In this document: piece after piece, positions 1-64,000 of the stretch
Numbering within the stretch: the stretch's first letter is position 1
How the letters are laid out: every line of letters starts with the position of its first letter
Source: Candidatus Saccharimonadota bacterium
GTDB taxonomy: Bacteria > Patescibacteriota > Saccharimonadia > Saccharimonadales > Saccharimonadaceae
Assembly: GCA_030528625.1 (NCBI GenBank)
Contig: JAUMYN010000001.1
Location: 186,001-250,000 of the forward strand
Direction of reading: 5' to 3'
DNA length: 64,000 bases
Translations under genes and position numbers: made by a program
The notes under the pieces: model-generated
The model's input: only the letters and a program-made list of their open reading frames with translations
What the model was told of the DNA's origin: nothing
The model's database searches: none

Positions 1-1
1 T

Positions 2-769
2 CTGACGGTACTGCCGAGCCTGCTTGATAAGGTGCACATGAATATCAAGGCGGGGCACGACGAGTTTGCGCTGTTTGAGATGGGTAAGGGTCATAACAAG
101 CGACGCGGTGCAGGTCAGGATGGGTTGCCTGGGGCCGACAGTTTCACCGATATAGTGTATGCCGCCAAAAAACCGCAGAGCGGCGCGCCGTTTTATCGAG
201 TCAGACGGCTGGTTGAACAATTGGCGCGCGACTTGGGGTTTCGGCCAGTGTTCGTACCGATTGAGCAGGCGCTCAGTGATCCACTGGCGGCACCATTTGA
301 TCAGGCGCGCAGTGCGCTAGTGGAGACGAGCGACGGGCAGCGTATCGGTCTGGTTGGTGAACTCAAGCAATCAGTGATGAAGCAATTCAAGCTCCCGCAA
401 TACACGGCCGCGGCGACACTGGATACGGCTGGTTTGGAGCGGGCCTATTTGGCGCGACGTACCATGTATCAACCGCTGAGCCGCTATCCGTCAACTTCGC
501 AAGATATGTCGCTGCGGGTGCCAACCGCCTGTCGTTTTGGCGAGCTACAGGCAGTGCTGGAGCAGGCGATCAGCGAGCAGACGGACATATCAGTCCAGTT
601 GCAGCCGCTTGCCGTCTATCAACCGCATCAGGACGCCGACACCAAGACGCTGACCTTCCGTCTGACGTTTACGTCACCTCAACAGACATTGAGTGATGCG
701 GTCGTGGCGCCGATCATGCAGCGATTGGCGGCAGCGGCCCGTCAGCAGTGCCAAGCGGAGCTGGCCTGA
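2..769 (+). CDS. pheT: Phenylalanine--tRNA ligase beta subunit, C-terminal part (5' truncated by window edge)
   Basis: The reading frame is open from base 2, so the gene begins before the window; about 255 C-terminal codons are visible. The protein is the beta chain of the alpha2-beta2 phenylalanyl-tRNA synthetase. The first half resembles the catalytic-like core (LLDKVHMNIKAGHDEFALFE). The last ~95 residues, starting near YQPLSRYPSTSQDMSLRV, form an FDX-ACB (ferredoxin-fold anticodon-binding) domain typical of PheT C-termini. The TGA stop overlaps the ATG of the following ABC transporter (TGATG), suggesting translational coupling. An in-frame GTG at 32 is only an internal codon. Confidence 0.9.
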   Translation: MTVLPSLLDKVHMNIKAGHDEFALFEMGKGHNKRRGAGQDGLPGADSFTDIVYAAKKPQSGAPFYRVRRLVEQLARDLGFRPVFVPIEQALSDPLAAPFDQARSALVETSDGQRIGLVGELKQSVMKQFKLPQYTAAATLDTAGLERAYLARRTMYQPLSRYPSTSQDMSLRVPTACRFGELQAVLEQAISEQTDISVQLQPLAVYQPHQDADTKTLTFRLTFTSPQQTLSDAVVAPIMQRLAAAARQQCQAELA

Positions 770-2562
770 TGCGTTGGCTCATGAAAAGTCTCGGCTATGC
801 TCGCGGCATGGGATGGTATTATCTTGGCGTGAGCGTCTGCTCGATCTTGGTGGCCCTGACTGGCATCGCAATTCCATTTGTGATCGCTCATGCAACGACA
901 CTGATGGTGGCGGCTATCGAGGGACAGGCGGTTGGCGTGGCACACGTGCTGTGGCTGGCGGCATTGTTGCTAGCGCTTGACGTGGCCAATACGCTGATTC
1001 GCAATCTCGGCGGCTACTGGGGTGATATTATGTCGACCAAGCTCAAGGCGCAGCTGTCGACGCAGTACTATCATCATCTGCTCGGTTTGCCGCAAAGTTA
1101 TTTTGATGGCGAGCTGACGGGTACGATTATCAACCGACTAAATCGAGCCATCACCGAGCTGAGCCAGTTTCTCAATATGTTCGCCAATAGCTTTTTCCAG
1201 CTGCTACTTACCACCGTCATCACCATCGGCATCGTCATCGGCTACAGTCTGGAGCTGGCGGCGCTGATTATCATCATGTACCCGCTGTTTTTGTGGTTGA
1301 CTGCGCTCACTAGCAAGCGGTGGCAGCACTTTCAGTCGCGCAAAAATCACGAAACTGATCGGGCGAGCGGACGGTTTGCCGAAGTGGTGTCGCAAATCAA
1401 GGTGGTCAAAAGTTACGTCAGGGAGAGCCTGGAGTATCGGCACTTCACCAAGCGCTACCGTAAAACCATCGCCGTAACCCGTAAGCAGTCGCGCTATTGG
1501 CACATCATGGATGTGATTCGTGGCGTGGTGCTGAGCGTTATCTTCTTCCTGATGTTTGCCTATATTTTTGTGCAAACGGCGGCGGGGCGTTTTTCGATCG
1601 GTGACATGGTGCTGTTGATTACGCTAATCAATAATCTGCGCATGCCGCTATTTAATATGAGCTTCATTGTCGATCATTTTCAGAAAGCCATGGCCGGCAG
1701 CAAGGATTTTATCAAGGCGATGGAACGGCAGCCGGAATTGCAGGACGCCAAGGATGCCGGCGAGCTGGTGGTACAGCGCGGCGCAGTGGCGTTTCGCGGA
1801 GTGTCATTTCGCTATGCCAGCGTGCCGCATCATCCAGTGCTGCATGATGTGTCCTTTACGATCAAACCGGGCGAACACGTGGCGTTGGTTGGCGAGTCGG
1901 GCGGCGGCAAGACGACAATTACCAATCTACTGATGCGGCTGTATGAGGTGGATGAGGGTGAAATCACGATTGACGACACGCCGATTACTGCGGTAACTCA
2001 GCGGAGTGTACGGGAGCATATTGCCACGGTGTTTCAGGAACCAGCGCTGTTTTCAGGAACGATTCGGGAGAATATCGCCTATGGCAAGAAAGAAGCGACC
2101 GATGAAGAGGTGATAGCGGCGGCGCGGGCGGCCAACGCCGATGAGTTTATTCGCCAACTGGACGACGGGTATGAGACGCAGATTGGCGAACGCGGCCTGC
2201 GCCTGAGTGGCGGCCAAAAACAGCGTATCGCCATCGCTCGCGCTATTCTGAAAGACGCGCCGATTTTGATTCTTGACGAGGCGACCAGCAGTCTGGACAA
2301 CAAGAGCGAGCAGCTGGTGCAGCAAGCGCTTGGCCGGCTGATGAAAGGCCGTACTACGTTGATCATTGCCCATCGCCTGAGTACTATCGCGGCGGTCGAC
2401 CAGATCATTACCCTCAAGCACGGCCAGGTGGATGAAATCGGTACGCCGCGGCAGCTGGCTAAAACTGATGGCATCTATGCGACGTTGCTGCGCCTGCAGC
2501 AGGCGGCTGGGGCTGGTGAACAGCTGGCGGCCTATGACATTGCGGCTGAAGCAAAAGATTGA
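769..2562 (+). CDS. ABC transporter, fused permease and ATPase (exporter type)
   Basis: The ~597-aa protein is a type IV ABC exporter half-transporter. The N-terminal ~330 residues carry about six hydrophobic membrane segments, and the C-terminal half is a nucleotide-binding domain. Visible motifs are Walker A GESGGGKTT (about residue 375), the signature LSGGQKQR (about 479), Walker B ILILDEAT (about 500) and the H-loop in AHRLS (about 533). It should work as a homodimer exporting lipid, peptide or drug; the substrate cannot be read from sequence. I chose ATG at 769, which overlaps the pheT stop, over an in-frame GTG at 748 inside pheT. Confidence 0.9.
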   Translation: MRWLMKSLGYARGMGWYYLGVSVCSILVALTGIAIPFVIAHATTLMVAAIEGQAVGVAHVLWLAALLLALDVANTLIRNLGGYWGDIMSTKLKAQLSTQYYHHLLGLPQSYFDGELTGTIINRLNRAITELSQFLNMFANSFFQLLLTTVITIGIVIGYSLELAALIIIMYPLFLWLTALTSKRWQHFQSRKNHETDRASGRFAEVVSQIKVVKSYVRESLEYRHFTKRYRKTIAVTRKQSRYWHIMDVIRGVVLSVIFFLMFAYIFVQTAAGRFSIGDMVLLITLINNLRMPLFNMSFIVDHFQKAMAGSKDFIKAMERQPELQDAKDAGELVVQRGAVAFRGVSFRYASVPHHPVLHDVSFTIKPGEHVALVGESGGGKTTITNLLMRLYEVDEGEITIDDTPITAVTQRSVREHIATVFQEPALFSGTIRENIAYGKKEATDEEVIAAARAANADEFIRQLDDGYETQIGERGLRLSGGQKQRIAIARAILKDAPILILDEATSSLDNKSEQLVQQALGRLMKGRTTLIIAHRLSTIAAVDQIITLKHGQVDEIGTPRQLAKTDGIYATLLRLQQAAGAGEQLAAYDIAAEAKD

Positions 2563-2568
2563 TATACT
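2540..2568 (+). promoter_or_regulatory. Promoter for the FKBP-trxB-ppa group
   Basis: A TTGCGG -35-like box at 2540-2545 is followed after 17 nt by a -10 box TATACT at 2563-2568. The transcript would begin about 18 nt before the FKBP start codon and carry an AAAGGAGG ribosome site. The -35 lies inside the end of the ABC transporter gene. Confidence 0.55.
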
Positions 2569-2592
2569 GAAAAGAGTAATTAAAGGAGGAAT

Positions 2593-3297
2593 ATGGCAAC
2601 GACGAGAGGGCAGCGCTGGGGTATTTGGATTATTGCTGGAACAATGCTAGTAGGGACGATTGGCGGTTTTATTGCCATGATGGTGGCGCCAGCTAATGAG
2701 GCGCGTGATCGGGCCGCGCTGGAAGCGGTGCAGAAGCAATATAGCGAAGCAACAGCAGCCTATCAAAAGACAGTGGAGCAGAAGGCCACTGAATATGCTG
2801 CGCGGTATTATGGACAGATTGCGTCGTATACTGCGCGCGTCGCGGCATTTGATTCGGCGGCAGTAACCGAGCTGAAAAAAGAAGATCTTAAGGTCGGTGA
2901 CGGCGAGGAAATTACCGCTCAATCGGTGTTTGCCGCCTACTATATTGGCTGGAGTCCCAAGGGTGAAGTTTTTGATCAGTCGATCGCTGATGAGGGCGGG
3001 ACGCTAAAGACCTTTCTCTATCAATCTAGTCCTGCGGTGCCAGGTCTAGACCAGGGTTTAAGTAAGGCAGCGCTCATTCAGGGCTGGAAGCAGGGCATGG
3101 TCGGTATGAAAATTGGCGGGGTGCGCGAGCTGACGGTTCCGGCATCGCTGGCCTATGGCGAGGCTGGCTCGGGTGATAAAATTCCGGCTAACACACCGCT
3201 CAAGTTTATCGTGATGGCGGTACCAAAGCCAGCTGATAAACCAGAAATTCCGGAACTACTAAAAAAGGAGTACAAAAAATATGGCATTGATGTCTGA
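2593..3297 (+). CDS. Membrane-anchored FKBP-type peptidyl-prolyl cis-trans isomerase
   Basis: The protein has 234 residues. A short basic N-terminus is followed by one membrane segment (about residues 13-32, WIIAGTMLVGTIGGFIAMMV), then a charged, Gln/Ala-rich linker likely to be helical. A C-terminal FKBP domain spans about residues 110-215 and includes PAVPGLDQGLSKAALIQGWKQG, MKIGGVRELTVP and LAYGEAGSGDKIPANTPLKF. It should catalyse proline isomerisation during folding of exported proteins on the outer face of the membrane. The start has a strong AAAGGAGG site. Its 3' end overlaps trxB by 17 nt. Confidence 0.88.
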   Translation: MATTRGQRWGIWIIAGTMLVGTIGGFIAMMVAPANEARDRAALEAVQKQYSEATAAYQKTVEQKATEYAARYYGQIASYTARVAAFDSAAVTELKKEDLKVGDGEEITAQSVFAAYYIGWSPKGEVFDQSIADEGGTLKTFLYQSSPAVPGLDQGLSKAALIQGWKQGMVGMKIGGVRELTVPASLAYGEAGSGDKIPANTPLKFIVMAVPKPADKPEIPELLKKEYKKYGIDV

Positions 3298-4222
3298 TAA
3301 AGTGGTCATTATTGGTGCGGGGCCAAGCGCTCTCACGGCAGCGATTTATTTGACGCGCGAGGATGTTACCACTACATTGTACGAGCGCGGCGTGGTTGGC
3401 GGCATGGCGGCGATTACCGATCAGATCGATAACTATCCAGGCTTTGCCGAGGGCGTGACGGGTATGAAGTTGGCCGGTGAACTGCAAAAGCAGGCGGAGC
3501 GTTTTGGTGCTGATATTCAGTACGGCGAGGCGACGAGCCTTAAGGCGATCGATGGCGGCGTGGAAGTAGTGATTGACGGAAAGCCAGTGCAGGCAGGTGC
3601 GGTGTTGTTGGCAACCGGTTCAAATCACCGCAAGCTTGGCGTGCCAGGCGAAGATGAACTGTACGGCCGCGGCGTACATTACTGCGCGACGTGTGACGGG
3701 GCGTTTTATCGCGACAGGCGGCTGATCGTGGTTGGCGGCGGCAACTCGGCGGTGCAAGAGGCGATGTTCTTGACCCGGTATGCTACACACATTGACCTGC
3801 TGGTGCGCAGCAAGCTTCGTGCCAGTGAAGTGCTTCAAAAAGAGTTACAAAAGTATGTCGATGAGGGTAAAATTACCGTCCATATTGGCGCGACGACTGA
3901 CGAAATTATCGTAAACGACGGTACGTTTTATGGCGTGCGCTCAACACAAGACGGTGAAGAGAAGGAGTTTACTGCCGATGCGCTCTTTGTGTTTATTGGC
4001 CTGATCCCAAATACGCAGTTTTTGCAGGATTCGGCGATTGAGCTGGATGGAGCAGGACATATTATCACTGATGAACATCTCCGCACTAGCGTGCCGGGTG
4101 TCTTCGCGTCGGGTGATGTCCGCTCTGGTGCCACTATGCAGATTGCTTCGGCGGTCGGCGAGGGCGCGGAAGCTGCTTTGCAGATTCGAGAATATTTACA
4201 AGCAAAAGCCAGAGAGGAGTAA
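3281..4222 (+). CDS. trxB: Thioredoxin reductase (NADPH, FAD-dependent)
   Basis: The 313-aa length is normal for low-molecular-weight thioredoxin reductase. The N-terminal FAD-binding motif is GAGPSALTAAIY. The redox pair sits in YCATCDG (Cys135 and Cys138), the NADPH motif is VVGGGNSAVQEA, and the C-terminal FAD motif GVFASGDV is present. It passes electrons from NADPH to thioredoxin or a similar partner in the cytosol. The start at 3281 lies inside the FKBP gene and is preceded by AAAAGGAG; a second ATG (3290) is less well placed. ppa follows after 3 nt. Confidence 0.95.
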   Translation: MALMSDKVVIIGAGPSALTAAIYLTREDVTTTLYERGVVGGMAAITDQIDNYPGFAEGVTGMKLAGELQKQAERFGADIQYGEATSLKAIDGGVEVVIDGKPVQAGAVLLATGSNHRKLGVPGEDELYGRGVHYCATCDGAFYRDRRLIVVGGGNSAVQEAMFLTRYATHIDLLVRSKLRASEVLQKELQKYVDEGKITVHIGATTDEIIVNDGTFYGVRSTQDGEEKEFTADALFVFIGLIPNTQFLQDSAIELDGAGHIITDEHLRTSVPGVFASGDVRSGATMQIASAVGEGAEAALQIREYLQAKAREE

Positions 4223-4225
4223 GCT

Positions 4226-4756
4226 ATGGCAGATTTTAATCAAGTACTAACCCCGGGTGATTACCAAAACGGCGAATTGACCGTAGTCGTGGAGATTCCG
4301 ACCGGGTCGAATCATAAAATTGAGTGGGACCGCAAGGTTGGCGTGATGCGTCTGGATCGTGTGGAGCCGGCAATTTTTGCCAAGCCAACCAACTATGGCT
4401 TTATTCCGCAGACGTTGGATGAGGATGGCGATGAGCTGGATGTACTATTAGTGACCGATCAGCCGCTGACGACTGGACTGGTGGTGACGGCGCGCATTTT
4501 GGGCGTGATGAAGTTTGTTGATGACGACGAGGTTGACGATAAAATTATCGCCGTGCCAAGCGATGACCGCAACAACGGCGACGCTATCCAGTCGCTCGAA
4601 GACTTGCCGGCGCAGCTGATCAGGCAGATCGAGTTCCATTTCAATCGCTACAAGGATCTGAAAAAGCCAGGTTCGACCGTCGTCAAGGGCTTTGAGGGCG
4701 TGGAATCAGCTAAGCAGGTGATTGCTGAAGCGATTGAACGCTGGAATAATCAGTAA
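4226..4756 (+). CDS. ppa: Inorganic pyrophosphatase (family I, soluble)
   Basis: The 176-aa protein hydrolyses pyrophosphate to two phosphates and pulls biosynthetic reactions forward. Family I signatures are present: the N-terminal VVVEIPTGSNHKIEWD, the Tyr-bearing NYGFIPQTL, and the metal site DEDGDELDVLLV matching D-x-D-x-x-D. The start codon follows a GAGGAG site 3 nt after the trxB stop, so it is probably the third gene of the FKBP-trxB-ppa group. A hairpin terminator follows. Confidence 0.95.
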   Translation: MADFNQVLTPGDYQNGELTVVVEIPTGSNHKIEWDRKVGVMRLDRVEPAIFAKPTNYGFIPQTLDEDGDELDVLLVTDQPLTTGLVVTARILGVMKFVDDDEVDDKIIAVPSDDRNNGDAIQSLEDLPAQLIRQIEFHFNRYKDLKKPGSTVVKGFEGVESAKQVIAEAIERWNNQ

Positions 4757-4776
4757 GCAGCCATAGCCATTAGCGT

Positions 4777-4806
4777 AAGCCTCGTGAAAGCGGGGCTTAT
4801 TTTTTG
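4777..4806 (+). terminator. Rho-independent terminator after ppa
   Basis: AAGCCTCG (4777-4784) pairs with CGGGGCTT (4791-4798) with one T-G wobble and a 6-nt loop, followed by ATTTTTTG. The T-tract lies inside the last codons of the convergent rel gene. Read on the minus strand the hairpin has no T-tract. Confidence 0.75.
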
Positions 4807-6317
4807 CGCCGAAACAGCGATGATACGCCACCAGTCAATGTCTGTAAGATACCGCCCTGATGCGCCAGTTGCGAGCGGAGTTTTTCTTTGGCGTGCGGCG
4901 TCACTACCATCTCGCGCCAGTCAGGGTTAGGTTTGGCTGATTTGCTGGTGAGCACTTCTACTGTATCGCCGTGCTGAAGCTGGTAGGTAAAGGGTTTCAT
5001 GACGCCATTGACCTTAAAGCCGCTGGCGTGGGCCGCCACATCGGAATGAATCCGGTACGCATAATCCAGCGGGAAAGCACCGCGCGGCAGATCATAAATA
5101 TCGCCCTTGGGTGAATAGACAAAAATCCGATCCTCAAACAGTTTCATACGAAACTTCGCGCTGTCAAAGACCTTGCCCTCGCGCGCTTTAGCGGCCGTTT
5201 CTTGCAAATCACGAATCCAGGCTAAATCGGTCGGCAGCGCGGCCATCTTGCCAGTGCGGTAGGCATCGGTCATTTTCTGCTCGTTATAATGAAAGCTGGC
5301 CGCCAACCCCCGCTCAGCGTAATCATGCATTTCCTGGGTGCGAATTTGCAGCTCAACAATTTGCCCAGTTGGTGTTTGCACGGTGGTGTGCAGACTTTGA
5401 TAACCGTTTGGCTTGGGGTTGGCAACATAATCTTTGATGCGTTCGAACAGCGGCTGATACATCTCGTGCAAGATGCCTAGTACTAAATAAGCGGTTGCCA
5501 CGTCGTCAACGATGATGCGCAGTGCGATCAGATCATAAATTTTGTCAATATCGCCCACGCGATCAAGTTTTTTGAAGAGGCTATAGACACTCTTGACGCG
5601 TCCGTCCATCTCGAAAGGCAGCTTTTCGGCCGTCAAACGCGCCGCGATTTCTCGGCGCACCTTGTCGAGCTTGCGATGACTCTTTTTCAGCCGGCTATCC
5701 ATCAGGCTTTTGGTTTCATGAAAGGTGCGCGGCATCAAAAACTTAAAACTCAGCTCTTCCAGCTGGACGCGAACTCGTCCCATATTCAGCCGGTCGGCCA
5801 GCGGCGCAAATACCTCTAGCGTCTCGCGGGCGATTTTCTTCTGTTTGTCAGGCGGCATGAATTGCAGGGTGCGCATATTATGCAGCCGGTCGGCCAGCTT
5901 AATAATGATCACCCGCACATCTTCGCCCACGGCAATCATGAGTTTGGCCAGATTGTCCTTGGTCTCGGGCAGATAGCTTTCCAAGCTACGCATCCCGGCC
6001 CGCGCCTGGGACACCTTGGTGACGCCATCTACTAAAAATGCCACATCGCGGCCGAACAAATTTTCCAGCTCCTCGAGTGTCGCGTCGGTGTCTTCCACTG
6101 TATCGTGCAGTACCCCAGCAATCACCGTATCAATATCCATACCCCATTCCACCAAAATGCCCGCCACCCCAAGAGGATGAATAATATATGACTCGCCGCT
6201 TTTGCGCAACTGGCCGTCGTGTTTCTCGCACGCATAGGCAATAGCGCCCTCTAGCTCTAGTAGCTGCGCCTCATCGTATTGCGGTTCCGCCAAGTCCATC
6301 AACTCGTCGCGTGTCAT
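4797..6317 (-). CDS. rel: Bifunctional (p)ppGpp synthetase/hydrolase, shortened Rel/SpoT
   Basis: The 506-aa protein makes and degrades the alarmone (p)ppGpp. The N-terminal HD hydrolase has HDTVEDT (His71-Asp72, Glu75-Asp76) intact. The synthetase domain contains FERIKDYVANPKPNGYQSLH; its RIKD matches the RxKD motif of bifunctional Rel rather than the ExDD of synthetase-only RelA. A TGS domain (RIFVYSPKGDIYDLPRGA) follows, then the protein ends. Canonical Rel proteins are about 730 residues with helical, zinc-finger or RIS, and ACT domains, which are absent here. The -10 box lies 6 nt before the ATG, so the mRNA is probably leaderless. Confidence 0.93.
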   Translation of the reverse strand: MTRDELMDLAEPQYDEAQLLELEGAIAYACEKHDGQLRKSGESYIIHPLGVAGILVEWGMDIDTVIAGVLHDTVEDTDATLEELENLFGRDVAFLVDGVTKVSQARAGMRSLESYLPETKDNLAKLMIAVGEDVRVIIIKLADRLHNMRTLQFMPPDKQKKIARETLEVFAPLADRLNMGRVRVQLEELSFKFLMPRTFHETKSLMDSRLKKSHRKLDKVRREIAARLTAEKLPFEMDGRVKSVYSLFKKLDRVGDIDKIYDLIALRIIVDDVATAYLVLGILHEMYQPLFERIKDYVANPKPNGYQSLHTTVQTPTGQIVELQIRTQEMHDYAERGLAASFHYNEQKMTDAYRTGKMAALPTDLAWIRDLQETAAKAREGKVFDSAKFRMKLFEDRIFVYSPKGDIYDLPRGAFPLDYAYRIHSDVAAHASGFKVNGVMKPFTYQLQHGDTVEVLTSKSAKPNPDWREMVVTPHAKEKLRSQLAHQGGILQTLTGGVSSLFRRKK

Positions 6318-6329
6318 ATGTTTATTATA
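6318..6329 (-). promoter_or_regulatory. Leaderless-type -10 promoter of rel
   Basis: On the minus strand TGC-TATAAT occupies plus positions 6324-6332 (hexamer 6324-6329). Six bases separate it from the rel ATG (6315-6317). A transcript starting about 7 nt after the hexamer would begin at the start codon. I see no good -35 box. Confidence 0.6.
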
Positions 6330-6375
6330 GCAAAAGAGTGCCAGCCCTCGGATGATGTGTCGTTCGGGTGGCTAT

Positions 6376-6383
6376 GGTATAAT
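6376..6383 (+). promoter_or_regulatory. Extended -10 promoter of gap
   Basis: TGG-TATAAT, an extended -10 with the hexamer at 6378-6383, lies about 37 nt before the gap ATG. Unlike rel, this transcript would carry a ~30-nt leader with a GGGAGG ribosome site. Confidence 0.6.
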
Positions 6384-6419
6384 ATCCCTAAACGCTAATG
6401 CTTGATAACGGGAGGGATT

Positions 6420-7442
6420 ATGGCGACAATAAAAGTAGCGATTAACGGCTTTGGGCGGATTGGACGCAGCGCTTTCAAGATTGCTTGGGAGCGCAACGAT
6501 CTGGAAGTTGTGGCAATTAACGATTTGACGGACACGCGGACGCTGGCGTATCTATTGAAGCACGATAGTAATTATGGTGATTATGCCCGCGAGGTGTCGC
6601 ACACTGACACGGCGCTGGTGGTGGACGGCAGGGAGGTCAAGGTACTGGCCGAAAAAGACCCAAGCCTGCTGCCATGGGGCGCGCTGGACATTGACGTGGT
6701 GATTGAGTCGACGGGGCTATTCACCGACAAGGAAGGCGCGGGCAAGCATCTGTTGGCTGGTGCCAAGCGGGTGGTAATTTCTGGGCCAACTAAGTCCGAG
6801 GGCATCGATACCATCGTGCTTGGCACAAATGATGACAAGATTTCCCACGCCACGCCCATTGTGTCAAATGCCAGCTGCACTACCAACAGCCTGGGCGCGG
6901 TGATGGCAGTGCTGGACGCGGCGTTTGGGGTGGAAAAATCGATGCTGACGACCATCCACAGCTACACCGCCAGCCAGCGCTTGCAGGATGCGCCCGCCAA
7001 AGATCTGCGCGAGGGGCGCAATGCTGCGGAAAATATGGTGCCGACCACGACTGGTGCGGCGATTGCCGTGACCAAAACGCTGCCGCAGCTGGCGGGGCGG
7101 TTTGATGGCCTGAGCGTGCGGGTGCCCACTCCGGTGGTTAGCCTGAGCGACGTTACCGCGCTGCTGCGCCGCAACGTCACGGTTGACGAAGTAAATACCG
7201 CGTTTCGGCAGGCTGCGCAGGAGCGATTTTATCAGGGAATTTTGGGCGTTAGCGAGGAGCCGCTGGTCAGCCGCGATTTTATCGGCAATTCGCATTCCGG
7301 CGTTGTCGATCTGCCGCTCACCAAGGTGGTTGATGGCAATTTGGTGAAAATCATGGTGTGGTACGACAATGAGTGGGGTTATTCCAACCGCCTGGTCGAA
7401 CTGGTGGCCGATATCGGTGCGACGGTGCAGCGCGGCGCTTAG
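6420..7442 (+). CDS. gap: Glyceraldehyde-3-phosphate dehydrogenase (NAD-dependent, class I)
   Basis: The 340-aa enzyme oxidises and phosphorylates glyceraldehyde-3-phosphate to 1,3-bisphosphoglycerate in lower glycolysis. The NAD-binding INGFGRIGR is at the N-terminus, and the catalytic cysteine is Cys153 in NASCTTN. HSYTASQ and the C-terminal WYDNEWGYSNR are also present. The start is the ATG after GGGAGG; an in-frame TTG at 6402 precedes the ribosome site and is unlikely. The stop overlaps by 4 nt the stop of the convergent hypothetical gene, with no terminator between them. Confidence 0.97.
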   Translation: MATIKVAINGFGRIGRSAFKIAWERNDLEVVAINDLTDTRTLAYLLKHDSNYGDYAREVSHTDTALVVDGREVKVLAEKDPSLLPWGALDIDVVIESTGLFTDKEGAGKHLLAGAKRVVISGPTKSEGIDTIVLGTNDDKISHATPIVSNASCTTNSLGAVMAVLDAAFGVEKSMLTTIHSYTASQRLQDAPAKDLREGRNAAENMVPTTTGAAIAVTKTLPQLAGRFDGLSVRVPTPVVSLSDVTALLRRNVTVDEVNTAFRQAAQERFYQGILGVSEEPLVSRDFIGNSHSGVVDLPLTKVVDGNLVKIMVWYDNEWGYSNRLVELVADIGATVQRGA

Positions 7443-8002
7443 TTGCCGGATGTGCTGCTTCTGGCGGCGCTAATAGAGCCGCTAGCAGGCGTGGCAATAA
7501 CGGCCCGTACTGGCCGGCCATCCCCGTCGGTCACGATGCTGACCCGGACGGCGGCTTCAGCGGGCGCCAGCCCTTTGAGGTGTAGCCGAGGTTTGTCAGC
7601 GTGTTCCAGCCAGTTTTCTTTGGTGTATGGCTGTACAGCGGGGGCGGGCTCTCCGTTTAGTATCAGGCCTTCAGGGCAATTGAACACAACTTCATCAAGC
7701 TGGTTGTTAGTGTTAGTGCCGCTAAATTTGGGGTCAAATCGACGGTCGTTGATCCGTTCTACCGCTGCTGGCCGCGACTCGTCGGTCGCTGGGTTGGTGC
7801 ACTGCAAGTCATCTATAGTAACAAGGGTGTGCGGCATCTCCTTGCGTCCATTGTTGAAATAGGCTGGTATACCAAAAAGCATTGAGAACGTAAGCGCGCA
7901 GACTCCCAGGGTTGCGGCTCCGGTTGGGCCTTCAGGGGAAATATTTCCAGAGGTATTGGCTCTGTTTGTTATATCTGGTGCAGTGTCGCGGTTGCTTTCC
8001 AT
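7439..8002 (-). CDS. Hypothetical single-pass membrane-anchored protein
   Basis: I do not recognise this 187-aa protein. A polar N-terminus (about 30 residues) precedes one hydrophobic segment (GVCALTFSMLFGIPAYF, about residues 33-50). A ~135-residue Pro/Asp-rich tail follows, probably outside the cell, with two cysteines (one in DLQCTNP, one in VFNCPEG) that could form a disulfide. It has a strong AGGAG site and a near-perfect consensus promoter, which points to good expression. Its end overlaps gap tail to tail. Confidence 0.72.
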   Translation of the reverse strand: MESNRDTAPDITNRANTSGNISPEGPTGAATLGVCALTFSMLFGIPAYFNNGRKEMPHTLVTIDDLQCTNPATDESRPAAVERINDRRFDPKFSGTNTNNQLDEVVFNCPEGLILNGEPAPAVQPYTKENWLEHADKPRLHLKGLAPAEAAVRVSIVTDGDGRPVRAVIATPASGSISAARSSTSGN

Positions 8003-8041
8003 CGCTTTCTCCTCGGCTATGCTAACATAGCATATACTGTG

Positions 8042-8070
8042 ATTATAGCACTTTCATGTAAAATTGTCAA
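8042..8070 (-). promoter_or_regulatory. Consensus promoter of the 187-aa membrane protein
   Basis: On the minus strand TTGACA (plus 8065-8070), a 17-nt spacer and TATAAT (plus 8042-8047, preceded by TGC) make a full consensus sigma-70-type promoter. A perfect 6-bp inverted repeat, ATGCTA-ACA-TAGCAT (8019-8033), lies at the predicted transcript start and could be an operator or a 5' hairpin. Confidence 0.7.
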
Positions 8071-8097
8071 AATGATGGCAATCGGCTGTGCTAGAAA

Positions 8098-8129
8098 AGG
8101 AAAACCCCCGCATTACGTTTGATGCGGGG
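8098..8129 (-). terminator. Rho-independent terminator after the 114-aa membrane protein
   Basis: On the minus strand CCCCGCAT pairs with ATGCGGGG (plus 8106-8113 with 8122-8129) across an 8-nt loop and is followed by GTTTTCCTT. A second small hairpin (CGCGG-TATTT-CCGCG) lies just upstream at 8131-8145. Confidence 0.7.
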
Positions 8130-8202
8130 ACGCGGTATTTCCGCGATTTTACAGATATTTCTTTTCCGCGCCTCTGCTGGCGCGATGCACCTCGTTGTGT
8201 GA

Positions 8203-8547
8203 CTACCGCTGTCGCGCGCGGTACTGTTGTACCGCGTCGGTGAGTGCGGACGCCATCAACAAAATGATGGCGGCCCATGCCGACAGGTTGAAGAACCACG
8301 TCGGCAGTTGGCTTGCTGGCTCGGCGAGCCAACGAAGCTCCGCCGGGATTGACGGGGCGGACCAGTCGTCCTGGGCCGCCCCGGCCCAGGCGAGTGCGAT
8401 TAGGGCTAGGTGCCCTATCAGGGCGAGCGCGCCCAGCTGCGCCAGGGCGTGTGCCAGCCGGCGCTTCCAGAACGAATAGGCCGCTCCAGTGAGGAGCCAG
8501 ACAGTTCCGGCGAGGGTCGCGACGACGGTCAGAAATATGGTGGACAC
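8203..8547 (-). CDS. Hypothetical small membrane protein (about three TM segments)
   Basis: I do not recognise this ~114-aa hydrophobic protein. Segments near residues 2-24 (IFLTVVATLAGTVWLLTGAA), 35-58 (LAQLGALALIGHLALIALAWAG) and 85-105 (FNLSAWAAIILLMASAL) look membrane-spanning. The start is probably the GTG at 8545-8547, 8 nt after an AAAGGAGG site; a GTG at 8556 overlaps that site and cannot use it. A terminator follows and a long leader precedes it, so it appears to be a monocistronic unit with its own regulation. Confidence 0.6.
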   Translation of the reverse strand: MSTIFLTVVATLAGTVWLLTGAAYSFWKRRLAHALAQLGALALIGHLALIALAWAGAAQDDWSAPSIPAELRWLAEPASQLPTWFFNLSAWAAIILLMASALTDAVQQYRARQR

Positions 8548-8636
8548 AACGTCCACCTCCTTTCGGAAAGTTTGTGAGGTGCGGCCGTTCCGCGCCTCAA
8601 GCCCATGGCGTATCCGACGCCACGAACGAAGCGCGA

Positions 8637-8702
8637 TTTGACAAATTGTGAAAATCTGTCAAAGCGGCTGATATATATATCATACTGGTATAAAAAAGTC
8701 AA
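8637..8702 (-). promoter_or_regulatory. Promoter and 5' inverted repeat of the small membrane protein
   Basis: On the minus strand TTGACT (plus 8697-8702), a 17-nt spacer and TATATA (plus 8674-8679) form a promoter. Just downstream of the predicted start lies a perfect inverted repeat, TTTGACA-N13-TGTCAAA (8637-8663). About 90 further bases separate it from the GTG. The repeat could be a repressor site or a 5' RNA stem. Confidence 0.55.
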
Positions 8703-8722
8703 TACTTTCTGCGTTTTTTTCC

Positions 8723-8751
8723 TTGCAAATTCCCGGCATCCCGCTTATACT
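8723..8751 (+). promoter_or_regulatory. Leaderless-type promoter of rpiB
   Basis: TTGCAA (8723-8728), a 17-nt spacer and TATACT (8746-8751) are followed after 6 nt by the rpiB ATG. The spacing predicts transcription starting at the initiator codon. No ribosome site precedes the gene. Confidence 0.7.
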
Positions 8752-8757
8752 AAACAC

Positions 8758-9213
8758 ATGAAGATTTACCTGGGTTCTGATCATCGCGGCTTTATGCTGA
8801 AGGAAAAAGTGTTTGCGTATCTAGCCAAGCATGGCTATGAGGTGGAAGATGTCGGCGGCAAGGAGCTGAATCCTGACGACGATTTTCCTCAGTTTGCTCA
8901 AGCGGCGGCGCTGCGCGTGATCGGCGACGCTGAAAGCGCTGATCCGCGGGCCATTCTGATCTGCGGCGGCGGCCAGGGCATGTGCATGGCGGCCAACCGG
9001 TTTCGGGGGATTCGCGCCAGCGTGATTTGGGATGCCTTTGAGGCCAAGATGACGCGCCAGGACAATAATTCGAATATTCTTTGTTTGCCGGCGCGGATTT
9101 TGGAGAATGACGAGGCGGCCTGGAAGGGGATTATCGAGACCTGGCTAAATACGCCGTATGCGGATGCTCTGCGGTTTAATCGGCGCAATGCGCAGCTGGA
9201 TGAGCTGGCATGA
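8758..9213 (+). CDS. rpiB: RpiB/LacAB-family sugar-phosphate isomerase (probable ribose-5-phosphate isomerase B)
   Basis: The 151-aa protein starts with MKIYLGSDHRGFMLKE, typical of the RpiB fold. It probably interconverts ribose-5-phosphate and ribulose-5-phosphate in the non-oxidative pentose phosphate pathway. ILICGGGQGMCMAANR keeps the catalytic-type cysteine of the family motif CGxG-G, and NILCLPARI matches the NIL-LGAR region. The start at 8758 is set by the promoter, since the in-frame upstream extension contains the promoter and has no ribosome site. It heads a tightly packed operon (rpiB, rpe-like, tkt N-half, X, tkt C-half), overlapping the next gene by ATGA. Confidence 0.85.
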   Translation: MKIYLGSDHRGFMLKEKVFAYLAKHGYEVEDVGGKELNPDDDFPQFAQAAALRVIGDAESADPRAILICGGGQGMCMAANRFRGIRASVIWDAFEAKMTRQDNNSNILCLPARILENDEAAWKGIIETWLNTPYADALRFNRRNAQLDELA

Positions 9214-9860
9214 GCGCGATCATCGCCCCAGCGGTCTTGGCGGAAACGGCCGAGCAGTACAAGGAGCAGGTTGACCGGATTACCGGGTTTGCCGAGCGGG
9301 TGCATATCGATTTGACGGACGGCGAATTTGCGCCAACTCTGACCGTTGGCGTGGCTGATTTGTGGGCCCCCGAGGGGTGGCTGGTAGATATTCATTTGAT
9401 GGCGCACGATGTCGGCAGCTATGTGCCGCAGCTGATTGCGCTGCGTCCGCATTTGATTATTCTCCATGCCGAGGCAACGGGCGATGTGGCGGCGGCCTTG
9501 GCGTTGATTCGTCAGTCGGGCATCAAGGCCGGGCTGGCGCTGCTGCGTCCGACCGTGCCGCGCACTGTCGAGCCGCTGATTAAGGCAGTCGATCATGTGA
9601 TGATTTTTTCGGGAGAACTGGGGCGGTTTGGCGGGTCGGCTAGCTTGATGCAGCTAGAGAAGATTCGTCTGATCAAGCTGATCAATCCGAGTGTCGAGAT
9701 CGGCTGGGATGGCGGCGTGATGGTTGATAACGCCTACAGCCTGGTGCAGGGCGGCGCTACGGTGCTGAACGTTGGCGGCGCCATCCAGAAAGCCGCCGAT
9801 CCAGCGGCCATGTTCGCGCGTTTGCAGGCGGAAATTACCAAGCAGGGCGTACTGGCCTAG
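9210..9860 (+). CDS. Ribulose-phosphate 3-epimerase-like protein (divergent)
   Basis: The 216-aa protein looks like a TIM-barrel Rpe. The four metal ligands of the family can be placed: His and Asp in RVHIDLTDGEF, His in VDIHLMAH and Asp in EIGWDGGV. The family motif MTVNPGFGGQ is replaced by MIFSGELGRFGG, so the exact substrate is uncertain. By context it should connect ribulose-5-phosphate with xylulose-5-phosphate for transketolase. It starts inside the rpiB stop (ATGA). The next start follows its own stop by about 13 nt. Confidence 0.75.
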   Translation: MSAIIAPAVLAETAEQYKEQVDRITGFAERVHIDLTDGEFAPTLTVGVADLWAPEGWLVDIHLMAHDVGSYVPQLIALRPHLIILHAEATGDVAAALALIRQSGIKAGLALLRPTVPRTVEPLIKAVDHVMIFSGELGRFGGSASLMQLEKIRLIKLINPSVEIGWDGGVMVDNAYSLVQGGATVLNVGGAIQKAADPAAMFARLQAEITKQGVLA

Positions 9861-9873
9861 GAGTACTCCACGG

Positions 9874-10722
9874 ATGGCCGATATCCCTCAGTTGTATCGC
9901 CTGGCCAATCAGCTACGGCAGGACTGTATCCGTATGACGCTGGCGGCTGGGTCGGGCCATCTGGCGGGGCCGCTGGGTCTGGCCGAGGTTATGGCGGTGC
10001 TGTATGGTGCGGTGTTGCGGGTTGATCCAGCGCGTCCTTTGTGGGATGAGCGCGATCTTTTAGTGATGAGTAATGGCCACTATGCCCCGCTACTGTATGC
10101 GGCCCTGGCGCGGCGCGGCTTTTTCGACTGCTCCGAGCTGAGCGAGCTGCGCCGCTTTGGGTCGCGGCTTCAGGGACATCCAGAGCGCCAGAGTCTGCCA
10201 GGTATCGAGACGACCAGCGGGCCGCTTGGTTCGGGGCTGAGCCAGGCGGTTGGTATGGCGTATCACGCTCGACAGGTGCAGCCGCAGCCGCAGCGCACGG
10301 TGTATTGCCTGCTGGGCGATGGCGAGCTGGCCGAAGGGAATGTGTGGGAAGCGGTGTTGTGCGCGCACAAGTATCACCTAGGTAATCTTATCGCAGTTAT
10401 TGATCGTAATCGCATGCAGATCGGCGGCGACACCGAAACAGTGCTGCCGCTGGAAGAGGTGGGTGCCAAGTGGCAGAGTTTTGGCTGGCGGGTGCAGCAG
10501 GTTGACGGGCATGATGTATCAGCGATTCTCCAGGCGATGAAGCGGGCCAAGGATGACACGCAGCGGCCGAGCGTCATCATCGCCCAGACGGTGCCAGGCA
10601 AGGGAGTGTCGTTTATGGAGCGCGAGTATCGCTGGCATGGCAAAGCGCCAAACCGCGAGCAAGCGGCTCAGGCCTTGGCAGAGCTGCAACAAAGTGAGTA
10701 TAAGAAAGAGAGTGTGCAATGA
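9874..10722 (+). CDS. Transketolase, N-terminal (TPP-binding) subunit
   Basis: The 282-aa protein matches the first half of transketolase. It contains GSGHLAGPLGLAEV near the N-terminus, the substrate/TPP loop SGPLGSGLSQAVGMA, and the TPP-Mg motif GDGELAEGNVWEA ending in DRNRMQ. It lacks the pyrimidine-binding half, which is encoded by the second gene downstream, so a hetero-oligomeric enzyme is expected. I chose ATG 9874, which follows AGGAG, over an in-frame ATG at 9772 inside the epimerase gene. Its stop overlaps the next gene by ATGA. Confidence 0.9.
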   Translation: MADIPQLYRLANQLRQDCIRMTLAAGSGHLAGPLGLAEVMAVLYGAVLRVDPARPLWDERDLLVMSNGHYAPLLYAALARRGFFDCSELSELRRFGSRLQGHPERQSLPGIETTSGPLGSGLSQAVGMAYHARQVQPQPQRTVYCLLGDGELAEGNVWEAVLCAHKYHLGNLIAVIDRNRMQIGGDTETVLPLEEVGAKWQSFGWRVQQVDGHDVSAILQAMKRAKDDTQRPSVIIAQTVPGKGVSFMEREYRWHGKAPNREQAAQALAELQQSEYKKESVQ

Positions 10723-11360
10723 AACAACTGAAAACGATCATACTAGCACTAGTCGTGGCAGTTGGCGCGGGCATCGGCACCTACGGTGCTTTGGTGCTAT
10801 GGTTCCCGAAACAAGCGGCCCCCGCGCAGATAGCAGTCGAGCAGCAGACCGCCAAACAGACGACCGACCGGCCATTGATTGACATGAATCAAAAAGCAGC
10901 TTTCACCCCTGATACTTATCTCTTGCCGACTGGCGAGGGGGTGGTCTTGACGACCGAGGGTACCAAGCGTCGGGCTCAACTGCAAGGTTTTGAGCTTGAG
11001 GCGCAGAATGTTGATGCCGCGTCTATTGTCAAGCACTACCCAAACCAAGGGCGCCAGACGACGTACTTTGCTAGCTTTATGAATCGCCAGATAGTGGCGC
11101 CGAAAGCGCAGGCCGGTAGTGTTGTACAGAGCGAACCGCAATCGCTGGTGATGACGGCGCAGGACGGGACTCGCGTCGAGTTCCAGCAGACGACGTATAC
11201 TTATACCGTGCAGCAGCAGGCATATACGACTCAGCTGATTGCTCGGGTGGGCGGTGCTCGGGCGGTGTATGTGATATTTACGGCCAAGACGGCCGATTGG
11301 TCTCAGGAAAAAGTAACGGCGCTGATTGATACGCTGCGAGTGAGTAAGTATGGCGGATAA
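10719..11360 (+). CDS. Hypothetical membrane-anchored protein inserted between the transketolase halves
   Basis: I do not recognise this 213-aa protein. An N-terminal signal anchor (IILALVVAVGAGIGTYGALVLW, about residues 7-28) is followed by a polar, Gln/Thr-rich domain of ~180 residues, probably outside the membrane, with beta-like strands (VEFQQTTYTYTVQQQAYTTQ) and no cysteine. It overlaps the upstream gene by ATGA and the downstream gene by 11 nt, so it is translated as part of the sugar operon although its predicted location differs from that of transketolase. Confidence 0.75.
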   Translation: MKQLKTIILALVVAVGAGIGTYGALVLWFPKQAAPAQIAVEQQTAKQTTDRPLIDMNQKAAFTPDTYLLPTGEGVVLTTEGTKRRAQLQGFELEAQNVDAASIVKHYPNQGRQTTYFASFMNRQIVAPKAQAGSVVQSEPQSLVMTAQDGTRVEFQQTTYTYTVQQQAYTTQLIARVGGARAVYVIFTAKTADWSQEKVTALIDTLRVSKYGG

Positions 11361-12342
11361 TTGTCTACGTTCAAATTGGCAGGTTGCGGAGAGCGAGGCG
11401 ATGCGGCTGGGGTTTGGCCGCGGGTTGTTAGCAGCTGGTCGAACTGACGCGCGAGTGGTGGTATTGAGCGCTGATCTGATGGAGAGTGTCGGCTTTGGCG
11501 CCTTTGCGGCTGAGTTTGGCAGTCCGCGGACTATTGAGGTTGGTGTGGCCGAGCAGCACCTGGTAACCATGGCCTCGGGCCTGGCGGCCATGGGTGCAGT
11601 GCCATTTGCTGGCAGCTATGCGGCATTTAGTCCGGGGCGTAACTGGGAGCAGATTCGCACTACGATTTGTCTGAATGATCGGCCGGTCAAGCTGGTGGGA
11701 TCGCACGCTGGGCTGAATGTTGGTCCAGATGGGGCGACGCACCAGATGCTGGAAGATATTGCCCTGATGCGAGCCTTGCCGAACATGGTGGTGCTGGCAC
11801 CAGGCGATGCGCACGAGGCAGAACTGATGGTGGCGGCGATGGTTGCTGATCAGCGGCCCAATTACGTACGGCTGCCGCGCGAGGCGACGCCGCTGTTTCT
11901 GGCGCATCAATCGTTTACTATCGGCAAGGGCTATGTACTGCGCGAAGGTAATGATGTGGCGCTGATCGGTACTGGTACGATGACCTATCAGCTACTGAGG
12001 GCGGCGGAGCAGCTAGCAGCCAGTGGTGTTCAGGCAGCGGTGCTTCACCTGCCAACCATCAAGCCGCTTGACGAGGCAGCAGTGCTGCAAGCGGCCGAGA
12101 TCTGCGGTCGCGTGGTAGTGGCGGAGGAGGCGCAGATAGCTGGCGGTCTGGGCGGTGCGGTGGCCGAGCTGCTGGGTGAGCGACTGCCGTTGCCGCTGCT
12201 GCGCCTGGGCGTGCGCGACGCCTTCGGTGAGTCTGGCGCTATGGCTGAGCTGTGGCACAAGCACGGTCTGGACGTGGATAGTTTGGCGCAGTCTATCCAC
12301 GCCTTTGTTGCTCGCGTGCCAGCGTATCGACCTGGCTTTTAG
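11350..12342 (+). CDS. Transketolase, C-terminal subunit
   Basis: The 330-aa protein is the pyrimidine-binding plus C-terminal half of transketolase or a DXS-like enzyme. The catalytic glutamate lies in EVGVAEQHLVTMASGLA, and GSYAAFSPGRNWEQIR and SHAGLNVGPDGATHQ are conserved substrate and cofactor regions. The C-terminal domain follows from about residue 190 (NDVALIGTGTMTYQLL). It should pair with the N-half encoded at 9874-10722. The start overlaps the preceding membrane-protein gene by 11 nt, and the ribosome site is weak. Confidence 0.88.
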   Translation: MADNCLRSNWQVAESEAMRLGFGRGLLAAGRTDARVVVLSADLMESVGFGAFAAEFGSPRTIEVGVAEQHLVTMASGLAAMGAVPFAGSYAAFSPGRNWEQIRTTICLNDRPVKLVGSHAGLNVGPDGATHQMLEDIALMRALPNMVVLAPGDAHEAELMVAAMVADQRPNYVRLPREATPLFLAHQSFTIGKGYVLREGNDVALIGTGTMTYQLLRAAEQLAASGVQAAVLHLPTIKPLDEAAVLQAAEICGRVVVAEEAQIAGGLGGAVAELLGERLPLPLLRLGVRDAFGESGAMAELWHKHGLDVDSLAQSIHAFVARVPAYRPGF

Positions 12343-12392
12343 CGTGTAGACTCTGTGGCGCTCCAAGCAGACTTCTCATTGTGCTCAAACAA

Positions 12393-12401
12393 TGCTACAC
12401 T
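12393..12401 (+). promoter_or_regulatory. Extended -10 promoter of fba
   Basis: TGC-TACACT (hexamer 12396-12401) has a weak -35-like TTCTCA at 12373-12378 with 17-nt spacing. The fba start codon lies 32 nt downstream, leaving a short leader with a GTAGGGGG ribosome site. Confidence 0.5.
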
Positions 12402-12433
12402 AAAAGCAGAAGCACGATAACTGTAGGGGGCAT

Positions 12434-13345
12434 ATGGGACTGACTATTTCGGAGATTCGGCACAATACCACGCGGGCGCGCCATCTGATGCAGCGCACGC
12501 GGACGCAGCGCTTTGCGGTGGGGGCGTTTAATATTGATAATCAAGAAACCTTGATTGCGGTGGCGCGGGCGGCGCAGAAGCTGCAGGCACCAGTGCTGGT
12601 AGAGGTGTCCGACGGTGAAGTGCGGGCTATGGGCCTGGAGAATGTGCGCGACCTCGTGGATAACTACAAGGCCGAATATGGCGTCGAGATGTACCTTAAC
12701 CTCGACCATGCGCCGACGGTTGAGGCCTGCAAGCGGGCGATTGACGCTGGCTATGAGTTTATTCACATTGACATTTCGCAGGCCAATCATGACGCTGGCG
12801 ACGAGGAAATTATTGCCAAGACACGCGAGGTGGTAGAGTACGCTAAGTTCACTGGCGCGCTGGTGGAATCGGAACCGCATTATTTTGGCGGCAGTTCGAA
12901 TGTTCATACTGAGGCGATCAATTACGATGAAATCAAGAAAACGTTTTCCACGCCAGAAGGCGCGGCGGCCTTTGTCGAGGCGACGGGGATTGATACTTTT
13001 GCGGCGGCGGTCGGTAATCTGCATGGCAAGTATCCGGTGCCCAAGGTGCTTGATTTGGCGCTTCTTCAGGCGGTGCGCGATGCCATTCATTGCCAAATCA
13101 GCTTGCATGGCGGGTCGGGCACGCCGCTGCATTATTTTGAGAAAGCGGCCAAGATTGGCGTGTCAAAAATTAACATCAACTCCGATATGCGCTACGCCTT
13201 TCGCACCACTTTAGAGCAAGTACTGCGCGATAATCCGAATGAGTACGCGATCGTCAAGCTGATGCCGCCGGTCTATGAGGCCGTCCAGGCGGTAGTTGAG
13301 GAAAAAATTACCGCCTTCGGTTCGGGCAGAAAGGCGATAGTCTAG
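12434..13345 (+). CDS. fba: Fructose-bisphosphate aldolase, class II
   Basis: The 303-aa zinc aldolase joins or cleaves fructose-1,6-bisphosphate to dihydroxyacetone phosphate and glyceraldehyde-3-phosphate. Visible signatures are GAFNIDNQET, the Asp/His zinc region YLNLDHAPT, the ESEPHYFGG loop, GNLHGKYP, LHGGSGTP and the substrate-binding KININSDMR. The tagatose or sedoheptulose bisphosphate activity of some class II enzymes cannot be excluded. The ATG follows a G-rich site, and the TAG stop overlaps the GTG of the PfkB kinase gene. Confidence 0.93.
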   Translation: MGLTISEIRHNTTRARHLMQRTRTQRFAVGAFNIDNQETLIAVARAAQKLQAPVLVEVSDGEVRAMGLENVRDLVDNYKAEYGVEMYLNLDHAPTVEACKRAIDAGYEFIHIDISQANHDAGDEEIIAKTREVVEYAKFTGALVESEPHYFGGSSNVHTEAINYDEIKKTFSTPEGAAAFVEATGIDTFAAAVGNLHGKYPVPKVLDLALLQAVRDAIHCQISLHGGSGTPLHYFEKAAKIGVSKININSDMRYAFRTTLEQVLRDNPNEYAIVKLMPPVYEAVQAVVEEKITAFGSGRKAIV

Positions 13346-14307
13346 TGGCGCGCATTATTACGGTGGGCGCGGCGGTACAGGACGTGTTCCTTAGTCAGTC
13401 TTCAGCACTCAAGGCGGTATGCGAAAGTCCTGACCGTTGTTTTCAAAAGCTGGAGCTTGGCTCAAAGGCCGATGTTAATCAGATTCACTTTTCGACGGGC
13501 GGCGGGGCGACCAATGCAGCAGTGACCTTTGCTCGACAGGGTCACGAGGTGGCGTTCATGGGGGTGATTGGCGATGATCCAGCGGGCCGAGCAGTGCTGG
13601 ATGATCTGGATCGGGAAAACATCGACACTCGGTTTGTACGTTTTTCGCGCCAGTATAATACCGGCTATTCCGTGCTGCTTTTGGCGCCAAACGGCGAGCG
13701 AACAATCCTTACTTATCGCGGTGCGTCGACGCATTATTATCCGGGGGACTTTGCGCCCGATGCGCTGGATGCTGATTGGCTGTATGTTTCGACGCTGGCA
13801 GGGCAGATGAAAGTGCTAGATGAACTGTTTCGGGTGGCCAAGGAGCGCGGCATAAAAATTTGCTTTAATCCAGGCAAGAAAGAGCTGGCGCAGCGCGAAC
13901 AGCTGATCGGACTTTTGGCCGATGTTGATGTGCTGGCGGCGAACCGCGAGGAGATGGCGCAGCTGGTATCGGGCGACACGCTGGAGATGTTAGTGCGCGG
14001 CGCCCTGCGACTAGCGCCAGTGGTTTTAGTGACTGACGGGACGCGCGGCTCGATGGTGAGCGACGGTCGGTCGATGATCCGCGCCGGGATGTATGAGAGT
14101 GTTGATGCGGTTGATCGGACGGGTGCGGGCGATGCCTTTGCCTCGGGCTTTTTGAGTCAATGGGTCGATGGTGCATCGCTCAGGGATGCAGTGTTGTTTG
14201 CCAGCGCCAATGCCAACTCGGTGGTCGCCAAGATTGGCGCCAAGGCTGGCATTTTATATAAAGGAGCAACGCTGCACGCGATGCCAATGAACGAGAGGAG
14301 ACTTTGA
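13345..14307 (+). CDS. PfkB/ribokinase-family carbohydrate kinase
   Basis: The 320-aa protein has the N-terminal glycine-rich signature TGGGATNAAVTFARQGHEVAFMGVIGDD and the C-terminal catalytic signature DRTGAGDAFASGFL with its aspartate base. It phosphorylates a sugar or sugar phosphate; the sequence does not settle which. Placed directly after fba (GTG overlapping its TAG), it could act on fructose-6-phosphate as a PfkB-type phosphofructokinase, or on ribose or another sugar feeding the pentose phosphate genes upstream. It is coupled to the next gene by TGATG. Confidence 0.85.
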   Translation: MARIITVGAAVQDVFLSQSSALKAVCESPDRCFQKLELGSKADVNQIHFSTGGGATNAAVTFARQGHEVAFMGVIGDDPAGRAVLDDLDRENIDTRFVRFSRQYNTGYSVLLLAPNGERTILTYRGASTHYYPGDFAPDALDADWLYVSTLAGQMKVLDELFRVAKERGIKICFNPGKKELAQREQLIGLLADVDVLAANREEMAQLVSGDTLEMLVRGALRLAPVVLVTDGTRGSMVSDGRSMIRAGMYESVDAVDRTGAGDAFASGFLSQWVDGASLRDAVLFASANANSVVAKIGAKAGILYKGATLHAMPMNERRL

Positions 14308-14783
14308 TGGCGCGAACACTAGTGAGATTATTGGGCGGTGATACCAAGGCGACTATGGCGTTGTCTGAGCTGCGGCTAATGACACGCGACGACAGTGATG
14401 TGCGGCTGTTGGCTGACATGCTGGCGCGGGCGCATAGTATTGTGCGGGCGCTGGGACTAGATCCAGCACATTCGACGGCCGAGGAAGTCTATCGGGCGCT
14501 GATCAATGCGGCGCCGCAGATTGAGGCGCTGGCGTGTTTTAAGGACAGCGATTGGGTGATCGCTGATTTCGATGGGCAGATTATTTCATTCCATCCAGTG
14601 GATATTGTTGAGAACTATCATCATCAGCTCCCGCTTGGAGAGCAGCGGGCTGGTGCCGGCCGGGTTGCGCTGGGCCAGGAAATCTATCGGCGCTACCGCG
14701 AGCATCCGCAGACCCACAACCCTTCGGTTAGTCGAGTTATCTGCGATGGCGGGATTTGCCGCTTGCTTGACGAAGAAGCCTAG
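14307..14783 (+). CDS. Hypothetical protein, last gene of the fba-pfkB group
   Basis: I do not recognise this 158-aa soluble-looking protein. It is rich in charged residues, with a helical first half (LSELRLMTRDDSDVRLLADM) and a second half containing ENYHHQLPLGEQRAGAG and a C-terminal Cys pair in VICDGGICRLL. The ATG overlaps the kinase stop (TGATG) and has a GAGAGGAG site, so it is co-translated with the kinase. The ORF also opens one codon earlier at a TTG, which is less likely. Its TAG overlaps the stop of the convergent LOG gene (CTAG). Confidence 0.72.
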   Translation: MARTLVRLLGGDTKATMALSELRLMTRDDSDVRLLADMLARAHSIVRALGLDPAHSTAEEVYRALINAAPQIEALACFKDSDWVIADFDGQIISFHPVDIVENYHHQLPLGEQRAGAGRVALGQEIYRRYREHPQTHNPSVSRVICDGGICRLLDEEA

Positions 14784-15451
14784 TGGTCGCAGTAGGTAGT
14801 GTTGCTGCGTACCGCTGCCATGATGTCGTCCAAGCTTTCGGTGATGGTGTAGATTGCCTCATCGCCCTCGGAGATGACATGCTGTTTTTCCAGCATATTA
14901 GTGCGCACAAATTCGTCCCAGACGCCCCAGAATTTTTTATCGAACAAGATAATAGGCGCCCGCGCCATCTTGCTGGTTTGGGTGAGCGTCAAGATTTCTG
15001 ATAGTTCATCCATGGTGCCAAAGCCGCCCGGAAAATAGATATAGGCATCAGCCATCATAGTCAGCGCGATTTTGCGCGGCGCAAAATGAGTAAAGGCCAG
15101 CGACTCGGTTGTATAGCGGTTGAGCGATTGCTCGTGCGGCAGTTCAATATTAAAGCCGATTGACGCTCCGCCGGCTTCAAGTGCGCCGCGATTGGCCGCC
15201 TCCATGATGCCAGGGCCGCCACCCGTTACCACGGTATAACCGTCTTGTGCCAGCCGGCGTCCTAATTCTCGGGCCTTTTGGTAATACTCGCTGCTTTCTG
15301 GCGTGCGGGCTGAGCCAAACACCGTGACGGTTTTGTGATATTTGCGCAGGACATTATAGCCAGCGTGGATCTGTTCATCGACATTGCTGAGGCGAAACAT
15401 GGCGGCTTGTAGTTGTAGCTCGCGCGGGATACAGACGGGTGGCGTGTTCAT
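14780..15451 (-). CDS. LOG-family protein (TIGR00730-like nucleoside-5'-monophosphate phosphoribohydrolase)
   Basis: The 223-aa protein shows the LOG family motif FPGGFGTMDELSEI and the Rossmann-type VVTGGGPGIMEAANRGALEAGG. Family members cleave the N-glycosidic bond of nucleoside monophosphates to base plus ribose-5-phosphate. Here that could feed the adjacent pentose-phosphate genes, which is inference. The start is the ATG after AAAAGGA; an in-frame GTG at 15487 would add 12 low-complexity residues and lacks a ribosome site. Confidence 0.85.
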   Translation of the reverse strand: MNTPPVCIPRELQLQAAMFRLSNVDEQIHAGYNVLRKYHKTVTVFGSARTPESSEYYQKARELGRRLAQDGYTVVTGGGPGIMEAANRGALEAGGASIGFNIELPHEQSLNRYTTESLAFTHFAPRKIALTMMADAYIYFPGGFGTMDELSEILTLTQTSKMARAPIILFDKKFWGVWDEFVRTNMLEKQHVISEGDEAIYTITESLDDIMAAVRSNTTYCDH

Positions 15452-15523
15452 AGAATCCTTTTTATTTTGTTTATTATCTTCCTTCACTGTATCACAAATT
15501 GCTTATGATTGCAAGACGTAGCG

Positions 15524-16303
15524 CTACCAGTTTTTAGCAGTAGGATTTCGTTGCAACTGCTTTTGATAATCAACCTCCGAATGGCGAGAGCGCTGTGATC
15601 GCAGGCGTTGCTGCTGCGCTTCGGTGGCACGCTGTTCAAGCTGCTCGAGTTTTTTCTGGGTAGTTTCGGTCTTGGTGTCGGCCGCGGGGTTTTCTTGTGC
15701 CGCTGCGTCATTATTGCGTTGCCGTTTGGCGGTATTAGATTTTTGGTCAATACGCCGCCCAAGAGCAGAAGCTGCCTGCTTGGTATCGGCTTGCTGTGAT
15801 TCGGGGCGCGTTTCGGTGTTACAGACTGCTCGGCCGTCGCGCAGCACCGCCTTCGCTGTGTCATAGGCGACAATGGCTGCATCAAACCGCCGTTCGCGTA
15901 GGTGAATATCCGCCTGCGCTTCAATACTGAGCGCGAGATTGATGCGTACATCGCATTCCCGAGTGCTCGGTGCAGTTTCGAGTGCTCGACGATAGTATTG
16001 CTCGGCCTCAGCGAAATTACCCTGACGAAACGCAACATTGCCACTGTTAAACAGTACCTTGTATGGCTCTAGCCAGTCGATGATCCGCAGCGGGTTGAGC
16101 CAAGCCAGCGCCTGGTCATGCCGTGTCTGGGCATAATGGCGGTGCGCCACATGGGAGAAGAGCGGAAGAGCTAGCAGATTAAGCGCGAGGACGAACGTTA
16201 GTAGGCAGAAGGGGAGAGAATACCTCAGCAGCTGTCGCCGCCGTCGTCGTCTGATGCCCTCAAAATCAAGCTTTTTCAAATCAAAGGGTCGACGATTCAT
16301 CAT
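15524..16303 (-). CDS. TPR-containing membrane-anchored protein (BatC-like position)
   Basis: The 259-aa protein has a basic N-terminus with a run of arginines, one hydrophobic segment (LPFCLLTFVLALNLLALPLF, about residues 30-50), then two or three TPR-like helix pairs (YKVLFNSGNVAFRQGNFAEA, EAQADIHLRERRFDAAIVAY). The tail is long, Gln/Arg-rich and charged, probably coiled. It is the last gene of the MoxR/VWA operon; its ATGA overlaps the second VWA gene. In Bat operons a TPR protein often assists the VWA pair, so a scaffold role is likely. Confidence 0.78.
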   Translation of the reverse strand: MMNRRPFDLKKLDFEGIRRRRRRQLLRYSLPFCLLTFVLALNLLALPLFSHVAHRHYAQTRHDQALAWLNPLRIIDWLEPYKVLFNSGNVAFRQGNFAEAEQYYRRALETAPSTRECDVRINLALSIEAQADIHLRERRFDAAIVAYDTAKAVLRDGRAVCNTETRPESQQADTKQAASALGRRIDQKSNTAKRQRNNDAAAQENPAADTKTETTQKKLEQLEQRATEAQQQRLRSQRSRHSEVDYQKQLQRNPTAKNW

Positions 16304-17316
16304 GACGCGCCTCCTGTTCGGGCTGGTGATCTACCAGCATGGCGCCATAACAGCCGCGCCTCAAGAGACAGCAAGAGTAGCAGTGCTGGCGTTAGTATCC
16401 AGTAAAGATCGTGATAGGTTTCGGTGTCGCGACTGGCGGCGATGATGCGATTAACCTGAATATCAGCAATGATATCTCGGCCGTCGGTCGGTTGCGTGCG
16501 GTGCAAATAGTTTAATCCCGCATCGTTGGCGATGGTGCGCAGGGCGGTCTCGTCAATGCGCGAAAGAGCTGCTGGCGTTGGCCAATCTGAACTGCCATAG
16601 TCAAGGATGTATAGCTGGTTCTTGCTGCCAATTAGGCTGGTGGAGCGATCAGGCATCTTGCCTCCATTGGTGCTGCCGTAACCGAGCACTGCACCGCCTT
16701 TGATAAGAGGTTTTATCGGTGTAAAGGCGGCTGGTGCTCGGTCGGCTGTTTGCTCTCCGTCTCCCATATAAAAGACAATGCGGCCTCGCTCTGGCGCAGC
16801 GGCCTTGGATCGTTCAAGCTCTTGCTTGAGCAGTTCGAGCCCGCTGTCTATACTGCTCCCGGTTGCGTACAGTGGCTCTTGTATGGCAATAGTCTGTACG
16901 GTTGTAGTCAGCGTGGTGGTGTCATGAGTGAGCGGCAGAAGCTGCCTGGCCTGGTTGTCAAAGCTAATGACGCTATAGCGTGCGCCCGCCAGCTGGGCAG
17001 CGATGGCGGCAACATCCTGGCGGACGCCCTCTAGGCGCGGTTTGTTATCTTGGTAATCTTCGGCAGAGATACTCAATGTTGTGTCGATGAGGAAATATAC
17101 GTCAAGGAGGGCGCTGCCAGCGGCGCGAGAAGTTGCTGGTATAGCTGGTCGAAGACTGATGATAACGAGGAGCAGAACCATCAGTAGTCGACGCAGCCAT
17201 CGACGGCGCTGATGAGGGCGTCGTCGTTGCTGCCATAGCCCCCATCCGCCGCAAACGACTAGGGGAAGAAAGGACAGTGCCAAGAGCCACCAGGAAAGAA
17301 CTGGTTGCAGTATCAT
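16300..17316 (-). CDS. VWA-domain membrane protein with altered MIDAS (BatB-like)
   Basis: The 338-aa protein has two N-terminal hydrophobic segments (about residues 8-25 and 43-58), a von Willebrand A domain from about residue 72, and a C-terminal membrane segment (LYWILTPALLLLLSLEARLL). The metal-ion site begins DTTLS rather than the usual DxSxS, so metal binding may be weaker. I chose ATG 17316, which has a GGAGG site 8 nt upstream and overlaps the preceding stop (ATGA). An ATG 15 nt earlier contains that site. Confidence 0.8.
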   Translation of the reverse strand: MILQPVLSWWLLALSFLPLVVCGGWGLWQQRRRPHQRRRWLRRLLMVLLLVIISLRPAIPATSRAAGSALLDVYFLIDTTLSISAEDYQDNKPRLEGVRQDVAAIAAQLAGARYSVISFDNQARQLLPLTHDTTTLTTTVQTIAIQEPLYATGSSIDSGLELLKQELERSKAAAPERGRIVFYMGDGEQTADRAPAAFTPIKPLIKGGAVLGYGSTNGGKMPDRSTSLIGSKNQLYILDYGSSDWPTPAALSRIDETALRTIANDAGLNYLHRTQPTDGRDIIADIQVNRIIAASRDTETYHDLYWILTPALLLLLSLEARLLWRHAGRSPARTGGAS

Positions 17317-18344
17317 AGGCGGAGCCTCCATAGAAATCCAAACAAGATGGTAATAATAGCGAAAATCACGATAATGAAGGGCTGCGGCGTGTCGGCCACG
17401 ATCAGCTGGGGCGAACCCTGGAAGCGAGTGGCGTCCTGGGCGGTGATTTTGTCAATAATTGTCCGCGCTGCCGCTGGATCGTCCATGCGGTAATAGTCGC
17501 CGCTGGTATGCAACATGGCCGACTTGAAGGCCTCTGCCTCGGGCGTCTTGTATTCACCGCTCCCCTCGTCCGCTGGATTGATACCATAAACGCGAATAGC
17601 GCGCTCGGTCGCCAGATTGGCAGCCTCCTGAAGGGTGATAAGCGGCTTACCGCTGAGGTAGTTGTCAGTGCCGAGGATAATTGAGCGAGTGCGTTTTTGA
17701 TCTAATGCATCAAAGCGATTAACACAGGCGGCAAGACCATCGCCGATGAGCGAGGAGCCATCTCCCTGGTTGACGCCTTCTAGCAAGTCGGCAACTTGGC
17801 GATACGCCTCCTCGCGGCCTCCTTCGCCAGAGTTATCGGGGGATGCGCTTCGACCAAAGATGCGGCTAATGGCGCCAAGTCGATCACTGATAAAGGCGGC
17901 ATCATTGGTGAGGGGAAACAGGGTGATCGGTGAGCTATCAAAGATGACGAGCCCTAGCCTTTCGTCGCTGAAGTCCTTGGCCAGTTTTGAATAGAGAGCC
18001 GTAATTTCCTTGTTCGCTTCGGTCATTGAGCCAGACACGTCAAGGCAGAGAACGATATCGCGGTTTTTCATATTTGGCGCAACGAGCTGGGTATGCGCGG
18101 GGCGGCCGCTCAGTAGCAGAGTAGTAATAATTGCGACCCCCGTCAGTCCGAGTAATAGAAATATCAGTCGCCTATGCCGCCGCACAAGGGATTGATAGAG
18201 CGGCAATCGAGTGAGACGCGCACTATTGGCTAGTGGTTTTTGGAATGCTGGCCGGCGGGGCGTATGTCGTCGCCAGGTGAATAGTCCCCCTAGTAATAAT
18301 AAGGCGCCTAAGAGCAGAGGCAGCCACCAAAAGACTAGTGCCAT
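17313..18344 (-). CDS. VWA-domain membrane protein (BatA-like)
   Basis: The 343-aa protein has two N-terminal membrane segments (about residues 4-23 and 60-79), an extracytoplasmic or membrane-near VWA domain with an intact metal site (LCLDVSGSMTEAN), and a final membrane helix (PFIIVIFAIITILFGFLW). Such proteins pair with MoxR AAA+ ATPases, which are thought to remodel or insert metal into VWA partners. It overlaps the upstream 158-aa gene by 10 nt and the downstream VWA gene by 4. Confidence 0.87.
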   Translation of the reverse strand: MALVFWWLPLLLGALLLLGGLFTWRRHTPRRPAFQKPLANSARLTRLPLYQSLVRRHRRLIFLLLGLTGVAIITTLLLSGRPAHTQLVAPNMKNRDIVLCLDVSGSMTEANKEITALYSKLAKDFSDERLGLVIFDSSPITLFPLTNDAAFISDRLGAISRIFGRSASPDNSGEGGREEAYRQVADLLEGVNQGDGSSLIGDGLAACVNRFDALDQKRTRSIILGTDNYLSGKPLITLQEAANLATERAIRVYGINPADEGSGEYKTPEAEAFKSAMLHTSGDYYRMDDPAAARTIIDKITAQDATRFQGSPQLIVADTPQPFIIVIFAIITILFGFLWRLRL

Positions 18345-18811
18345 GTGCTAATCACCTCTCTAGCGATACGAAGCGCCTCGGCGGTATCCCCATGCTCGAG
18401 TCGAGCAAATTCAGGGAGATAATATCGCTGAACTGCCGTGGCGAGCTGATGATACCGAGTTTGCATAAGGTCGGCAAGGGTAAGCGTATCGGCGCGATGG
18501 CCACGCACCTCATAGACAAAGCGCCGCAGTAGGTAGCTTAGCTTTTGGTGTGCCTGTCGCGTCGACAGGCGGCGTTCGGCATAGGCGGCCTCCACTTCAT
18601 CAATCAGGCGCAAGTAGCGAGCCTGCAAGGTTGATAGATCTGGTACCGTGAGCGGCTTGGCGCGCAGGGTGTTGAGTGAACGCGGTCGACGGCGGCGAGT
18701 GAGCCATAGCACCAGTCCATACCAGGCGATCAGCAGGCAGAGCAGGCCGACACCGCTCGCCAGCCATATTGGCTCGTAGGACATCCAGTCTCGCAACTCA
18801 ACGGCGGGCAT
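18335..18811 (-). CDS. Small membrane protein of the MoxR/VWA operon
   Basis: The 158-aa protein has one membrane segment (WLASGVGLLCLLIAWYGLVLWL, about residues 16-37), a basic stop-transfer stretch (TRRRRPR) and a helical cytoplasmic domain with YLRLIDEVEAAYAERRLSTR and LSYLLRRFVYEVRG. This resembles the DUF4381-like partners between DUF58 and VWA genes in MoxR operons, though I cannot confirm the family. It overlaps both neighbours (14 nt with DUF58, 10 nt with BatA-like), so it is certainly in the operon. Confidence 0.8.
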   Translation of the reverse strand: MPAVELRDWMSYEPIWLASGVGLLCLLIAWYGLVLWLTRRRRPRSLNTLRAKPLTVPDLSTLQARYLRLIDEVEAAYAERRLSTRQAHQKLSYLLRRFVYEVRGHRADTLTLADLMQTRYHQLATAVQRYYLPEFARLEHGDTAEALRIAREVISTWH

Positions 18812-19673
18812 GCTTTTGCCTTTCTAGCGCTCGGAACAGGGTAGGTACTACCGTAGTATCGCCAGTAATACGCTCAGACACGATACCTAGCCGCTCCAGC
18901 TGACGTGTTCGTTCGGCGAGCCGAGCCGCCTCTTCTGTCATAAATGTCTCGCGAAATTGTCGATGACGGCGTATCGAGTAGGGCAGCAGGGCAACGGCAT
19001 CAATGTCATACCATTCATCATCATCAAGCCCCGAGGCATCGCCAATACTCAGCCAGAGGATTTCATGCTGAGCGCGTAGTCGGCGCAAAACATGCTGATG
19101 GGCCGCCGTCAGCTCATGGTCATCGCTGATAACAATAATCATCATCTTGCGGCGGAGATTTTTAGCAATATATTCCAGCTGATTGACAATATTGCTCGGC
19201 GCGCTCGTGAGCGAGGTTGCTGCATGAATCGACTGGAGAAGATGTTCAACGTGGGGTGTATTTCCTTTGAATGGCAGATAGCTGCTATGGCCAGCATCGC
19301 CAGCCACCAGACCAACCAGGTCGCCATGTTTGAGTGCAATATAGCTCAGTATGCCCGCCGTCATCACCGATACATCGCGCTTGTTGTCGCCATCGCTACC
19401 GGTTGCGGCCATGCTACGTCCAGTATCAACCACCAAAAGGATATTATGCTTGCGCACTGCCACGTAGCGGCGGATTAGCGTCGTGCCGCTGCGTGCCGTC
19501 GCTTTCCAGTCGATATCCTTAACGTCATCACCTGGTGCGTACTCGCGTAAGTCATCAAAATCCATGCTGCGGCCCTTGAAGACCGATCCGTACTCGCCCT
19601 CAAGCAGCCCGCGCACCTTTTCGTGGGCATGCAGCGCCATTTTGGCTTTGACTTGAACAAGCAGACTCGGCAC
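18798..19673 (-). CDS. DUF58 protein of the MoxR/VWA operon
   Basis: The 291-aa protein has the DUF58 hallmark: GRSMDFDDLREYAPGDD, then VKDIDWKATARSGTTLIRRY (about residues 34-70). A VWA-like fold begins with LLVVDTGRSM, a partial metal-site motif. DUF58 proteins regularly accompany MoxR ATPases, probably as their direct substrates or adaptors. No membrane segment is evident. The start is a GTG 9 nt after AAGGAG, 13 nt downstream of the moxR stop. Confidence 0.9.
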   Translation of the reverse strand: MPSLLVQVKAKMALHAHEKVRGLLEGEYGSVFKGRSMDFDDLREYAPGDDVKDIDWKATARSGTTLIRRYVAVRKHNILLVVDTGRSMAATGSDGDNKRDVSVMTAGILSYIALKHGDLVGLVAGDAGHSSYLPFKGNTPHVEHLLQSIHAATSLTSAPSNIVNQLEYIAKNLRRKMMIIVISDDHELTAAHQHVLRRLRAQHEILWLSIGDASGLDDDEWYDIDAVALLPYSIRRHRQFRETFMTEEAARLAERTRQLERLGIVSERITGDTTVVPTLFRALERQKHARR

Positions 19674-19686
19674 GCGAGCAGACTCC

Positions 19687-20724
19687 TTACGGCGTGGTCA
19701 CCGTATTAAAGATAGCATCGATAATCGCCTCGGGATGCACTTGATCAGCGATCGCTTCGAAATTGAGAATCAGGCGGTGGCGCAGGACGCTATGGCGCAG
19801 TTGTTTGATATCTTCGGGGATAACGTGGTCGCGACCATTGATCAGCGCCAGAGCTTTGGCGACCTGCTGGAATGCGATGCTAGCACGAGGGCTGGCGCCG
19901 TACTGTACGTAGCGCGCCATATCGGCTGGAATATACTGTTGTGGTGCACGAGTGGCAGCGATGAGCGTGACGATGTAACGCTTGACGCTGTCATCGATAT
20001 ATACTTTGTCGACGAGCTGCTGGAGGAAAATAATATCGGCCAGGGCAACATGAGGTAGTTCTGCGGCCGCCGCGCTGAGAGTGCCGCGTTCGATGCGTCG
20101 CAAGATTTCCAGCTCTTCGTCTGGTGTCGGATAGCTGAGCACCTCTTTCAGTAGAAACCGGTCCAGCTGCGCTTCGGGTAGTTCATAGGTGCCCTCTTGT
20201 TCGATCGGGTTCTGGGTGGCCAGTACGATAAATGGCTGCGGTAAATTGTAGCGTCGACCGCCGATGCTGGTTTGCTTTTCCTGCATAGCTTCCAGCATAG
20301 CGCTTTGGGTTTTGGCGCTGGAACGGTTGATTTCATCCAGCAGTACAAAGTTGGCATGCACTGGCCCCAGCTCGGTGCGAAACTCGCCCTTGGCATAATC
20401 ATAAATCTGCGTCCCGATAATGTCGCTCGGCAAGAGGTCAGGTGTGCACTGGATACGCTTGAACGATCCCTGGACGCTCGCAGCTAACGTTTGTACTGCG
20501 GTGGTCTTGGCTAGCCCTGGTACCGACTCAAGCAGGACATGTCCTCCGGTAATCATACTGACCAAGAGAGCCTTTAGTAAGTTTTGCTGGCCGACGACAC
20601 GGGAGGAAAAGGCCCGCGCGATAGTGGCCGCTGTCGCCGTTGCGCGCTGAAGTTCTTCGGCCGATATAGCGCTGGCTGGGCGCTGGGCGTTCGTGGTTGG
20701 TTGTGCAGTTGCTGGTTGATTCAT
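19687..20724 (-). CDS. MoxR-family AAA+ ATPase
   Basis: The 345-aa ATPase shows a Walker A variant ESVPGLAKTTAVQTLA, Walker B FVLLDEINRSSAKTQSAML, and the MoxR stretch FIVLATQNPIEQEGTYELPEAQLDRFLLK. It likely remodels or activates the VWA/DUF58 proteins encoded just downstream. The start codon is the ATG preceded by AAGGAG; in-frame codons up to 20742 lie before that site. It follows the PRTase-like gene by 8 nt. Confidence 0.92.
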   Translation of the reverse strand: MNQPATAQPTTNAQRPASAISAEELQRATATAATIARAFSSRVVGQQNLLKALLVSMITGGHVLLESVPGLAKTTAVQTLAASVQGSFKRIQCTPDLLPSDIIGTQIYDYAKGEFRTELGPVHANFVLLDEINRSSAKTQSAMLEAMQEKQTSIGGRRYNLPQPFIVLATQNPIEQEGTYELPEAQLDRFLLKEVLSYPTPDEELEILRRIERGTLSAAAAELPHVALADIIFLQQLVDKVYIDDSVKRYIVTLIAATRAPQQYIPADMARYVQYGASPRASIAFQQVAKALALINGRDHVIPEDIKQLRHSVLRHRLILNFEAIADQVHPEAIIDAIFNTVTTP

Positions 20725-20732
20725 ATTTCTCC

Positions 20733-21386
20733 TTATACCCAATACTGTGAAATATTAATAACTAATTGGCGGCACTCTTCTGGTGTATAAGCGTCCTGCT
20801 GTTCAAAATAATGCTCGGCCGGAAACATATGCGTCATTACATCGAGTGCTACACTGCGGTCGGTCTGTAGATGAAAGTAGTCGGCTGCCAATGAGTCAAC
20901 ATTACCACCCAGGCCGTATAGCGCGGCGTAGCGCACGGATTTGAGATATTCCAGGGCGACCGCTACCTCAATACGATCCTCCACGACGTCGCCCGTCAGA
21001 AGCAGCACCCGCCCATTGAGCGCCTCCTTGGTGAAGCCGCCATAGGCATCCAGAATACGATTTAATTCCGAAAAAGCCGTACGCTTGGCGTCTTCCAGGA
21101 CAGCGCGCGACTCCAGCTCAATGCCGTCGCGCTGCATTTTTTCCAGATCAGGACTCCAGGTAAACTGCCCGGTAGGACCAATCGCCCCCATGACACGCGG
21201 GTCGCCTGGAATAACAATACGCCGGGACAGGAGCGGAAAGACCCAGGCGCGAATTTCGCTCGCCAGACCTATGCAAGCTGTCAGCGCCGACTCTTTTAAG
21301 GCAATAACCACCGCTTCCTGTCCGCGCAGCTCCTGAAGCCGCCCTCCGAGTGTTCGGCCCAACTCAATCCGATTCACATAATACAT
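20733..21386 (-). CDS. Predicted phosphoribosyltransferase-like protein (COG1926-like), head of the MoxR operon
   Basis: The ~217-aa protein resembles stand-alone type I phosphoribosyltransferase-like proteins: ELGRTLGGRLQELRGQEAVVIALKES at the start, GAIGPTGQF in the middle, GRVLLLTGDVVED in the place of the PRPP loop, and a C-terminal AEHYFEQQDAYTPEEC. The PRPP loop lacks the usual DD acidic pair in full (GDVVED), so activity is doubtful. I place the start at the ATG of MYYVNRIE, supported by the promoter; an in-frame codon at 21425 lies upstream of the -10. Only 8 nt separate it from moxR. Confidence 0.65.
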   Translation of the reverse strand: MYYVNRIELGRTLGGRLQELRGQEAVVIALKESALTACIGLASEIRAWVFPLLSRRIVIPGDPRVMGAIGPTGQFTWSPDLEKMQRDGIELESRAVLEDAKRTAFSELNRILDAYGGFTKEALNGRVLLLTGDVVEDRIEVAVALEYLKSVRYAALYGLGGNVDSLAADYFHLQTDRSVALDVMTHMFPAEHYFEQQDAYTPEECRQLVINISQYWV

Positions 21387-21396
21387 GTTGGTTATG

Positions 21397-21425
21397 ATTA
21401 TGCGGTGTGACGTACAAAAAAGCAA
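21397..21425 (-). promoter_or_regulatory. Promoter of the PRTase-MoxR-VWA operon
   Basis: On the minus strand TTGCTT (plus 21420-21425), a 17-nt spacer and CATAAT (plus 21397-21402) lie 10 nt before the ATG at 21384-21386. The leader would be only about 3 nt, close to leaderless. Confidence 0.45.
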
Positions 21426-21445
21426 GGGGCGGGATGTTGTGGCGG

Positions 21446-22645
21446 TTACGCGCCAAGATACGACTGCTTGACCTGCTGGTAGGCGTCGCGGAAAGGCACA
21501 CCTTTTTCGACCAACTCGTTGATTTTAGCGACGGTGTAGAGTTCATCGGTCATCGCTTCGGCTAGGCGTTCGGTATTGGCCTCGAGCTCGCTGACACAGA
21601 GCGCAAGAACTTCCAGGGTGTCGAGCGCCGAGGTAAAGGCATCCATGGTAATTTTCTTGGTCAATTGCAGGTCGCGATGATAGCCGCTGCCAGCCCCCGT
21701 TGCGATAGCTTGTAGCTGGAACGCATAGTTCGGAAAGGCGTGGGCTGTCGCACGCATAATCTCGAATACGTCGTAGTTGCGCTTGTGCGGCATGATTGAC
21801 GAACCAGTGGTCATCGTGACTGGCAACTTAAAATAATTAAACTCTTGCGAGGTAAATAGCAACATGTCTTCGGCGAACTTACCAGCAAAGGTCATGATTG
21901 GATTGAGCGCTTGCACCGCGATAAGTTCAAATATACCGCGGGATAGCCCGCAGTACATCGGGTTTTCTTGGATTGTAGCAAAACCAAGTTCGTCGGTTGT
22001 CATTTGGCGGTCGAGCGGCAGGGTAACACCAAATCCGGCAGCACTGCCGAGCGGATTTTGATCAATGGCAGCGATGCTGTGCGTCACCAGTTGCCGAAGA
22101 TCGCTAAATGCGTCATGATACGACCCCAGCCACATGCCAACGCTACTCGGCATAGCTTTTTGGGTGTGGGTATAACCAGGCATCTCGGTCTGGCCAATGC
22201 TTGCAATTTTGCCAGCATAGGCCTGGGCGACGGCTTGCAGTTTGTCCACCACCGTCTCAAGCTCCGTCTTGATATATAAGCGCATCATCACCAAAGCCTG
22301 GTCATTGCGGCTGCGTCCGGTGTGGACTTTTTTGCCAATTGGGCCAAGTTTCTCTGTCAAATAAAGCTCAATCGCGGTATGCCCGTCTTCGTGTTCGGTT
22401 GTCAGCTTGAACTCGCCCTGTTGCCATTTGTGCAGCAGCTCATCAAGAGCGTCTGCTAATTGTCGATACTCTTGATGGGTCAGTACGCCAATTTTTTCCA
22501 ACATATGGGCGTGTGCCTTGGTGGCGGTGATGTCGTGCCCCAACAGCATTTGGTCAAGCACTTGATCGTCGCCGATGGTATAGGCTTCGATGAGCGGATG
22601 TAGAGTGCCGGTTGCGGTTGATTGCCATAGTTTGTTATTTGTCAT
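21446..22645 (-). CDS. argH: Argininosuccinate lyase
   Basis: The 399-aa enzyme splits argininosuccinate into arginine and fumarate. Superfamily motifs are present: TEHEDGHTAIE with its conserved His, HTGRSRNDQ, GYTHTQKAMPSS and the flexible catalytic loop GSSIMPHKRN carrying the catalytic serine. It is slightly shorter than the usual ~460 residues. The ATG lies 11 nt inside argG behind AAGGAG, so the pair is co-translated under the leader described upstream of argG. Confidence 0.93.
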   Translation of the reverse strand: MTNNKLWQSTATGTLHPLIEAYTIGDDQVLDQMLLGHDITATKAHAHMLEKIGVLTHQEYRQLADALDELLHKWQQGEFKLTTEHEDGHTAIELYLTEKLGPIGKKVHTGRSRNDQALVMMRLYIKTELETVVDKLQAVAQAYAGKIASIGQTEMPGYTHTQKAMPSSVGMWLGSYHDAFSDLRQLVTHSIAAIDQNPLGSAAGFGVTLPLDRQMTTDELGFATIQENPMYCGLSRGIFELIAVQALNPIMTFAGKFAEDMLLFTSQEFNYFKLPVTMTTGSSIMPHKRNYDVFEIMRATAHAFPNYAFQLQAIATGAGSGYHRDLQLTKKITMDAFTSALDTLEVLALCVSELEANTERLAEAMTDELYTVAKINELVEKGVPFRDAYQQVKQSYLGA

Positions 22646-23897
22646 ATGAGTATGCTCCTTCTGCCGTTCGTTGGCTTAATGAATATAGTTCGATAAATCC
22701 TGCAGATGAATTTTGATTGAAAGCTGCGTTGCTGTCAAATGTCGCTAGGTTAATGTCAAAAAGCGAGTGCGGTGAATCAAGGTTGATGACGGTTGCGGTG
22801 CCTTTGTGGAGGCGGAGGGTGACTGTCCCGGTGACTTTGCGGTTTTGGCTGTCAATGTAGGCGTTGATGTGGCGCACCGTCGGCTCAAACCACTGTGCGG
22901 CATAGGTGAGATATGCCCATTTTTTGTCCATTTCAGCTTTAAGTTCGTTTTCGGTCCGAGTCGAGACTAATTGCTCCAATTTTTGATGAGCAGTGATTAG
23001 CATAGTAGCGCCGGGATTTTCGTAGACACCGCGCACCTTGAGCCCGATCAGACGGTCTTCAATGAGCGTAGAGACGCCAACACCGTGTTTGCGGCCGATG
23101 TGATTACACTGCTGGATAAGCGACTGGAGTGAGGCTTGGCGGCCGTTGACGGCGACGGGGAGTCCGGCAATAAACTCAATGGTGACGTCCTCTGGCTCGT
23201 CGGGTGCGTGGCGGATGGTTGAGCACCAGTTGAGGATTGCCGGATAGTTTGGCGTCAGCTGCGGCGACTCGATTTCGCCGCCTTCGCTGGTGATGCCCCA
23301 CATATTTTCGTCTGTTGAATATGGTGAATCTTTGGTGTGAGGAACGGGAATGTTGTGTTTGTGCGCGTAAGCGATTTCCTCTTCGCGACCCATGCTCCAT
23401 TCGCGAACTGGCGCCAGGATTTTGAGCTGGGGGTTGAGTGTGGTGATATAGGTCTCAAAGCGGACTTGGTCGTTGCCCTTGCCAGTTGCGCCATGGGCGA
23501 TGACCGAACAGTGATATTTCTCGGCATATTCAACCGCCAGTTGCGAGATAATGATTCGCCCGAGTGGCGTGCACAGCGCATAGCCGCCCTGATAGTCAGC
23601 ATTGGCCTTGATGGCTCGTGAGAGTAGTTCGTCAGCGAAACGATCGCGGGCGTCAACCGTTAAGGTCTCGACGGCACCTAGCGCCTTGGCCTTGGCGGCG
23701 ATGGCCGTCAGGTCGTCAACCGTCTGGCCGATGTCAACCGTCAGAGTAATGACCCGGCAATGGTATTTTTCCTGAATCCATTTGAGCATAACGGATGTGT
23801 CAAGTCCGCCTGAGTAGAGCAGTAGGCAAGTATCAAACTCACCGTCCTTGGCTTCGTGGCTGGCGATTTTGGCGTATTGCGGGGTGTCGTGTTTCAT
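22635..23897 (-). CDS. argG: Argininosuccinate synthase
   Basis: The 420-aa enzyme condenses citrulline and aspartate using ATP. The N-type ATP pyrophosphatase loop LLYSGGLDTSVMLKW is near the N-terminus, and GATGKGNDQVRFE, SPYSTDENMWGIT and IGRKHGVGVSTLIEDR match conserved substrate regions. The start follows AAAGGA. A transcription terminator and a short arginine-rich leader ORF lie upstream on the same strand, giving a clear attenuation layout. No carbamoyl-ornithine genes are in the window, so citrulline may be imported or come from arginine deiminase. Confidence 0.95.
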   Translation of the reverse strand: MKHDTPQYAKIASHEAKDGEFDTCLLLYSGGLDTSVMLKWIQEKYHCRVITLTVDIGQTVDDLTAIAAKAKALGAVETLTVDARDRFADELLSRAIKANADYQGGYALCTPLGRIIISQLAVEYAEKYHCSVIAHGATGKGNDQVRFETYITTLNPQLKILAPVREWSMGREEEIAYAHKHNIPVPHTKDSPYSTDENMWGITSEGGEIESPQLTPNYPAILNWCSTIRHAPDEPEDVTIEFIAGLPVAVNGRQASLQSLIQQCNHIGRKHGVGVSTLIEDRLIGLKVRGVYENPGATMLITAHQKLEQLVSTRTENELKAEMDKKWAYLTYAAQWFEPTVRHINAYIDSQNRKVTGTVTLRLHKGTATVINLDSPHSLFDINLATFDSNAAFNQNSSAGFIELYSLSQRTAEGAYSYDK

Positions 23898-23912
23898 AAA
23901 AATCCTTTCTTG

Positions 23913-23918
23913 ATTATA
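23913..23918 (-). promoter_or_regulatory. Possible secondary -10 box before argG
   Basis: On the minus strand a TATAAT hexamer lies between the leader terminator and the argG ribosome site, without a convincing -35. If active, it would bypass attenuation and give basal argGH expression with a short leader. Confidence 0.3.
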
Positions 23919-23922
23919 CGAT

Positions 23923-23951
23923 AAAAAAGAGCCGCTCGGGTGAGGGCTCTT
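23923..23951 (-). terminator. Attenuator terminator in the argG leader
   Basis: On the minus strand AAGAGCC (plus 23945-23951), an 11-nt loop and GGCTCTT (plus 23927-23933) form a 7-bp stem running into TTTTTT. The 5' arm shares bases with AGCCCTCA (plus 23941-23948), which can instead pair with TGAGGGCT (plus 23983-23990) at the end of the leader ORF. The two structures exclude each other. Confidence 0.85.
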
Positions 23952-23980
23952 TGTATTGCTATTTTATTATATACGACAAA

Positions 23981-24034
23981 CTAGCCCTCAGCGAGAGAGC
24001 GACGACGACGGATAACGTTGTGCGTAGTTGTCAT
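23981..24034 (-). CDS. argL: Arginine leader peptide controlling argGH (proposed)
   Basis: The 17-residue ORF reads MTTTHNVIRRRRSLAEG and ends in TAG. Codons 9-12 are four consecutive arginine codons (CGT CGT CGT CGC). The ATG lies 7 nt after a TATACT box with a TTGACA 17 nt further up, so the mRNA is leaderless. The last codons contain TGAGGGCT, the antiterminator arm. A ribosome stalled at the arginine codons would leave this arm free to pair with the terminator's 5' side; a ribosome reaching the TAG would cover it. The peptide probably has no function beyond sensing charged tRNA-Arg. Confidence 0.82.
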   Translation of the reverse strand: MTTTHNVIRRRRSLAEG

Positions 24035-24041
24035 GCCAGGT

Positions 24042-24070
24042 AGTATAGCGTGCCGTGATCATATTGTCAA
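24042..24070 (-). promoter_or_regulatory. Consensus promoter of the arg leader-argGH operon
   Basis: On the minus strand TTGACA (plus 24065-24070), a 17-nt spacer and TATACT (plus 24042-24047) lie 7 nt before the leader-peptide ATG. This is one of the best consensus promoters in the window. It is interleaved with the divergent uvrB promoter. Confidence 0.85.
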
Positions 24071-24091
24071 GACGCCGCTGTGATGGGAAGT

Positions 24092-24099
24092 GGTATACT
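24092..24099 (+). promoter_or_regulatory. Leaderless-type promoter of uvrB
   Basis: TGG-TATACT (hexamer 24094-24099) is separated by 6 nt from a GTG start codon at 24106. No ribosome site is present, which supports leaderless initiation. Confidence 0.65.
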
Positions 24100-24105
24100 G
24101 AAAGA

Positions 24106-26091
24106 GTGCAAGAATTTCGACTCGTTTCACAGTATCAACCCACCGGCGACCAGCCGACGGCGATTGCTCAGTTGGTGGATGGGCTGGAGCGGGGCGAGCG
24201 CGAGCAGACGCTGCTGGGTGTCACGGGCTCGGGAAAAACCTTTGTGATGTCATGTGTGATCGCCCAGCGGAATGTGCCGACACTAGTGCTGGCGCACAAC
24301 AAGACGCTGGCGGCGCAGTTGTTTGCCGAGTTCAAGGAGTTTTTCCCGGATAATGAGGTGCATTATTTTGTTAGCTATTTTGATTATTATCAGCCAGAGG
24401 CGTATATCGCTAGCTCGGACACCTACATTGAGAAAGATTCGAAAATTAATGATGAGATCGATCGGTTGCGGCATGCGGCGACCAGTGCGCTGCTGACGCG
24501 CCGCGACGTCATCATCGTGGCCAGTGTTAGTTGTATTTACGGCATCGGTTCGCCGGACACCTATGCCGACATGGCTTTGAAAGTCACGCGCGGCGAGCGG
24601 CGGGTGCAGGACAAGTTCGTGCGGCTGCTGACCGACATCCAGTACAAGCGCAATGACATCGACTTTGCACGCGGTACCTTCCGGGTGCGCGGCGATGTGG
24701 TTGATATCTATCCGGCCGGGCAAGACCAGGCGGTGCGAGTGGAGTTTTTTGGTGATGAGGTAGACCGAATCACTAAAATTGACGCACTGACGGGCGAGAT
24801 TTTAGACGAGCCTGAGAGTGTGACAATTTTTCCGTCCAGCCACTATGCCACGCCGCGCGAGCGGATTGAGCGGGCAGTTGTCGGCATTGAAAAGGAGTTT
24901 GCCGAGCGGCTGGCGTGGTTTGAGGCGCATGATAAGCACCTTGAGGCGCAGCGGCTGACTCAGCGCACCAAGTACGACCTGGAGATGCTACGCGAAACGG
25001 GCTTTGTCAAGGGTATCGAGAATTATTCGCGTTACCTGACCGACCGCGAGCCGGGCGAGCAGCCAGCGACCCTCCTCGACTATTTTCCGGACGATTGGCT
25101 GCTGCTGGTCGATGAGTCGCACATGACGCTGCCCCAGGTGCGCGGCATGTATAACGGCGATCGGGCGCGCAAGGAAGTCTTGGTGGAGCATGGCTTTCGC
25201 TTGCCGAGCGCACTGGACAACCGACCTCTCAGGTTTGATGAATTTGAGCGTCATATCAATCAAGCGATTTATGTTTCGGCCACGCCGGGCGACTATGAAA
25301 TCGCCCATTCGCCGAAACCGGCCGAGCAGCTGATCCGCCCGACGGGGCTACTCGATCCACCGATTGAAGTGCGCCCAACCGACGGCCAGGTGGACGATTT
25401 GATGGAGGAAATTCGCCAAACCATCGCCAAAGGTCACCGTGTGCTGGTGACGACCTTGACCAAGCGCATGGCGGAAGATCTCAGCACGTACCTCAGTGAC
25501 AACGGCGTCAAGACGGCGTATCTGCATAGCGAAATTGACACTCTGGAACGCGGCGATATTCTCAAAGATTTGCGGCTTGGCACCTACGATGTGCTCGTTG
25601 GCATCAATCTGTTGCGCGAAGGGTTGGATTTGCCCGAAGTGAGCCTAGTGGCTATCATGGACGCCGACAAAGAAGGCTTCCTGCGCTCCGAAAGTGCCCT
25701 AATTCAGACCATTGGCCGGGCTGCTCGCCATGTCGAGGGTCGAGTGCTGATGTATGGCGACACGGTGACCGACAGCATGCGCCGCGCCATTGACGAGACC
25801 ATTCGCCGCCGGGCCGTCCAGCAGGCGTACAATGAAAAGCATGGCATTACGCCACAAACAATTCAGAAGAAAATTGACGACGGCCTGCGCGCCATCATCC
25901 CGCAAAAAGAATCAGACAAAAAGCCGAAACTTGACCTGAAGAAAATTCCGAAAGATGAATACCCTGCGCTCATCAAAGAACTCACTGGACAGATGGAACT
26001 GCATAGCGCCAACCTGGAATTTGAAAAAGCCGCCGAGCTCCGCGACCTTATTGCTGAAATTCGCCAGACGATGTACACTAGGGGTAGCTAA
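24106..26091 (+). CDS. uvrB: UvrABC excision nuclease subunit B
   Basis: The 661-aa helicase-like damage-verification subunit of nucleotide excision repair takes damaged sites from UvrA and recruits UvrC. Walker [10 protein letters not shown] is at about residue 38. The beta-hairpin region [21 protein letters not shown], helicase motif [37 protein letters not shown] and a C-terminal UVR helix pair ([17 protein letters not shown]-like) are all visible. The start is GTG 24106, placed by the promoter; the in-frame ATG at 24055 lies upstream of it, inside the arg leader promoter. Confidence 0.96.
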
Positions 26092-26104
26092 AGGAGGAGA
26101 TACT

Positions 26105-26863
26105 ATGGCAAAACAAGCAACACAGCAATCGACGGCCCCAGCGGTCGAGCAGCCGCTTAGCCCAGCTCAGGCGGCATACCAGCCGGTCGTGCGGCCAGCA
26201 CGAGGAGCAAAATGGCTAACCTTTGAATACGGATTGGCGATGTTTTCGGTGGTGGCTTCGCTCGTATTAAGTACGCAGGTGTTAGTAGCGGTGTTCGGGC
26301 TATGGGTTGGCACCAGTAAGGTCGCAGGTTTGGCGGTTGGTAGCTGGCTCAGCGATACGCTTGGTCTGTGGATGATTACGCCAGGAACAAGTTTGATTAC
26401 TGTCGCGGTGCTGGCGGTGCTCTTGGCAGTATTGGCACTGGTGTTATTCGGCCGCGTGTCGCGAACAGTGCCGGAGCGGCAGGGCTACACTGATAGCTTG
26501 GCCTACAAGCTCATCACCTATGGCGGCGTGGTAGCACTGGTAGTGCCAGCGCTGGTTTTGGTAGCAAAAATGGTCAGTATCTTGATCAGCTCGCTGCTCT
26601 TTATCGGCATCCCTAATGCTGGCGCCGTGTACGGTTCGCTATATCTGGCGGAATTCTTGCCGTACTTGGTCGGCTTGGCACTGTTGGCAGCTGGTCTCTG
26701 GGCGATCGGTAGTATCGTCTGCGGTCGTAATCGTTCGAAAGTCTTGGCGTTTATTGCCATTGCCGCAACAGGCGCGCTGTTGTTGACTGCGTCTATTACT
26801 GTAGCAGTACAGTTGCACAGTAATGAGACAAAGACGACGACGCGATACCAGTTGGAGGACTAA
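26105..26863 (+). CDS. Hypothetical multi-pass membrane protein
   Basis: I do not recognise this 252-aa protein. A polar Gln/Pro-rich N-terminus (~40 residues) precedes about five hydrophobic segments (for example LAMFSVVASLVLSTQVLVAVF, LITVAVLAVLLAVLALVLF, VALVVPALVLVAKMVSILI, FLPYLVGLALLAAGLWAI, LAFIAIAATGALLLTASITV). It begins behind AAAGGAGGAG, 13 nt after uvrB. Its last codons hold the ribosome site of the prepilin gene, so it is probably co-expressed with it. Confidence 0.78.
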   Translation: MAKQATQQSTAPAVEQPLSPAQAAYQPVVRPARGAKWLTFEYGLAMFSVVASLVLSTQVLVAVFGLWVGTSKVAGLAVGSWLSDTLGLWMITPGTSLITVAVLAVLLAVLALVLFGRVSRTVPERQGYTDSLAYKLITYGGVVALVVPALVLVAKMVSILISSLLFIGIPNAGAVYGSLYLAEFLPYLVGLALLAAGLWAIGSIVCGRNRSKVLAFIAIAATGALLLTASITVAVQLHSNETKTTTRYQLED

Positions 26864-26866
26864 GGA

Positions 26867-28687
26867 GTGAAGCGGGGTGGTTTTACGTTGCCGGCGGTGC
26901 TGGTTTCAAGTATTGTCCTAATGCTGCTCTTGATCGGAGCAACGCAGATTTCCGCGGCAACGGTCAGGGCCTTGCGCGAACAGTACTATACTCAGCTGGC
27001 TCGCGAGGCAGCGGAGGCTGGCGCTGAACGCATCGGCGAATGTATCCGCACCGGCCATTTTCACCCCGCAGCAACTATTACACCCAAAACTGACTGCGAG
27101 GGAATCGATTTCTCCTGGGGGAAGCAGTACCTATTCGAGGAGGGCGGCATTCGCACCTCCTTCAAGGGCGTGTACATCACTTCCGGTGGCGCACGATTGG
27201 CGCAGACTATCGGGCAAGTTGAGCTAACCCGCAAAAGCGACGGGGTGGTATATGCGACATACACCGCAACATCGCGGCAGCAAGTGAGTCAGGAGATTGA
27301 CCCGACGGGCTCGCGGGCCAGCAAACGGTGGTGGCATTTTGGCAGGGGTGTCGAACTTGATTTTGGTACCTCTGGAGACAGCATGCCAATCGTTGGAACC
27401 AGTCCAGGTGCTGCTGCCAGCGAGTTTGCCTACGAAGGAGTCACCGTGGTGACGGATCGTCTGGGGGAGAGACTATTCTTCTCTGACGGGCGGACGGTGT
27501 GGAATAAGAATGGCCACGTCATTGAGAACGGCTCAGGCATCAAGGGATCGGAGACGGCGACCCAGGCAGTGGCGGCGTTTCCACTCAATGAGAGCAACGG
27601 CACTTATGTCATTGTTTCGGCATCGGCAAATGAGGGTACTTCTATCTCGTTTGGCGAACTATACTATTCGGTAATTGATACGAAATACAATGGTGGCGCA
27701 GGTAGAGTACTACCTGGAGCCAAGAATATCCCGCTCAGTACCGAACGCAAATACGCTGGCGAGGCGCTGAGTGCGGTGCCAAATCAGGATGGTACGGGTT
27801 ATTGGGTGTATACTTATAAACCGAGTGCGCTTGATAATCGCGTCATTGCTTTTCAGATGAAGGAAAATCCAAGTAATGCAGCCAACCCGGTGACGGTTAG
27901 TCCGCTGCTGACGGCTTTTTCGATTTCAAGCACCGATCCGCACCGGGCGCGCACCTGCAATGGCAGCGGCGGCACCATGAATGACCCTAATGATAAGTAC
28001 ACTGGTTTTGGGTCGGTGACATTTGATCCGGAGTACAAGCGCGTGGTGATTTATATGGGGTCAAACGGCTGCGCACATGATCCGATCTATGCGCGGGTTG
28101 GCACCCTGCATCTGTTTCATGTCAATCGGCAAACGGGGCTATTAACTCGACAGGCCAGCTGGTTTGCCGGCACCTCGCACAGCGGTATTACACCTACCAC
28201 CAACCCTTCGGCCTATGTGGCTGACTTTTCACCGAGTGGGCGCTATGTCTATGCGGCACAACTGTATCCCGGTACGCTATATCGCTACGACACGCACGCT
28301 GGTGGTTCGGCGGAAGTCAAGAGCTCTGAGCGCTTCATCGCTAAAACAGCCTGTAGTCGAAACCCAGCCAGCGCTCTTGGTTATAGCTATCCAGGTGTTA
28401 GTCGGCCTGATGCTTGTATGAATATGCCGCCGACCGTCCCGGCCGATAATGGCGGTGGGGCAATAGCGCGCGGCCCGGATGGACGGATGTATGTGGCTGA
28501 CGCTTACACCTGGCATGCTAGTGTGATTGATCGGCCGGATGCGCCGAGCAGTCCGCTGAATGATGGCAGCACCGCCAGCCGCGTGGGGTGGCGCTACGCT
28601 GGCCTGCGTCTGAAGCCAGGGACGAGGGTTCATTATGGCTTGCCGCAGATGGTAACGCTGTATTCACCGCGTTTGACGCAGTATTAG
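26867..28687 (+). CDS. Very large prepilin-like surface protein with class III signal
   Basis: The 606-aa protein begins MKRGG-FTLPAVLVSSIVLM: a prepilin peptidase site (G|F) and a hydrophobic helix of type IV pilins. The usual Glu5 is missing (FTLPA). A short amphipathic stretch (ALREQYYTQLAREAAEAGAERIG) continues the pilin helix. Most pilins have 120-200 residues; here ~540 residues follow, with repeated strand-like blocks (VYAAQLYPGTLYRYDTHAG, ARGPDGRMYVADAYTW) suggesting a beta-propeller and several Cys. It could be a tip adhesin on the pilus. GTG start behind GGAGG. Confidence 0.78.
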   Translation: MKRGGFTLPAVLVSSIVLMLLLIGATQISAATVRALREQYYTQLAREAAEAGAERIGECIRTGHFHPAATITPKTDCEGIDFSWGKQYLFEEGGIRTSFKGVYITSGGARLAQTIGQVELTRKSDGVVYATYTATSRQQVSQEIDPTGSRASKRWWHFGRGVELDFGTSGDSMPIVGTSPGAAASEFAYEGVTVVTDRLGERLFFSDGRTVWNKNGHVIENGSGIKGSETATQAVAAFPLNESNGTYVIVSASANEGTSISFGELYYSVIDTKYNGGAGRVLPGAKNIPLSTERKYAGEALSAVPNQDGTGYWVYTYKPSALDNRVIAFQMKENPSNAANPVTVSPLLTAFSISSTDPHRARTCNGSGGTMNDPNDKYTGFGSVTFDPEYKRVVIYMGSNGCAHDPIYARVGTLHLFHVNRQTGLLTRQASWFAGTSHSGITPTTNPSAYVADFSPSGRYVYAAQLYPGTLYRYDTHAGGSAEVKSSERFIAKTACSRNPASALGYSYPGVSRPDACMNMPPTVPADNGGGAIARGPDGRMYVADAYTWHASVIDRPDAPSSPLNDGSTASRVGWRYAGLRLKPGTRVHYGLPQMVTLYSPRLTQY

Positions 28688-28688
28688 T

Positions 28689-28696
28689 GCTATAAT
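28689..28696 (+). promoter_or_regulatory. Leaderless-type promoter of gatCAB
   Basis: TGC-TATAAT (hexamer 28691-28696) is followed after 6 nt by the gatC ATG. There is no ribosome site of its own. Confidence 0.65.
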
Positions 28697-28702
28697 AGGG
28701 CT

Positions 28703-28990
28703 ATGACTACTGTTTCTACCGATGATGTCCAGCGGCTGGCTGCTTTGAGCGGGCTACAGCTGGCGGACGACGAGGTGGCTGGCTTGCGCCAAAATCTCGA
28801 CGATATTGTGGGCTATATCAATCAGCTGGGCGAGCTTGACACAAGCGGCGTCGAGCCGACCTACCAAGTGACAGGACTACAAAATGTGTGGCGCGAGGAT
28901 GAAGTGCAACCAGGTGTAAGTCGCGAGGTACTGCTACGTTTAGCGCCCGAGCAAGCTGATCATCAAGTGAAAGTACCGCAGGTATTATAA
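28703..28990 (+). CDS. gatC: Aspartyl/glutamyl-tRNA amidotransferase subunit C
   Basis: The 95-aa subunit wraps around GatA and links it to GatB in the complex that converts Glu-tRNA(Gln) and Asp-tRNA(Asn) to the amide forms. Family features are VQRLAALSGLQLADDEV, the LDDIVGYINQLGELDTSGVEPTY region and WREDEVQPG. Its TAA overlaps the gatA ATG (TAATG). The start is supported by the -10 box 6 nt upstream. Confidence 0.93.
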   Translation: MTTVSTDDVQRLAALSGLQLADDEVAGLRQNLDDIVGYINQLGELDTSGVEPTYQVTGLQNVWREDEVQPGVSREVLLRLAPEQADHQVKVPQVL

Positions 28991-30360
28991 TGAGTCGGAT
29001 TGCAGATTTTACAGGAAAGAGTGCTGTCGCTAATGTTGAGGCGGCGCTTAAGCGAGCGCGTGAGGCTGAGGACTATCATGCGCTGCTGAGCTTGACGGAA
29101 GAGCGAGCGTTGGAGCGGGCGCGCCAAGTTGATGCTGGGGAGATTACGGGCCAGTTGGCCGGTGTGCCATTCGTAGTCAAAGATAATTTTTTGGCGTTTG
29201 GTGCGCCGTCAACTGCGGCGTCAAAGATGTTGGCACAGTTTGACGCGCCGCTCCAGGCGACGGCTGTCCAAAAGCTGGAAGCTGAGGGCGCGATTTGTAT
29301 TGGCAAGGCCAACCTTGATGCCTTTGCGCACGGTGGTTCGACGGAGAACTCGGCGTTTGGGCCGACTAAGAATGCCGTTGATCAAACGCGGGTAGCTGGC
29401 GGTTCGTCGGGTGGCTCGGCAGTCGTGACGGCGCTGGATATCGTGCCGTTTGCGCTTGGTACCGATACGGGCGGCTCAATTCGTCAGCCAGCCAGCTTTA
29501 ACGGCGTGGTCGGTGTCAAGCCAACATACGGCGCAGTCAGTCGCTACGGCGTCGTGGCCATGGCCTCAAGCACCGATACGATTGGTTGTTTTGCGACGAA
29601 TGCAGATGACGCAAACCTGGTGATGGAAATTATGGCGGGTCGCGACACAAAAGATATGACGACGCTACCTGATTTTTGGCAGGATGCGCCAGCGTTTACG
29701 AAAAAGAAAATTGGCTTGGTGCGGCAATGTATGACTGAAGATGTCGATGCTGCGGTGCGGGCGCGCACGCTGGAATATGCGGAGAGATTGCGCGGTCTCG
29801 GCTATGAAGTCGAGGAAGTTGATTTGCCAATGGTGAAGTACGCCTTGGCAATGTACTACATCATTGTGCCAGCTGAGGTGTCGTCAAATTTGGCGCGCTA
29901 TGATGGTGTGCGCTATGGTCACCGCGCGGAGGGCGTGAAAACTCTGGCTGAGCTATATGGTCGTAGTCGCGACGAGGGCTTTGTGACGGAGAATAAGCGG
30001 CGTATTATGATCGGTAGTTTCGTATTGTCCAGTGGTTTCTTTGATGCGTATTATCAGCAGGCGCAGAAGGCTCGCACGCTGCTGATTAATGAATTTACGC
30101 AATTGTTTGCGGAGTATGATGCGCTACTCATGCCGACGGCGCCAACGCCGGCCTTTCGGCTTGGCGAACATACCGCCGATCCAGTGCAGATGTACTTGGC
30201 TGACATCATGACAGTGCCAGCATCACTGGCGGGATTGCCGGCAATCTCGGTGCCGGCTGGGGCGAATGCCGAAGGCTTGCCGATTGGCGTACAGTTGATT
30301 GGCAATTATCGCACTGACAAGGCGCTGCTTGAGTTGGCAGCGAGCGCGGAGGCGGCGTAA
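28990..30360 (+). CDS. gatA: Aspartyl/glutamyl-tRNA amidotransferase subunit A
   Basis: The 456-aa amidase subunit releases ammonia from glutamine or asparagine for GatB. The amidase-signature triad is visible: Lys in VPFVVKDNF (about 64), the cis-Ser in GGSSGGSAVVTAL (about 140) and the nucleophilic Ser in GTDTGGSIRQPASFNG (about 164). It is coupled to gatC by TAATG and to the next small gene by TAATG. The window therefore suggests indirect amidation of tRNA(Gln) and/or tRNA(Asn). Confidence 0.95.
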   Translation: MSRIADFTGKSAVANVEAALKRAREAEDYHALLSLTEERALERARQVDAGEITGQLAGVPFVVKDNFLAFGAPSTAASKMLAQFDAPLQATAVQKLEAEGAICIGKANLDAFAHGGSTENSAFGPTKNAVDQTRVAGGSSGGSAVVTALDIVPFALGTDTGGSIRQPASFNGVVGVKPTYGAVSRYGVVAMASSTDTIGCFATNADDANLVMEIMAGRDTKDMTTLPDFWQDAPAFTKKKIGLVRQCMTEDVDAAVRARTLEYAERLRGLGYEVEEVDLPMVKYALAMYYIIVPAEVSSNLARYDGVRYGHRAEGVKTLAELYGRSRDEGFVTENKRRIMIGSFVLSSGFFDAYYQQAQKARTLLINEFTQLFAEYDALLMPTAPTPAFRLGEHTADPVQMYLADIMTVPASLAGLPAISVPAGANAEGLPIGVQLIGNYRTDKALLELAASAEAA

Positions 30361-30779
30361 TGGACGGACTATTAATCGCACTGGTTGTCGCTGCGCTATT
30401 GATTGGCGCTAGCCTGATGATCGCGATCCAAATTACTAGCCGTCGCCACGGCGGCCTGAACCGTGAGCTGTACCGAAAAGTGTGGCAAAACATTCAACAA
30501 AGTGCAGCCGCTGGCCATCCCGACAGTATACAGATGGCGGTCGTGAAGGCCGACAAGCTGGTTGATAAAGCGATGCGCGATAGCGGCGTCAAGGGCGCGA
30601 CCATGGGTGAGCGGCTGAAAGCGCGCAAGGGTCAGTGGTCAAACGAAAACGCGCTGTGGGCGGCACACAAGCTGCGCAATCAAATCGCTCACGAGCCGCA
30701 GGTGAACATTAATGCGCAAGTATTCAAGCGGGCGATGGCTGGCTTTGAATCTGGGCTAAAGGATTTGGGAGCATTATAG
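30360..30779 (+). CDS. Hypothetical membrane-anchored protein between gatA and gatB
   Basis: I do not recognise this 139-aa protein. One N-terminal membrane helix (LLIALVVAALLIGASLMIAI) is followed by a basic, helical cytoplasmic domain with AAAGHPDSIQMAVVKADKLVDKAMRD and ALWAAHKLRNQIAHEP. The RN(Q/x)xxH stretch is reminiscent of HEPN-type RNxxxH motifs (RNQIAH matches R-N-x-x-x-H). Similar small proteins may be tRNA or RNA acting, but this is inference. It overlaps gatA (TAATG) and abuts gatB, so it is co-translated with the amidotransferase. Confidence 0.75.
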   Translation: MDGLLIALVVAALLIGASLMIAIQITSRRHGGLNRELYRKVWQNIQQSAAAGHPDSIQMAVVKADKLVDKAMRDSGVKGATMGERLKARKGQWSNENALWAAHKLRNQIAHEPQVNINAQVFKRAMAGFESGLKDLGAL

Positions 30780-32279
30780 ATGAGTGTATATGACGAATAT
30801 GAAATGACGATCGGCATTGAGTGTCATGTCCAGCTGGCGACAAAGACCAAGCTGTTCAGTCCGGCGGATAATGACGCGCGCGATACTGAGCCGAACAGCA
30901 AAGTGCATGAAATTGACTTCGGGTTGCCGGGCATGCTGCCAGTACTGAACCGCCGTGCCGTAGAGTTGGCGGTGCGAGCGGGTAAAGCGCTTAACGCGCC
31001 AATTGCTAAGGTGAGCCGGTTTGATCGCAAGCATTATTTTTATCCAGACTTACCAAAGGGCTATCAGACCAGCCAGATGTATCAGCCGATTATTCAGGCG
31101 GGGTTCGTTGACGCACCGCTGGAAGACGGTACGGTCAAACGCGTGCGCATCCATCACGCGCACATGGAGGAGGACGCCGGCAAGTTGACGCACCATGACG
31201 GCTACTCGCTGGTGGATCTTAACCGCGCTGGCACGCCACTGATTGAAATTGTCTCTGAACCAGACATGCATTCGGCCGCTGAGGCGAAAGCGTATGCCTC
31301 GGAGCTGCACAAACTGATGGTCTATGCGGGCGTGACGCACGGTGATTTGTATCATGGCAATATGCGGTTTGACGTCAATATTAGCGTCGCCAAAAAGGGT
31401 GCGACGGAGCTGGGCAAGCGCTGCGAGGTGAAAAATCTCAATTCGTTCCGAAGCGTGGAGCGGGCCGCCGAGTATGAATTTAAGCGCCAGGTTGATCTCA
31501 TTGAGCGCGGCGAAACAGTGGTGCAAGAAACGCGCGGCTGGCTGGATGATAAGCAAGTGACCGTGAGCCAGCGTTCTAAGGAGGACGCTCAGGACTATCG
31601 CTATATGCCGGATGCTGACATTCCGCCGATTGTGTTGAGTGATGAGGAGATCGCTGAGATTCAGTCGCAGGTATTTACGTTGCCGCCAGAATATCGCGCT
31701 CGCTGGGCGCACCTTGGCGTTGACAGTTCGGTGATTAATACGCTACTGAATCATATTCCAATTGCTGTGTTGATGGACTCGATTGCTACCTTGACTGAAC
31801 ACAATGAAAAGTCGGTGCTTGCTGAATTGGAGGTTGATCGGGCGACTTATGACAAGCTGGTCAAGCGTATTTTTAATCTGTTTGCTTCCACGCCAGATGA
31901 GGATATCAAGCTTGAGAAACTTGAAAACGGGCTGGTCGGCCCGCGTCGTTGCTTGCAGTTGGCTTTCATGGCGGAGAAGGGTGAGATTAGTTCGACCAAC
32001 GCCAAAGAGATTTTTCTAGATTTCTTTGATGAAAAATACGACAAGCTGTGGCCGCGCCAAATCGCCGAGCAGAAAAACCTGTTGCAGGTATCCGACGAGT
32101 CAGCTATTGCGGCGATTGTTGACGAAGTAATGAATGACCCAGCCTCGGCGGCGTCAATTGCCGACATCAAAGCCGGCAAGGACAAGGCTATCGGTTATCT
32201 CGTCGGTCAGGTGATGAAAAAATCCAAGGGGCAGGCCAATCCAGCCCTAGCGCAAAAGCTCATAAGGGAGAGATTATAA
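30780..32279 (+). CDS. gatB: Aspartyl/glutamyl-tRNA amidotransferase subunit B
   Basis: The 499-aa subunit carries the kinase-like active site that activates Glu/Asp on the tRNA, plus the C-terminal tRNA-binding GatB_Yqey domain. Motifs: IGIECHVQLATKTKLFSP, the family signature DLNRAGTPLIEIVSEPD, YHGNMRFDVNIS, RCEVKNLNSFRSVERAAEYE and DYRYMPDADIPP. It starts directly at the end of the small membrane-protein gene and is followed by the first Nudix gene without a gap. Confidence 0.96.
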   Translation: MSVYDEYEMTIGIECHVQLATKTKLFSPADNDARDTEPNSKVHEIDFGLPGMLPVLNRRAVELAVRAGKALNAPIAKVSRFDRKHYFYPDLPKGYQTSQMYQPIIQAGFVDAPLEDGTVKRVRIHHAHMEEDAGKLTHHDGYSLVDLNRAGTPLIEIVSEPDMHSAAEAKAYASELHKLMVYAGVTHGDLYHGNMRFDVNISVAKKGATELGKRCEVKNLNSFRSVERAAEYEFKRQVDLIERGETVVQETRGWLDDKQVTVSQRSKEDAQDYRYMPDADIPPIVLSDEEIAEIQSQVFTLPPEYRARWAHLGVDSSVINTLLNHIPIAVLMDSIATLTEHNEKSVLAELEVDRATYDKLVKRIFNLFASTPDEDIKLEKLENGLVGPRRCLQLAFMAEKGEISSTNAKEIFLDFFDEKYDKLWPRQIAEQKNLLQVSDESAIAAIVDEVMNDPASAASIADIKAGKDKAIGYLVGQVMKKSKGQANPALAQKLIRERL

Positions 32280-32864
32280 ATGAAACAATTTCGGAAAACT
32301 GGTGAAGATCGGCAGCCTGTGGGCGGGAAATTTCCCAACGAGGTTATTATCAAGTACTACCAAACCGACGATGGCTTGAATCACGAATTCACGACGTTTG
32401 GTAACGAGACGGTGATGGGGCCGTCAGTCGTCGCCCTCACCGATGACAATAAGGTGCTGCTAACTCGTCAGTTTCGAGCTGGGCCAGAGAAATGGCTGTA
32501 TGATTTTCCAAGCGGCCGCTTGGAAGATGGCGAATCCGCAGAGGAGTGCGCGCGGCGTGAATTACAGGAGGAGACGGGCTATGTGCCGCAGGATCTGGAA
32601 TATGCGGGAGAGTATTATATTGACCCCTACGTGAATGGCGTATGTCCAGTTTTTCTGGCGACTGGTTGTCGGCGTGGAGTCGAGGACATCGGCCTCGACC
32701 AGCAGGAGCATCAGCAGGGTGCCGAGCTGCATTTAGTTACGATCGAGGAGCTGTTCGCGATTATTAAGCGCGGGGAATTTTGTTCGGTGGCACCAGTCGC
32801 TTTGCTGTGCGATCGCTTGCTTGCATTGTGTGCCGATAGCGTGAAACTAATCAGGGAAAAATAA
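32280..32864 (+). CDS. Nudix hydrolase (first of a tandem pair)
   Basis: The 194-aa protein has a complete Nudix box, GRLEDGESAEECARRELQEE followed by TGY (Gx5Ex7REUxEExGU), in about residues 79-101. The length and flanking GPEKWLYDFPSG resemble ADP-sugar pyrophosphatases, which cleave nucleoside diphosphate sugars or ADP-ribose. The substrate is not set by sequence alone. It starts at the gatB stop and its own stop is 1 nt before a paralogous Nudix gene. Confidence 0.9.
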   Translation: MKQFRKTGEDRQPVGGKFPNEVIIKYYQTDDGLNHEFTTFGNETVMGPSVVALTDDNKVLLTRQFRAGPEKWLYDFPSGRLEDGESAEECARRELQEETGYVPQDLEYAGEYYIDPYVNGVCPVFLATGCRRGVEDIGLDQQEHQQGAELHLVTIEELFAIIKRGEFCSVAPVALLCDRLLALCADSVKLIREK

Positions 32865-32865
32865 C

Positions 32866-33438
32866 ATGAAGCAGTTTACCCGAGTCGAACCAACCACCGT
32901 ACAGGAAGTCGGAGTAATGTTTAGGCGTGAAGTGGTCATTAAGCGGTTTCAGACTGACGATGGGTTACAACACGAGTTTACTACGTTCTTTCGTGATGAA
33001 GATGCTGCTGTCTCAGTGGTTGCACTAACAACTGATGGACAAGTGGTAATGGTGCGGCAATTCCGTCCTGGGCCGGAGAAATGGCTGTATGATTTTCCTG
33101 GTGGTGACATTCAGGCCGGTGAGCTGTTTGAGCAGGCGGCACGGCGTGAACTGGCAGAAGAAACGGGATACGCGCCGGGCGAACTACACTATCTCGGCGA
33201 TTGCACCGAAAGCGCGTATATGAATGGTCGTTCTGCGGTATTTTTAGCAACCAATTGCGTCTACGAGGCGTCTCGCTATAAACTCGACCAGACGGAACGT
33301 GATCAGGGTGCTGAGGTTTGTGTGATATCGCTTGATGAGCTGTTTCGTCTTGCGGGGTGTGGAGAGCTGTGTTTTGCTGGCCCGTTGGCGCTCGCGCTGA
33401 AATATCTGATGAATATAAAAGGAGGAAGTCATGAATAA
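32866..33438 (+). CDS. Nudix hydrolase (second of a tandem pair)
   Basis: The 190-aa paralogue shares the start MKQF and the blocks QTDDGLxHEFTTF and GPEKWLYDFP with the gene before it. The Nudix box GDIQAGELFEQAARRELAEE-TGY is complete. Differences around the substrate region (TESAYMNGRSAVF versus IDPYVNGVCPVF) suggest that the copies have split substrates. It ends inside the ribosome-site/start region of galU (8-nt overlap). Confidence 0.9.
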   Translation: MKQFTRVEPTTVQEVGVMFRREVVIKRFQTDDGLQHEFTTFFRDEDAAVSVVALTTDGQVVMVRQFRPGPEKWLYDFPGGDIQAGELFEQAARRELAEETGYAPGELHYLGDCTESAYMNGRSAVFLATNCVYEASRYKLDQTERDQGAEVCVISLDELFRLAGCGELCFAGPLALALKYLMNIKGGSHE

Positions 33439-34324
33439 ACCAACCAAAGCCATCATTGCTGCCGCTGGGTTCGGCACGCGGTTTTTGCCGCAGACCAAGG
33501 CCATGCCGAAAGAGATGATGCCGCTGATCGACAAGCCGATCATCCAGTACGTGGTGGAGGAGCTGGTCGAGGCAGGCATCAGGGACATTATCATTGTCGG
33601 GAGCGCCAACAAGCGATCGATTGAGGATCATTTCGATGCGCCGAATGAGGATCTGCTGGCGAATCTGCGGGCGGGCGGCGAGAAAAAGCGGCCGCTGATT
33701 GAACTGGTGCAGAGCCTGTCGGAGATGGCGAACTTTGTCTATATTCGCCAGAAGGGGCCGTATGGCATTGCCACGCCGCTTGCCTGCGTGGCACACCTGA
33801 TCAGTCCAGATGAGCCGGTCATCTATACGTTTGCGGACGATTTTATTGCCGCCAGCCCTAGCCGCTTCCGCCAGATGATTGAGGCCGCTCAGCGTCTGGA
33901 CGGCGCGATCCTGCCTTGCAAGAAGATTGTCAATGACGTCGAGTTTGATCGCTATGGCGTGGTGAGCGGGGAACAGCTAGAGCCTGGCGTTATCAAGATG
34001 AGCAACATCATCGAAAAACCAGGCAAGGCCAATGCGCCGAGCGATCTGGCCAGCGTCAGTAGCTATTTGCTGCCGGGCGCGTTTTTTGGCTATCTTGAGG
34101 CGGCCAAGGAGCGCTTTGATGGGCACGGTGAGTTTACCATCCAGCCAATTATGCAGCAGATGATTGACGACGGCCATGCGTTTTACGGCGTGGAAATTAC
34201 CAATGGCACCTATTATGATACCGGCGATAAGCTGGAGTATCTCAAGACGGTGATTGATTTTGGGCTGCGCGATCCGCAGTTTGGCGAGGCTCTAGCGGAG
34301 TTTTTGCGCCAGCGCCTGCAATAA
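33431..34324 (+). CDS. galU: UTP--glucose-1-phosphate uridylyltransferase
   Basis: The 297-aa enzyme makes UDP-glucose for cell-surface polysaccharides. The nucleotidyltransferase start AAGFGTRFLPQTKAMPKEMMP is followed by the dimer/active-site lysine region IDKPIIQYVVEE, ADDFIAA with the metal Asp, and the C-terminal FTIQPIMQQMID and YYDTGDKLEYLK. The start codon is preceded by AAAGGAGGAAG inside the last codons of the second Nudix gene. The preceding Nudix enzymes could tune nucleotide-sugar pools. Confidence 0.95.
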   Translation: MNKPTKAIIAAAGFGTRFLPQTKAMPKEMMPLIDKPIIQYVVEELVEAGIRDIIIVGSANKRSIEDHFDAPNEDLLANLRAGGEKKRPLIELVQSLSEMANFVYIRQKGPYGIATPLACVAHLISPDEPVIYTFADDFIAASPSRFRQMIEAAQRLDGAILPCKKIVNDVEFDRYGVVSGEQLEPGVIKMSNIIEKPGKANAPSDLASVSSYLLPGAFFGYLEAAKERFDGHGEFTIQPIMQQMIDDGHAFYGVEITNGTYYDTGDKLEYLKTVIDFGLRDPQFGEALAEFLRQRLQ

Positions 34325-34335
34325 TATCTGAGCGT

Positions 34336-34343
34336 GGTATACT
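34336..34343 (+). promoter_or_regulatory. Leaderless-type promoter of the 80-aa membrane protein
   Basis: TGG-TATACT (hexamer 34338-34343) lies 6 nt before the ATG at 34350. No ribosome site is seen. Confidence 0.6.
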
Positions 34344-34349
34344 AGATAT

Positions 34350-34592
34350 ATGACAGGTTTAGTAATCTTCCTCTGGGTACTGTTGGCACTACTAGCAGCC
34401 GCCTCGTTAGTAATACTAGTGATGATTATTGGTCTGTCGCGGCGAATCAATCGGGCGCGGCACGCCGCCGAGCAGACCCAAGGCCATATCGCTGGCCTGA
34501 TGTCAACGGTTTCGACTATCGGTTCGGTGGCGGCACTGTTCGGCGGCCTGAAGCGAAAGGCGACTGCGCGGAGGCGAAAATCGGATGACTAA
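34350..34592 (+). CDS. Small single-pass membrane protein
   Basis: I do not recognise this 80-aa protein. An N-terminal helix (LVIFLWVLLALLAAASLVILVMIIG) is followed by a basic segment (RRINRARHAAEQ), a short Gly/Ser/Ala region and a C-terminal Lys/Arg tail (LKRKATARRRKSDD). The layout is like small YtxH-type envelope proteins, but this is only a resemblance. It overlaps the DUF5665 gene by 8 nt, and the start is fixed by the promoter 6 nt upstream. Confidence 0.72.
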   Translation: MTGLVIFLWVLLALLAAASLVILVMIIGLSRRINRARHAAEQTQGHIAGLMSTVSTIGSVAALFGGLKRKATARRRKSDD

Positions 34593-34884
34593 CCCAAAGA
34601 AGAAACCGCTGACGCAGCGAGTGATAGAGCGTGTCAAAAAAGATAACGAAAACGGCGCGCGCCAGGCGATTCTGGAGGATTTGTTCTATGACTTTCATTG
34701 CTCGCGCCGCCAAGTGTATGCCATGAACTTTATTCGCGGCCTCTTCTTTGGCTTTGGGTCGGTGCTGGGCGCAACGATTTTGATTGCGCTGTTGGTGTGG
34801 TTGCTCGGAAAATTCGGCGATATTTTTCCGCCGCTGGCTGATTTTATCAATACTCTGACCGATACCATGCAACGCCGCCGCTAA
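34585..34884 (+). CDS. DUF5665-like membrane protein
   Basis: The 99-aa protein has a basic N-terminus (~45 residues) and then MNFIRGLFFGFGSVLGATILIALLVWLLG, matching the DUF5665 pattern of small Firmicute and Patescibacteria membrane proteins. A second amphipathic stretch (FPPLADFINTLTDTMQ) ends the protein. The function is unknown. It is translated from inside the preceding 80-aa gene, suggesting that the two proteins act together. Confidence 0.75.
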   Translation: MTNPKKKPLTQRVIERVKKDNENGARQAILEDLFYDFHCSRRQVYAMNFIRGLFFGFGSVLGATILIALLVWLLGKFGDIFPPLADFINTLTDTMQRRR

Positions 34885-34887
34885 CAT

Positions 34888-34895
34888 GCTATACT
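34888..34895 (+). promoter_or_regulatory. Leaderless-type promoter of dnaE
   Basis: TGC-TATACT (hexamer 34890-34895) precedes the dnaE ATG by 7 nt. There is no ribosome site. Confidence 0.6.
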
Positions 34896-34902
34896 AGGGA
34901 TA

Positions 34903-37900
34903 ATGGATGGGGAGAATAACCGACAAACGACGTCGGCGGTGTTGAAGCCGTCTGATTATGTGCACCTGCACAATCATACGCATCACTCGCTGCTGGACGG
35001 ACTGACCAAAATTCCCGATATGGTTGCCAAGGTGAAAGAGCTGGGTATGGAGGCGTGTGCCATCACCGACCACGGCACGATGTCGGGCGTGATTGAGTTT
35101 TATAAAGCAGCGCGCGACGCTGGCATTAAACCCATCATCGGTATCGAAACCTATATGGCGGCGCGCTCGCGGCACGATCGTGATCCAGCCAAGGACAAAA
35201 TGCGCTATCACTTGACGTTGCTGGCCATGAACCATCAGGGCTATCAAAACCTGATGAAGCTCAGCACGGTGGCGAACCTCGAGGGTGTGTATTATAAGCC
35301 GCGCATCGACCATGACCTGCTAGAAGAATACAACGAAGGTATCATTTGCATGTCGGGCTGTATCGGTGGCGAACTGGGCGAGAATCTGCGCAACGATGAT
35401 TACGACAAGGCTAAGGAGATTGCTAGCTGGTATAAATCGGTGTTTGGCGACCGTTACTATATGGAGCTGCAAGATCACGGCCATCCCGAGGCGCGCAGCC
35501 ACTGGGCGGAGCAAAAAAAAGTCAATGACTACATTGAGCGGCTGAGCGAGGAGTTAGATATCCCATGCGTGGTGACCAGCGACGGCCACTATCTCAATCA
35601 CGAGGATCAGGATGCGCACGAAATTTTGCTGTGCGTTGGTACGGGGGCGTATTTGTCTGATGAAAAGCGGATGAGCCTCAAGGATTTTGAATTACACCTG
35701 ACCGAACCAGAAGATATTATTTCCCGCTGGTCAAAGACAAATCCCGGTGCCATCGCCAACACCAAGGCGATTGCCGACCGCTGCAATCTAGAGCTTGAAT
35801 TGGGTGGCATCCTGATTCCGAAGTTTCCGACGCCCAACGGCGAAAGTGAGAAAGAATATCTCGATCACCTCGTATATAGTGGGATGGCGGCGCGCTACGC
35901 CGGGATGAAGCTAGAAGACGCCAAAAAGCTGCCGAATGATGAACTGCGCGCTAAGCTGTCCGAGGAGCAATTGGAACGGCTGGATATGGAGTTTGGCGTG
36001 TTGGATAAAATGGGCTATAACGGCTATTTTCTGATTGTCCAGGATTTTATTAACTGGGGCAAAAGTCAAGGGATTATTTTTGGGCCGGGGCGCGGTTCGG
36101 CGGCTGGCTCTATCATCGCTTATGCGCTGAATATCACCGACCTGGATCCGCTGCATTATGACTTGCTGTTTGAGCGCTTCCTCAACCCTGACCGCATCTC
36201 TATGCCCGATATCGACATCGACATTCAGGATACGCGGCGCGGCGAAGTCATCGAATATTGTGCTAACAAATACGGCCATGAGCGGGTGGCTAATATTTGT
36301 ACTTTCGGTACCATGGCGGCGCGGGCCTCAGTGCGCGATGTGGCGCGGGTATTGCAGGTGCCGTACGGTGAATCTGACCGCCTGGCCAAATTGATTCCGC
36401 CGCCGGTGCAGGGCCGTCACATCCCGATCAAAAAATGCTTAGAAACTGACGCTGATCTGAAAAAAGAATACGAGACCAACCCGACGGCCAAGACAGTGTA
36501 TGACTTTGCGGCGCGTCTCGAGGGGACGATTCGCTCGCACGGCGTGCATGCCGCGGGCGTGGTGATTGCGCCAGATGATTTGGTGAAATACGTGCCGCTG
36601 GAAATGGCGCAAAAAGGCGTGGTGGCGACGCAGTATCCGATGGGGCCAGTGGAAGAGTTGGGGCTTTTGAAGATGGACTTTTTGGGCCTCTCAAACCTCT
36701 CGATTATTAACAACGCGCTGCGTATTATCCGCAAGGTGTACAAAACTGAGATTGACCTGTCGCATTTGCCGCTTGACGATGAAGAGACCTACAAACTCTT
36801 TCAGCGGGGCGATACGACTGGCGTGTTTCAGCTGGAATCTGCTGGCATGAAACGGTACCTGCGCGAGCTGAAGCCCAGCGTCTTTGAAGACATTATCGCC
36901 ATGGTGGCCTTGTATCGCCCGGGGCCGATGCAGTTTATCGACTCCTTCATTAAACGTAAACACGGCGAGGAGGAAATTACCTACCTACACCCCGGCATGG
37001 AAAACTCGCTGAAAAACACTTACGGAATTTTGGTTTACCAGGAGCAGTTTATGCAAATTTCGAAAGAGTGGTGCGGCTTTACCGGCGGCCAGGCGGACAC
37101 CCTGCGTAAGGCGGTGGGTAAGAAGAAAATTGATCTTATGAAAAAGGTTAAGCCGGAGTTTGTCGAAGGCGCAATCAAGGTCGGCGGTGCCACCAAAGAA
37201 ATCGCTGAACAGTTTTGGGATGCACTGGAAGAGTTCGCCAATTACTGCTTCAACAAGTCGCACGCCGCGTGCTACGGTTTGATTGCCTACTGGACGGCGT
37301 ATCTCAAGGCGCATTATCCAGATGCCTTTATGGCGGCCCTGATGACCAGCGACCAGGACGATACCGAGCGTCTGGCGATTGAGATGACAGAATGTAAACA
37401 CATGGATATTGCTGTGCTCAGCCCTGATGTCAATGAATCATTTGTGGAATTTGCAGTGGTGCCTGGCGAGAAAAAAATTCGTTTCGGCATGGCGGCGGTC
37501 AAAGGCGTGGGTGTTGGCGCGGTCGAGGAATTGCTGCGCGCCCGCGAAGAGGGCAAATTCACCAGCGTCGAAGATTTTGCCAAGCGGGTATCCACCAGCA
37601 AGTTTAACCGCAAAGCGTGGGAATCACTCATTAAATGCGGTGCGTTCGACAGCTTCGGCGATCGTTCGGACTTGTTGTTTAATCTCGACACCATCACTGC
37701 CTTTGCGCAAAAAACCCAAAAAGAAGCCGCCAGCGGCCAGACCGATCTATTTGGGCTACTGGGAGATGACGCCGCTAGCGCGCAAGCAACCATGCAATTA
37801 CAAATGGCGCCTACCAAACACACTGACAAAGAGCGCCTGATGTGGGAGCGCGAGCTGATGGGTCTCTACATTTCAGCGCATCCGCTCGACGCCTATGCCA

Positions 37901-38637
37901 CCTACTTGGAAGAGCAGGCGCAGCCGCTCAGCCAGCTGGTACCCGAATATGACAGCCGCGTCATGACGGTGGGTGGCATCATCACCACGGTGCGCACCAT
38001 CCTCACCAAGTCTGGCAGTAAAATGGCTTTTGTTGGGCTGGAAGATAAATTTGGCGAGGGCGAAGTTATCGTATTCCCGAGCCTATATGAGCAAGTCGGC
38101 GCCAAATTGGTGCAGGACGCGGTGATTCGGGTGACTGGCAAAAACTCAGCGCGCGACCGCGACGGTAATTTGGGTTCAGAAAGCAAACTGATCGCCGACA
38201 GTATCGAAGTGATCTCTGATGATGACATCAAAACCTACGAATCGACGGGGCGCAAAATGGACGCGCCAAAAGTCAGTAGCGCGTATAAACAGGAAAAACG
38301 CGCCGCGTATCGCGCTCAGAAAACTGGTCAGCCAGCGTCAATCAGCTCTGGTGCGGCCGCCACCACGCCGCGACATACCGCCGAGCGTTCAATGCCTGCG
38401 CCTGAAGCACCGCCATCCCGCCTGTTTGTCCAGGTCAAAAATCCATCAGACCACGACAAGTTAGTGGCGCTGAAAGCGCTGTGCGGCGAACATGGCGGCA
38501 TGACCGATGTGGTGCTGGTGCTGGGTGAAGGCGACGCCAAGTCAGCTATTCGCTTGCCGTTTCGGGTTGAGCCAGGCGAGGCGCTGCTAGACGGGCTGCG
38601 TTCGCTGCTTGGCACTGATGCGGTGAAACTACGCTAA
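34903..38637 (+). CDS. dnaE: DNA polymerase III alpha subunit
   Basis: The 1244-aa replicative polymerase starts with a PHP domain (YVHLHNHTHHSLLDG, CAITDHGTMSG), which often carries metal-dependent proofreading or pyrophosphatase activity. The palm has GRGSAAGSIIAYAL and catalytic Asp residues in MPDIDIDIQDTRRGEV and LLKMDFLGLSN; the fingers contain the helix around RPGPMQFIDSFIKRKHG. The OB domain (VGGIITTVRTILTKSGSKMAF) and a C-terminal domain follow. The length is typical of DnaE1. Initiation is probably leaderless. Confidence 0.96.
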   Translation: MDGENNRQTTSAVLKPSDYVHLHNHTHHSLLDGLTKIPDMVAKVKELGMEACAITDHGTMSGVIEFYKAARDAGIKPIIGIETYMAARSRHDRDPAKDKMRYHLTLLAMNHQGYQNLMKLSTVANLEGVYYKPRIDHDLLEEYNEGIICMSGCIGGELGENLRNDDYDKAKEIASWYKSVFGDRYYMELQDHGHPEARSHWAEQKKVNDYIERLSEELDIPCVVTSDGHYLNHEDQDAHEILLCVGTGAYLSDEKRMSLKDFELHLTEPEDIISRWSKTNPGAIANTKAIADRCNLELELGGILIPKFPTPNGESEKEYLDHLVYSGMAARYAGMKLEDAKKLPNDELRAKLSEEQLERLDMEFGVLDKMGYNGYFLIVQDFINWGKSQGIIFGPGRGSAAGSIIAYALNITDLDPLHYDLLFERFLNPDRISMPDIDIDIQDTRRGEVIEYCANKYGHERVANICTFGTMAARASVRDVARVLQVPYGESDRLAKLIPPPVQGRHIPIKKCLETDADLKKEYETNPTAKTVYDFAARLEGTIRSHGVHAAGVVIAPDDLVKYVPLEMAQKGVVATQYPMGPVEELGLLKMDFLGLSNLSIINNALRIIRKVYKTEIDLSHLPLDDEETYKLFQRGDTTGVFQLESAGMKRYLRELKPSVFEDIIAMVALYRPGPMQFIDSFIKRKHGEEEITYLHPGMENSLKNTYGILVYQEQFMQISKEWCGFTGGQADTLRKAVGKKKIDLMKKVKPEFVEGAIKVGGATKEIAEQFWDALEEFANYCFNKSHAACYGLIAYWTAYLKAHYPDAFMAALMTSDQDDTERLAIEMTECKHMDIAVLSPDVNESFVEFAVVPGEKKIRFGMAAVKGVGVGAVEELLRAREEGKFTSVEDFAKRVSTSKFNRKAWESLIKCGAFDSFGDRSDLLFNLDTITAFAQKTQKEAASGQTDLFGLLGDDAASAQATMQLQMAPTKHTDKERLMWERELMGLYISAHPLDAYATYLEEQAQPLSQLVPEYDSRVMTVGGIITTVRTILTKSGSKMAFVGLEDKFGEGEVIVFPSLYEQVGAKLVQDAVIRVTGKNSARDRDGNLGSESKLIADSIEVISDDDIKTYESTGRKMDAPKVSSAYKQEKRAAYRAQKTGQPASISSGAAATTPRHTAERSMPAPEAPPSRLFVQVKNPSDHDKLVALKALCGEHGGMTDVVLVLGEGDAKSAIRLPFRVEPGEALLDGLRSLLGTDAVKLR

Positions 38638-38673
38638 GCTTCATTAGATTTGGGTTTGAGCTGTTGCTTATGC

Positions 38674-38701
38674 TTGCAAAATTCCTCGGGGGGGGTACTA
38701 T
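38674..38701 (+). promoter_or_regulatory. Promoter of the 76-aa ORF with an 8-G spacer tract
   Basis: TTGCAA (38674-38679), a 16-nt spacer and TACTAT (38696-38701) lie 6 nt before the ATG at 38708. The spacer holds eight consecutive G residues (38688-38695), the kind of tract that changes length by slippage. Confidence 0.55.
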
Positions 38702-38707
38702 AAAGGC

Positions 38708-38938
38708 ATGACAGCGGAGATATTGCAGAGCGGCGATGATAATAATAGATTTTGGGAGATCGTTAAAGGCGATGGCTTTCCAGGAGACCGGGAATTTAGT
38801 GTAGTTATTGGCTCTCTTGCGACAGAAATGGCGGCAGGTAATACCATTTTATACCAAACACGGCGTTATATGACTAGCAAATTCAGTAGTCCAGAAAATA
38901 ACCCGTCGGATGATACGGCTTGGTCGTGTCAAGAATGA
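38708..38938 (+). CDS. Hypothetical small protein behind a poly-G promoter
   Basis: I do not recognise this 76-aa soluble, acidic protein. It begins MTAEILQSGDDNNRFWEIVK, has no membrane segment, and contains a single Cys near the end. Support for being real comes from the promoter 6 nt before the ATG and the absence of a better gene in this gap. It has no ribosome site. It could be chance, given its short length and isolation between dnaE and the convergent SpoU gene. Confidence 0.5.
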   Translation: MTAEILQSGDDNNRFWEIVKGDGFPGDREFSVVIGSLATEMAAGNTILYQTRRYMTSKFSSPENNPSDDTAWSCQE

Positions 38939-38961
38939 TTCATAGCGAGCAGTTTTCTGAA

Positions 38962-39477
38962 TTACCGTGCGTTCATCAGCTCATACAGCGCTATCCCGCC
39001 CGCCACGCTGACATTGAACGATTCTTTTTGCCCGAACATGGGGATTTCGACGACGTGGTCGCACCAGGACAGCAGATCATCCTCGATACCGTGAACTTCC
39101 TCGCCTAGCAGTAGGGCGCAGGCGGCAGGCGCCTGAAATTCAGGTAGTAGCACACTGTCCGGTGCTTGCTCCAGGGCAATCACCGGCAGTCCGTCCTGTT
39201 CGTTGTTATGACAGAGCCAGCCCCGCACGTCCTCCATATACTCAAATGACACCATGGTTTCCGCCCCCAGCGCTGTCTTGTGAATCTGTGCGGTTAACTT
39301 CTCAACAATATGTGGCAGCCGCGGGTCGCGCTGGCCGACTAACGCCAGGTCCGGATAGGGCGTATACCCGCTCAGTACAATTTTCGCGACGCCAAACCCC
39401 TCGGCCGTCCGAAACAGCGACCCGACATTGTGCGTCGAGCGGATATTATGCAGCAGCAGTGTGATATGCGGTCTCAT
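38962..39477 (-). CDS. TrmH/SpoU-family RNA 2'-O-methyltransferase
   Basis: The ~171-aa SPOUT methylase has the three family motifs: NIRSTHNVGSLFRTAEGFG, LLLGEEVHGIEDD and IPMFGQKESFNVSVAGGIALYE. It methylates a ribose in tRNA or rRNA; the site is not evident. I chose the ATG at 39475-39477, not the in-frame ATG 9 nt upstream, because that first ATG lies inside the -10 box TATAAT. With the second ATG the spacing is 7 nt, as in other leaderless genes here. Confidence 0.9.
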   Translation of the reverse strand: MRPHITLLLHNIRSTHNVGSLFRTAEGFGVAKIVLSGYTPYPDLALVGQRDPRLPHIVEKLTAQIHKTALGAETMVSFEYMEDVRGWLCHNNEQDGLPVIALEQAPDSVLLPEFQAPAACALLLGEEVHGIEDDLLSWCDHVVEIPMFGQKESFNVSVAGGIALYELMNAR

Positions 39478-39484
39478 GATCCTC

Positions 39485-39490
39485 ATTATA
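39485..39490 (-). promoter_or_regulatory. Leaderless-type promoter of the SpoU methyltransferase
   Basis: On the minus strand TATAAT spans plus 39485-39490 and overlaps an upstream in-frame ATG. The next ATG is 7 nt downstream. A weak GAGG lies between and could also act as a ribosome site if transcription starts further up. Confidence 0.5.
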
Positions 39491-39549
39491 CTACGGCCTG
39501 TAGCCCCGAATCACCCATGCCCATCCTCTCGCTTTGGCATAAGCTTTTT

Positions 39550-39557
39550 GCTATAAT
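39550..39557 (+). promoter_or_regulatory. Leaderless-type promoter of pilB
   Basis: TGC-TATAAT (hexamer 39552-39557) lies 7 nt before the pilB ATG at 39565. No ribosome site is present. Confidence 0.65.
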
Positions 39558-39564
39558 ACGGTTC

Positions 39565-41187
39565 ATGGATGAAGCGGCTATTCAGGCGCGACGGCGCGAA
39601 CAGGATGAAGAAGCAACCCGCAAACGAGCGGCCATTTTGGGGTTGCAGTATCTTGACGCTCGCGACTTTGAGCAGGAGTTGCCTCTCGCCAAGGACGTTT
39701 TGACGATAGATGAGATGTACAAGGGTCGATTGGTGCCGCTGATGGTGGATGAGGCAAAACAGTCTTATCGCTTCGGCATTACCTCGCAGACGCCGCAGTC
39801 GCTGGTGAGTGAGATGATGCAGCGCTATCACGACACTGGCAAGACGGCGCAGTTTTTCTTGATTTCCGGCTCTGGTTTTCGGGCCATGATGCTGCGCTTT
39901 GATCCGCCCAAAAAAGTGATTTACGACGACATTACCATCGCTAAAGCGGGCGACAGTGAGACGCTTCAGCAGGTCAGTCAAACGCTAGCCTCAGTGGGAA
40001 CGAATGACGTGTTGAATTATCTGCTAGATCAGGCAGATCGACTGAACGCCTCGGATATTCACATTGAGAATCAGCGTGATGCAATTCGAGTGCGCATGCG
40101 GGTGGACGGGGCACTTCATCCCGTGGCCGAGCTGGAGCGCGATCGCTATCGGGTGATTATGGCGGCGCTGGCCTCGCGGGCTAATATTTCGACAGCCTCG
40201 ACCGAGCCGCAATCTGGTCACATGCAGCATGATATTTATCGCGACGGCGCGTCGCATGTGCTGAATCTGCGCATCGAAGCGGTGCCGACCGTGTATGGCC
40301 AAGACGTGGTGCTGCGCCTCTTTACGTTTGATACGTCGACGCTGAATCTGGATATGCTGCGTATTACTGCTGCTGAGCGGGCGCAAATTGACGAAATCGT
40401 GTCGCATCCGCGCGGCATGGTGCTACTGGTGGGGCCGACCGGTTCGGGTAAATCAACCACTATGTATAGCATCCTCAATGCCCTGAATACGCCCGAGCGC
40501 AAAATTATTACCCTGGAAGATCCAGTCGAAAACACTATCCCGGGTGTGACGCAGATACCGGTGAATACGACTGAGGGCAAGAAGTTCGCTGATGGGCTGC
40601 GCAGTATTTTACGCATGGATCCTGACGTGGTGATGGTGGGAGAAATTCGCGATAACGAAACGGCGCGCACCGCGATTCAAGCATCGGTGACGGGGCACTT
40701 GGTGCTATCGAGCTTTCATGCTAATTCAACGGCTGCCGCCTTTAGCCGGATGATTGATATGATCGGCCAAAACCCAGTATTTTCTTCGGCAGTACGGCTA
40801 ATTATCGCCCAGCGGCTGGTGCGGCGGCTGCATGACGAAAGCAAGCAGGCTTACGAACCTGATGAGGCCACCAAGCGTTGGGTGCGGGACGTGCTGCGCG
40901 ACTTGCCAAAAGACGTTGAATGTCCAGATCTGGAGCAATTTCAGCTGTGGCGGCCAGTGTCAACTGAAGAGGCGCCGTTCGGATACAAAGGGCGTATTCC
41001 GGTGATGGAACAGCTGGTGGTGACCGAGGAAATCCAGAAGTTCTTGCGCGGAGACGTGACTGATATTAATGCCGAGGCGATTGAAGCGACCGCTAAGCGT
41101 CAAGGTATGGTGACACTACTCCAAGCTGGCGTTTTGGCGGCGCTGCGCGGTGAGACGACGATTGAAGAGATCAACCGCGTTATCTAA
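39565..41187 (+). CDS. pilB: Type IV pilus assembly ATPase (GspE/PilB family)
   Basis: The 540-aa hexameric motor ATPase powers pilus extension. The N-terminal domain is followed by Walker A GPTGSGKSTTMYSI (about residue 290), the Asp box TLEDPVENTI, Walker B ILRMDPDVVMVGEIRD and the His box TGHLVLSSFHANS. The four-cysteine zinc site of many PilB proteins is absent. I placed the start at ATG 39565 using the promoter; the in-frame ORF extends 135 nt further 5' across the SpoU promoter. Pilin-like and pilus genes here fit surface-attached life. Confidence 0.92.
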   Translation: MDEAAIQARRREQDEEATRKRAAILGLQYLDARDFEQELPLAKDVLTIDEMYKGRLVPLMVDEAKQSYRFGITSQTPQSLVSEMMQRYHDTGKTAQFFLISGSGFRAMMLRFDPPKKVIYDDITIAKAGDSETLQQVSQTLASVGTNDVLNYLLDQADRLNASDIHIENQRDAIRVRMRVDGALHPVAELERDRYRVIMAALASRANISTASTEPQSGHMQHDIYRDGASHVLNLRIEAVPTVYGQDVVLRLFTFDTSTLNLDMLRITAAERAQIDEIVSHPRGMVLLVGPTGSGKSTTMYSILNALNTPERKIITLEDPVENTIPGVTQIPVNTTEGKKFADGLRSILRMDPDVVMVGEIRDNETARTAIQASVTGHLVLSSFHANSTAAAFSRMIDMIGQNPVFSSAVRLIIAQRLVRRLHDESKQAYEPDEATKRWVRDVLRDLPKDVECPDLEQFQLWRPVSTEEAPFGYKGRIPVMEQLVVTEEIQKFLRGDVTDINAEAIEATAKRQGMVTLLQAGVLAALRGETTIEEINRVI

Positions 41188-42313
41188 TCACGCTGGCCAC
41201 GGCCGGTACCGCCCGCTCGTCAAACGGTGACGGAATAATTTGCTCGGCAGTTGGCGCGGCGATAAGGCTCGCCAGCGCCTCGGCGGCGGCGATTTTGTGC
41301 TGGTCGGTGATTTGCTTGACGCCGTTGTCCAGCGCGCCGCGGAAAATGCCAGGAAAGGCTAGGGCATTGTTGACTTGGTTTGGGAAATCGCTGCGCCCAG
41401 TGGCGATAACCGCCACACCCGCCTGGCGCGCTAGATCTGGCATGATTTCTGGCACTGGGTTAGCCAGCGCAAAGACCACCGGCTTCTCGGCCATTTTGGC
41501 CACCATTTCTGGCGTCAGCAGTCCTGGCTTGGACACGCCGATGAAAATATCAGCATCGGTGATAGCGTCGTCCAATGTACCGCTGACGTCCGTCCGTAGA
41601 TACGCCTTCAGGGCGGTTTTTTCAGCGTTCAAGTCATCACGCGCGTCCGAAATAATCCCGCGGCTGTCTACGGCGTAGATATTCCGCGCGCCGTACAGGT
41701 GCAGCAGTTTAGCAATGGCCGTACCAGCCGCCCCAGCGCCGATCATGACGATCTTACTTTCACTCAGATCCTTGCCGACCACGTTCATGGCATTGATCAG
41801 TCCCGCCAGGGTCACCACCGCCGTGCCGTGCTGATCATCATGAAACACCGGAATATCCAGCTCGGCTTTTAGCCGCTCCTCAATCTCGAAACATTTTGGC
41901 GCGGCGATATCCTCCAGATTGATGGCGCCAAAACTTGGCGCGATGGCCTTGACTGCCGCGATAATTTCCTCTGGTTCATGTACATCCAGCACAATCGGCA
42001 CCGCGTCCACACCGGCGAAATGTTTAAACAGCAGCGCCTTACCTTCCATCACCGGCATGGCGGCCTTTGGCCCGAGGTCGCCCAGGCCTAAAATAGCCGA
42101 GCCGTCGGAAATCACCGCTACTAGGTTGTTTGTCCAGGTGTAGCGCGGCAGAGTGCTCGGATCCTGGGCAATGGCTTGCGAAATAGCACCGACGCCTGGG
42201 CTGTAATAGGCGCTGAGCTTGTCGCGATTCAAGTCGTCAGTGTCACGCAGCGCGGTGGTGATTTTTCCTTTGAATTGTTCGTGTAATTTCAGTGCTAATT
42301 GATTATAATCCAT
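41180..42313 (-). CDS. Malic enzyme (NAD(P)-dependent, short bacterial form)
   Basis: The 377-aa enzyme oxidatively decarboxylates malate to pyruvate. It shows YYSPGVGAISQAI, the NAD(P)-domain start VISDGSAILGLGDLGPKAAMPVM, the metal region PVFHDDQHGTAVV and the Rossmann motif IGAGAAGTAIAKLL. The length is that of the short MaeB-like core without the phosphotransacetylase domain. I chose the ATG of MDYNQLALK behind GAGGGAAG; an in-frame codon at 42334 is less likely. The 3' end overlaps pilB by 8 nt. Confidence 0.93.
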   Translation of the reverse strand: MDYNQLALKLHEQFKGKITTALRDTDDLNRDKLSAYYSPGVGAISQAIAQDPSTLPRYTWTNNLVAVISDGSAILGLGDLGPKAAMPVMEGKALLFKHFAGVDAVPIVLDVHEPEEIIAAVKAIAPSFGAINLEDIAAPKCFEIEERLKAELDIPVFHDDQHGTAVVTLAGLINAMNVVGKDLSESKIVMIGAGAAGTAIAKLLHLYGARNIYAVDSRGIISDARDDLNAEKTALKAYLRTDVSGTLDDAITDADIFIGVSKPGLLTPEMVAKMAEKPVVFALANPVPEIMPDLARQAGVAVIATGRSDFPNQVNNALAFPGIFRGALDNGVKQITDQHKIAAAEALASLIAAPTAEQIIPSPFDERAVPAVASVIR

Positions 42314-42345
42314 ATGACTTCCCTCACTTTCCACCAGGCGACCCC

Positions 42346-42374
42346 TTGTCAGCCGCCCGTATCTATGCTACAAT
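42346..42374 (+). promoter_or_regulatory. Promoter of rplS
   Basis: TTGTCA (42346-42351), a 17-nt spacer ending in TGC, and TACAAT (42369-42374) make a strong promoter. Transcription would start near 42381, about 98 nt before the rplS ATG, leaving a long leader. Confidence 0.65.
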
Positions 42375-42380
42375 CTACAC

Positions 42381-42478
42381 TAATTGTATCACAAAGAGGT
42401 TAAGCGAATCGACCGGTGTGGAGCCGCAGGGATACAACTGCGTGGCCAGCCGCAAACGAGCGCATTAAAGGAACTATT
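42381..42478 (+). promoter_or_regulatory. Possible autoregulatory leader of rplS
   Basis: The ~98-nt untranslated leader contains a hairpin at 42424-42443 (CGCAG, an 8-nt loop, CTGCG) and a further GC-rich stretch before the AAAGGA site. Ribosomal-protein leaders often bind their own product, but I cannot match it to a known L19 leader. Confidence 0.3.
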
Positions 42479-42913
42479 ATGAGTTTTGAGTTAATCAACC
42501 AAGTCAACCAAGCCCAGAAAAAGCACGCGGTGGTGGATGTTCGCAGCGGCGATACCGTCCGCGTCTATCAGAAGATTAAGGAAGGTAATAAGGAGCGCAT
42601 TCAGATGTTTGAAGGCGTGGTCATCCGCACCGACAATAAGCAGTCGCACACCTCGCGCATCACCGTGCGTAAAATCGCTTCAGGTGTTGGCGTGGAAAAG
42701 TCCTTCTTGCTGCACAGCCCGCTGATTGAAAAAGTGGAAATCGTTCGCCGCGCCAAGGTGCGCCGCAACTTCCTGAGTTTTCTGCGCAAGCGTTCTGGTA
42801 AATCGGCTCGTCTGAGCGCCAAGAACTTTGACCGCGCAAGCGTAAATGAACTGCCAGAAGCACCAAAAGCCGAAGAGGTTGAAGCGCCAGCCGAGACTGA
42901 TGCTGAGAAATAA
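42479..42913 (+). CDS. rplS: 50S ribosomal protein L19
   Basis: The 144-aa protein lies at the 30S/50S interface. It shows GDTVRVYQKIKEGNKERIQMFEGVVI, the basic SHTSRITVRKIASGVGVEKSFLLHSP and KVRRNFLSFLRKRSGKSARL. Typical L19 is about 115 residues; the extra ~30 residues are an acidic, Pro/Ala-rich C-terminal tail (EAPKAEEVEAPAETDAEK). The start is the ATG after AAAGGA, not the in-frame codon at 42416 upstream of the ribosome site. A terminator follows. Confidence 0.96.
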   Translation: MSFELINQVNQAQKKHAVVDVRSGDTVRVYQKIKEGNKERIQMFEGVVIRTDNKQSHTSRITVRKIASGVGVEKSFLLHSPLIEKVEIVRRAKVRRNFLSFLRKRSGKSARLSAKNFDRASVNELPEAPKAEEVEAPAETDAEK

Positions 42914-42930
42914 GCCATTACTTTCGCGCT

Positions 42931-42963
42931 ATCCCCGGACTCGCCCGTGTTCCGGGGATTTTT
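42931..42963 (+). terminator. Rho-independent terminator after rplS
   Basis: ATCCCCGGA (42931-42939) pairs with TCCGGGGAT (42951-42959), a 9-bp stem with an 11-nt loop, followed by a TTTTT tract. Confidence 0.85.
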
Positions 42964-42982
42964 CGTTGATGAGGAGTTGGAG

Positions 42983-42988
42983 TACAAT
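42983..42988 (+). promoter_or_regulatory. Leaderless-type -10 of the 158-aa membrane protein gene
   Basis: A TACAAT hexamer lies 6 nt before the ATG at 42995, immediately after the rplS terminator. The -35 region is weak. Confidence 0.5.
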
Positions 42989-42994
42989 GGGCGT

Positions 42995-43471
42995 ATGGCG
43001 ATATTTCATGTCATTTCTGTTGTCGTGCCGATGATCATCGCGGTAGTCGTGCCGGCGGCGCTGCGGCGGGCGGGATATTCAGTCGAGGCGCGTTATCGCG
43101 GCCTGCTTTACGCGGCATGTGGGTTGTTTTTCATCTCGTGGTATTTGCCATCGCCGCTCATCGACGGCCAGCACACCAGCTTTACGACGCACCTGGTAGG
43201 CGGTGGAGTGTTTACTGGGCTGCTATGGTGGTATCTAAAGTTGAGTTTGCGGTGGCGCGGGTTGTGGCTGCTGGAGGCTTTTTCACTGTTCGTGCTGGTG
43301 TCGGCGCTGGGGTGTATCAATGAATTGGCGGAGATAGTGATGGTGAAGGCGGGGCTGGCGCGTATCACCTTGACTGATACCAGTTGGGATATTGTGGCTA
43401 ATACCTTGGGTGCGTTGCTGGTATACGTGGTGTATCTAGTGATCACGCGTGTGCGGAAGGCGGAGCGATGA
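42995..43471 (+). CDS. Hypothetical multi-pass membrane protein (VanZ/DUF2238-like)
   Basis: The 158-aa protein has about five hydrophobic segments (VISVVVPMIIAVVVPAAL, LLYAACGLFFISWYLP, LVGGGVFTGLLWWYLKL, LWLLEAFSLFVLVSALG, ANTLGALLVYVVYLVI). The stretch INELAEIVMV followed by DTSWDIVANTLGA resembles the E-box and D-x-x-x-N-x-x-G motif of VanZ or DUF2238 membrane proteins. The function is unknown. The start is set by the -10 box; the ORF could open 48 nt earlier. It overlaps the RNase HII fusion by 4 nt. Confidence 0.72.
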   Translation: MAIFHVISVVVPMIIAVVVPAALRRAGYSVEARYRGLLYAACGLFFISWYLPSPLIDGQHTSFTTHLVGGGVFTGLLWWYLKLSLRWRGLWLLEAFSLFVLVSALGCINELAEIVMVKAGLARITLTDTSWDIVANTLGALLVYVVYLVITRVRKAER

Positions 43472-44430
43472 TTCTTGGTATTGACGAAGTGGGCCGCGGG
43501 CCGTGGGCCGGGCCGCTGGTGGTGGGAGCGGTGTTGTTGGGTGAAGCGCGGATTGAGGGGTTAAACGACAGTAAGAAATTGACAGCCAAGAAGCGCCAGG
43601 CGCTGGACGCGGTAATTCGTGACCAAGCCAGTGCGTGGGCGCTGGGCTGGGTGTCGGCGCGTGAGTTGGATGAGATTGGCATGAGCCAGGCGCTGCGGCT
43701 GGCGTGCCGACGGGCAGTCGAGCAGGTGCAGGCGACGTGTCGAGAGAAGGGCGTCAGGTTTGATGAGATTATCATCGACGGGACGGTCAATTTTTTGCGG
43801 GGTACGGCACTGGAGGAGTATGTAACGACTATGGCGAAAGCCGATGGGCTCATTGCGAGCGTGTCGGCGGCGTCAATTGTCGCCAAGGCGGCGCGTGACG
43901 CGTACATGCAGCAGCAGGACGCGGTGCATCCGGGCTATGGGTTTGCCAGTAATGCTGGATATGGTACGGCGGCACACCAAGCGGGGCTGGAACGGCTAGG
44001 CGCCTGCGCGGAGCATCGGCTGAGCTTCGCGCCGCTGCGGAAGTATGCGGGTGCAGTGAGTGCTGACAGTGAGGCGTCTGCGCCTCCGACAACGCGCAGT
44101 ATCGGCGATGCGGGCGAACAGGCAGTGGCGGAGCGGCTGACCGCGCAGGGGCATGAGATTGTGGCGCGCAACTGGCGCACCAAGTGGTGTGAAATTGATA
44201 TCGTCTCCCGCCGTGAAAACACCCTGTTTTTCACAGAGGTCAAATACCGTAAAAACGCCACGTATGGCGACGGCCTGGCGGCAATTACCACCAAAAAACA
44301 GCAGCAAATGCGCTTTGCGGCCGAGCTATTTCTAACAAAACACCCGCAGTACGGTGAATGCGATATGCAGCTGCTGGCGGTAGACGTCAGTGGTCAGCCA
44401 CCAGAGGTGCAGCGGGTGATTGAACTATAA
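43468..44430 (+). CDS. rnhB: Fusion of ribonuclease HII and a YraN/UPF0102-type nuclease-fold domain
   Basis: The 320-aa protein joins two domains. Residues ~1-195 are RNase HII, which removes ribonucleotides and RNA primers from DNA: DEVGRGPWAGPLVVGAV and SIVAKAARDAYM give the DEDD residues, and LNDSKKL and the catalytic IIDGTVNF are present. Residues ~212-320 match UPF0102/YraN (GDAGEQAVAERL, EIVARNWRTKWCEIDIVSRREN, FTEVKYR), a restriction-endonuclease-like fold with D and ExK residues intact. In many bacteria rnhB and yraN are neighbouring genes; here they share one frame. Confidence 0.92.
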   Translation: MILGIDEVGRGPWAGPLVVGAVLLGEARIEGLNDSKKLTAKKRQALDAVIRDQASAWALGWVSARELDEIGMSQALRLACRRAVEQVQATCREKGVRFDEIIIDGTVNFLRGTALEEYVTTMAKADGLIASVSAASIVAKAARDAYMQQQDAVHPGYGFASNAGYGTAAHQAGLERLGACAEHRLSFAPLRKYAGAVSADSEASAPPTTRSIGDAGEQAVAERLTAQGHEIVARNWRTKWCEIDIVSRRENTLFFTEVKYRKNATYGDGLAAITTKKQQQMRFAAELFLTKHPQYGECDMQLLAVDVSGQPPEVQRVIEL

Positions 44431-46935
44431 ATTGCGAGCCAAAGCTGCTTTGATCGCTGCCGCGTCGCGCTCAATCAACTCCACGCGGGCGGTAATTTCT
44501 GTCAGACCCAGGTCGATGGTGCGGGTCAGGGCGGGTTCGGCATGTAGCGGCGCTGTGAAGGTAGCGAAATCGTCCAGTTCAGCGCGGGTCAGCAAGGCCG
44601 AAGCGGCGTAGCGCAGGAAATCGTCGTAGCTTTTGTCGCCCTTGAAGGTAGTTTCGATCCAGTCCCAATTGCCTTTCAGCCACTGCCACGCCGCCGCGCG
44701 CGATTCGCGGGTACGAATGAGGTAGATGAACCAGCGGCTGGCGTCTTGCGGGCGGATGATAGCGCTGTCTTGCAGCGCGGCCAGCAGGCGCTGGGTGGTG
44801 GCGGCTGACTGAGTGCTGGTCAGCGCCGAGGCGATGTCTAGCTGGAGGTCATTGGACGGTGTGTTCGCATATGTTTCGAGCAACTGGTCAATCAGCTCAG
44901 GCGTTTCAAAATGACGCACCACAGCTGACAGGATGAGAGGGCGGGTTTCGGCGGGTAATTCCTCCAGTGCGGCCGCGTCAAAGCGCCGTTTGGCCTCGCG
45001 AAGCGCCGCGTCGTCCTCGCCATACAGCAGCAGCCCCAGCGCGGTGGAGCGCCGTTCTCGGTCGTCGTCAGATTCGCCTTTGTCTTCGTCCCAACCTAAG
45101 GCCTCAACGGTCGGGCGCGCGAAATCAGCCGACAGTTGTTTGAGTTTAGCGCGAGCCGTCTCATCCTCATCGACAAATTTGCGCAGCTCGCCTAGCAGCC
45201 CAGCGGCCATTGCATAGACTTTTTCGTTTTCTTCGTGTTTCAGCGACAGTGCCAGCGGTAAAAGTTCCGCAGAAGACTGTAATTCAGCGCGTGCCAGCAG
45301 CGACGCGTCCTGTAGTAGGCAGATCTTGTCCAGGGTCGGCAAGGTTGCAATTTCCGCCAGCAGTGCCTGGCGGCTCGCCTCGTCATAGCGCGTCACGAAA
45401 TGTGCGCCTAAGGAGCGGTTCAGGCGAATCGGCTCAGTGGTCGGTACACGCAGCTCCCGCTCGGCCATCAGACTCGGCACTTCCTCACCGCCAAAGAGCG
45501 GAATTGGCCACAACGCGTCAGACGCCTGATGGTCGCCGATGAAAAATCGCTGCTGCGTCAGCCGCACCGATTCACCCTGTCGCGTAATACTCACTAACGG
45601 CAGTCCCGGCTGCGAAATCCAGGCGTTCATCAGCTCCAGTACCGGCTGCCCGCTAGCCGCCTCCAGTTCGCGCCACAAGTCATCGCCGACGGTGTTTTGA
45701 TAGGCAAATTTCTCAAAATACGATTTCAAACCAGCCTGGAACGCTTCTTCGCCGATCAGCCGCCTGGCCATCACTAGCAGCCGCCCGCCCTTGGCGTAGA
45801 CGATGGCTGGGTCAAACAGGGTGCTAATCTCGTCTGGGTGATTGACGTCCACCTGCACTGACTGCACGCCGTCTAGACTGTCGCGCCTGAGCGCCGCCGT
45901 CACTTCGTGGGTGGCAAATTCTTCCCACATACGCCATTCCGGGTGCAGGGCGTCCACCGCCACGTACTCCATCATATTGGCGAAACTTTCGTTCAGCCAC
46001 AGGTCATTCCACCACTGCATCGTCACCAGATTACCAAACCACTGATGGCTCAGCTCGTGGGTAATGACCGTAGCGATAAAGCGGCGCGAGGCTTCGGGCG
46101 TCAGGTGGTCTGCCAGCAGGCAGCTCTCGCGGTAGGTGATCAGCCCCCAATTCTCCATGGCGCCCGACGAAAAGTCCGGCAGCGCCACGTGGTCGGCTTT
46201 TGGCAGCGGATAGCCAACCCCAAAATAGTCACCAAAAAAGTCAATCGAGCGCGTGGCAATGTTGAGTGCAAAATCCAGCGTCTCGGGCGCTTGTGCCGGA
46301 GTGGCCCAAACGTTCACCTCAACGCCCGCCGTGGTGCGCGCGGTTTTGCAGTGCAGCTCGCCGACCACCCATGCCAGCAGGTAGCTGCTCATGCGCGGCG
46401 TGGTGTCAAACGTGGTGACGAGCTGGCCGTTTTCCTCGCGCTGCTGGCGCACCGGCATGTTGCCCAGCACCGTCAGGCCAAGCGCGGTGGTCAGCGTCAC
46501 GTCAAAGGTCGCTTTGGCAGCTGGCTCGTCAACACAGGGAAAGACCTCGCGGGCGTGGTGCGACTCAAACTGGGTGGCAAATAATTCCTTTTTCACGCCG
46601 TCATGTTGGAAATAACAGGGGTACACGCCATGCATAGCGTCGGTGATCGTCCCGGAAAACTCGACCACCACCAGATGTTCGCCTGTGCTCAAACCCTCTC
46701 GGGTCAGGCGTAGTTCATCGTGCTCGCCATGCGAAACTTTGGCTGCCTGTCCGTCGATCAGCGCGGAGTGAATCGTCAAATCTTTGGCGTGTAGCAGCAC
46801 GGCATCGCCAGCCAGCAGTCGCCCATCAATCGTCACTACCCCGGAAAATGTTCGCTTGTCCGCCCGGCTCAAGTCAAGGCTTAAGGTGTAATGCGTTGGT
46901 GAAAAGGTGTCGTGAAGTCGTGGAACATTGGTCAT
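44425..46935 (-). CDS. pepN: Aminopeptidase N (M1 zinc metalloprotease)
   Basis: The 836-aa M1 peptidase has the substrate-binding GAMENWGLITYRE and the zinc site VITHELSHQWFGNLVTMQWWNDLWLNES (HExxH with downstream Glu). It removes N-terminal residues from peptides, probably in the cytosol, since no signal peptide is seen. The length fits the PepN family of Gram-positives, including the long C-terminal helical domain. The gene diverges from the HNH nuclease gene across a 20-bp gap. Its stop overlaps the RNase HII fusion by 6 nt. Confidence 0.95.
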   Translation of the reverse strand: MTNVPRLHDTFSPTHYTLSLDLSRADKRTFSGVVTIDGRLLAGDAVLLHAKDLTIHSALIDGQAAKVSHGEHDELRLTREGLSTGEHLVVVEFSGTITDAMHGVYPCYFQHDGVKKELFATQFESHHAREVFPCVDEPAAKATFDVTLTTALGLTVLGNMPVRQQREENGQLVTTFDTTPRMSSYLLAWVVGELHCKTARTTAGVEVNVWATPAQAPETLDFALNIATRSIDFFGDYFGVGYPLPKADHVALPDFSSGAMENWGLITYRESCLLADHLTPEASRRFIATVITHELSHQWFGNLVTMQWWNDLWLNESFANMMEYVAVDALHPEWRMWEEFATHEVTAALRRDSLDGVQSVQVDVNHPDEISTLFDPAIVYAKGGRLLVMARRLIGEEAFQAGLKSYFEKFAYQNTVGDDLWRELEAASGQPVLELMNAWISQPGLPLVSITRQGESVRLTQQRFFIGDHQASDALWPIPLFGGEEVPSLMAERELRVPTTEPIRLNRSLGAHFVTRYDEASRQALLAEIATLPTLDKICLLQDASLLARAELQSSAELLPLALSLKHEENEKVYAMAAGLLGELRKFVDEDETARAKLKQLSADFARPTVEALGWDEDKGESDDDRERRSTALGLLLYGEDDAALREAKRRFDAAALEELPAETRPLILSAVVRHFETPELIDQLLETYANTPSNDLQLDIASALTSTQSAATTQRLLAALQDSAIIRPQDASRWFIYLIRTRESRAAAWQWLKGNWDWIETTFKGDKSYDDFLRYAASALLTRAELDDFATFTAPLHAEPALTRTIDLGLTEITARVELIERDAAAIKAALARNL

Positions 46936-46955
46936 AGGTTTAGTATACTACACTC
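46936..46955. promoter_or_regulatory. Shared bidirectional leaderless promoter, pepN and HNH nuclease
   Basis: The palindrome AGTATACT (46942-46949) reads TATACT on both strands, giving overlapping -10 boxes (minus 46942-46947, plus 46944-46949). Each start codon is exactly 6 nt from its hexamer. The whole intergenic gap is 20 nt. Any -35 contacts must lie within the opposite coding region. The two polymerases cannot bind at once. Confidence 0.75.
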
Positions 46956-47636
46956 ATGAAGCGGCGATATTTCACGCGGCAGCTGGCGGCACTCGTGGCC
47001 GTTGCGCTTATGGCGCTGGCGCTTTGGGCGGCGCACGTTATACAACCGTCGTCGGGGTCTTTATCGGCGGAACTTCAGCGGCAGTATTTCGGTGATTCAA
47101 CGGCGCAGGTCGAGCTAGCCAAGCTACTTATCAAGGGCCGCGCGCCCAAAACTGGTTACGCGCGCAAGCAGTTTGGCGATGGCTGGGGCAAGATCGGCGA
47201 CTGTTCGGTGCGCGAGGTGATTTTGGCGCGGGATCTAACGGATGTGGTACGGGACGATGACTGTAAAGTACAGCGCGGCACGCTGCACGATCCCTACACA
47301 GGTCAGACGATTACTTTTCAGCGCGGGCCAGATAGCTCGGCCCAGGTGCAAATCGACCACGTCGTCGCATTGTCCGACGCTTGGCAAAAGGGCGCGCAGC
47401 AGCTGAGTCCAGAGGAGCGGCGGCGTTTTGCCAATGATCCGCTCAATCTGCTGGCGGTCGATGGCCCGGCCAATCAAGCCAAGGGTGATGCCGATGTCGC
47501 CAGTTGGCTGCCGCCCAATAAAGCCTTTCGCTGTCAGTACGCCGCTCGGCAAGTGGCTGTCAAGCGGCGCTACCAGTTGTGGGTAACGGCGGCCGAGGCC
47601 GAAGCACTGCATAAGGTATTGCAGTATTGTCAATAG
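46956..47636 (+). CDS. Secreted HNH nuclease (DUF1524/GmrSD C-terminal-like)
   Basis: The 226-aa protein has an N-terminal signal or anchor (LAALVAVALMALALWAAHVI). It continues with CSVREVILARDL, DPYTGQTITFQRG, then VQIDHVVALSDAWQKGAQ and FANDPLNLLAVDGPANQAKGD, where the DH and downstream NxxxxxxxN-K residues match the DUF1524 HNH nuclease. DVASWLPPN and a final CQYAARQVAVKRRY are family-typical. It is probably exported and degrades DNA outside the cell, for uptake, nutrition or interference with other bacteria. Confidence 0.88.
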   Translation: MKRRYFTRQLAALVAVALMALALWAAHVIQPSSGSLSAELQRQYFGDSTAQVELAKLLIKGRAPKTGYARKQFGDGWGKIGDCSVREVILARDLTDVVRDDDCKVQRGTLHDPYTGQTITFQRGPDSSAQVQIDHVVALSDAWQKGAQQLSPEERRRFANDPLNLLAVDGPANQAKGDADVASWLPPNKAFRCQYAARQVAVKRRYQLWVTAAEAEALHKVLQYCQ

Positions 47637-47685
47637 TATGGTTGAATAGAATAAGGTAACTTAAAGTACGTTTGAGGAGGAATCA

Positions 47686-48150
47686 ATGAACGTAAAGACT
47701 ATTATGCTTGCAGGACTGGCCGCAGTGTCATTGGGCGCCGCAGTAGTGCTGTTTAATCCAGCGCCAGCTGAGGCGGCAAACTGGAACTGTACCAATCATT
47801 TGTATCGTCGAGGCAGCCGCGGCGGTTGCGTGTGGGCGCTGCAGAAGTTTTATAACTACCAGAGGCAAGCTGAAGCCAGGGCCAATGGTCGGTATATAGG
47901 CCCTGCTATTGCTGAAGACGGTGTTTTTGGTCCGGCAACTGCCCGGGCAATCCATTCTTTCCAGCGCAGCAAGGGACTGGCGGCTGATGGTATCGTCGGT
48001 AATCAAACCTGGCGGGTGCTCTGTAAGCCACCAATCGGTGCTGGTGAGCCTGGCGCGCTGTATGTTCTCAGGGGAGACTTTTCACTGGAGCTAGGCCGTA
48101 AGGCGGGCTGTGGCAAGTATGGCTCCTATAGTAGCTATAGGTACCTGTAA
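47686..48150 (+). CDS. Secreted peptidoglycan-binding protein (PG_binding_1 domain)
   Basis: The 154-aa protein has a signal peptide (TIMLAGLAAVSLGAAVVLF, with a likely AEAA cleavage region near residue 30). A PG_binding_1 repeat follows (VWALQKFYNYQ, IAEDGVFGPATARAIHSFQ and GLAADGIVGNQTWRVLC). The rest is short, Gly/Ser/Tyr-rich and Cys-containing. No catalytic domain is attached, so it may bind the wall of the cell or of a host. GAGGAGG ribosome site; a terminator follows. Confidence 0.88.
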   Translation: MNVKTIMLAGLAAVSLGAAVVLFNPAPAEAANWNCTNHLYRRGSRGGCVWALQKFYNYQRQAEARANGRYIGPAIAEDGVFGPATARAIHSFQRSKGLAADGIVGNQTWRVLCKPPIGAGEPGALYVLRGDFSLELGRKAGCGKYGSYSSYRYL

Positions 48151-48184
48151 CCAACTAACCACAAAAAATAATTATATGAACAAC

Positions 48185-48210
48185 ACAGGTCTCTTCTCGG
48201 GGCCTGTTTT
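48185..48210 (+). terminator. Rho-independent terminator before nusA
   Basis: ACAGGTC (48185-48191) pairs with GGCCTGT (48201-48207) across a 9-nt loop, with one T-G wobble, followed by TTTT. It ends the peptidoglycan-binding gene just upstream of the nusA promoter. Confidence 0.65.
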
Positions 48211-48212
48211 GC

Positions 48213-48242
48213 TTGACAGCTACCACAAGGGCGTGCTATACT
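48213..48242 (+). promoter_or_regulatory. nusA promoter P1
   Basis: TTGACA (48213-48218), an 18-nt spacer ending in TGC, and TATACT (48237-48242) form a strong promoter. A hairpin terminator lies only about 30 nt downstream of the predicted start. Confidence 0.75.
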
Positions 48243-48253
48243 AGAAAAGTAGT

Positions 48254-48276
48254 CCGGCCGAAAGGTCGGCGTTTTT
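48254..48276 (+). terminator. Attenuator hairpin in the nusA leader
   Basis: CCGGCC-GAAA-GGTCGG (48254-48269) is a 6-bp stem with a stable GAAA tetraloop, followed by C and GTTTTT. Starting at P1, this would end transcription at about +28. NusA itself promotes such termination. Confidence 0.7.
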
Positions 48277-48331
48277 CGTCTCAGGCGCGTCGGCGAGTCA
48301 TACAGGCGTGTGCTGCCGAGGCCGGGACTGT

Positions 48332-48339
48332 GGTATAAT
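48332..48339 (+). promoter_or_regulatory. nusA promoter P2
   Basis: TGG-TATAAT (hexamer 48334-48339) is an extended -10 downstream of the attenuator hairpin. It would give a short leader with an AAAGGAGA site before the nusA ATG. Confidence 0.6.
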
Positions 48340-48361
48340 CATAAGGGATAAAGGAGAAGCC

Positions 48362-49483
48362 ATGGAAGATTTGAACATTAAGCAGCTGACACTGGCGCTG
48401 CGCACAATTGCCGAGGAAAAAAACCTGCCAGAAGAGACGGTGCTGGAGGTTATTGAGCAAGCGATCGCGGCGGCGTGGCGGCGTGATAACGGTGAGCGCG
48501 AGCAGGTGGTACGCGCCAGCCTCAATCTGAACAACGGCACGGCAAAGGTGTCGGTGCTCAAGACTGTGGTGGAAGAAGTCGAGAGTGAGATCAATCAGAT
48601 CAGCTTGGCGGACGCCCAGAAGATTGATGCCAAGGCTGAGCTGGACGGCGAGGTGGTGATCTCGACGCACGAAGTCACCAGCTTTGGCCGGGTGGCGGCG
48701 CAGACTGCCAAGCAGGTGATTTTGCAGCGGCTGCGCGAGGCGGAGCGCGAGGTGGTGCTGGCTGAGTTTGAAGATAAGATCGGTACGGTGGTGACTGGTA
48801 CGATTCAACGCGTTGAGCCGCGCGTGGTGCGGATTGAGCTAGGTAAGGCTGTCGGTATTATGCCGCAGTCAGAGCAGATTCCGGGCGAATACTACGGCGT
48901 GGGCCGGCGCATCAAAGTGTATATTAAGGACATCGAGCGCGAAGGCCGCGGGCCGCAGCTGATTCTGAGCCGCGCCAGTGAAGAGTTTGTGCGCTACTTG
49001 TTTAGTCAGGAAGTGCCAGAGATGGAAACGGGCGCGGTGGAGATTAAGGGGATTGCCCGCGAGGCTGGTCGCCGGACGAAGTTAGCGGTGGCTTCCAGCC
49101 TGCCAGGGATTGACCCTGTTGGCACCTTTGTGGGCGGCCGCGGGACGCGCGTCCAGGCGGTGATGAATGAGATTGGCGAACAGGAAAAGATTGATATTAT
49201 TCCGTTTGAGGATGATGCAGCGGGCTTTATCGCCAATGCGATGAGTCCGGCGGAAGTGCTGAGCGTCAAAATTGCTGAGGATGGTAAGCGGGCGACAGTG
49301 TTTGTGTCGGAAGATCAGCAGTCGGTAGCGATTGGCCGTTCGGGGCAGAACGTGCGTCTGGCTAGCCGCTTGACAGGGTATGAGCTGGATATCGAGGCCA
49401 AGCCAGCGGTGAAGGCTGAGCCAAAGCCGCGCAAGAATATTGAAGATAGTCTGTTCAGTGCCATCGAAGAAGTGGCCGAATAG
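48362..49483 (+). CDS. nusA: Transcription termination/antitermination factor NusA
   Basis: The 373-aa protein contains the N-terminal RNAP-binding domain (TVLEVIEQAIAAAWRRD), the S1 RNA-binding domain (about residues 135-200, GTVVTGTIQRVEPRVVRIELG) and two KH domains (GRGTRVQAVMNEIGEQEKIDI and SVAIGRSGQNVRLASRLTGYELDI). It lacks the acidic C-terminal repeats of proteobacterial NusA. It controls pausing and intrinsic termination. A consensus promoter with an immediate terminator precedes it, and clpC follows within 30 nt. Confidence 0.96.
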   Translation: MEDLNIKQLTLALRTIAEEKNLPEETVLEVIEQAIAAAWRRDNGEREQVVRASLNLNNGTAKVSVLKTVVEEVESEINQISLADAQKIDAKAELDGEVVISTHEVTSFGRVAAQTAKQVILQRLREAEREVVLAEFEDKIGTVVTGTIQRVEPRVVRIELGKAVGIMPQSEQIPGEYYGVGRRIKVYIKDIEREGRGPQLILSRASEEFVRYLFSQEVPEMETGAVEIKGIAREAGRRTKLAVASSLPGIDPVGTFVGGRGTRVQAVMNEIGEQEKIDIIPFEDDAAGFIANAMSPAEVLSVKIAEDGKRATVFVSEDQQSVAIGRSGQNVRLASRLTGYELDIEAKPAVKAEPKPRKNIEDSLFSAIEEVAE

Positions 49484-49513
49484 GTTCGGTAGACCAAAGA
49501 AAGGAGGCAACTC

Positions 49514-51976
49514 GTGAGTCGAACGCCGGAGGATTTCTCCGAACTGACGTCGCGGCTGACCGATACGGCTCGGGCTAGCTTTGAGCGTGCTGGTTGGCTG
49601 GCAAATCGTCAGGGAAGCCCCTATGTCGGTACCGAGCATGTGTTGCTGGGTATTCTAGCTCAAAATTCATCCCTGGGGGCCAAGATACTAGCTGAGTACG
49701 GTGTAACGCTGGATCGGGTGGAGTTGGCGCTGGATTTGACGGCGCGCCAGGTGGTGATTGCGGTGGTCGATCATGGCGTGCACGCCGATGTGCTGAGTAT
49801 GGTACGTACAGCGTGGGAGTTGGCGGTGGAATTCGGTCAGCAGCACATCGGTACGGAACATATCATCTATGGTATGCTGTTGCAGCGCCAGGCGCGGGCG
49901 ACCAAGTTGCTAGAAGAGCTGAATATTGATATTCAACTGCTCTGCGATGATCTGGAAGCAATGTTCAATCGGCAGCAGTCAGAAGCGGAACAAGCCGAGT
50001 CGTCGCCGACCCATGAGGCGGGTAGCACTCATGATTTGAAGTTGTTAGAGCGTTTCGGGGTTGATTTGACAGCGCGGGCGCGAGCTGGCATGGTAGATCC
50101 AATGATTGGGCGCGACCGAGAGTTAGCACGCGTGATAACGGTGCTGGGACGACGCACCAAGAACAACCCAGCGCTGATCGGCGAACCGGGTGTTGGCAAG
50201 ACGGCGATTGTCGAGGGGCTAGCTCGTCGTATTGCCGATGGGCAGGTACCGCCGTTTTTGGCAGGTAAGCGCATTATCCAGCTGGATCTGGCGGCCATGG
50301 TGGCGGGTACCAAGTATCGCGGCCAGTTTGAGGAACGGCTGCAAAAAGTGCTGGCGGCCGTGCGCAAGCATCAAGAGATGATTTTGTTTATCGATGAGCT
50401 GCATCTGCTGGTGGGCGCTGGATCGGCTGAGGGGTCGATGGATGCCGCTAATGTCTTGAAGCCGGCCCTAGCGCGCGGCGAAGTGCGGGTTATTGGTGCG
50501 ACAACTTTTGAGGAATATCGCAAACATATTGAAAAGGATGCGGCGCTCAGTCGGCGCTTTCAGTCGGTGGTGGTCGAGGAGCCGGATGAGGCGCTGGCAG
50601 TGGCAATGGTTAGCGGCCTGAGTGAGCGGCTGAGCCAGCATCACCAGGTGCGAATTGATGAGGCGGCGGTACGGCAGGCAGTGGCGCTCAGTCAGCGCTA
50701 TATTGCCGAACGTTTTTTGCCGGACAAGGCGATTGACGTGTTAGATGAGGCGGCAGCCTTGCTTCGTTCGGAAGTTGCGCCTCGGCCAAGCCGGCAGCAG
50801 CGGCTGGCGCGTCGTATCAAGCAGCTGGCAGGCAAGCTGGACGCTGCGGTGGAAGCCGAACAGTACGAGCGAGCGGCGCGTTACAAAGTTGAAATGCGGC
50901 AGTTGGAGCAGCAGGCAGCAGCGCTGGAAGAGACGACCGCATTGCCGGTGCTGGATGAGAGCCACTTGCATCGGGCGGTCAGTGCTATGTCAGGCATACC
51001 AGTGGCGCGCGTGGCGGCCAGTGAGGCGCGCCAGCTGGGGCGGCTGGAACAGCGGTTGGCACGTTCGGTACTGGGCCAGGATGAGGCGATTAAGCAACTG
51101 GCGCGAACGATTCGGCGGGCGCGGGCTGGGTTGCAGCGGGCGTCGGGGCCGCTGGGTTCGTTTGTCTTTCTGGGCCCGACTGGTGTCGGCAAGACGGAGC
51201 TGGCGCGGGTACTGGCGCGCGAAGTGTTCGGCGGCGATACTCATTTGATCAAGATTGATATGAGCGAATTTTCCGAACGGCACACGGCCAGTCGCTTGAT
51301 TGGTGCGCCAGCGGGCTATGTGGGTTATGACGATGGCGGTAAGTTGACCGATCGCGTGCGCCGCCAGCCGTACAGCGTGGTGCTGTTCGACGAGATTGAA
51401 AAAGCGCATCCCGACGTGCTCAATCTGCTGCTACAGTTGCTAGAAGACGGGCGGTTAACTGATGCCGCGGGCCGCAGTGTTAGTTTCCGTCATACCATCG
51501 TAATCGTGACCAGCAATGTCGGTGCTGAGCAAATGACTCACCAGGAGGCGCTGGGGTTTGCCGCTTCAGAAAAACGAGCAGTCGACGAGACGCATCAGCA
51601 CAACGAGCGGGCGGCTCGAGCGGCGCTGGAGGAGTTTTTGCGCCCCGAGCTGATTGGTCGGTTTGACGCCAGTATTGTCTTTCGACCGCTGACGCGTCAG
51701 GTGGCGGGCAAGCTGTTTGCGATGATGAGCGCCGAGTTAGTGCGGGCGATTGAGGCACGCGGGATGCGGCTGGTGATAACTCCGGGTGTCAAGCGGCTGG
51801 TGCTGGATCGGGGATTCAGCCAGCAGTCGGGGGCGCGAGCACTACGCCGCACGGTGCAGACCTGTTTGGGTGACCCGCTGAGCGAAGTACTACTCAGCGA
51901 GCAAGCACAGCCTGGTATGACGCTGCGGGCAAAGGTTATCAAGGGCGAGGTGGGTATTGATGTCGAGACTTCGTAG
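49514..51976 (+). CDS. clpC: ATP-dependent Clp protease ATPase ClpC
   Basis: The 820-aa AAA+ unfoldase feeds substrates to ClpP. It has two Clp_N repeats (about residues 15-140), first ATPase domain Walker [10 protein letters not shown] (about 223), a UVR/middle-domain helix ([19 protein letters not shown], about 440) and second Walker [10 protein letters not shown] (about 554) with Walker [14 protein letters not shown]. The UVR helix marks the ClpC rather than the ClpB subtype. GTG start behind AAAGGAGG. It precedes a coiled-coil protein and radA, as in Firmicutes. Confidence 0.93.
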
Positions 51977-52937
51977 GGTAGGCGGCGGACTGTTAGCGGG
52001 GCTGCTTAGCGCCGGGGTGCTGTTGGTGCTGCTGTATCATCAGCAACTGCTTGATCAGTGGCGAGTCTGGCGGTATCAACCAAGCAGCGATATTCAAGCG
52101 CTGGCGCAGCGGGCGGCGCTGTCCGATAGCGGCCGGTTCTATTTCTATCTGGCGCATCCTCAGCTGGAGACAGCCGAGCAGTTCAATCAGGACTGCCGCC
52201 GCGTCGAGCAGGCTAGTCCGATCCTGGGGTGTTACGATGGAGCAAGCGAGCGGATTCATATTTACAGGGTGATGCATCCAGAGCTCGATGGTATCAAGGA
52301 GGTGACGGCGGCGCACGAGATGCTGCATGTGGCGTGGTCGCGGTTTAGTCAGGCGCAGCGCCAGCGGCTGAGCGATCTATTGGAAGCGGCGTATCAGCGG
52401 GTGAAGACCGAGCAGCTAGCTGAGCGCATGGCGTATTATGAGCGGGCGCAGCCGGGGTCGCGGGCTAATGAGCTGCATTCGATTTTGGGTACTGAGGCAG
52501 CTGAGCTAGGCGAGGAGCTGGAGCAGCATTATCGGCAGTTTTTCACCGATCGCCAGGCGGTGGTAGCGCTGCATGCTGGCTATACTAAGCGCTTTACGGC
52601 GCTGGCTGAGGAGGCTGATCGGACGGCCTCGCAGCTAGAGACGCGCCGCCGGTCGATTGAGCAGCGAATGACTGACTATCGCCAGGCGGTGGCTGGCTTT
52701 AATCGGGAGGTTGCGGTGTTTAATCAGCGTGCCGAGCGGGGCGACTTTGTTTCTCAAGAGGCCTTTTTGGCGGTTCGGTCGCAGCTGGCAGCCCGTAGTC
52801 AAGCATTGGTGCAGCAGCGGCAGGAGATCGAGGCGGCGATTGCGGAGTATAATCGCCAGGTCGATACGCTTACCGCGTTGGGCCGGCGGTTGCAGTCGTT
52901 GCAGCAGGGCCTAGATAGTCAACAGGAGGTGCGATAA
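51960..52937 (+). CDS. Membrane-anchored coiled-coil protein with HExxH motif
   Basis: The 325-aa protein has one N-terminal membrane segment (LLAGLLSAGVLLVLLYHQ), then a domain with AAHEMLHVAWSRF. Its HEMLH sequence fits a zinc metalloprotease HExxH site. The region QAVVALHAGYTKRFTALA to the end is almost entirely Gln/Glu/Arg-rich heptads, a long coiled coil (about residues 180-325). It may be a membrane-tethered protease or a scaffold. It overlaps clpC by 17 nt and abuts radA (TAATG), so it sits within the clpC-radA transcription unit. Confidence 0.8.
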   Translation: MSRLRRVGGGLLAGLLSAGVLLVLLYHQQLLDQWRVWRYQPSSDIQALAQRAALSDSGRFYFYLAHPQLETAEQFNQDCRRVEQASPILGCYDGASERIHIYRVMHPELDGIKEVTAAHEMLHVAWSRFSQAQRQRLSDLLEAAYQRVKTEQLAERMAYYERAQPGSRANELHSILGTEAAELGEELEQHYRQFFTDRQAVVALHAGYTKRFTALAEEADRTASQLETRRRSIEQRMTDYRQAVAGFNREVAVFNQRAERGDFVSQEAFLAVRSQLAARSQALVQQRQEIEAAIAEYNRQVDTLTALGRRLQSLQQGLDSQQEVR

Positions 52938-54286
52938 TGGCAAAAGTACGCAGTCAATTTGTCTGCCAGCAATGTGCGGCCAGCTTTCCGAAGTGGACGG
53001 GCAAATGTGAAAACTGCGGCGAGTGGAACTCGCTGGTGGAGCAAGCGCCGGTTGAAAAGGGCGCATCGGCGGTGGCTCGGAGCAGTGGGTGCGGTACGGC
53101 ACTGAAAGGCGTGCGGCTGAGTGAGACAGCAGTGGAGGCGGCGGCTGAGCGGCTGTCGACCGGCATCGCCGACCTCGATACGGTGCTGGGCGGTGGTTTT
53201 TTGCTGGGCGGCGTGGTGCTGGTGGCGGGCCAGCCAGGGATTGGTAAGAGTACCTTACTGGCGCAGGTGTCGGCCTTTGTGGCGAAGAACCATCAAGTCT
53301 TGTATGTGAGCGGTGAGGAGTCGGTATCACAGGTAAAACTGCGCGCCGAGCGGCTGGGTGCGGCGGACGCGTCAGGTCTTCAGTTGGCATCGTCTAGTAG
53401 TGCCGAGGACATCGCAGCGTCTATCCAGACCGGCCAGTACGAGTTGGTGGTGGTGGATTCTATTCAAACGCTAAGCTTGGCGGAAATTAGCTCAGCGCCA
53501 GGCTCAGTCAGCCAGATTACCAATTCATCAAATGTCATCATTCGCGCCGCTAAGGCTGCCAATACGGCGGTGATTTTAGTAGGGCATGTCACCAAGGAGG
53601 GCTCGATCGCCGGCCCGAAAGTACTGGAGCATTTGGTGGATGTGGTGCTGAATTTCGAGGGCGATCGCTACGGCGGTTTCCGAGTCGTGCGGGCGCAAAA
53701 AAACCGCTATGGCTCGACGAATGAAGCGGCAATCTTCGAGATGGATGAGTCGGGTCTACGCATCGTGGCCAATCCGTCGGCGGCACTGCTGGCGGAGCGG
53801 CAAAACCTCGATGGCTCCATCGTGTTGGCGACGATGGAGGGTGCGCGGCCGCTCTTGGTGGAGATTCAAGCCTTGGTTAACCCGACGAATTTCGGTTACC
53901 CGAAGCGTGCCGCCAGTGGCTTTGATCTCAATCGCCTGAACCTGCTGGTGGCGGTACTGGAAAAGCGTACCAAACTCAGTCTGGCCGACAAAGATATTTA
54001 TATCAATGTGGTGGGCGGACTGAAACTGAGCGATCCAGCGGCGGATTTGGCGGTCGCTATGGCGATTGCCAGCGCCAGTGCGGGCCGCAAACTCAGCGAC
54101 GAAGCAGTGGTGTTCGGCGAAGTGGGTCTGGGTGGCGAAGTTCGCTCGGCATCGCAGTGGCACACTCGCATTAAAGAGGCCAAAAAGTTAGGGTTTACCT
54201 TTGCCATCGCGCCAAAAACCCACAAAGATTCGTTTGTGCGCGGCGTGAGCGACCTGCGCCAGGCGTTGATTGACTATTTACAGTAA
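52937..54286 (+). CDS. radA: DNA repair protein RadA/Sms
   Basis: The 449-aa protein processes branched recombination intermediates. It has an N-terminal four-cysteine zinc finger (CQQC...KCENCGEWNS), a RecA-like ATPase with Walker A GQPGIGKSTLL (about residue 98), the RadA-specific KNRYG motif (AQKNRYGSTNE), and a Lon-protease-like C-terminal domain (LNLLVAVLEKRTKLSLADKD, VGLGGEVRS). Its length is standard. The TAATG overlap with the preceding gene suggests coupling. Confidence 0.95.
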   Translation: MAKVRSQFVCQQCAASFPKWTGKCENCGEWNSLVEQAPVEKGASAVARSSGCGTALKGVRLSETAVEAAAERLSTGIADLDTVLGGGFLLGGVVLVAGQPGIGKSTLLAQVSAFVAKNHQVLYVSGEESVSQVKLRAERLGAADASGLQLASSSSAEDIAASIQTGQYELVVVDSIQTLSLAEISSAPGSVSQITNSSNVIIRAAKAANTAVILVGHVTKEGSIAGPKVLEHLVDVVLNFEGDRYGGFRVVRAQKNRYGSTNEAAIFEMDESGLRIVANPSAALLAERQNLDGSIVLATMEGARPLLVEIQALVNPTNFGYPKRAASGFDLNRLNLLVAVLEKRTKLSLADKDIYINVVGGLKLSDPAADLAVAMAIASASAGRKLSDEAVVFGEVGLGGEVRSASQWHTRIKEAKKLGFTFAIAPKTHKDSFVRGVSDLRQALIDYLQ

Positions 54287-54307
54287 TTATCGCAAAAAGG
54301 AAGAACT

Positions 54308-55189
54308 ATGAATAACACAGTAGAACTTATTATAATCATCATGCTGCTGGCTATCATGGCGGAGATTTACTTGCTGGTAAAGCCGCGGCGGCATGGCATT
54401 GGCCACGGCCCGAGTATGCTGGTTGACACGTCGGTGTTAATGGATGGCCGCGTGGTGGACTTAGCAAAAACGGGCTTTTTGCTTGGGCAAGTGATCGTGC
54501 CGCGCAGCGTGCTGAGTGAACTGCAGCTGCTGGCTGACGGTTCAGATCATGCCAAGCGTGAGCGAGCGCGGTTTGGTATGGACGCCATGAAAGAGCTGAA
54601 AGAGGTGCTTGGCGCGTCGTTTACGCTGCTTGATGATGCGCGGCGCATTCCGGAGGGCGTGGACAATCGCTTGTTGCAGTTGGCACGGCAGACCGGTGCG
54701 GCGATTTTGACGATTGACTATAACCTCAATAAGGTGGCGCAGGTTGAAGGTATTAAAATCCTCAATATTAACGAGCTGGCTAAGGGTTTGCGGATGAGTC
54801 ACTTGCCGGGCGACGAATTAGAGCTGGAGCTGACGCAAAAAGGACAAGATAGCCATCAGGCAGTGGGATATTTAACGGACGGCACCATGGTGGTGGTGGA
54901 GCAGGCCAAAAAGTTTATCGGCCAGAAAAAGCGCATCGAAATTATCCGTAGTTTGCAGACGGACGCCGGCAAGATGATGTTTGCCAAAATCACCGAATCG
55001 GTTGCTGCTGAGCCATCGCGCCAAGCTATGTCGACACCAAAGCAGCGTTCAGCTGGTCGTAAGCCGCAATCATCGCCCACAGCGCCGCCGCAGCCAAAAT
55101 CTGAGCCGGCGCCAAAGCAGCCGCGTCGTCGCCCCAAAACATCAGCCCAGCGCGAGGCTGAGCTGATACGCCTAGTGGATGAGCAGTAA
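54308..55189 (+). CDS. PIN-TRAM membrane-anchored protein (YacL-like)
   Basis: The 293-aa protein has one N-terminal membrane helix (LIIIIMLLAIMAEIYLLV), a PIN nuclease domain with conserved acidic residues (LVDTSVLMDGRVVDL, LSELQLLADGSD, GAAILTIDYNLNK) and a TRAM domain (GQDSHQAVGYLTDGTMVVVEQA). The C-terminal ~70 residues are a basic, Pro-rich tail. YacL-like proteins follow radA and disA in Firmicutes; here radA is followed directly by this gene. It may cut RNA or sense a nucleotide near the membrane. Confidence 0.9.
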   Translation: MNNTVELIIIIMLLAIMAEIYLLVKPRRHGIGHGPSMLVDTSVLMDGRVVDLAKTGFLLGQVIVPRSVLSELQLLADGSDHAKRERARFGMDAMKELKEVLGASFTLLDDARRIPEGVDNRLLQLARQTGAAILTIDYNLNKVAQVEGIKILNINELAKGLRMSHLPGDELELELTQKGQDSHQAVGYLTDGTMVVVEQAKKFIGQKKRIEIIRSLQTDAGKMMFAKITESVAAEPSRQAMSTPKQRSAGRKPQSSPTAPPQPKSEPAPKQPRRRPKTSAQREAELIRLVDEQ

Positions 55190-57865
55190 TTAGCTGCCAA
55201 CGGTGAAAGTCAGGCTGTCCGAGGCGGCATAAAAGGCCTGGTCGCGAATGTTGACGGTTGCGGTGTGTGCGCCGCTGCTGAGTTTGATCTCAGCGGTCAC
55301 GGTGCCTCCAGCGGCTGGCAGGTCGGTGCTTTTGATGGAGCGGCCATCAACCAAGATGTCGATTGCAGCGAGCGAAAATGTGCCATGCTTGGCGGTCGCT
55401 TTGATGGTGCGCGTACTACCACTACCCGAGACGCTGACGCTAACGGTCGGCTTGGCATCATCACACTTGTGAGTATCGTCGTCTTCATCGACAGTATAGC
55501 CTTCTGGCGCGGTGTAGCTTGGCTTTTTGGTGATTGGATCGATGGTCTTGACGACCTCGATTTCTTCGATGGCATCTGGCGGCGTACAGCTGGTAGCTTT
55601 CTTCTTGGAAACGCGATCGAACTTCATTTTCTCGGCGGTTTCGCCCTGCTTCTTGTTCCACCATGACGGATATAGCTCGCGGCCTTGTTGCTGAATACCG
55701 CTCGGGCGATTAAACCAAGTGCCAGGCTTCCATTTCCCCTCCTTGGCGTAAACGTCCTTATGAGCAAAGGCCATGACATTACGGACAACCGGCATACCAA
55801 ATGATGAAACTGAGGTGCCAATATTGCTGGTGTCAGAGTTACCCAACCATAGCGCCATCACCAGGGAAGGGCTGTAGTTGACAATCCAGATATCTTTCGG
55901 TCGAGAATCGCGGTCGGTGGTGCCGGTCTTGGCAGCAGTACGCACGCCGGGAACACTGAGGCCGCCATAGCCGTGCAGCCCGCTTGAGGCATCTGGGTCG
56001 CCGAGAATATCGTTGACGATATAAGCAGCTTGTGGATCGGCGGCTTGCTTGCTGTTGTCTTTCCACTTGCGCAAGGTATCGCCCTGGCTATTGGTGACTT
56101 CCAGGACACTCGAAGTCGGCTTTACGACACCCATACGAGCCAGTGTGCCAAAGGCATTGACCAGTTCAACCTGCTTGGTACCGCAGCCGCCAATGGCTGC
56201 CGATAGTCCGTAGCCGCCAGCATCCTCTTCTTGCTGGCAATAATGAGTATTGCCTAAATCGCGGATATAATCGACCGTTGGCTTGGCCTGGCCGTTGCCA
56301 GCGATATACATCGCCTTGACGGCCGGGATATTACGCGATAGGCCGAGTGCTTTGCGGATAGTAATACTGCCCATAAAGCGACCATCCCAGTTGCGTAGTT
56401 TGGCGCCGTATATTTTATCAATATTTTCGTCGCTGAGAATTGAGCCGCTGCCATAGTTCTGCTGACCGCCGCCGCGATTTTCGAATAGCTTGGCGTAGTC
56501 AAAGGCCTTGACGGTCGACCCTGGCTGGATAAAACCAACTGCGGCATTATCCTGGCCGAATCCTGGATAGTTGAAATCGCGGCTGCCTACCATGGCAACG
56601 ACTTGACCGGTTTGGACATCCTCAATGGTTGCTGCGCCGTTACTGATGCGCACCGAGGCTGGCCGGCCGCTAGCGAAGAACTGTTTTATTTCTGCTTCCA
56701 GCTTTTCCTGAATACGCCAGTCAAGCGTCGTTTTGACGGTCAAGCCGCCCTTGCCGACCACTGCCTTGCCCAGCTCTTTTTCTAGCTGTGATCGCACCAT
56801 CAGTACGAAATGCGGCGCTTTCATGCCTTGCGTGGCATCAATACGCGGTCGAATATTATCCAAAATAGGATATTTTTTAGCTTCGTCGGCCTCTTTTTGG
56901 GTGATATAGCCCTGTTCGGCCATATACTCAAGCGTGGTGTGCTGGCGGCTAATCAGCGCCTTGTGCCCAGCTGGATTATAGGGGTCAAAGTAAGACGGAT
57001 TTTGCGGAATAGACGCCAGGAGGGCTGCCTCGGCGATGGTTAGATCTTTGGCGGATTTACCGAAATAGGCTTGAGCGCCCGATTCAGCGCCATTACGCGG
57101 GCCGCCATAGGGCGATTCGTTGAGATACAGGGTCAGGATCTGATCTTTGTTATACATACGTTCGACTTCGATGGCTAAAATCATTTCCTTGATTTTGCGC
57201 GGTATACCTTTGATGCCTCGCTCGCCAGCCTCTTCGGCGAAGAAAACCTGCTTGACGAGCTGCTGCGTCAAGGTAGAACCGCCTTGCACCTGGCCGCCGC
57301 CAGCAGTTTTGAAGAAAGCGCGCGTCAGTCCGCTAATACTAATACCGTGATGCTTAAAGAAATCCTTGTCTTCGATGGCTACCGTGGCGTTCTTGAGGTG
57401 CTTGCTAATCTGATCTGATTCGACCACCAGTTTATAATTGCCGCCGCCCTTGTCCTCCCAGAGCAGCACGCCATTACGGTCATAGTATTTAGTGACTGTC
57501 GTTTGAACGCGCTTAGCGATTTCGCCCGGTCGGATCTTGTCGAGGTCCTTACGGAAGTAGGCAAAGAGACCGCCGATCAATAAAATCAGTAATAGCAGTG
57601 TGACGCCCATCACTTTGAGCGCCATCAAAGCGCCGCGCTTAGAGAACCAGTAACGAGCCAGGCGCTTGGGGTGGAGGCGATAGAAAAAGCGCTGCACCGG
57701 ATGCTTCGGTAGACTCGCCAGATACTCTGCTCGCTCGCGAGAAGCACGATCTTTTTTGGTCTTACGTTTTTGCGCCAGATTGGCATACACGCTCATGCGC
57801 CTTGGCGAGGTCTGCTTGATACGCGAGGCCGGTTTGGCCGGTTGGGGCGTTGTCTTCTTGTTCAC
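55190..57865 (-). CDS. Penicillin-binding protein 1 type (transglycosylase and transpeptidase)
   Basis: The 891-aa class A PBP has a basic cytoplasmic N-terminus (~85 residues), one membrane helix (ALMALKVMGVTLLLLILLIGGLFAYF), a glycosyltransferase domain with catalytic Glu in EDKDFFKHHG (about residue 163), and a transpeptidase domain with the SxxK nucleophile STVK (about 450), SRN and KTGTT. A C-terminal acidic linker and a beta-sandwich-like domain (SVSVSGSGSTRTIKATAKH) follow. It builds peptidoglycan in the periplasm-like space. GTG start 6 nt after TATAAT. Confidence 0.94.
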   Translation of the reverse strand: MNKKTTPQPAKPASRIKQTSPRRMSVYANLAQKRKTKKDRASRERAEYLASLPKHPVQRFFYRLHPKRLARYWFSKRGALMALKVMGVTLLLLILLIGGLFAYFRKDLDKIRPGEIAKRVQTTVTKYYDRNGVLLWEDKGGGNYKLVVESDQISKHLKNATVAIEDKDFFKHHGISISGLTRAFFKTAGGGQVQGGSTLTQQLVKQVFFAEEAGERGIKGIPRKIKEMILAIEVERMYNKDQILTLYLNESPYGGPRNGAESGAQAYFGKSAKDLTIAEAALLASIPQNPSYFDPYNPAGHKALISRQHTTLEYMAEQGYITQKEADEAKKYPILDNIRPRIDATQGMKAPHFVLMVRSQLEKELGKAVVGKGGLTVKTTLDWRIQEKLEAEIKQFFASGRPASVRISNGAATIEDVQTGQVVAMVGSRDFNYPGFGQDNAAVGFIQPGSTVKAFDYAKLFENRGGGQQNYGSGSILSDENIDKIYGAKLRNWDGRFMGSITIRKALGLSRNIPAVKAMYIAGNGQAKPTVDYIRDLGNTHYCQQEEDAGGYGLSAAIGGCGTKQVELVNAFGTLARMGVVKPTSSVLEVTNSQGDTLRKWKDNSKQAADPQAAYIVNDILGDPDASSGLHGYGGLSVPGVRTAAKTGTTDRDSRPKDIWIVNYSPSLVMALWLGNSDTSNIGTSVSSFGMPVVRNVMAFAHKDVYAKEGKWKPGTWFNRPSGIQQQGRELYPSWWNKKQGETAEKMKFDRVSKKKATSCTPPDAIEEIEVVKTIDPITKKPSYTAPEGYTVDEDDDTHKCDDAKPTVSVSVSGSGSTRTIKATAKHGTFSLAAIDILVDGRSIKSTDLPAAGGTVTAEIKLSSGAHTATVNIRDQAFYAASDSLTFTVGS

Positions 57866-57871
57866 ATCATC

Positions 57872-57899
57872 ATTATACCACGGCCAGGTTTCGCTTCAA
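57872..57899 (-). promoter_or_regulatory. Leaderless-type promoter of the PBP gene
   Basis: On the minus strand TTGAAG (plus 57894-57899), a 16-nt spacer and TATAAT preceded by TGG (plus 57872-57877) lie 6 nt before the GTG at 57863-57865. Confidence 0.65.
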
Positions 57900-57911
57900 T
57901 CACAAACTTGG

Positions 57912-57917
57912 TATACT
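57912..57917 (+). promoter_or_regulatory. Promoter of tyrS
   Basis: TGG-TATACT (hexamer 57912-57917) is an extended -10, 16 nt before the tyrS ATG. The leader carries an AAAAGGAGAG ribosome site, in contrast to the leaderless, divergent PBP gene. Confidence 0.6.
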
Positions 57918-57933
57918 AGAAAAAAGGAGAGCT

Positions 57934-59157
57934 ATGCAATTATCAGAGGAATTACAGTGGCGCGGCTTTGTCAATCAGACGACGTTTGCTGATATTGACG
58001 AGGTGAATCAGCCGCGAAGTTTTTATTTCGGTGTTGATCCCAGCGCCGACAGTATGCAAATCGGTAATCTGGCGGCAGCCATGATGGTGCGGCTGTTTAT
58101 GGAGCATGGACACGAGGCCTATCTGCTAGTGGGTGGCGCTACGGGCCTGATCGGCGACCCCGATGGGCGTAAAGACGAGCGCGAAGTGCGCGACGCCAGC
58201 GTGGTGGCGCGTAATACGGCGGCCATCGCGGTGCAGTATCGGCGGATTTTTGAGGGGCGTGATTTTCATTTGGTCAATAATGCTGATTGGTTCCGTAATA
58301 TTCACTACATTGATTTTCTGTATCAGGTGGGCAAGCACATGTCGATGACGCAGCTCCTCGACCGGGAGTTCGTCCAGGCGCGCATCGGCGAGGGCGGCAG
58401 CGGCATTAGCTACGCCGAATTTAGCTACTCGCTGATCCAGGGCTATGATTTCCTACATCTGTTCCGAGAACACGGCGTCACCTTGCAGCTCTGCGGCGCT
58501 GATCAGTGGGGCAACTCCGTCACTGGCGTCAGCTTGATCCGCAAACTGGCGGGCGGCGAGGCGCACGTTTACTCAACGCCGCTGGTGATTAACAAGGCCA
58601 CTGGGCGTAAATTTGGCAAGTCTGAGGGCGGTGTTATTTGGCTGGATGAGAATAAGACCAGCGTGTACAAGTTTTATCAATTCTGGCTGAATGTCGATGA
58701 TGAGGGCGTGATTGACTACATGAAAATTTACACCACGTTGGATCGGCCGACCATCGAAGCCATCGCCGAAAATCACGCGGTCAACCCTGGCGCGCGCTCG
58801 GCGCAGAAGGTTCTGGCGCGCGAGGTCACCGACATTGTGCACGGTGTCGGTCGGCGCGAGTCGGTTGAGCGAGTGACTGAAGTGCTGTTTGGTGGTGGTG
58901 AGTTTAGCGACCTGACGGATGATGACCTGGAGGTGCTAGCCCGAGAAATTCCGTGCGTGCCGGTGGGCGTCGGCGTTATCGAGGCGCTGGTAGTGTCCGA
59001 AGTCGTCACGTCCAACGGCGAGGCTAGGCGGCTCATCCAGTCGGGCGCAGTCAGCGTCAACGGCGTGAAATTCGCCGAAGACCAAGTGGTCCAGCAGCCA
59101 GCATTGATCAAAAAGGGTAAAAATACCTTTGTTTTGGTAACGGAAGGAGAAGAATAA
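57934..59157 (+). CDS. tyrS: Tyrosine--tRNA ligase
   Basis: The 407-aa class I synthetase has YFGVDPSADSMQIGNLAAAMM in the position of the HIGH motif: the first His is Gln and the last is Asn (the latter occurs in related enzymes). It shows LVGGATGLIGDPDGRKDER, the tyrosine-binding YDFLHLFREHG and CGADQWGNSV, and KFGKSEGG as the KMSKS loop. A C-terminal S4 RNA-binding domain ends the protein (ARRLIQSGAVSVNG). The ATG is chosen for its AAAGGAG site. Confidence 0.94.
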   Translation: MQLSEELQWRGFVNQTTFADIDEVNQPRSFYFGVDPSADSMQIGNLAAAMMVRLFMEHGHEAYLLVGGATGLIGDPDGRKDEREVRDASVVARNTAAIAVQYRRIFEGRDFHLVNNADWFRNIHYIDFLYQVGKHMSMTQLLDREFVQARIGEGGSGISYAEFSYSLIQGYDFLHLFREHGVTLQLCGADQWGNSVTGVSLIRKLAGGEAHVYSTPLVINKATGRKFGKSEGGVIWLDENKTSVYKFYQFWLNVDDEGVIDYMKIYTTLDRPTIEAIAENHAVNPGARSAQKVLAREVTDIVHGVGRRESVERVTEVLFGGGEFSDLTDDDLEVLAREIPCVPVGVGVIEALVVSEVVTSNGEARRLIQSGAVSVNGVKFAEDQVVQQPALIKKGKNTFVLVTEGEE

Positions 59158-59906
59158 TGAAAAAAGTTATCAGTTTTGATCTGGATGATACGCTCGCGAT
59201 TACCAAGTCGGCCATTAGTCCGCGCATGGCGGTGCAATTGGCGCGGCTGCTGGAGCGGTATGATGTCTGCGTCATTACCGGCGGGACCTTTGAGCAGATT
59301 CGCAAGCAGGTGATTGACCGCCTAGAGATAGCGCCGGAGCTGCTTAGGAAGTTCCATGCTATGCCGACCTGCGGCACGCGGTATTACCGCTTTGACGGCG
59401 AGCTGTGGCAGCTGCAATATGCGAACGATTTGTCGGATGAACAAAAGGCGCAGATTATGACGGCGCTGGAGGAAACGGCGAAGGAGATGGGTATTTGGTG
59501 TGACAATCCAGCAGGCGAGATTATTGAAGATCGCCATAGCCAAATTACCATGTCAGCACTGGGTCAGCAGGCGACGCCAGAGGATAAATATGCCTGGGCT
59601 GAGCAGTACAAGGATATCCGTCCAGTGTATCGCGACAAGGTTGCGGCCAAGCTGCCAGGGCTGGAAGTGCGTATTGGTGGCACAACGAGTACGGACATTA
59701 CGCTGCCGGGCATTGACAAGGCATATGGCATCGGCAAGCTCATGGAGCTGAACGGTTGGACGAAGGACGAGGTGTTGTTCTTTGGTGATAAGCTAGAAGA
59801 GGGTGGTAATGATTATCCAGTGAAGGCGTTGGGTATTGATTCAGTCGCAGTCGAAGGCTGGGAAGATACCGCCTACGCGCTGGAAGGTATCAACGCTGTT
59901 TCGTAG
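59157..59906 (+). CDS. HAD-superfamily phosphatase (phosphomannomutase-like subclass)
   Basis: The 249-aa protein begins MKKVISFDLDDTLAITKSA with the HAD nucleophile (FDLDDT) and ends with KDEVLFFGDKLEEGGNDYPVKALG, typical of the HAD-IIB cap group that includes eukaryotic-type phosphomannomutase and sucrose- or mannosyl-glycerate phosphatases. Motif II is VCVITGGTF and a Lys lies in DKVAAK. It may phosphatase or isomerise a sugar phosphate. The ATG overlaps the tyrS stop. Confidence 0.85.
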   Translation: MKKVISFDLDDTLAITKSAISPRMAVQLARLLERYDVCVITGGTFEQIRKQVIDRLEIAPELLRKFHAMPTCGTRYYRFDGELWQLQYANDLSDEQKAQIMTALEETAKEMGIWCDNPAGEIIEDRHSQITMSALGQQATPEDKYAWAEQYKDIRPVYRDKVAAKLPGLEVRIGGTTSTDITLPGIDKAYGIGKLMELNGWTKDEVLFFGDKLEEGGNDYPVKALGIDSVAVEGWEDTAYALEGINAVS

Positions 59907-61946
59907 ATGAAGCTGACGACTGCGCTGAAGCAAATCAAAGGTGTCGGCCCCAAAACAGCCGAGGCCCTGGCGGCGGCGGGTTTGCACACCGTGGAGGACG
60001 CGCTGGGGTTTTTGCCGCGGCGCTATGATGATTATTCGCATGCGGTGCGCATCGTCGACCTGAGTCCTGGCAAGGTGGTAATTCGGGCACGCTGCGAGGC
60101 GATCAGCACGCGCATCGTGCGGCGGGGCCTACGCTTGACCACGGCGACTCTGAGTGATGATTCGGGTAAGGTGAAGGCCATTTGGTTCAATCAGCCCTAC
60201 CGCGAGGCGCAGCTGGCGGGCGGCGGTGAGTTTTTGTTTTCGGGCGAGTTTGGCCTGAGCCGCAACCAGTACCAGATCAGCAATCCGTCAGTGGAGCAAG
60301 CAGGCGACGCGCCAGCGGGTGATCAGCCAACTAGCGCCATCACGCCAGTGTACCGCGCCGTCAAGGGTCTGCGTCCGCGCGCGCTGCATGATTTGATGAA
60401 GCAGCTCAGACCCCTGATGCAATTTTTGCCCGAAACCTTGCCGCTAGATGTTGTCCAGCGCCAACAACTGGCCTCGCGCGCCGATGCGGTGCGGATGTTG
60501 CACTATCCGGTCTCACAGGACGAGGTGGCGCGCGGTCGAGAGCGGCTGGCGTTTGAGGAGTTATTTGAGATGCTACTGGCGGCGCAGTACAACAAACAGG
60601 AGCAAACGCGGCTGAGCGGTTGGCAGATTCGCTTTGATCAGCCGACGGTGAAGCGCTTTGTCCAGGCCTTGCCATTTGCGCTGACGGGGGCGCAAAAACG
60701 GGCGGCTTGGCAAATATTGCAGGATTTTGAACGGCCGCACCCGATGAACCGGCTGCTGCAGGGCGATGTTGGCTCGGGCAAGACGGTGGTGGCAGGATTG
60801 GCCGCCGCTCAGGCAGCCCAAGCTGGCTTTCAGACGGCCATCATGGCGCCGACGGAGATTTTGGCAGCCCAGCATGCCGAGACGCTGTCGGCGCTGTTGC
60901 GGCCACTAGGCGTCAATGTGGCGCTGCTGACGGGTTCGGTGAAGGGAAAGGCGCGCCAGGCATTGCTGGAGCAGCTGGCCGCTGGCACAATTGACATCAT
61001 CGTCGGCACTCATGCGCTTATTCAGTCAGGCGTCCAGTATCACCGCCTGGGCTTCGCCGTCATTGACGAGCAACACCGCTTCGGCGTCAAGCAGCGCCAG
61101 GCCTTGCTTGATAAATCTGAGCGTCTGCCGCACTTGCTCAGCATGACCGCCACGCCCATTCCGCGCAGTTTGGCACTGACGCTGTACGGGGAGCTCGATG
61201 TTTCGGTGCTGGACGAATTACCTGCTGGTCGCAAGCCCATCACTACTAAAATCTGGTCGCCAACCTCGCTGCCGAAATTATATGAAACCATCGACCATGA
61301 GCTTGCTGCTGACCGCCAGGTCTACATCATCTGTCCGCTGATCGATGACAATCCAGAGAACGACAAAGCGTCCGTTGAAGCCGAGTTTTCTCATCTGTCG
61401 AAATCCGTCTTTCGCCATCGCCGGGTCGGGCTGCTGCACGGCAAATTGAAGCCCGAGGAAAAGGACGCAGTGATGCGTTCGTTTGCCGCCGGCGAGCTCG
61501 ACATCCTGGTCTCAACAACGGTGGTGGAAGTGGGCGTTAATGTGCCAAACGCTACCATCATGCTCATCAAAAACGCCGACCAATTCGGCCTCTCGCAGCT
61601 ACACCAACTGCGCGGCCGGGTGGGGCGCGGTCAGCACCAAAGCTATTGTCACCTGCTCATGACGGGCCATGACAAGCCGTCCCAGCGCCTACGCGAAATT
61701 GAACGGTCGCAGAATGGTTTTTATCTGGCGGAAGTCGACCTGAGGCTGCGCGGCCCCGGTGAGATTTACGGCCGGGCCCAGCACGGTGCCCTGAACCTCC
61801 AAATCGCTACCCTGGCCGACACCAAACTAATCGCCCGGGCCCAAAAAGAAGCCGCCGCCTTTGTCGCCAGCGGCCAAGATTTGCTACAATATCAACAGCT
61901 GGCCCGGCAGGTCGGCCGCTATCAACGCATAACGACACTCAACTAA
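59907..61946 (+). CDS. recG: ATP-dependent DNA helicase RecG
   Basis: The 679-aa branch-migration helicase regresses stalled replication forks. The N-terminal wedge/OB part (KVVIRARCEAISTRIVR, KVKAIWFNQPYREAQL) precedes the helicase core with Walker A GDVGSGKTVVAGLAAA (about residue 286), the DExH box DEQHRFGVKQRQAL, MTATPIPRSLALTLYGELD, VEVGVNVPNATIMLI and the RecG RGRVGRGQHQSYC motif. Its length is near standard (~690). The start directly follows the HAD stop, with no clear ribosome site. Confidence 0.95.
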   Translation: MKLTTALKQIKGVGPKTAEALAAAGLHTVEDALGFLPRRYDDYSHAVRIVDLSPGKVVIRARCEAISTRIVRRGLRLTTATLSDDSGKVKAIWFNQPYREAQLAGGGEFLFSGEFGLSRNQYQISNPSVEQAGDAPAGDQPTSAITPVYRAVKGLRPRALHDLMKQLRPLMQFLPETLPLDVVQRQQLASRADAVRMLHYPVSQDEVARGRERLAFEELFEMLLAAQYNKQEQTRLSGWQIRFDQPTVKRFVQALPFALTGAQKRAAWQILQDFERPHPMNRLLQGDVGSGKTVVAGLAAAQAAQAGFQTAIMAPTEILAAQHAETLSALLRPLGVNVALLTGSVKGKARQALLEQLAAGTIDIIVGTHALIQSGVQYHRLGFAVIDEQHRFGVKQRQALLDKSERLPHLLSMTATPIPRSLALTLYGELDVSVLDELPAGRKPITTKIWSPTSLPKLYETIDHELAADRQVYIICPLIDDNPENDKASVEAEFSHLSKSVFRHRRVGLLHGKLKPEEKDAVMRSFAAGELDILVSTTVVEVGVNVPNATIMLIKNADQFGLSQLHQLRGRVGRGQHQSYCHLLMTGHDKPSQRLREIERSQNGFYLAEVDLRLRGPGEIYGRAQHGALNLQIATLADTKLIARAQKEAAAFVASGQDLLQYQQLARQVGRYQRITTLN

Positions 61947-62782
61947 TGTATTCAGGAACCACCTTTCATACCAAATCTGGCAATCTGATGGGAGTGCATC
62001 AGAAAATTGACCGTGTGGCGCGCCGTCATCTGCAACAGTTGCTACCAGCCTGGTGCGATTTTCCGTCTACCAAGCGCATCTTGCATTTTGAGGGCAATAA
62101 TGGTCCGGATGGCATTAAACGCAAAAGTCCAGCGGTGGACGAACCCTGGCACTATATCGATCCGCATGACGCGAATGATACGGCGCTGCTAGAGATGATT
62201 GATGAACATATCGCTAATCTGGCGGTGGCACTGGCGGCGGATAATCAAGCGCGCGCGGCGTTTGAAGCGGCCTGGATGGCGCATGCGATTACTGACGGCC
62301 TGACGCCACCGCACCATTTTCCGCTCGAGGAAAAATTGATGGAGCTGCGCGGCGGCGAGGGGCTGGAGACGCGGACAACCCTTGTCAAAAAGAATCTGAT
62401 GCCGGGCGATGGTGCGCTGGACATGCTGAAAAATAACTGGGAGTTCTGGGGCGCCAAGGGGGTGATGACCATGCATGTCGGCTTTGAGGCTGGCGTGGCG
62501 AGCGTGGTGGCCTATAAACGTTTTGCCAGTGGCCTGCCGACCGCTCAAGATGTGGCGCAGCTGCACATGGACGGTTTTCGTACCTGGTATATTGGCGCAG
62601 TGCATCGGGTGGTTGATTTGAAAATGTACCAAAAATTTGCCGAGACGGGCTGGACGACAGCGCTGGCGCGGCAGACCAACAAGCAACTGATGCCGCTGAT
62701 TATTCGGGCGGTGGTCTTGGGGTGGCTGAGTGCGGTGTGGCGTGCGGAAACCTTGCGGACTGAGGGCCGCCATGCGCATTAG
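61946..62782 (+). CDS. Phospholipase C/P1 nuclease-like hypothetical protein
   Basis: The 278-aa protein has ILHFEGNNGPDGI, EPWHYIDPHD, and AAWMAHAITDGLTPPHHFPLEE, a His/Asp pattern reminiscent of zinc-dependent phospholipase C/S1-P1 nuclease folds (Trp-1-like termini are not seen). A second helical half contains VMTMHVGFEAGVASVVAYKRF. There is no signal peptide, which is unusual for that family. It is coupled to recG by TAATG, and its last codons hold the rsmD start (11-nt overlap). Confidence 0.68.
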   Translation: MYSGTTFHTKSGNLMGVHQKIDRVARRHLQQLLPAWCDFPSTKRILHFEGNNGPDGIKRKSPAVDEPWHYIDPHDANDTALLEMIDEHIANLAVALAADNQARAAFEAAWMAHAITDGLTPPHHFPLEEKLMELRGGEGLETRTTLVKKNLMPGDGALDMLKNNWEFWGAKGVMTMHVGFEAGVASVVAYKRFASGLPTAQDVAQLHMDGFRTWYIGAVHRVVDLKMYQKFAETGWTTALARQTNKQLMPLIIRAVVLGWLSAVWRAETLRTEGRHAH

Positions 62783-63317
62783 GATTATTACTGGACAGTA
62801 TGGCGGGCGCTTTATCCAGGCGCCGCCAGGGAGCGCGACGCATCCGATGGGTGAGCGAGTGCGTTCGGCACTGTTCAATTCATTGGGCGGTGTGGTCGAA
62901 GGAGCGCGGGTGCTTGATGCGTTTGCTGGTTCGGGTGCGGTGGGACTGGAAGCGCTGAGTCGCGGTGCCGCCTCGGCGACTTTCGTGGAGCGCGACCGCG
63001 TAGCGCAGAAAGTACTGGCGGAAAACATCCAGTCGCTCGGTGCTCAAGAACAATCTATTGTAATAAATACAACAGTGGCGAATTGGCTGGAAAGCATGAG
63101 CATAACAGAGGAGTTTGACCTGATTTTTGCCGATCCGCCCTATCATCACCCGCAGTTTTCCACAATTAAGCGGCTCTTTGGACTTCTCAAACTAGGCGGC
63201 ACTATGGTATTATCACATCCAGGAATAGGTGAGGTGCCAATTCAAAACGGAATTGTTGTGGTGGACAATCGTAGTTACGGAGGTGCGCACCTCACCCGGT
63301 TCCTTCGAGAAAAGTAA
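62772..63317 (+). CDS. rsmD: 16S rRNA (guanine-N2)-methyltransferase RsmD
   Basis: The 181-aa Rossmann methyltransferase modifies G966 of 16S rRNA. It shows MRIRIITGQYGGRFIQAPPG, the Arg pair region PMGERVRSALFNSL, SAM loop VLDAFAGSGAVGLEALSRGA and the catalytic FADPPY. The start is the ATG at 62772 inside the upstream gene; a longer in-frame form from 62730 would add residues unlike the family. A strong terminator follows. Confidence 0.93.
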   Translation: MRIRIITGQYGGRFIQAPPGSATHPMGERVRSALFNSLGGVVEGARVLDAFAGSGAVGLEALSRGAASATFVERDRVAQKVLAENIQSLGAQEQSIVINTTVANWLESMSITEEFDLIFADPPYHHPQFSTIKRLFGLLKLGGTMVLSHPGIGEVPIQNGIVVVDNRSYGGAHLTRFLREK

Positions 63318-63331
63318 TTCGTAACCTAACA

Positions 63332-63359
63332 TCCTGACAGATATCTGTCAGGACTTTTT
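63332..63359 (+). terminator. Rho-independent terminator after rsmD
   Basis: TCCTGACAG-ATAT-CTGTCAGGA (63332-63353) is a 9-bp perfect stem with a 4-nt loop, followed by CTTTTTG. Confidence 0.85.
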
Positions 63360-63370
63360 GTTGTACAGCA

Positions 63371-63405
63371 AAACCCGCTGGAAGTAGAGAGCCAGCGGGT
63401 TTTTC
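63371..63405. terminator. Bidirectional terminator at the 3' end of the RNA candidate
   Basis: AAACCCGCTGG (63371-63381), a 10-nt loop and CCAGCGGGTTT (63392-63402) form an 11-bp stem. On the plus strand it runs into TTTTT, and on the minus strand into GGGTTTTGC, so it can end transcripts from both sides. Confidence 0.75.
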
Positions 63406-63739
63406 TGTTTCAAGGGGTTAGCAGTTGGGTTGTTGAACCGCTGGTAACTCCTTGCAGACGGAACAATCTGCACTGACCGGACTAGAACAAGCCGCTCCAT
63501 ATGGCAACCTCACCGCAAGCAACGGCGCACGAAATGTAGGCGCGACGGAGGTATCACCCGCATGGGTGCTGTAGATGAAGTACGGCATCAGTTAGTTAGG
63601 AGTCAAAACAGAGTAGCGGAGCCGCCGCGGTCAGCTCCGCTATAGCAACGTTCTTACCGAAAGCGGTCGAAGTCTCGCCCGCACCACTTGCCGTAGGGTG
63701 ATTTCATCTCCTCTTACCCGATGATGAGTGAATACAGTG
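63371..63739 (-). ncRNA. Structured non-coding RNA candidate, class not identified
   Basis: The 482-nt gap after rsmD has no plausible protein gene but is rich in stems: a 9-bp stem TAGCGGAGC/GCTCCGCTA (63614-63642 region), CACCC-GCAT-GGGTG, TGCAGA-N8-TCTGCA and GGGT...ACCC. I favour the minus strand because an extended -10 (TGC-TATTAA, plus 63746-63754) lies at one end and a terminator at the other, giving a ~370-nt RNA. Size and position would suit RNase P RNA or tmRNA, but I cannot find GAGGAAAGTCC, an ALAA-like tag ORF or a matched acceptor stem. Strand and class remain uncertain. Confidence 0.45.
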
Positions 63740-63764
63740 TTCAATTTAATAGCAGGTTAATAAT

Positions 63765-63793
63765 TTGGAGATTTGGGGTTTGTGGTGTATGCT
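63765..63793 (+). promoter_or_regulatory. Leaderless-type promoter of the last gene
   Basis: TTGGAG (63765-63770), a 17-nt spacer and TATGCT (63788-63793) lie 6 nt before the ATG at 63800. Confidence 0.5.
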
Positions 63794-63799
63794 ATAAGC

Positions 63800-64000
63800 A
63801 TGATAAACCGTCTTTACCACCACATTAGGCGACTATTTGATACTCCATCTATTGAAGAAGTTGCCGCATACCAGCATAAAATGCCAGGAAGTATTCGTGT
63901 TAAGATTTCCTACGACAAAAAGACGAAGCTCTATACCGCAACTATCGCTGCCCTTGACAAACAAAAGGTTACTGCGCTGCTTATCACTGAAAGTCGTGGT
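63800..64000 (+). CDS. Hypothetical protein, N-terminal part (3' truncated by window edge)
   Basis: The frame is open from ATG 63800 to the window end (67 codons): MINRLYHHIRRLFDTPSIEE and then a Lys-rich beta-like stretch (GSIRVKISYDKKTKLYTATI). I do not recognise it. A basic, short amphipathic N-terminus could associate with RNA or membrane. The start is supported by a promoter 6 nt upstream. Codon use is a little more AT-rich than that of its neighbours. Confidence 0.55.
   Translation, partial: MINRLYHHIRRLFDTPSIEEVAAYQHKMPGSIRVKISYDKKTKLYTATIAALDKQKVTALLITESRG

Follow-up and report, generated by a model that had tools for sequence, protein, structure and literature searches.

Bacterial arginine genes are known for control by ArgR or by T-boxes, and the classical ribosome-mediated attenuators are the trp, his, leu, thr and phe leaders of Proteobacteria. 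In the window, the whole 64,000-nucleotide stretch of DNA analysed here, a short ORF with a run of arginine codons lies upstream of argG and argH, and a first-pass annotation had read it as an arginine attenuator. Is argGH controlled in this organism by the passage of a ribosome through arginine codons, and do its relatives share such a device? Our results make it very probable that argGH is controlled by a ribosome-mediated transcription attenuator responsive to the charging of arginyl-tRNA, a reading supported by conserved homologous loci, compensatory changes, modelled geometry and the failure to detect ArgR. The locus combines a leader ORF, clustered and conserved Arg codons, a terminator, a covarying antiterminator and arg genes downstream; from these elements, their conservation and their geometry we infer that ribosomes stall at the Arg codons and that termination responds to arginine.

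All parts of the element lie on the minus strand at about 24 kb. The sigma-70-type promoter TTGACA-N17-TATACT (24042–24070) matches the consensus at 11 of 12 positions, with the -35 hexamer TTGACA at 24070–24065, the -10 hexamer TATACT at 24047–24042 and a spacer of 17 nt, and it is the best promoter match within 21000–25000. It is followed by a 17-codon leader ORF, MTTTHNVIRRRRSLAEG (23981–24034; coding part 24034–23984, TAG at 23983–23981), whose codons are ATG ACA ACT ACG CAC AAC GTT ATC CGT CGT CGT CGC TCT CTC GCT GAG GGC TAG. The sensor is the run of four consecutive Arg codons, CGT CGT CGT CGC, at 23999–24010. Segment 2, the 5' arm of the antiterminator (UGAGGGCU at 23983–23990, ORF nt 45–52; TGAGGGCT in the DNA, 23990–23983), is complementary to segment 3, its 3' arm (AGCCCUCA at 23941–23948; AGCCCTCA in the DNA, 23948–23941), which overlaps the 5' arm of an intrinsic terminator hairpin (23926–23952, -14.5 kcal/mol) with a T6 tract at 23923–23928. 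After the leader TAG come an AT-rich 28-base linker, AAAGAGCCCTCACCCGAGCGGCTCTTTTTT, a ribosome-binding site and argG. The promoter, the 17-codon ORF, the Arg run, the terminator and the 8-nt complement are exactly where the first-pass annotation had placed them; a protector (1:2) hairpin, GCUCUC/GAGGGC, which extends from the end of the Arg codons to segment 2 (23984–24000, -9.3 kcal/mol), was absent from its description.

The leader ORF had also been called leaderless. This label fits because the gap between the -10 hexamer and the ATG is just seven bases, which would put the start of transcription at or beside the leader AUG; the start site is thus a predicted one, and the feature is already known from Sinorhizobium meliloti trpL (rnTrpL/peTrpL), where the leader ORF starts at the first base of the transcript (PMC7298713). 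No Shine-Dalgarno sequence precedes the leader ORF, whereas argG has its own ribosome-binding site, AGAAAGGA, ahead of its start at 23897. The argininosuccinate synthase gene argG (22635–23897, minus strand; TIGR00032, 441 bits against a cut-off of 268) would be the first gene controlled, and it overlaps by 11 bases the argininosuccinate lyase gene argH (21446–22645, minus strand; TIGR00838, 289 bits against a cut-off of 279.5); Pfam and NCBIfam searches confirmed both families. Among named relatives, those nearest to the window's ArgG come from 'Candidatus Saccharibacteria' MAGs (86% and 77% identity), so the genome had been correctly assigned to the Patescibacteria type. The gene after argH (20733–21425, minus strand, 230 aa) has no Pfam match and by eye resembles a phosphoribosyltransferase.

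These parts suggest a simple switch. Transcription would begin at or beside the leader AUG, with the ribosome trailing the polymerase. If charged Arg-tRNA is at hand, the ribosome would pass the four Arg codons, reach the UAG and cover segment 2, and with segment 2 covered, segment 3 would enter the terminator and transcription would halt ahead of argG. With Arg-tRNA in short supply, the ribosome would stall in the Arg run and cover the protector sequence, leaving segment 2 free to form the antiterminator with segment 3, and argGH would be transcribed. With no translating ribosome, the 1:2 hairpin would hide segment 2 and termination would be the default. The antiterminator hairpin (-15.8 kcal/mol) and the terminator (-14.5 kcal/mol) have the balance in energy that a switch requires. 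A chance origin of the leader was considered and rejected: its folding energy lies 3.7 SD below that of shuffled sequences, the window has a single instance of an ATG ORF just downstream of a -10 hexamer with a four-Arg run and a following terminator, and 15 shuffles have none, and none of 100,000 partner permutations, described below, equalled the observed pairing.

Alignment of related Saccharibacteria loci had been proposed as a check. ArgG was searched in a sample, not an exhaustive set, of 394 family genomes and 393 order genomes, in which MAGs may be incomplete. Ten of the family genomes bear argG, and in nine of them a leader lies directly upstream of it. The peptides of these nine leaders, which were located through ArgG and independently of any covariance model, have only an invariant RRR in common, and their arm pairs vary in step (GAGGGCU/AGCCCUC, GAGGGUCG/CGACCCUC, GGGGGCU/AGCCCCC). 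Elsewhere in the order, the leader lies before argG at two loci (L019, L022), argH where argH comes first (L037, L038, L039), and an operon-leading GNAT-like gene at two more (L035, L036). The element is missing at some argG genes of the order (L025–L029 and L032–L033 of family f31, plus L010, L030, L031 and L034), and the non-Patescibacteria ArgG loci L013–L017 have no such leader. The protector hairpin is clear in just part of the leaders. Arg runs, complements and terminators are retained at homologous loci, with compensatory changes; unconserved Arg codons or broken complementarity, for which these loci were also inspected, were not the pattern found. The argG gene of L031 (G459:C18:10902-12137) contains one in-frame TGA, which may be an assembly error, a pseudogene or recoding.

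The pairing between segments 2 and 3 covaries strongly. In 16 leaders, segment 2 and the segment 3 of the same leader pair at a mean of -20.3 kcal/mol, compared with -14.4 kcal/mol for swapped partners, and this is the pairing that none of the 100,000 permutations equalled. In MAFFT alignments (A1, A2) the leaders aligned poorly across the terminator, and RNAalifold detected no shared structure in A2; the antiterminator columns were set by hand and the leaders realigned with a covariance model. Among the 35 leaders so aligned, 87.7% of antiterminator cells are paired, a figure that falls to about 50% when the partner is slid by 1–3 columns; changes on both sides occur in 49 cells, against 18.6 in shuffles (as many in none of 500), and compensatory changes are present in eight of the ten antiterminator pairs. 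Alignments made with a model are biased towards the modelled structure, though the nine family leaders were located through ArgG rather than by the model.

The geometry of the leaders also fits stalling. In all 33 parsed leaders, each of which has at least three Arg codons, the Arg run begins 17–24 nt, usually 21, ahead of segment 2. None of the 33 has a Shine-Dalgarno sequence before the leader ORF, and 23 have a -10-like hexamer 6–7 nt before the ATG, which makes the start site a predicted one in these leaders too. If the ribosome is modelled as covering 13 nt beyond the first base of the A-site codon, the expected number of antiterminator pairs in 34 leaders is 8.9 with the A site at codons 1–3 of the Arg run, 4.7 at codon +4, 1.5 at codon +5 and zero at the stop. 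The modelled pairing in the window's own leader drops between Arg12 and Ser13, and two leaders upstream of argG in other Patescibacteria groups (L046, L048) have the same profile; in L048 pairing is also low ahead of the Arg codons, so that it peaks at the Arg codons only. In the model, then, a stall at the Arg run frees segment 2 and a ribosome at the stop hides it, as had been proposed. The leaders also use a restricted set of codons: 106 of their 118 Arg codons are CGU or CGC, which account for 59% of Arg codons in genes at the family loci and for 39% at the more distant, AT-richer loci. This bias suggests that the leader reads one tRNA-Arg; the later leaders were found by a model trained on such codons, and the first nine were not.

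Codon choice bears directly on an alternative in which the chemistry of the Arg-rich nascent chain, perhaps together with free arginine or another ligand, arrests the ribosome. Basic nascent chains can slow ribosomes. Leader peptides that sense small molecules by other means than codon-specific stalling are represented by Salmonella speF (PMC6386406) and the tryptophan-sensing TnaC (PMC8429421). However, no part of the peptide is conserved beyond the Arg codons, many leaders have only RRSxR, and the preference for CGU and CGC (106/118 vs 39–59% in neighbouring genes) is strong; furthermore, leaders of the same design that carry Cys or Phe codons instead stand ahead of genes for cysteine synthase and prephenate dehydratase. 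An arrest peptide is therefore an improbable explanation.

Even less probable is a T-box, or another RNA with direct recognition of tRNA or arginine, with the ORF being incidental. T-box control of arginine genes is known from other bacteria (PMC1262725), and the T-box family RF00230 has a match of 104 bits before argG in another Patescibacteria genome (L061), which served as the positive control for the T-box model; however, in the window neither this nor any other Rfam family gave a match, even at E<=1 over the leader, and these families were rejected there. The region is short, and what it conserves is codons and two mutually exclusive helices. The evidence at hand is that of sequence alone, which a plain uORF followed by a constitutive terminator, with no response to arginine, could in principle share, but covariation, geometry and the association with arginine genes leave this reading almost no probability. 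Attenuation by a translating ribosome thus remains the preferred account of the leader.

How far this attenuator extends was addressed with a covariance model (R1) searched in the 393 order genomes; E-values of such home-made models are rough, and statements about whole genomes draw on model and family searches. Matches were obtained in 46 of the 393 genomes, many of them with E <1e-7 in genomes in which argG was not detected. The peptides of these leaders contain RRSSRI, RRRSYRI and similar motifs, and the genes after them include argH, N-acetylglutamate kinase (argB) and arginyl-tRNA synthetase (argS) operons, as well as genes for GNAT acetyltransferases, members of the Asp/Glu racemase family and AstE/AspA-like hydrolases. 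In one genome (G510), a single leader stands before argH, argF, argJ, argD, argC and argS. The weak matches (E > ~1e-4) are a mixture, some being ordinary terminators or coding sequence (e.g., L132, L145, L149, L151, L152), and were therefore left out of the count of arginine leaders.

Leaders with other codons were also encountered. At L093 (the same locus as L113; G405:C21:5563-5652), an attenuator layout with cysteine codons, leader MSNMITQKDCCSCKFLECGF, precedes a cysteine-synthase-like gene with PALP and rhodanese domains, and the modelled antiterminator pairing is gone just past the Cys codons. The leader MSYLLSQNQLFFSSSRGGLASFCK at L147 (G465:C7:13756-13833) lies before a prephenate dehydratase gene; its modelled pairing is gone just past the FF codons, and it is thus probably a phenylalanine attenuator. 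GAW...YTW or GAW...YSW leaders precede proteins that have no Pfam match (L126, L139, L142), with a modelled geometry that suits a stall at the first Trp codon, less cleanly in L142. Lys-rich leaders (KKATSG, KKTTKG, KKKPLKG; L107, L134, L140) precede members of one uncharacterised protein family starting IFSSTGDLGT. Probable branched-chain attenuators occur elsewhere in the phylum, where short ORFs with many Leu, Ile and Val codons lie ahead of terminators of the GGGAGG/CCTCCC type (L116, L117, L120, L125, L131).

Other candidate sensors also stand before argG itself. The RF00230 T-box at L061 (175-389) and a T-box-like sequence below threshold at L053 show the same gene behind a different RNA sensor, and in two other groups (L050, L055) argG is immediately preceded by a very small ORF that has a ribosome-binding site (MKYRWRWRNF in one, MTKRWRRKN in the other), possibly another arginine-sensing design.

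Like the classical attenuators, the leader described here has a short ORF rich in the regulated amino acid, protector, antiterminator and terminator helices, and biosynthetic genes downstream; unlike them, it is predicted to be specific for arginine, occurs in Patescibacteria, has its ORF at the predicted 5' end of the transcript and matches no Rfam family. S. meliloti trpL, the precedent for such an ORF, concerns tryptophan in an alphaproteobacterium. Runs of the regulated amino acid are likewise found in the leader peptides of the actinobacterial trp, cys and branched-chain attenuators, some of which precede aminoacyl-tRNA synthetase genes, according to a survey that detected no conserved regulatory RNA structure ahead of arginine operons (PMC1262725). 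Arginine T-boxes resemble the leader in responding at the level of the transcript to arginyl-tRNA charging before arg genes, a response that is predicted here, but in them the RNA binds tRNA directly and there is no leader peptide. Short uORFs with Arg codons that sense arginine are known from Staphylococcus aureus rbfL and the Salmonella speF leader (PMC13009471, PMC6386406). In rbfL, however, scarce arginine blocks translation of rbf, which is the opposite sign, and there is no terminator switch, while speF is a polyamine gene; in neither case is arginine biosynthesis regulated through attenuation. In the searchable literature, outside which most subscription journals lie, we found no report of attenuation in Patescibacteria or Saccharibacteria, or of arginine attenuators of arg genes, and within those papers the earlier claim that such an element is undescribed holds. 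The mechanism is classical; what appears undescribed is its specificity for arginine, its occurrence in this phylum and how broad the regulon is.

The genome from which the window comes is 788 kb in size, with a completeness of 99.99. ArgR (PF01316) was detected in none of the 26 leader-bearing genomes, this one included, in a search whose control was positive in nine of 14 known genomes. Outside the window, the same genome carries an arginine deiminase operon, arcA-arcB-transporter-arcC (G000:C1, L154), in which arcA encodes the deiminase and arcB ornithine carbamoyltransferase, and whose transporter-like gene and carbamate kinase were identified from their translations rather than by family search; no Arg leader precedes this operon. 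In three other genomes (G172, G154, G159), a divergent arcA adjoins the argG leader. As the arc operon and argGH are found in one genome, having argGH off when arginine is plentiful would avert a futile cycle, and the shut-off of argGH at charged Arg-tRNA would accordingly prevent an ATP-consuming ArcA/ArgGH cycle. In TM7x, the arginine deiminase system serves both ATP supply and the interaction with the host, and the cultured strain has the deiminase pathway and lacks argG and argR (PMC12815258).

Taken together, we lean modestly towards the view that Saccharimonadales, with their tiny genomes in which ArgR was not detected, rely on attenuators whose leader ORFs are leaderless as a general form of amino-acid control. 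The arginine regulon would then unite biosynthetic genes, the arginyl-tRNA synthetase gene and accessory genes of the GNAT, racemase and AstE-like kinds; sibling attenuators would serve Cys and Phe, and possibly also Trp and Lys; and in strains that have the deiminase the ArcA/ArgGH cycle would be blocked. To our knowledge, regulation in Patescibacteria is almost unstudied, and genetic tools for Saccharibacteria now exist. Within the searchable papers, arginine is the specificity that was so far missing from ribosome-mediated attenuation of biosynthetic operons, and the element offers a ready-made arginine regulon for genes of unknown function such as the GNATs, the racemases and the AstE-like hydrolases. 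Arginine is central to the biology of these epibionts, and a charging-based switch placed on argGH alone would explain how the cell from which the window comes avoids an ATP-burning loop.

Follow-up and report, generated by a model that had tools for sequence, protein, structure and literature searches.

The original description of bidirectional promoters is said to be that of Warman, Grainger and colleagues in 2021. As set out in passages of PMC12825309 and PMC10268837, such promoters contain a short symmetric -10 region that RNA polymerase uses both ways, with start sites 7-25 bp apart, and they often lie between divergent genes. The common spacing in E. coli and Salmonella is 18 bp (also 10 and 23), with -7T and -11A pairing reciprocally (passages of PMC12825309 and PMC10268837). 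At five E. coli bidirectional promoters, a passage of PMC12825309 reports basal activity too low for competition, which appears on strong one-sided activation. A separate body of work concerns leaderless genes, for which passages of Zheng 2011 (PMC3160421) and of a Deinococcus-Thermus study (PMC12340547) place a TANNNT box some 12 bp before the start codon. Here we analysed a 20-bp gap between two divergent genes of a Saccharibacterium. We consider it highly probable that this gap is a minimal sigma70-type bidirectional promoter, leaderless both ways, which arose via gap contraction and provides low, independent expression of its two genes rather than a switch.

The window analysed, a stretch of 64,000 nucleotides, sits in contig C3 of a genome of 788 kb in 6 contigs. 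The gap (46936-46955, AGGTTTAGTATACTACACTC) parts a pepN gene (44425..46935, minus strand, ATG at 46935-46933) from a divergent HNH nuclease gene (46956..47636, plus strand, ATG at 46956-46958). The pepN product is a pepN-like M1 aminopeptidase with Pfam domains PF01433, PF17900 and PF11838, alignable from residue 1 in most relatives; it is a Peptidase_M1 (PF01433), yet it scores below the NCBIfam pepN equivalog cut-offs. The nuclease carries GmrSD_C (PF07510) and is of the DUF1524 type. Its N-terminal segment is hydrophobic, and judged by this N-terminus the protein is probably secreted.

The full 26 bases at 46933-46958 read CAT-AGGTTT-AGTATACT-ACACTC-ATG, the CAT at 46933-46935 being the pepN start codon on the minus strand. 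The 8-mer AGTATACT (46942-46949) gives TATACT on both strands, exactly 6 nt from each ATG, and the two hexamers (46944..46949 on the plus strand for the nuclease, 46942..46947 on the minus strand for pepN) overlap by 4 bp. The 8-mer extends to the 10-bp palindrome TAGTATACTA (46941-46950), which includes the shared -10 box, and the strandless gap carries the entire predicted core promoter. An earlier note on this DNA had described the 20-bp gap, the TATACT on both strands and the 6 nt to each start, and all parts of that description are correct. It had also taken the one box as the -10 element of both genes, a reading that our analysis supports.

By a leave-one-out matrix score among the leaderless-type sites of the genome sample, the nuclease hexamer ranks 23/47 and the pepN hexamer 35/47. 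By geometry, the upstream promoter contacts lie inside the opposite coding sequence, as the earlier note had it. No clear -35 element was found hidden there, and a slight excess is seen in the nuclease direction only. The nuclease -35 position (TGGAAC, 46921..46926, plus strand, within pepN codons) is weak, with a -35 matrix part of -0.3, and the pepN position (ATATCG, 46965..46970, minus strand, within nuclease codons) holds no recognisable element, with a -35 part of -1.7. Across 19 strictly shared loci of the family, defined below, the best TTGACA match averaged 3.1/6 vs 2.6 off-register on the nuclease side, and 2.3 vs 2.5 on the pepN side. An extended -10 TGn is absent at the locus, with TAG before TATACT on both strands. 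Good -10 matches are no proof of activity, and the low score in the pepN direction, without a -35, counts against the reading proposed here.

We sampled the genome through the window and ten 20-kb stretches, 264 kb in all with 277 ORFs called greedily. Within this sample, sigma70-like hexamers before in-frame start codons peaked at 6 nt with 39 matches, against 16 at 7 nt and 0-8 at each remaining distance from 0 to 24, which defines a genome-wide class with a -10-like box at a fixed short distance from the start codon. The window holds 7 of the 39 sites, including those of pepN and the nuclease. Since the standard distance from hexamer to +1 is 6 nt, this peak would place +1 at the first base of the start codon. 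Of the 47 ATGs preceded by TAnnnT at this 6-nt distance, 45 have a pyrimidine (C/T) at position -1, compared with 251/388 of all early in-frame ATGs, and T-15 and G-14 each reach 77%. The preference at -1 is, as far as the sequence tells, that of an initiator placed on the A of ATG. With -10 boxes peaking 6 nt before starts, leaderless mRNAs beginning at this A are well supported, and both genes of the pair look leaderless, as the earlier note had claimed. Other genes in the window have leaders of a Shine-Dalgarno-like kind; both start modes are thus in use in this genome. The window also contains a 15-bp divergent gap (34888-34902) between frames 34516-34887 (minus) and 34903-38637 (plus), with TATACT 7 nt before the plus ATG; the minus-side box is just 3 nt from its start, so that start may be miscalled.

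As a word, the palindrome is not unusual in the window, where the 8-mer alone occurs once vs 0.22 expected from shuffles. The pattern CAT-N6-AKTATAMT-N6-ATG has one exact match there, which is still the sole match when up to 2 mismatches are allowed (0.37 expected). Across the family, this pattern is clearly above chance: in 151 genomes it has 40 sites, spread over 36 genomes and 26 of 60 genera, whereas the reversed pattern has 5, a pattern with its palindromic core scrambled has 10, and spacings of N4/N4 and N9/N9 yield 5 and 2, respectively. Spacing of 7/6 gave 55 sites in 44 genomes vs 4 for the reversed pattern. A relaxed pattern with the 18-bp E. coli geometry, less specific than the 21-bp one, gave 59 sites vs 51 in its control. 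We rejected a restriction of the arrangement to the family, since a phylum-wide draw of 192 genomes yielded 18 sites vs 4 in the control, and 15 of these (vs 3) came from the 185 genomes outside the family, where sites are rarer than the family's 40 in 151.

We inspected the flanking frames at 30 of the 40 sites, one per genome in 30 of the 36 genomes. Both ATGs open frames of at least 60 aa at 27 of them, the exceptions being L249, L264 and L272. Seven are pepN/nuclease, and one (L259) joins the nuclease to another partner. By Pfam, the arrangement joins many unrelated gene pairs, such as dihydroorotate dehydrogenase and OMP decarboxylase (L248), two methionine sulfoxide reductases (L265), D-Ala-D-Ala ligase and an MgsA-type AAA ATPase (L253), and DUF520 and PAP2 (L246). 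DUF520/PAP2 is a second gene pair with a recurring shared box, seen in four genomes from three genera (L246, L250, L251, L254); the genes were identified by Pfam for L246 and by N-terminal sequences for the other three. The earlier note had suggested a search for the same palindrome-based gaps elsewhere in the genome. A second shared box lies at C3:9828-9854 (L126), in which TAGTATACTA stands at 6 and 7 nt between an HhH-GPD glycosylase gene and a membrane-like 57-aa frame. Congeners G006 and G001 have one 7/6 site each that resembles it.

We then followed the pepN/nuclease pair itself, whose two genes are intact and keep their divergent orientation in relatives, through the family. The nuclease is present in 138/151 genomes at 142 places, with pepN divergent upstream at 85; the remaining 57 (54 stretches plus L003, L103 and L121) lack a divergent pepN in the DNA taken, in some cases because the contig stops. 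We scored 81 of the 85 pairs, omitting L112, L151, L159 and L196, which have no nuclease start within 130 bp of the pepN start. Scored with a -10 matrix set by hand that favours 6-7 nt, and with the nuclease start chosen partly by box score, 19 pairs share one box in the strict sense, with TATAMT as both hexamers, an overlap of 4 bp and gaps of 20-23 bp; 8 have other overlaps, and 54 have separate boxes, a class in which some nuclease start choices are probably wrong (e.g. L114, L142, L168). The 19 strict shared boxes are spread over 6 of 32 genera, and 4 of them lack the pyrimidine at -1 on the nuclease side. Gaps reach about 125 bp in relatives that keep the pair, and they are at least 80 bp in 11 of the 54 separate-box relatives, a few probably from a miscalled nuclease start.

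These loci bear on whether both directions are real. Conceivably, only one direction is a leaderless promoter. The symmetry would then be a coincidence, and the other gene would be led from elsewhere, for example by a promoter inside its neighbour. A passage of PMC10268837 describes the -10 consensus as close to symmetric by nature, and in this genome palindromic boxes also stand at leaderless starts for which no leaderless partner was found (L122, L128). Yet in the separate loci both genes come with a -10 box of their own, usually 6 or 7 nt from the start (48/54 for pepN and 52/54 for the nuclease, by a scoring that favours these distances), and at the 19 shared loci both genes keep TATAMT, as the class definition requires. 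We thus regard a one-sided promoter as unlikely, and a promoter active in both directions remains our preferred reading.

The cores of the 19 strict shared loci are ATTATACT in nine, AGTATACT in seven and ATTATAAT in three. The imperfect ATTATACT indicates that two overlapping -10 hexamers are kept, not perfect symmetry, and it refutes perfect palindromy as a conserved trait. We also discarded a compensatory change from AGTATACT to ATTATAAT within the genus as proof of selection on the palindrome, since the half-changed ATTATACT is common. The earlier note had made its reading depend on conservation of the palindrome in close relatives with the same gene pair, which held in part: the shared box is found in 4 of 8 scored congeners, but perfect palindromy is not kept. 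This genome (G000) and its congener G006 agree at every position of the 12-bp core TTTAGTATACTA, whereas 7 of the 8 gap bases outside it differ.

A palindrome could also be the binding site of a dimeric regulator and no promoter element at all. The perfect 10-bp inverted repeat would suit such a protein, and TAGTATACTA has 6 copies in the whole genome vs 1 for the reversed string. However, the imperfect core accounts for almost as many shared boxes as the perfect ones do (9 vs 10 of 19), two -10 hexamers at 6-8 nt from the start codons are retained in the strict shared variants, and the family-wide enrichment is gone at N4/N4 and N9/N9 spacing. We give a regulator site hardly any credence and return to the shared promoter.

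In the mechanism that we propose, RNA polymerase would read the single symmetric -10 box AGTATACT in either orientation. Each mRNA would begin 7 nt past the hexamer, which is the A of ATG, leaving both leaderless, and the spacing class predicts divergent start sites 21 bp apart. The locus would belong to the genome-wide leaderless class TGnTATAMT-N6-ATG, and it would have arisen as the gap shrank until the two -10 hexamers fused on a common TATA, at the cost of the extended -10 TG. The pepN box carries TGn in 41 of the 54 separate loci, often as TGnTACAAT, and in 0 of the 19 strict shared loci. This loss is forced, because the -7T of one direction is an A at -14 of the other, where G is needed; with this overlap geometry, only the TATA core can be read both ways.

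The shared form was probably reached repeatedly through gap contraction. On a quick single-gene pepN tree (81 rows, many weak branches), the shared and separate states change 10 times, and 8, 5 and 5 times when branches with support below 80, 90 and 95 are collapsed; gain and loss are not distinguishable on this tree of one short protein. The shared state is phylogenetically clustered, with 8 changes vs a shuffled mean of 15.4 (weak branches collapsed).

Such clustering might also mean that the shared box was selected as a means of mutual exclusion, by which expression of pepN and of the nuclease would be coupled or balanced, in line with the minimal switch or balance device of the earlier note. 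Its premise, that two polymerases are unable to load together, is stated for bidirectional promoters in a passage of PMC12825309, which describes steric exclusion at such sites and notes possible repression of one direction when the other is activated. Against this, 54 of the 81 scored relatives have separate boxes and gaps extend to about 125 bp, so exclusion is no conserved property of the pair. Shared and separate states coexist in genus g1 (four each of 8 scored), and both states are also found inside g17 and g24. The same arrangement lies between many unrelated gene pairs, and basal competition was negligible at 5/5 tested E. coli promoters (passage of PMC12825309). Taken together, the separate-box relatives and the E. 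coli basal-activity result argue against a dedicated switch, and we hold the device to be quite improbable. A bidirectional promoter that is not a switch fits better: polymerase would load in one direction at a time, as is expected here and already described for bidirectional promoters, and the two genes would probably be expressed constitutively, at a low level and independently of each other. Their products may well be scavenging enzymes of a host-dependent bacterium. More tentatively, and as a reading that we hold less likely than not, the arrangement may be a recurrent Saccharibacteria gene-start module of 20-22 bp, in which one -10 box gives two leaderless mRNAs with starts 21-23 bp apart and the promoter, the start sites and the start codons form a single fused unit. 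It would have been acquired more than once and perhaps retained for tying two outputs to one polymerase-binding event.

Several other observations were made along the way. In a second compact class of pepN/nuclease gaps, of 29-32 bp, the boxes stand back to back in the form ATTGTAnCAnAGGTATAMT, and the pepN direction has an extended -10 (L187, L139, L118, L107, L117, L143 and similar). At locus L185 of genome G052 the gap measures 14 bp and its two TATACT boxes stand in swapped order (ATATACTAGTATAC), each closer to the opposite gene's start and 7 nt from its own ATG. Cultured Saccharibacteria have Actinobacteria as their host phylum. Nuclease homologues with roughly 50-65% identity occur in many Actinobacteria, including Arthrobacter, Bifidobacterium and Micrococcus (loci L049-L100), and such close homologues in the host phylum suggest exchange.

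Compared with described systems, the locus unites two themes that are both known already, the bidirectional promoter and the leaderless gene. Like the Warman/Grainger promoters, it has overlapping -10 elements on both strands. Unlike them, its predicted starts are 21 bp apart around a common TATA core where theirs are commonly 18 bp apart, and both of its mRNAs are predicted to be leaderless, with no room for a UTR; the word 'leaderless' is absent from the main text of PMC12825309. Like the leaderless genes in passages of PMC3160421 and PMC12340547, it has a -10 box directly before the start codon, without a ribosome-binding site. Those passages assign one gene to each box, whereas here one box would serve two genes, and neither paper uses 'divergent' or 'bidirectional' in its main text. 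The overlapping lysG/lysE promoters of Mycobacterium tuberculosis, as described in part of PMC5648196, differ in their 108-bp gap and in the dedicated regulator that binds a repeat there, and their leaderless start belongs to a separate second promoter, unlike the shared box here. In searches of an open-access library we found no description of a 21-bp leaderless bidirectional geometry. With the predicted start site fixed at the ATG, a count of shared boxes needs nothing beyond the sequence, which makes promoter architecture readable in a largely uncultured lineage. The same gene pair at gaps of 14-125 bp offers a natural series for polymerase competition and for loss of the extended -10. On our best reading, the pepN/nuclease gap is a compact leaderless variant of known bidirectional promoters, not a special switch.
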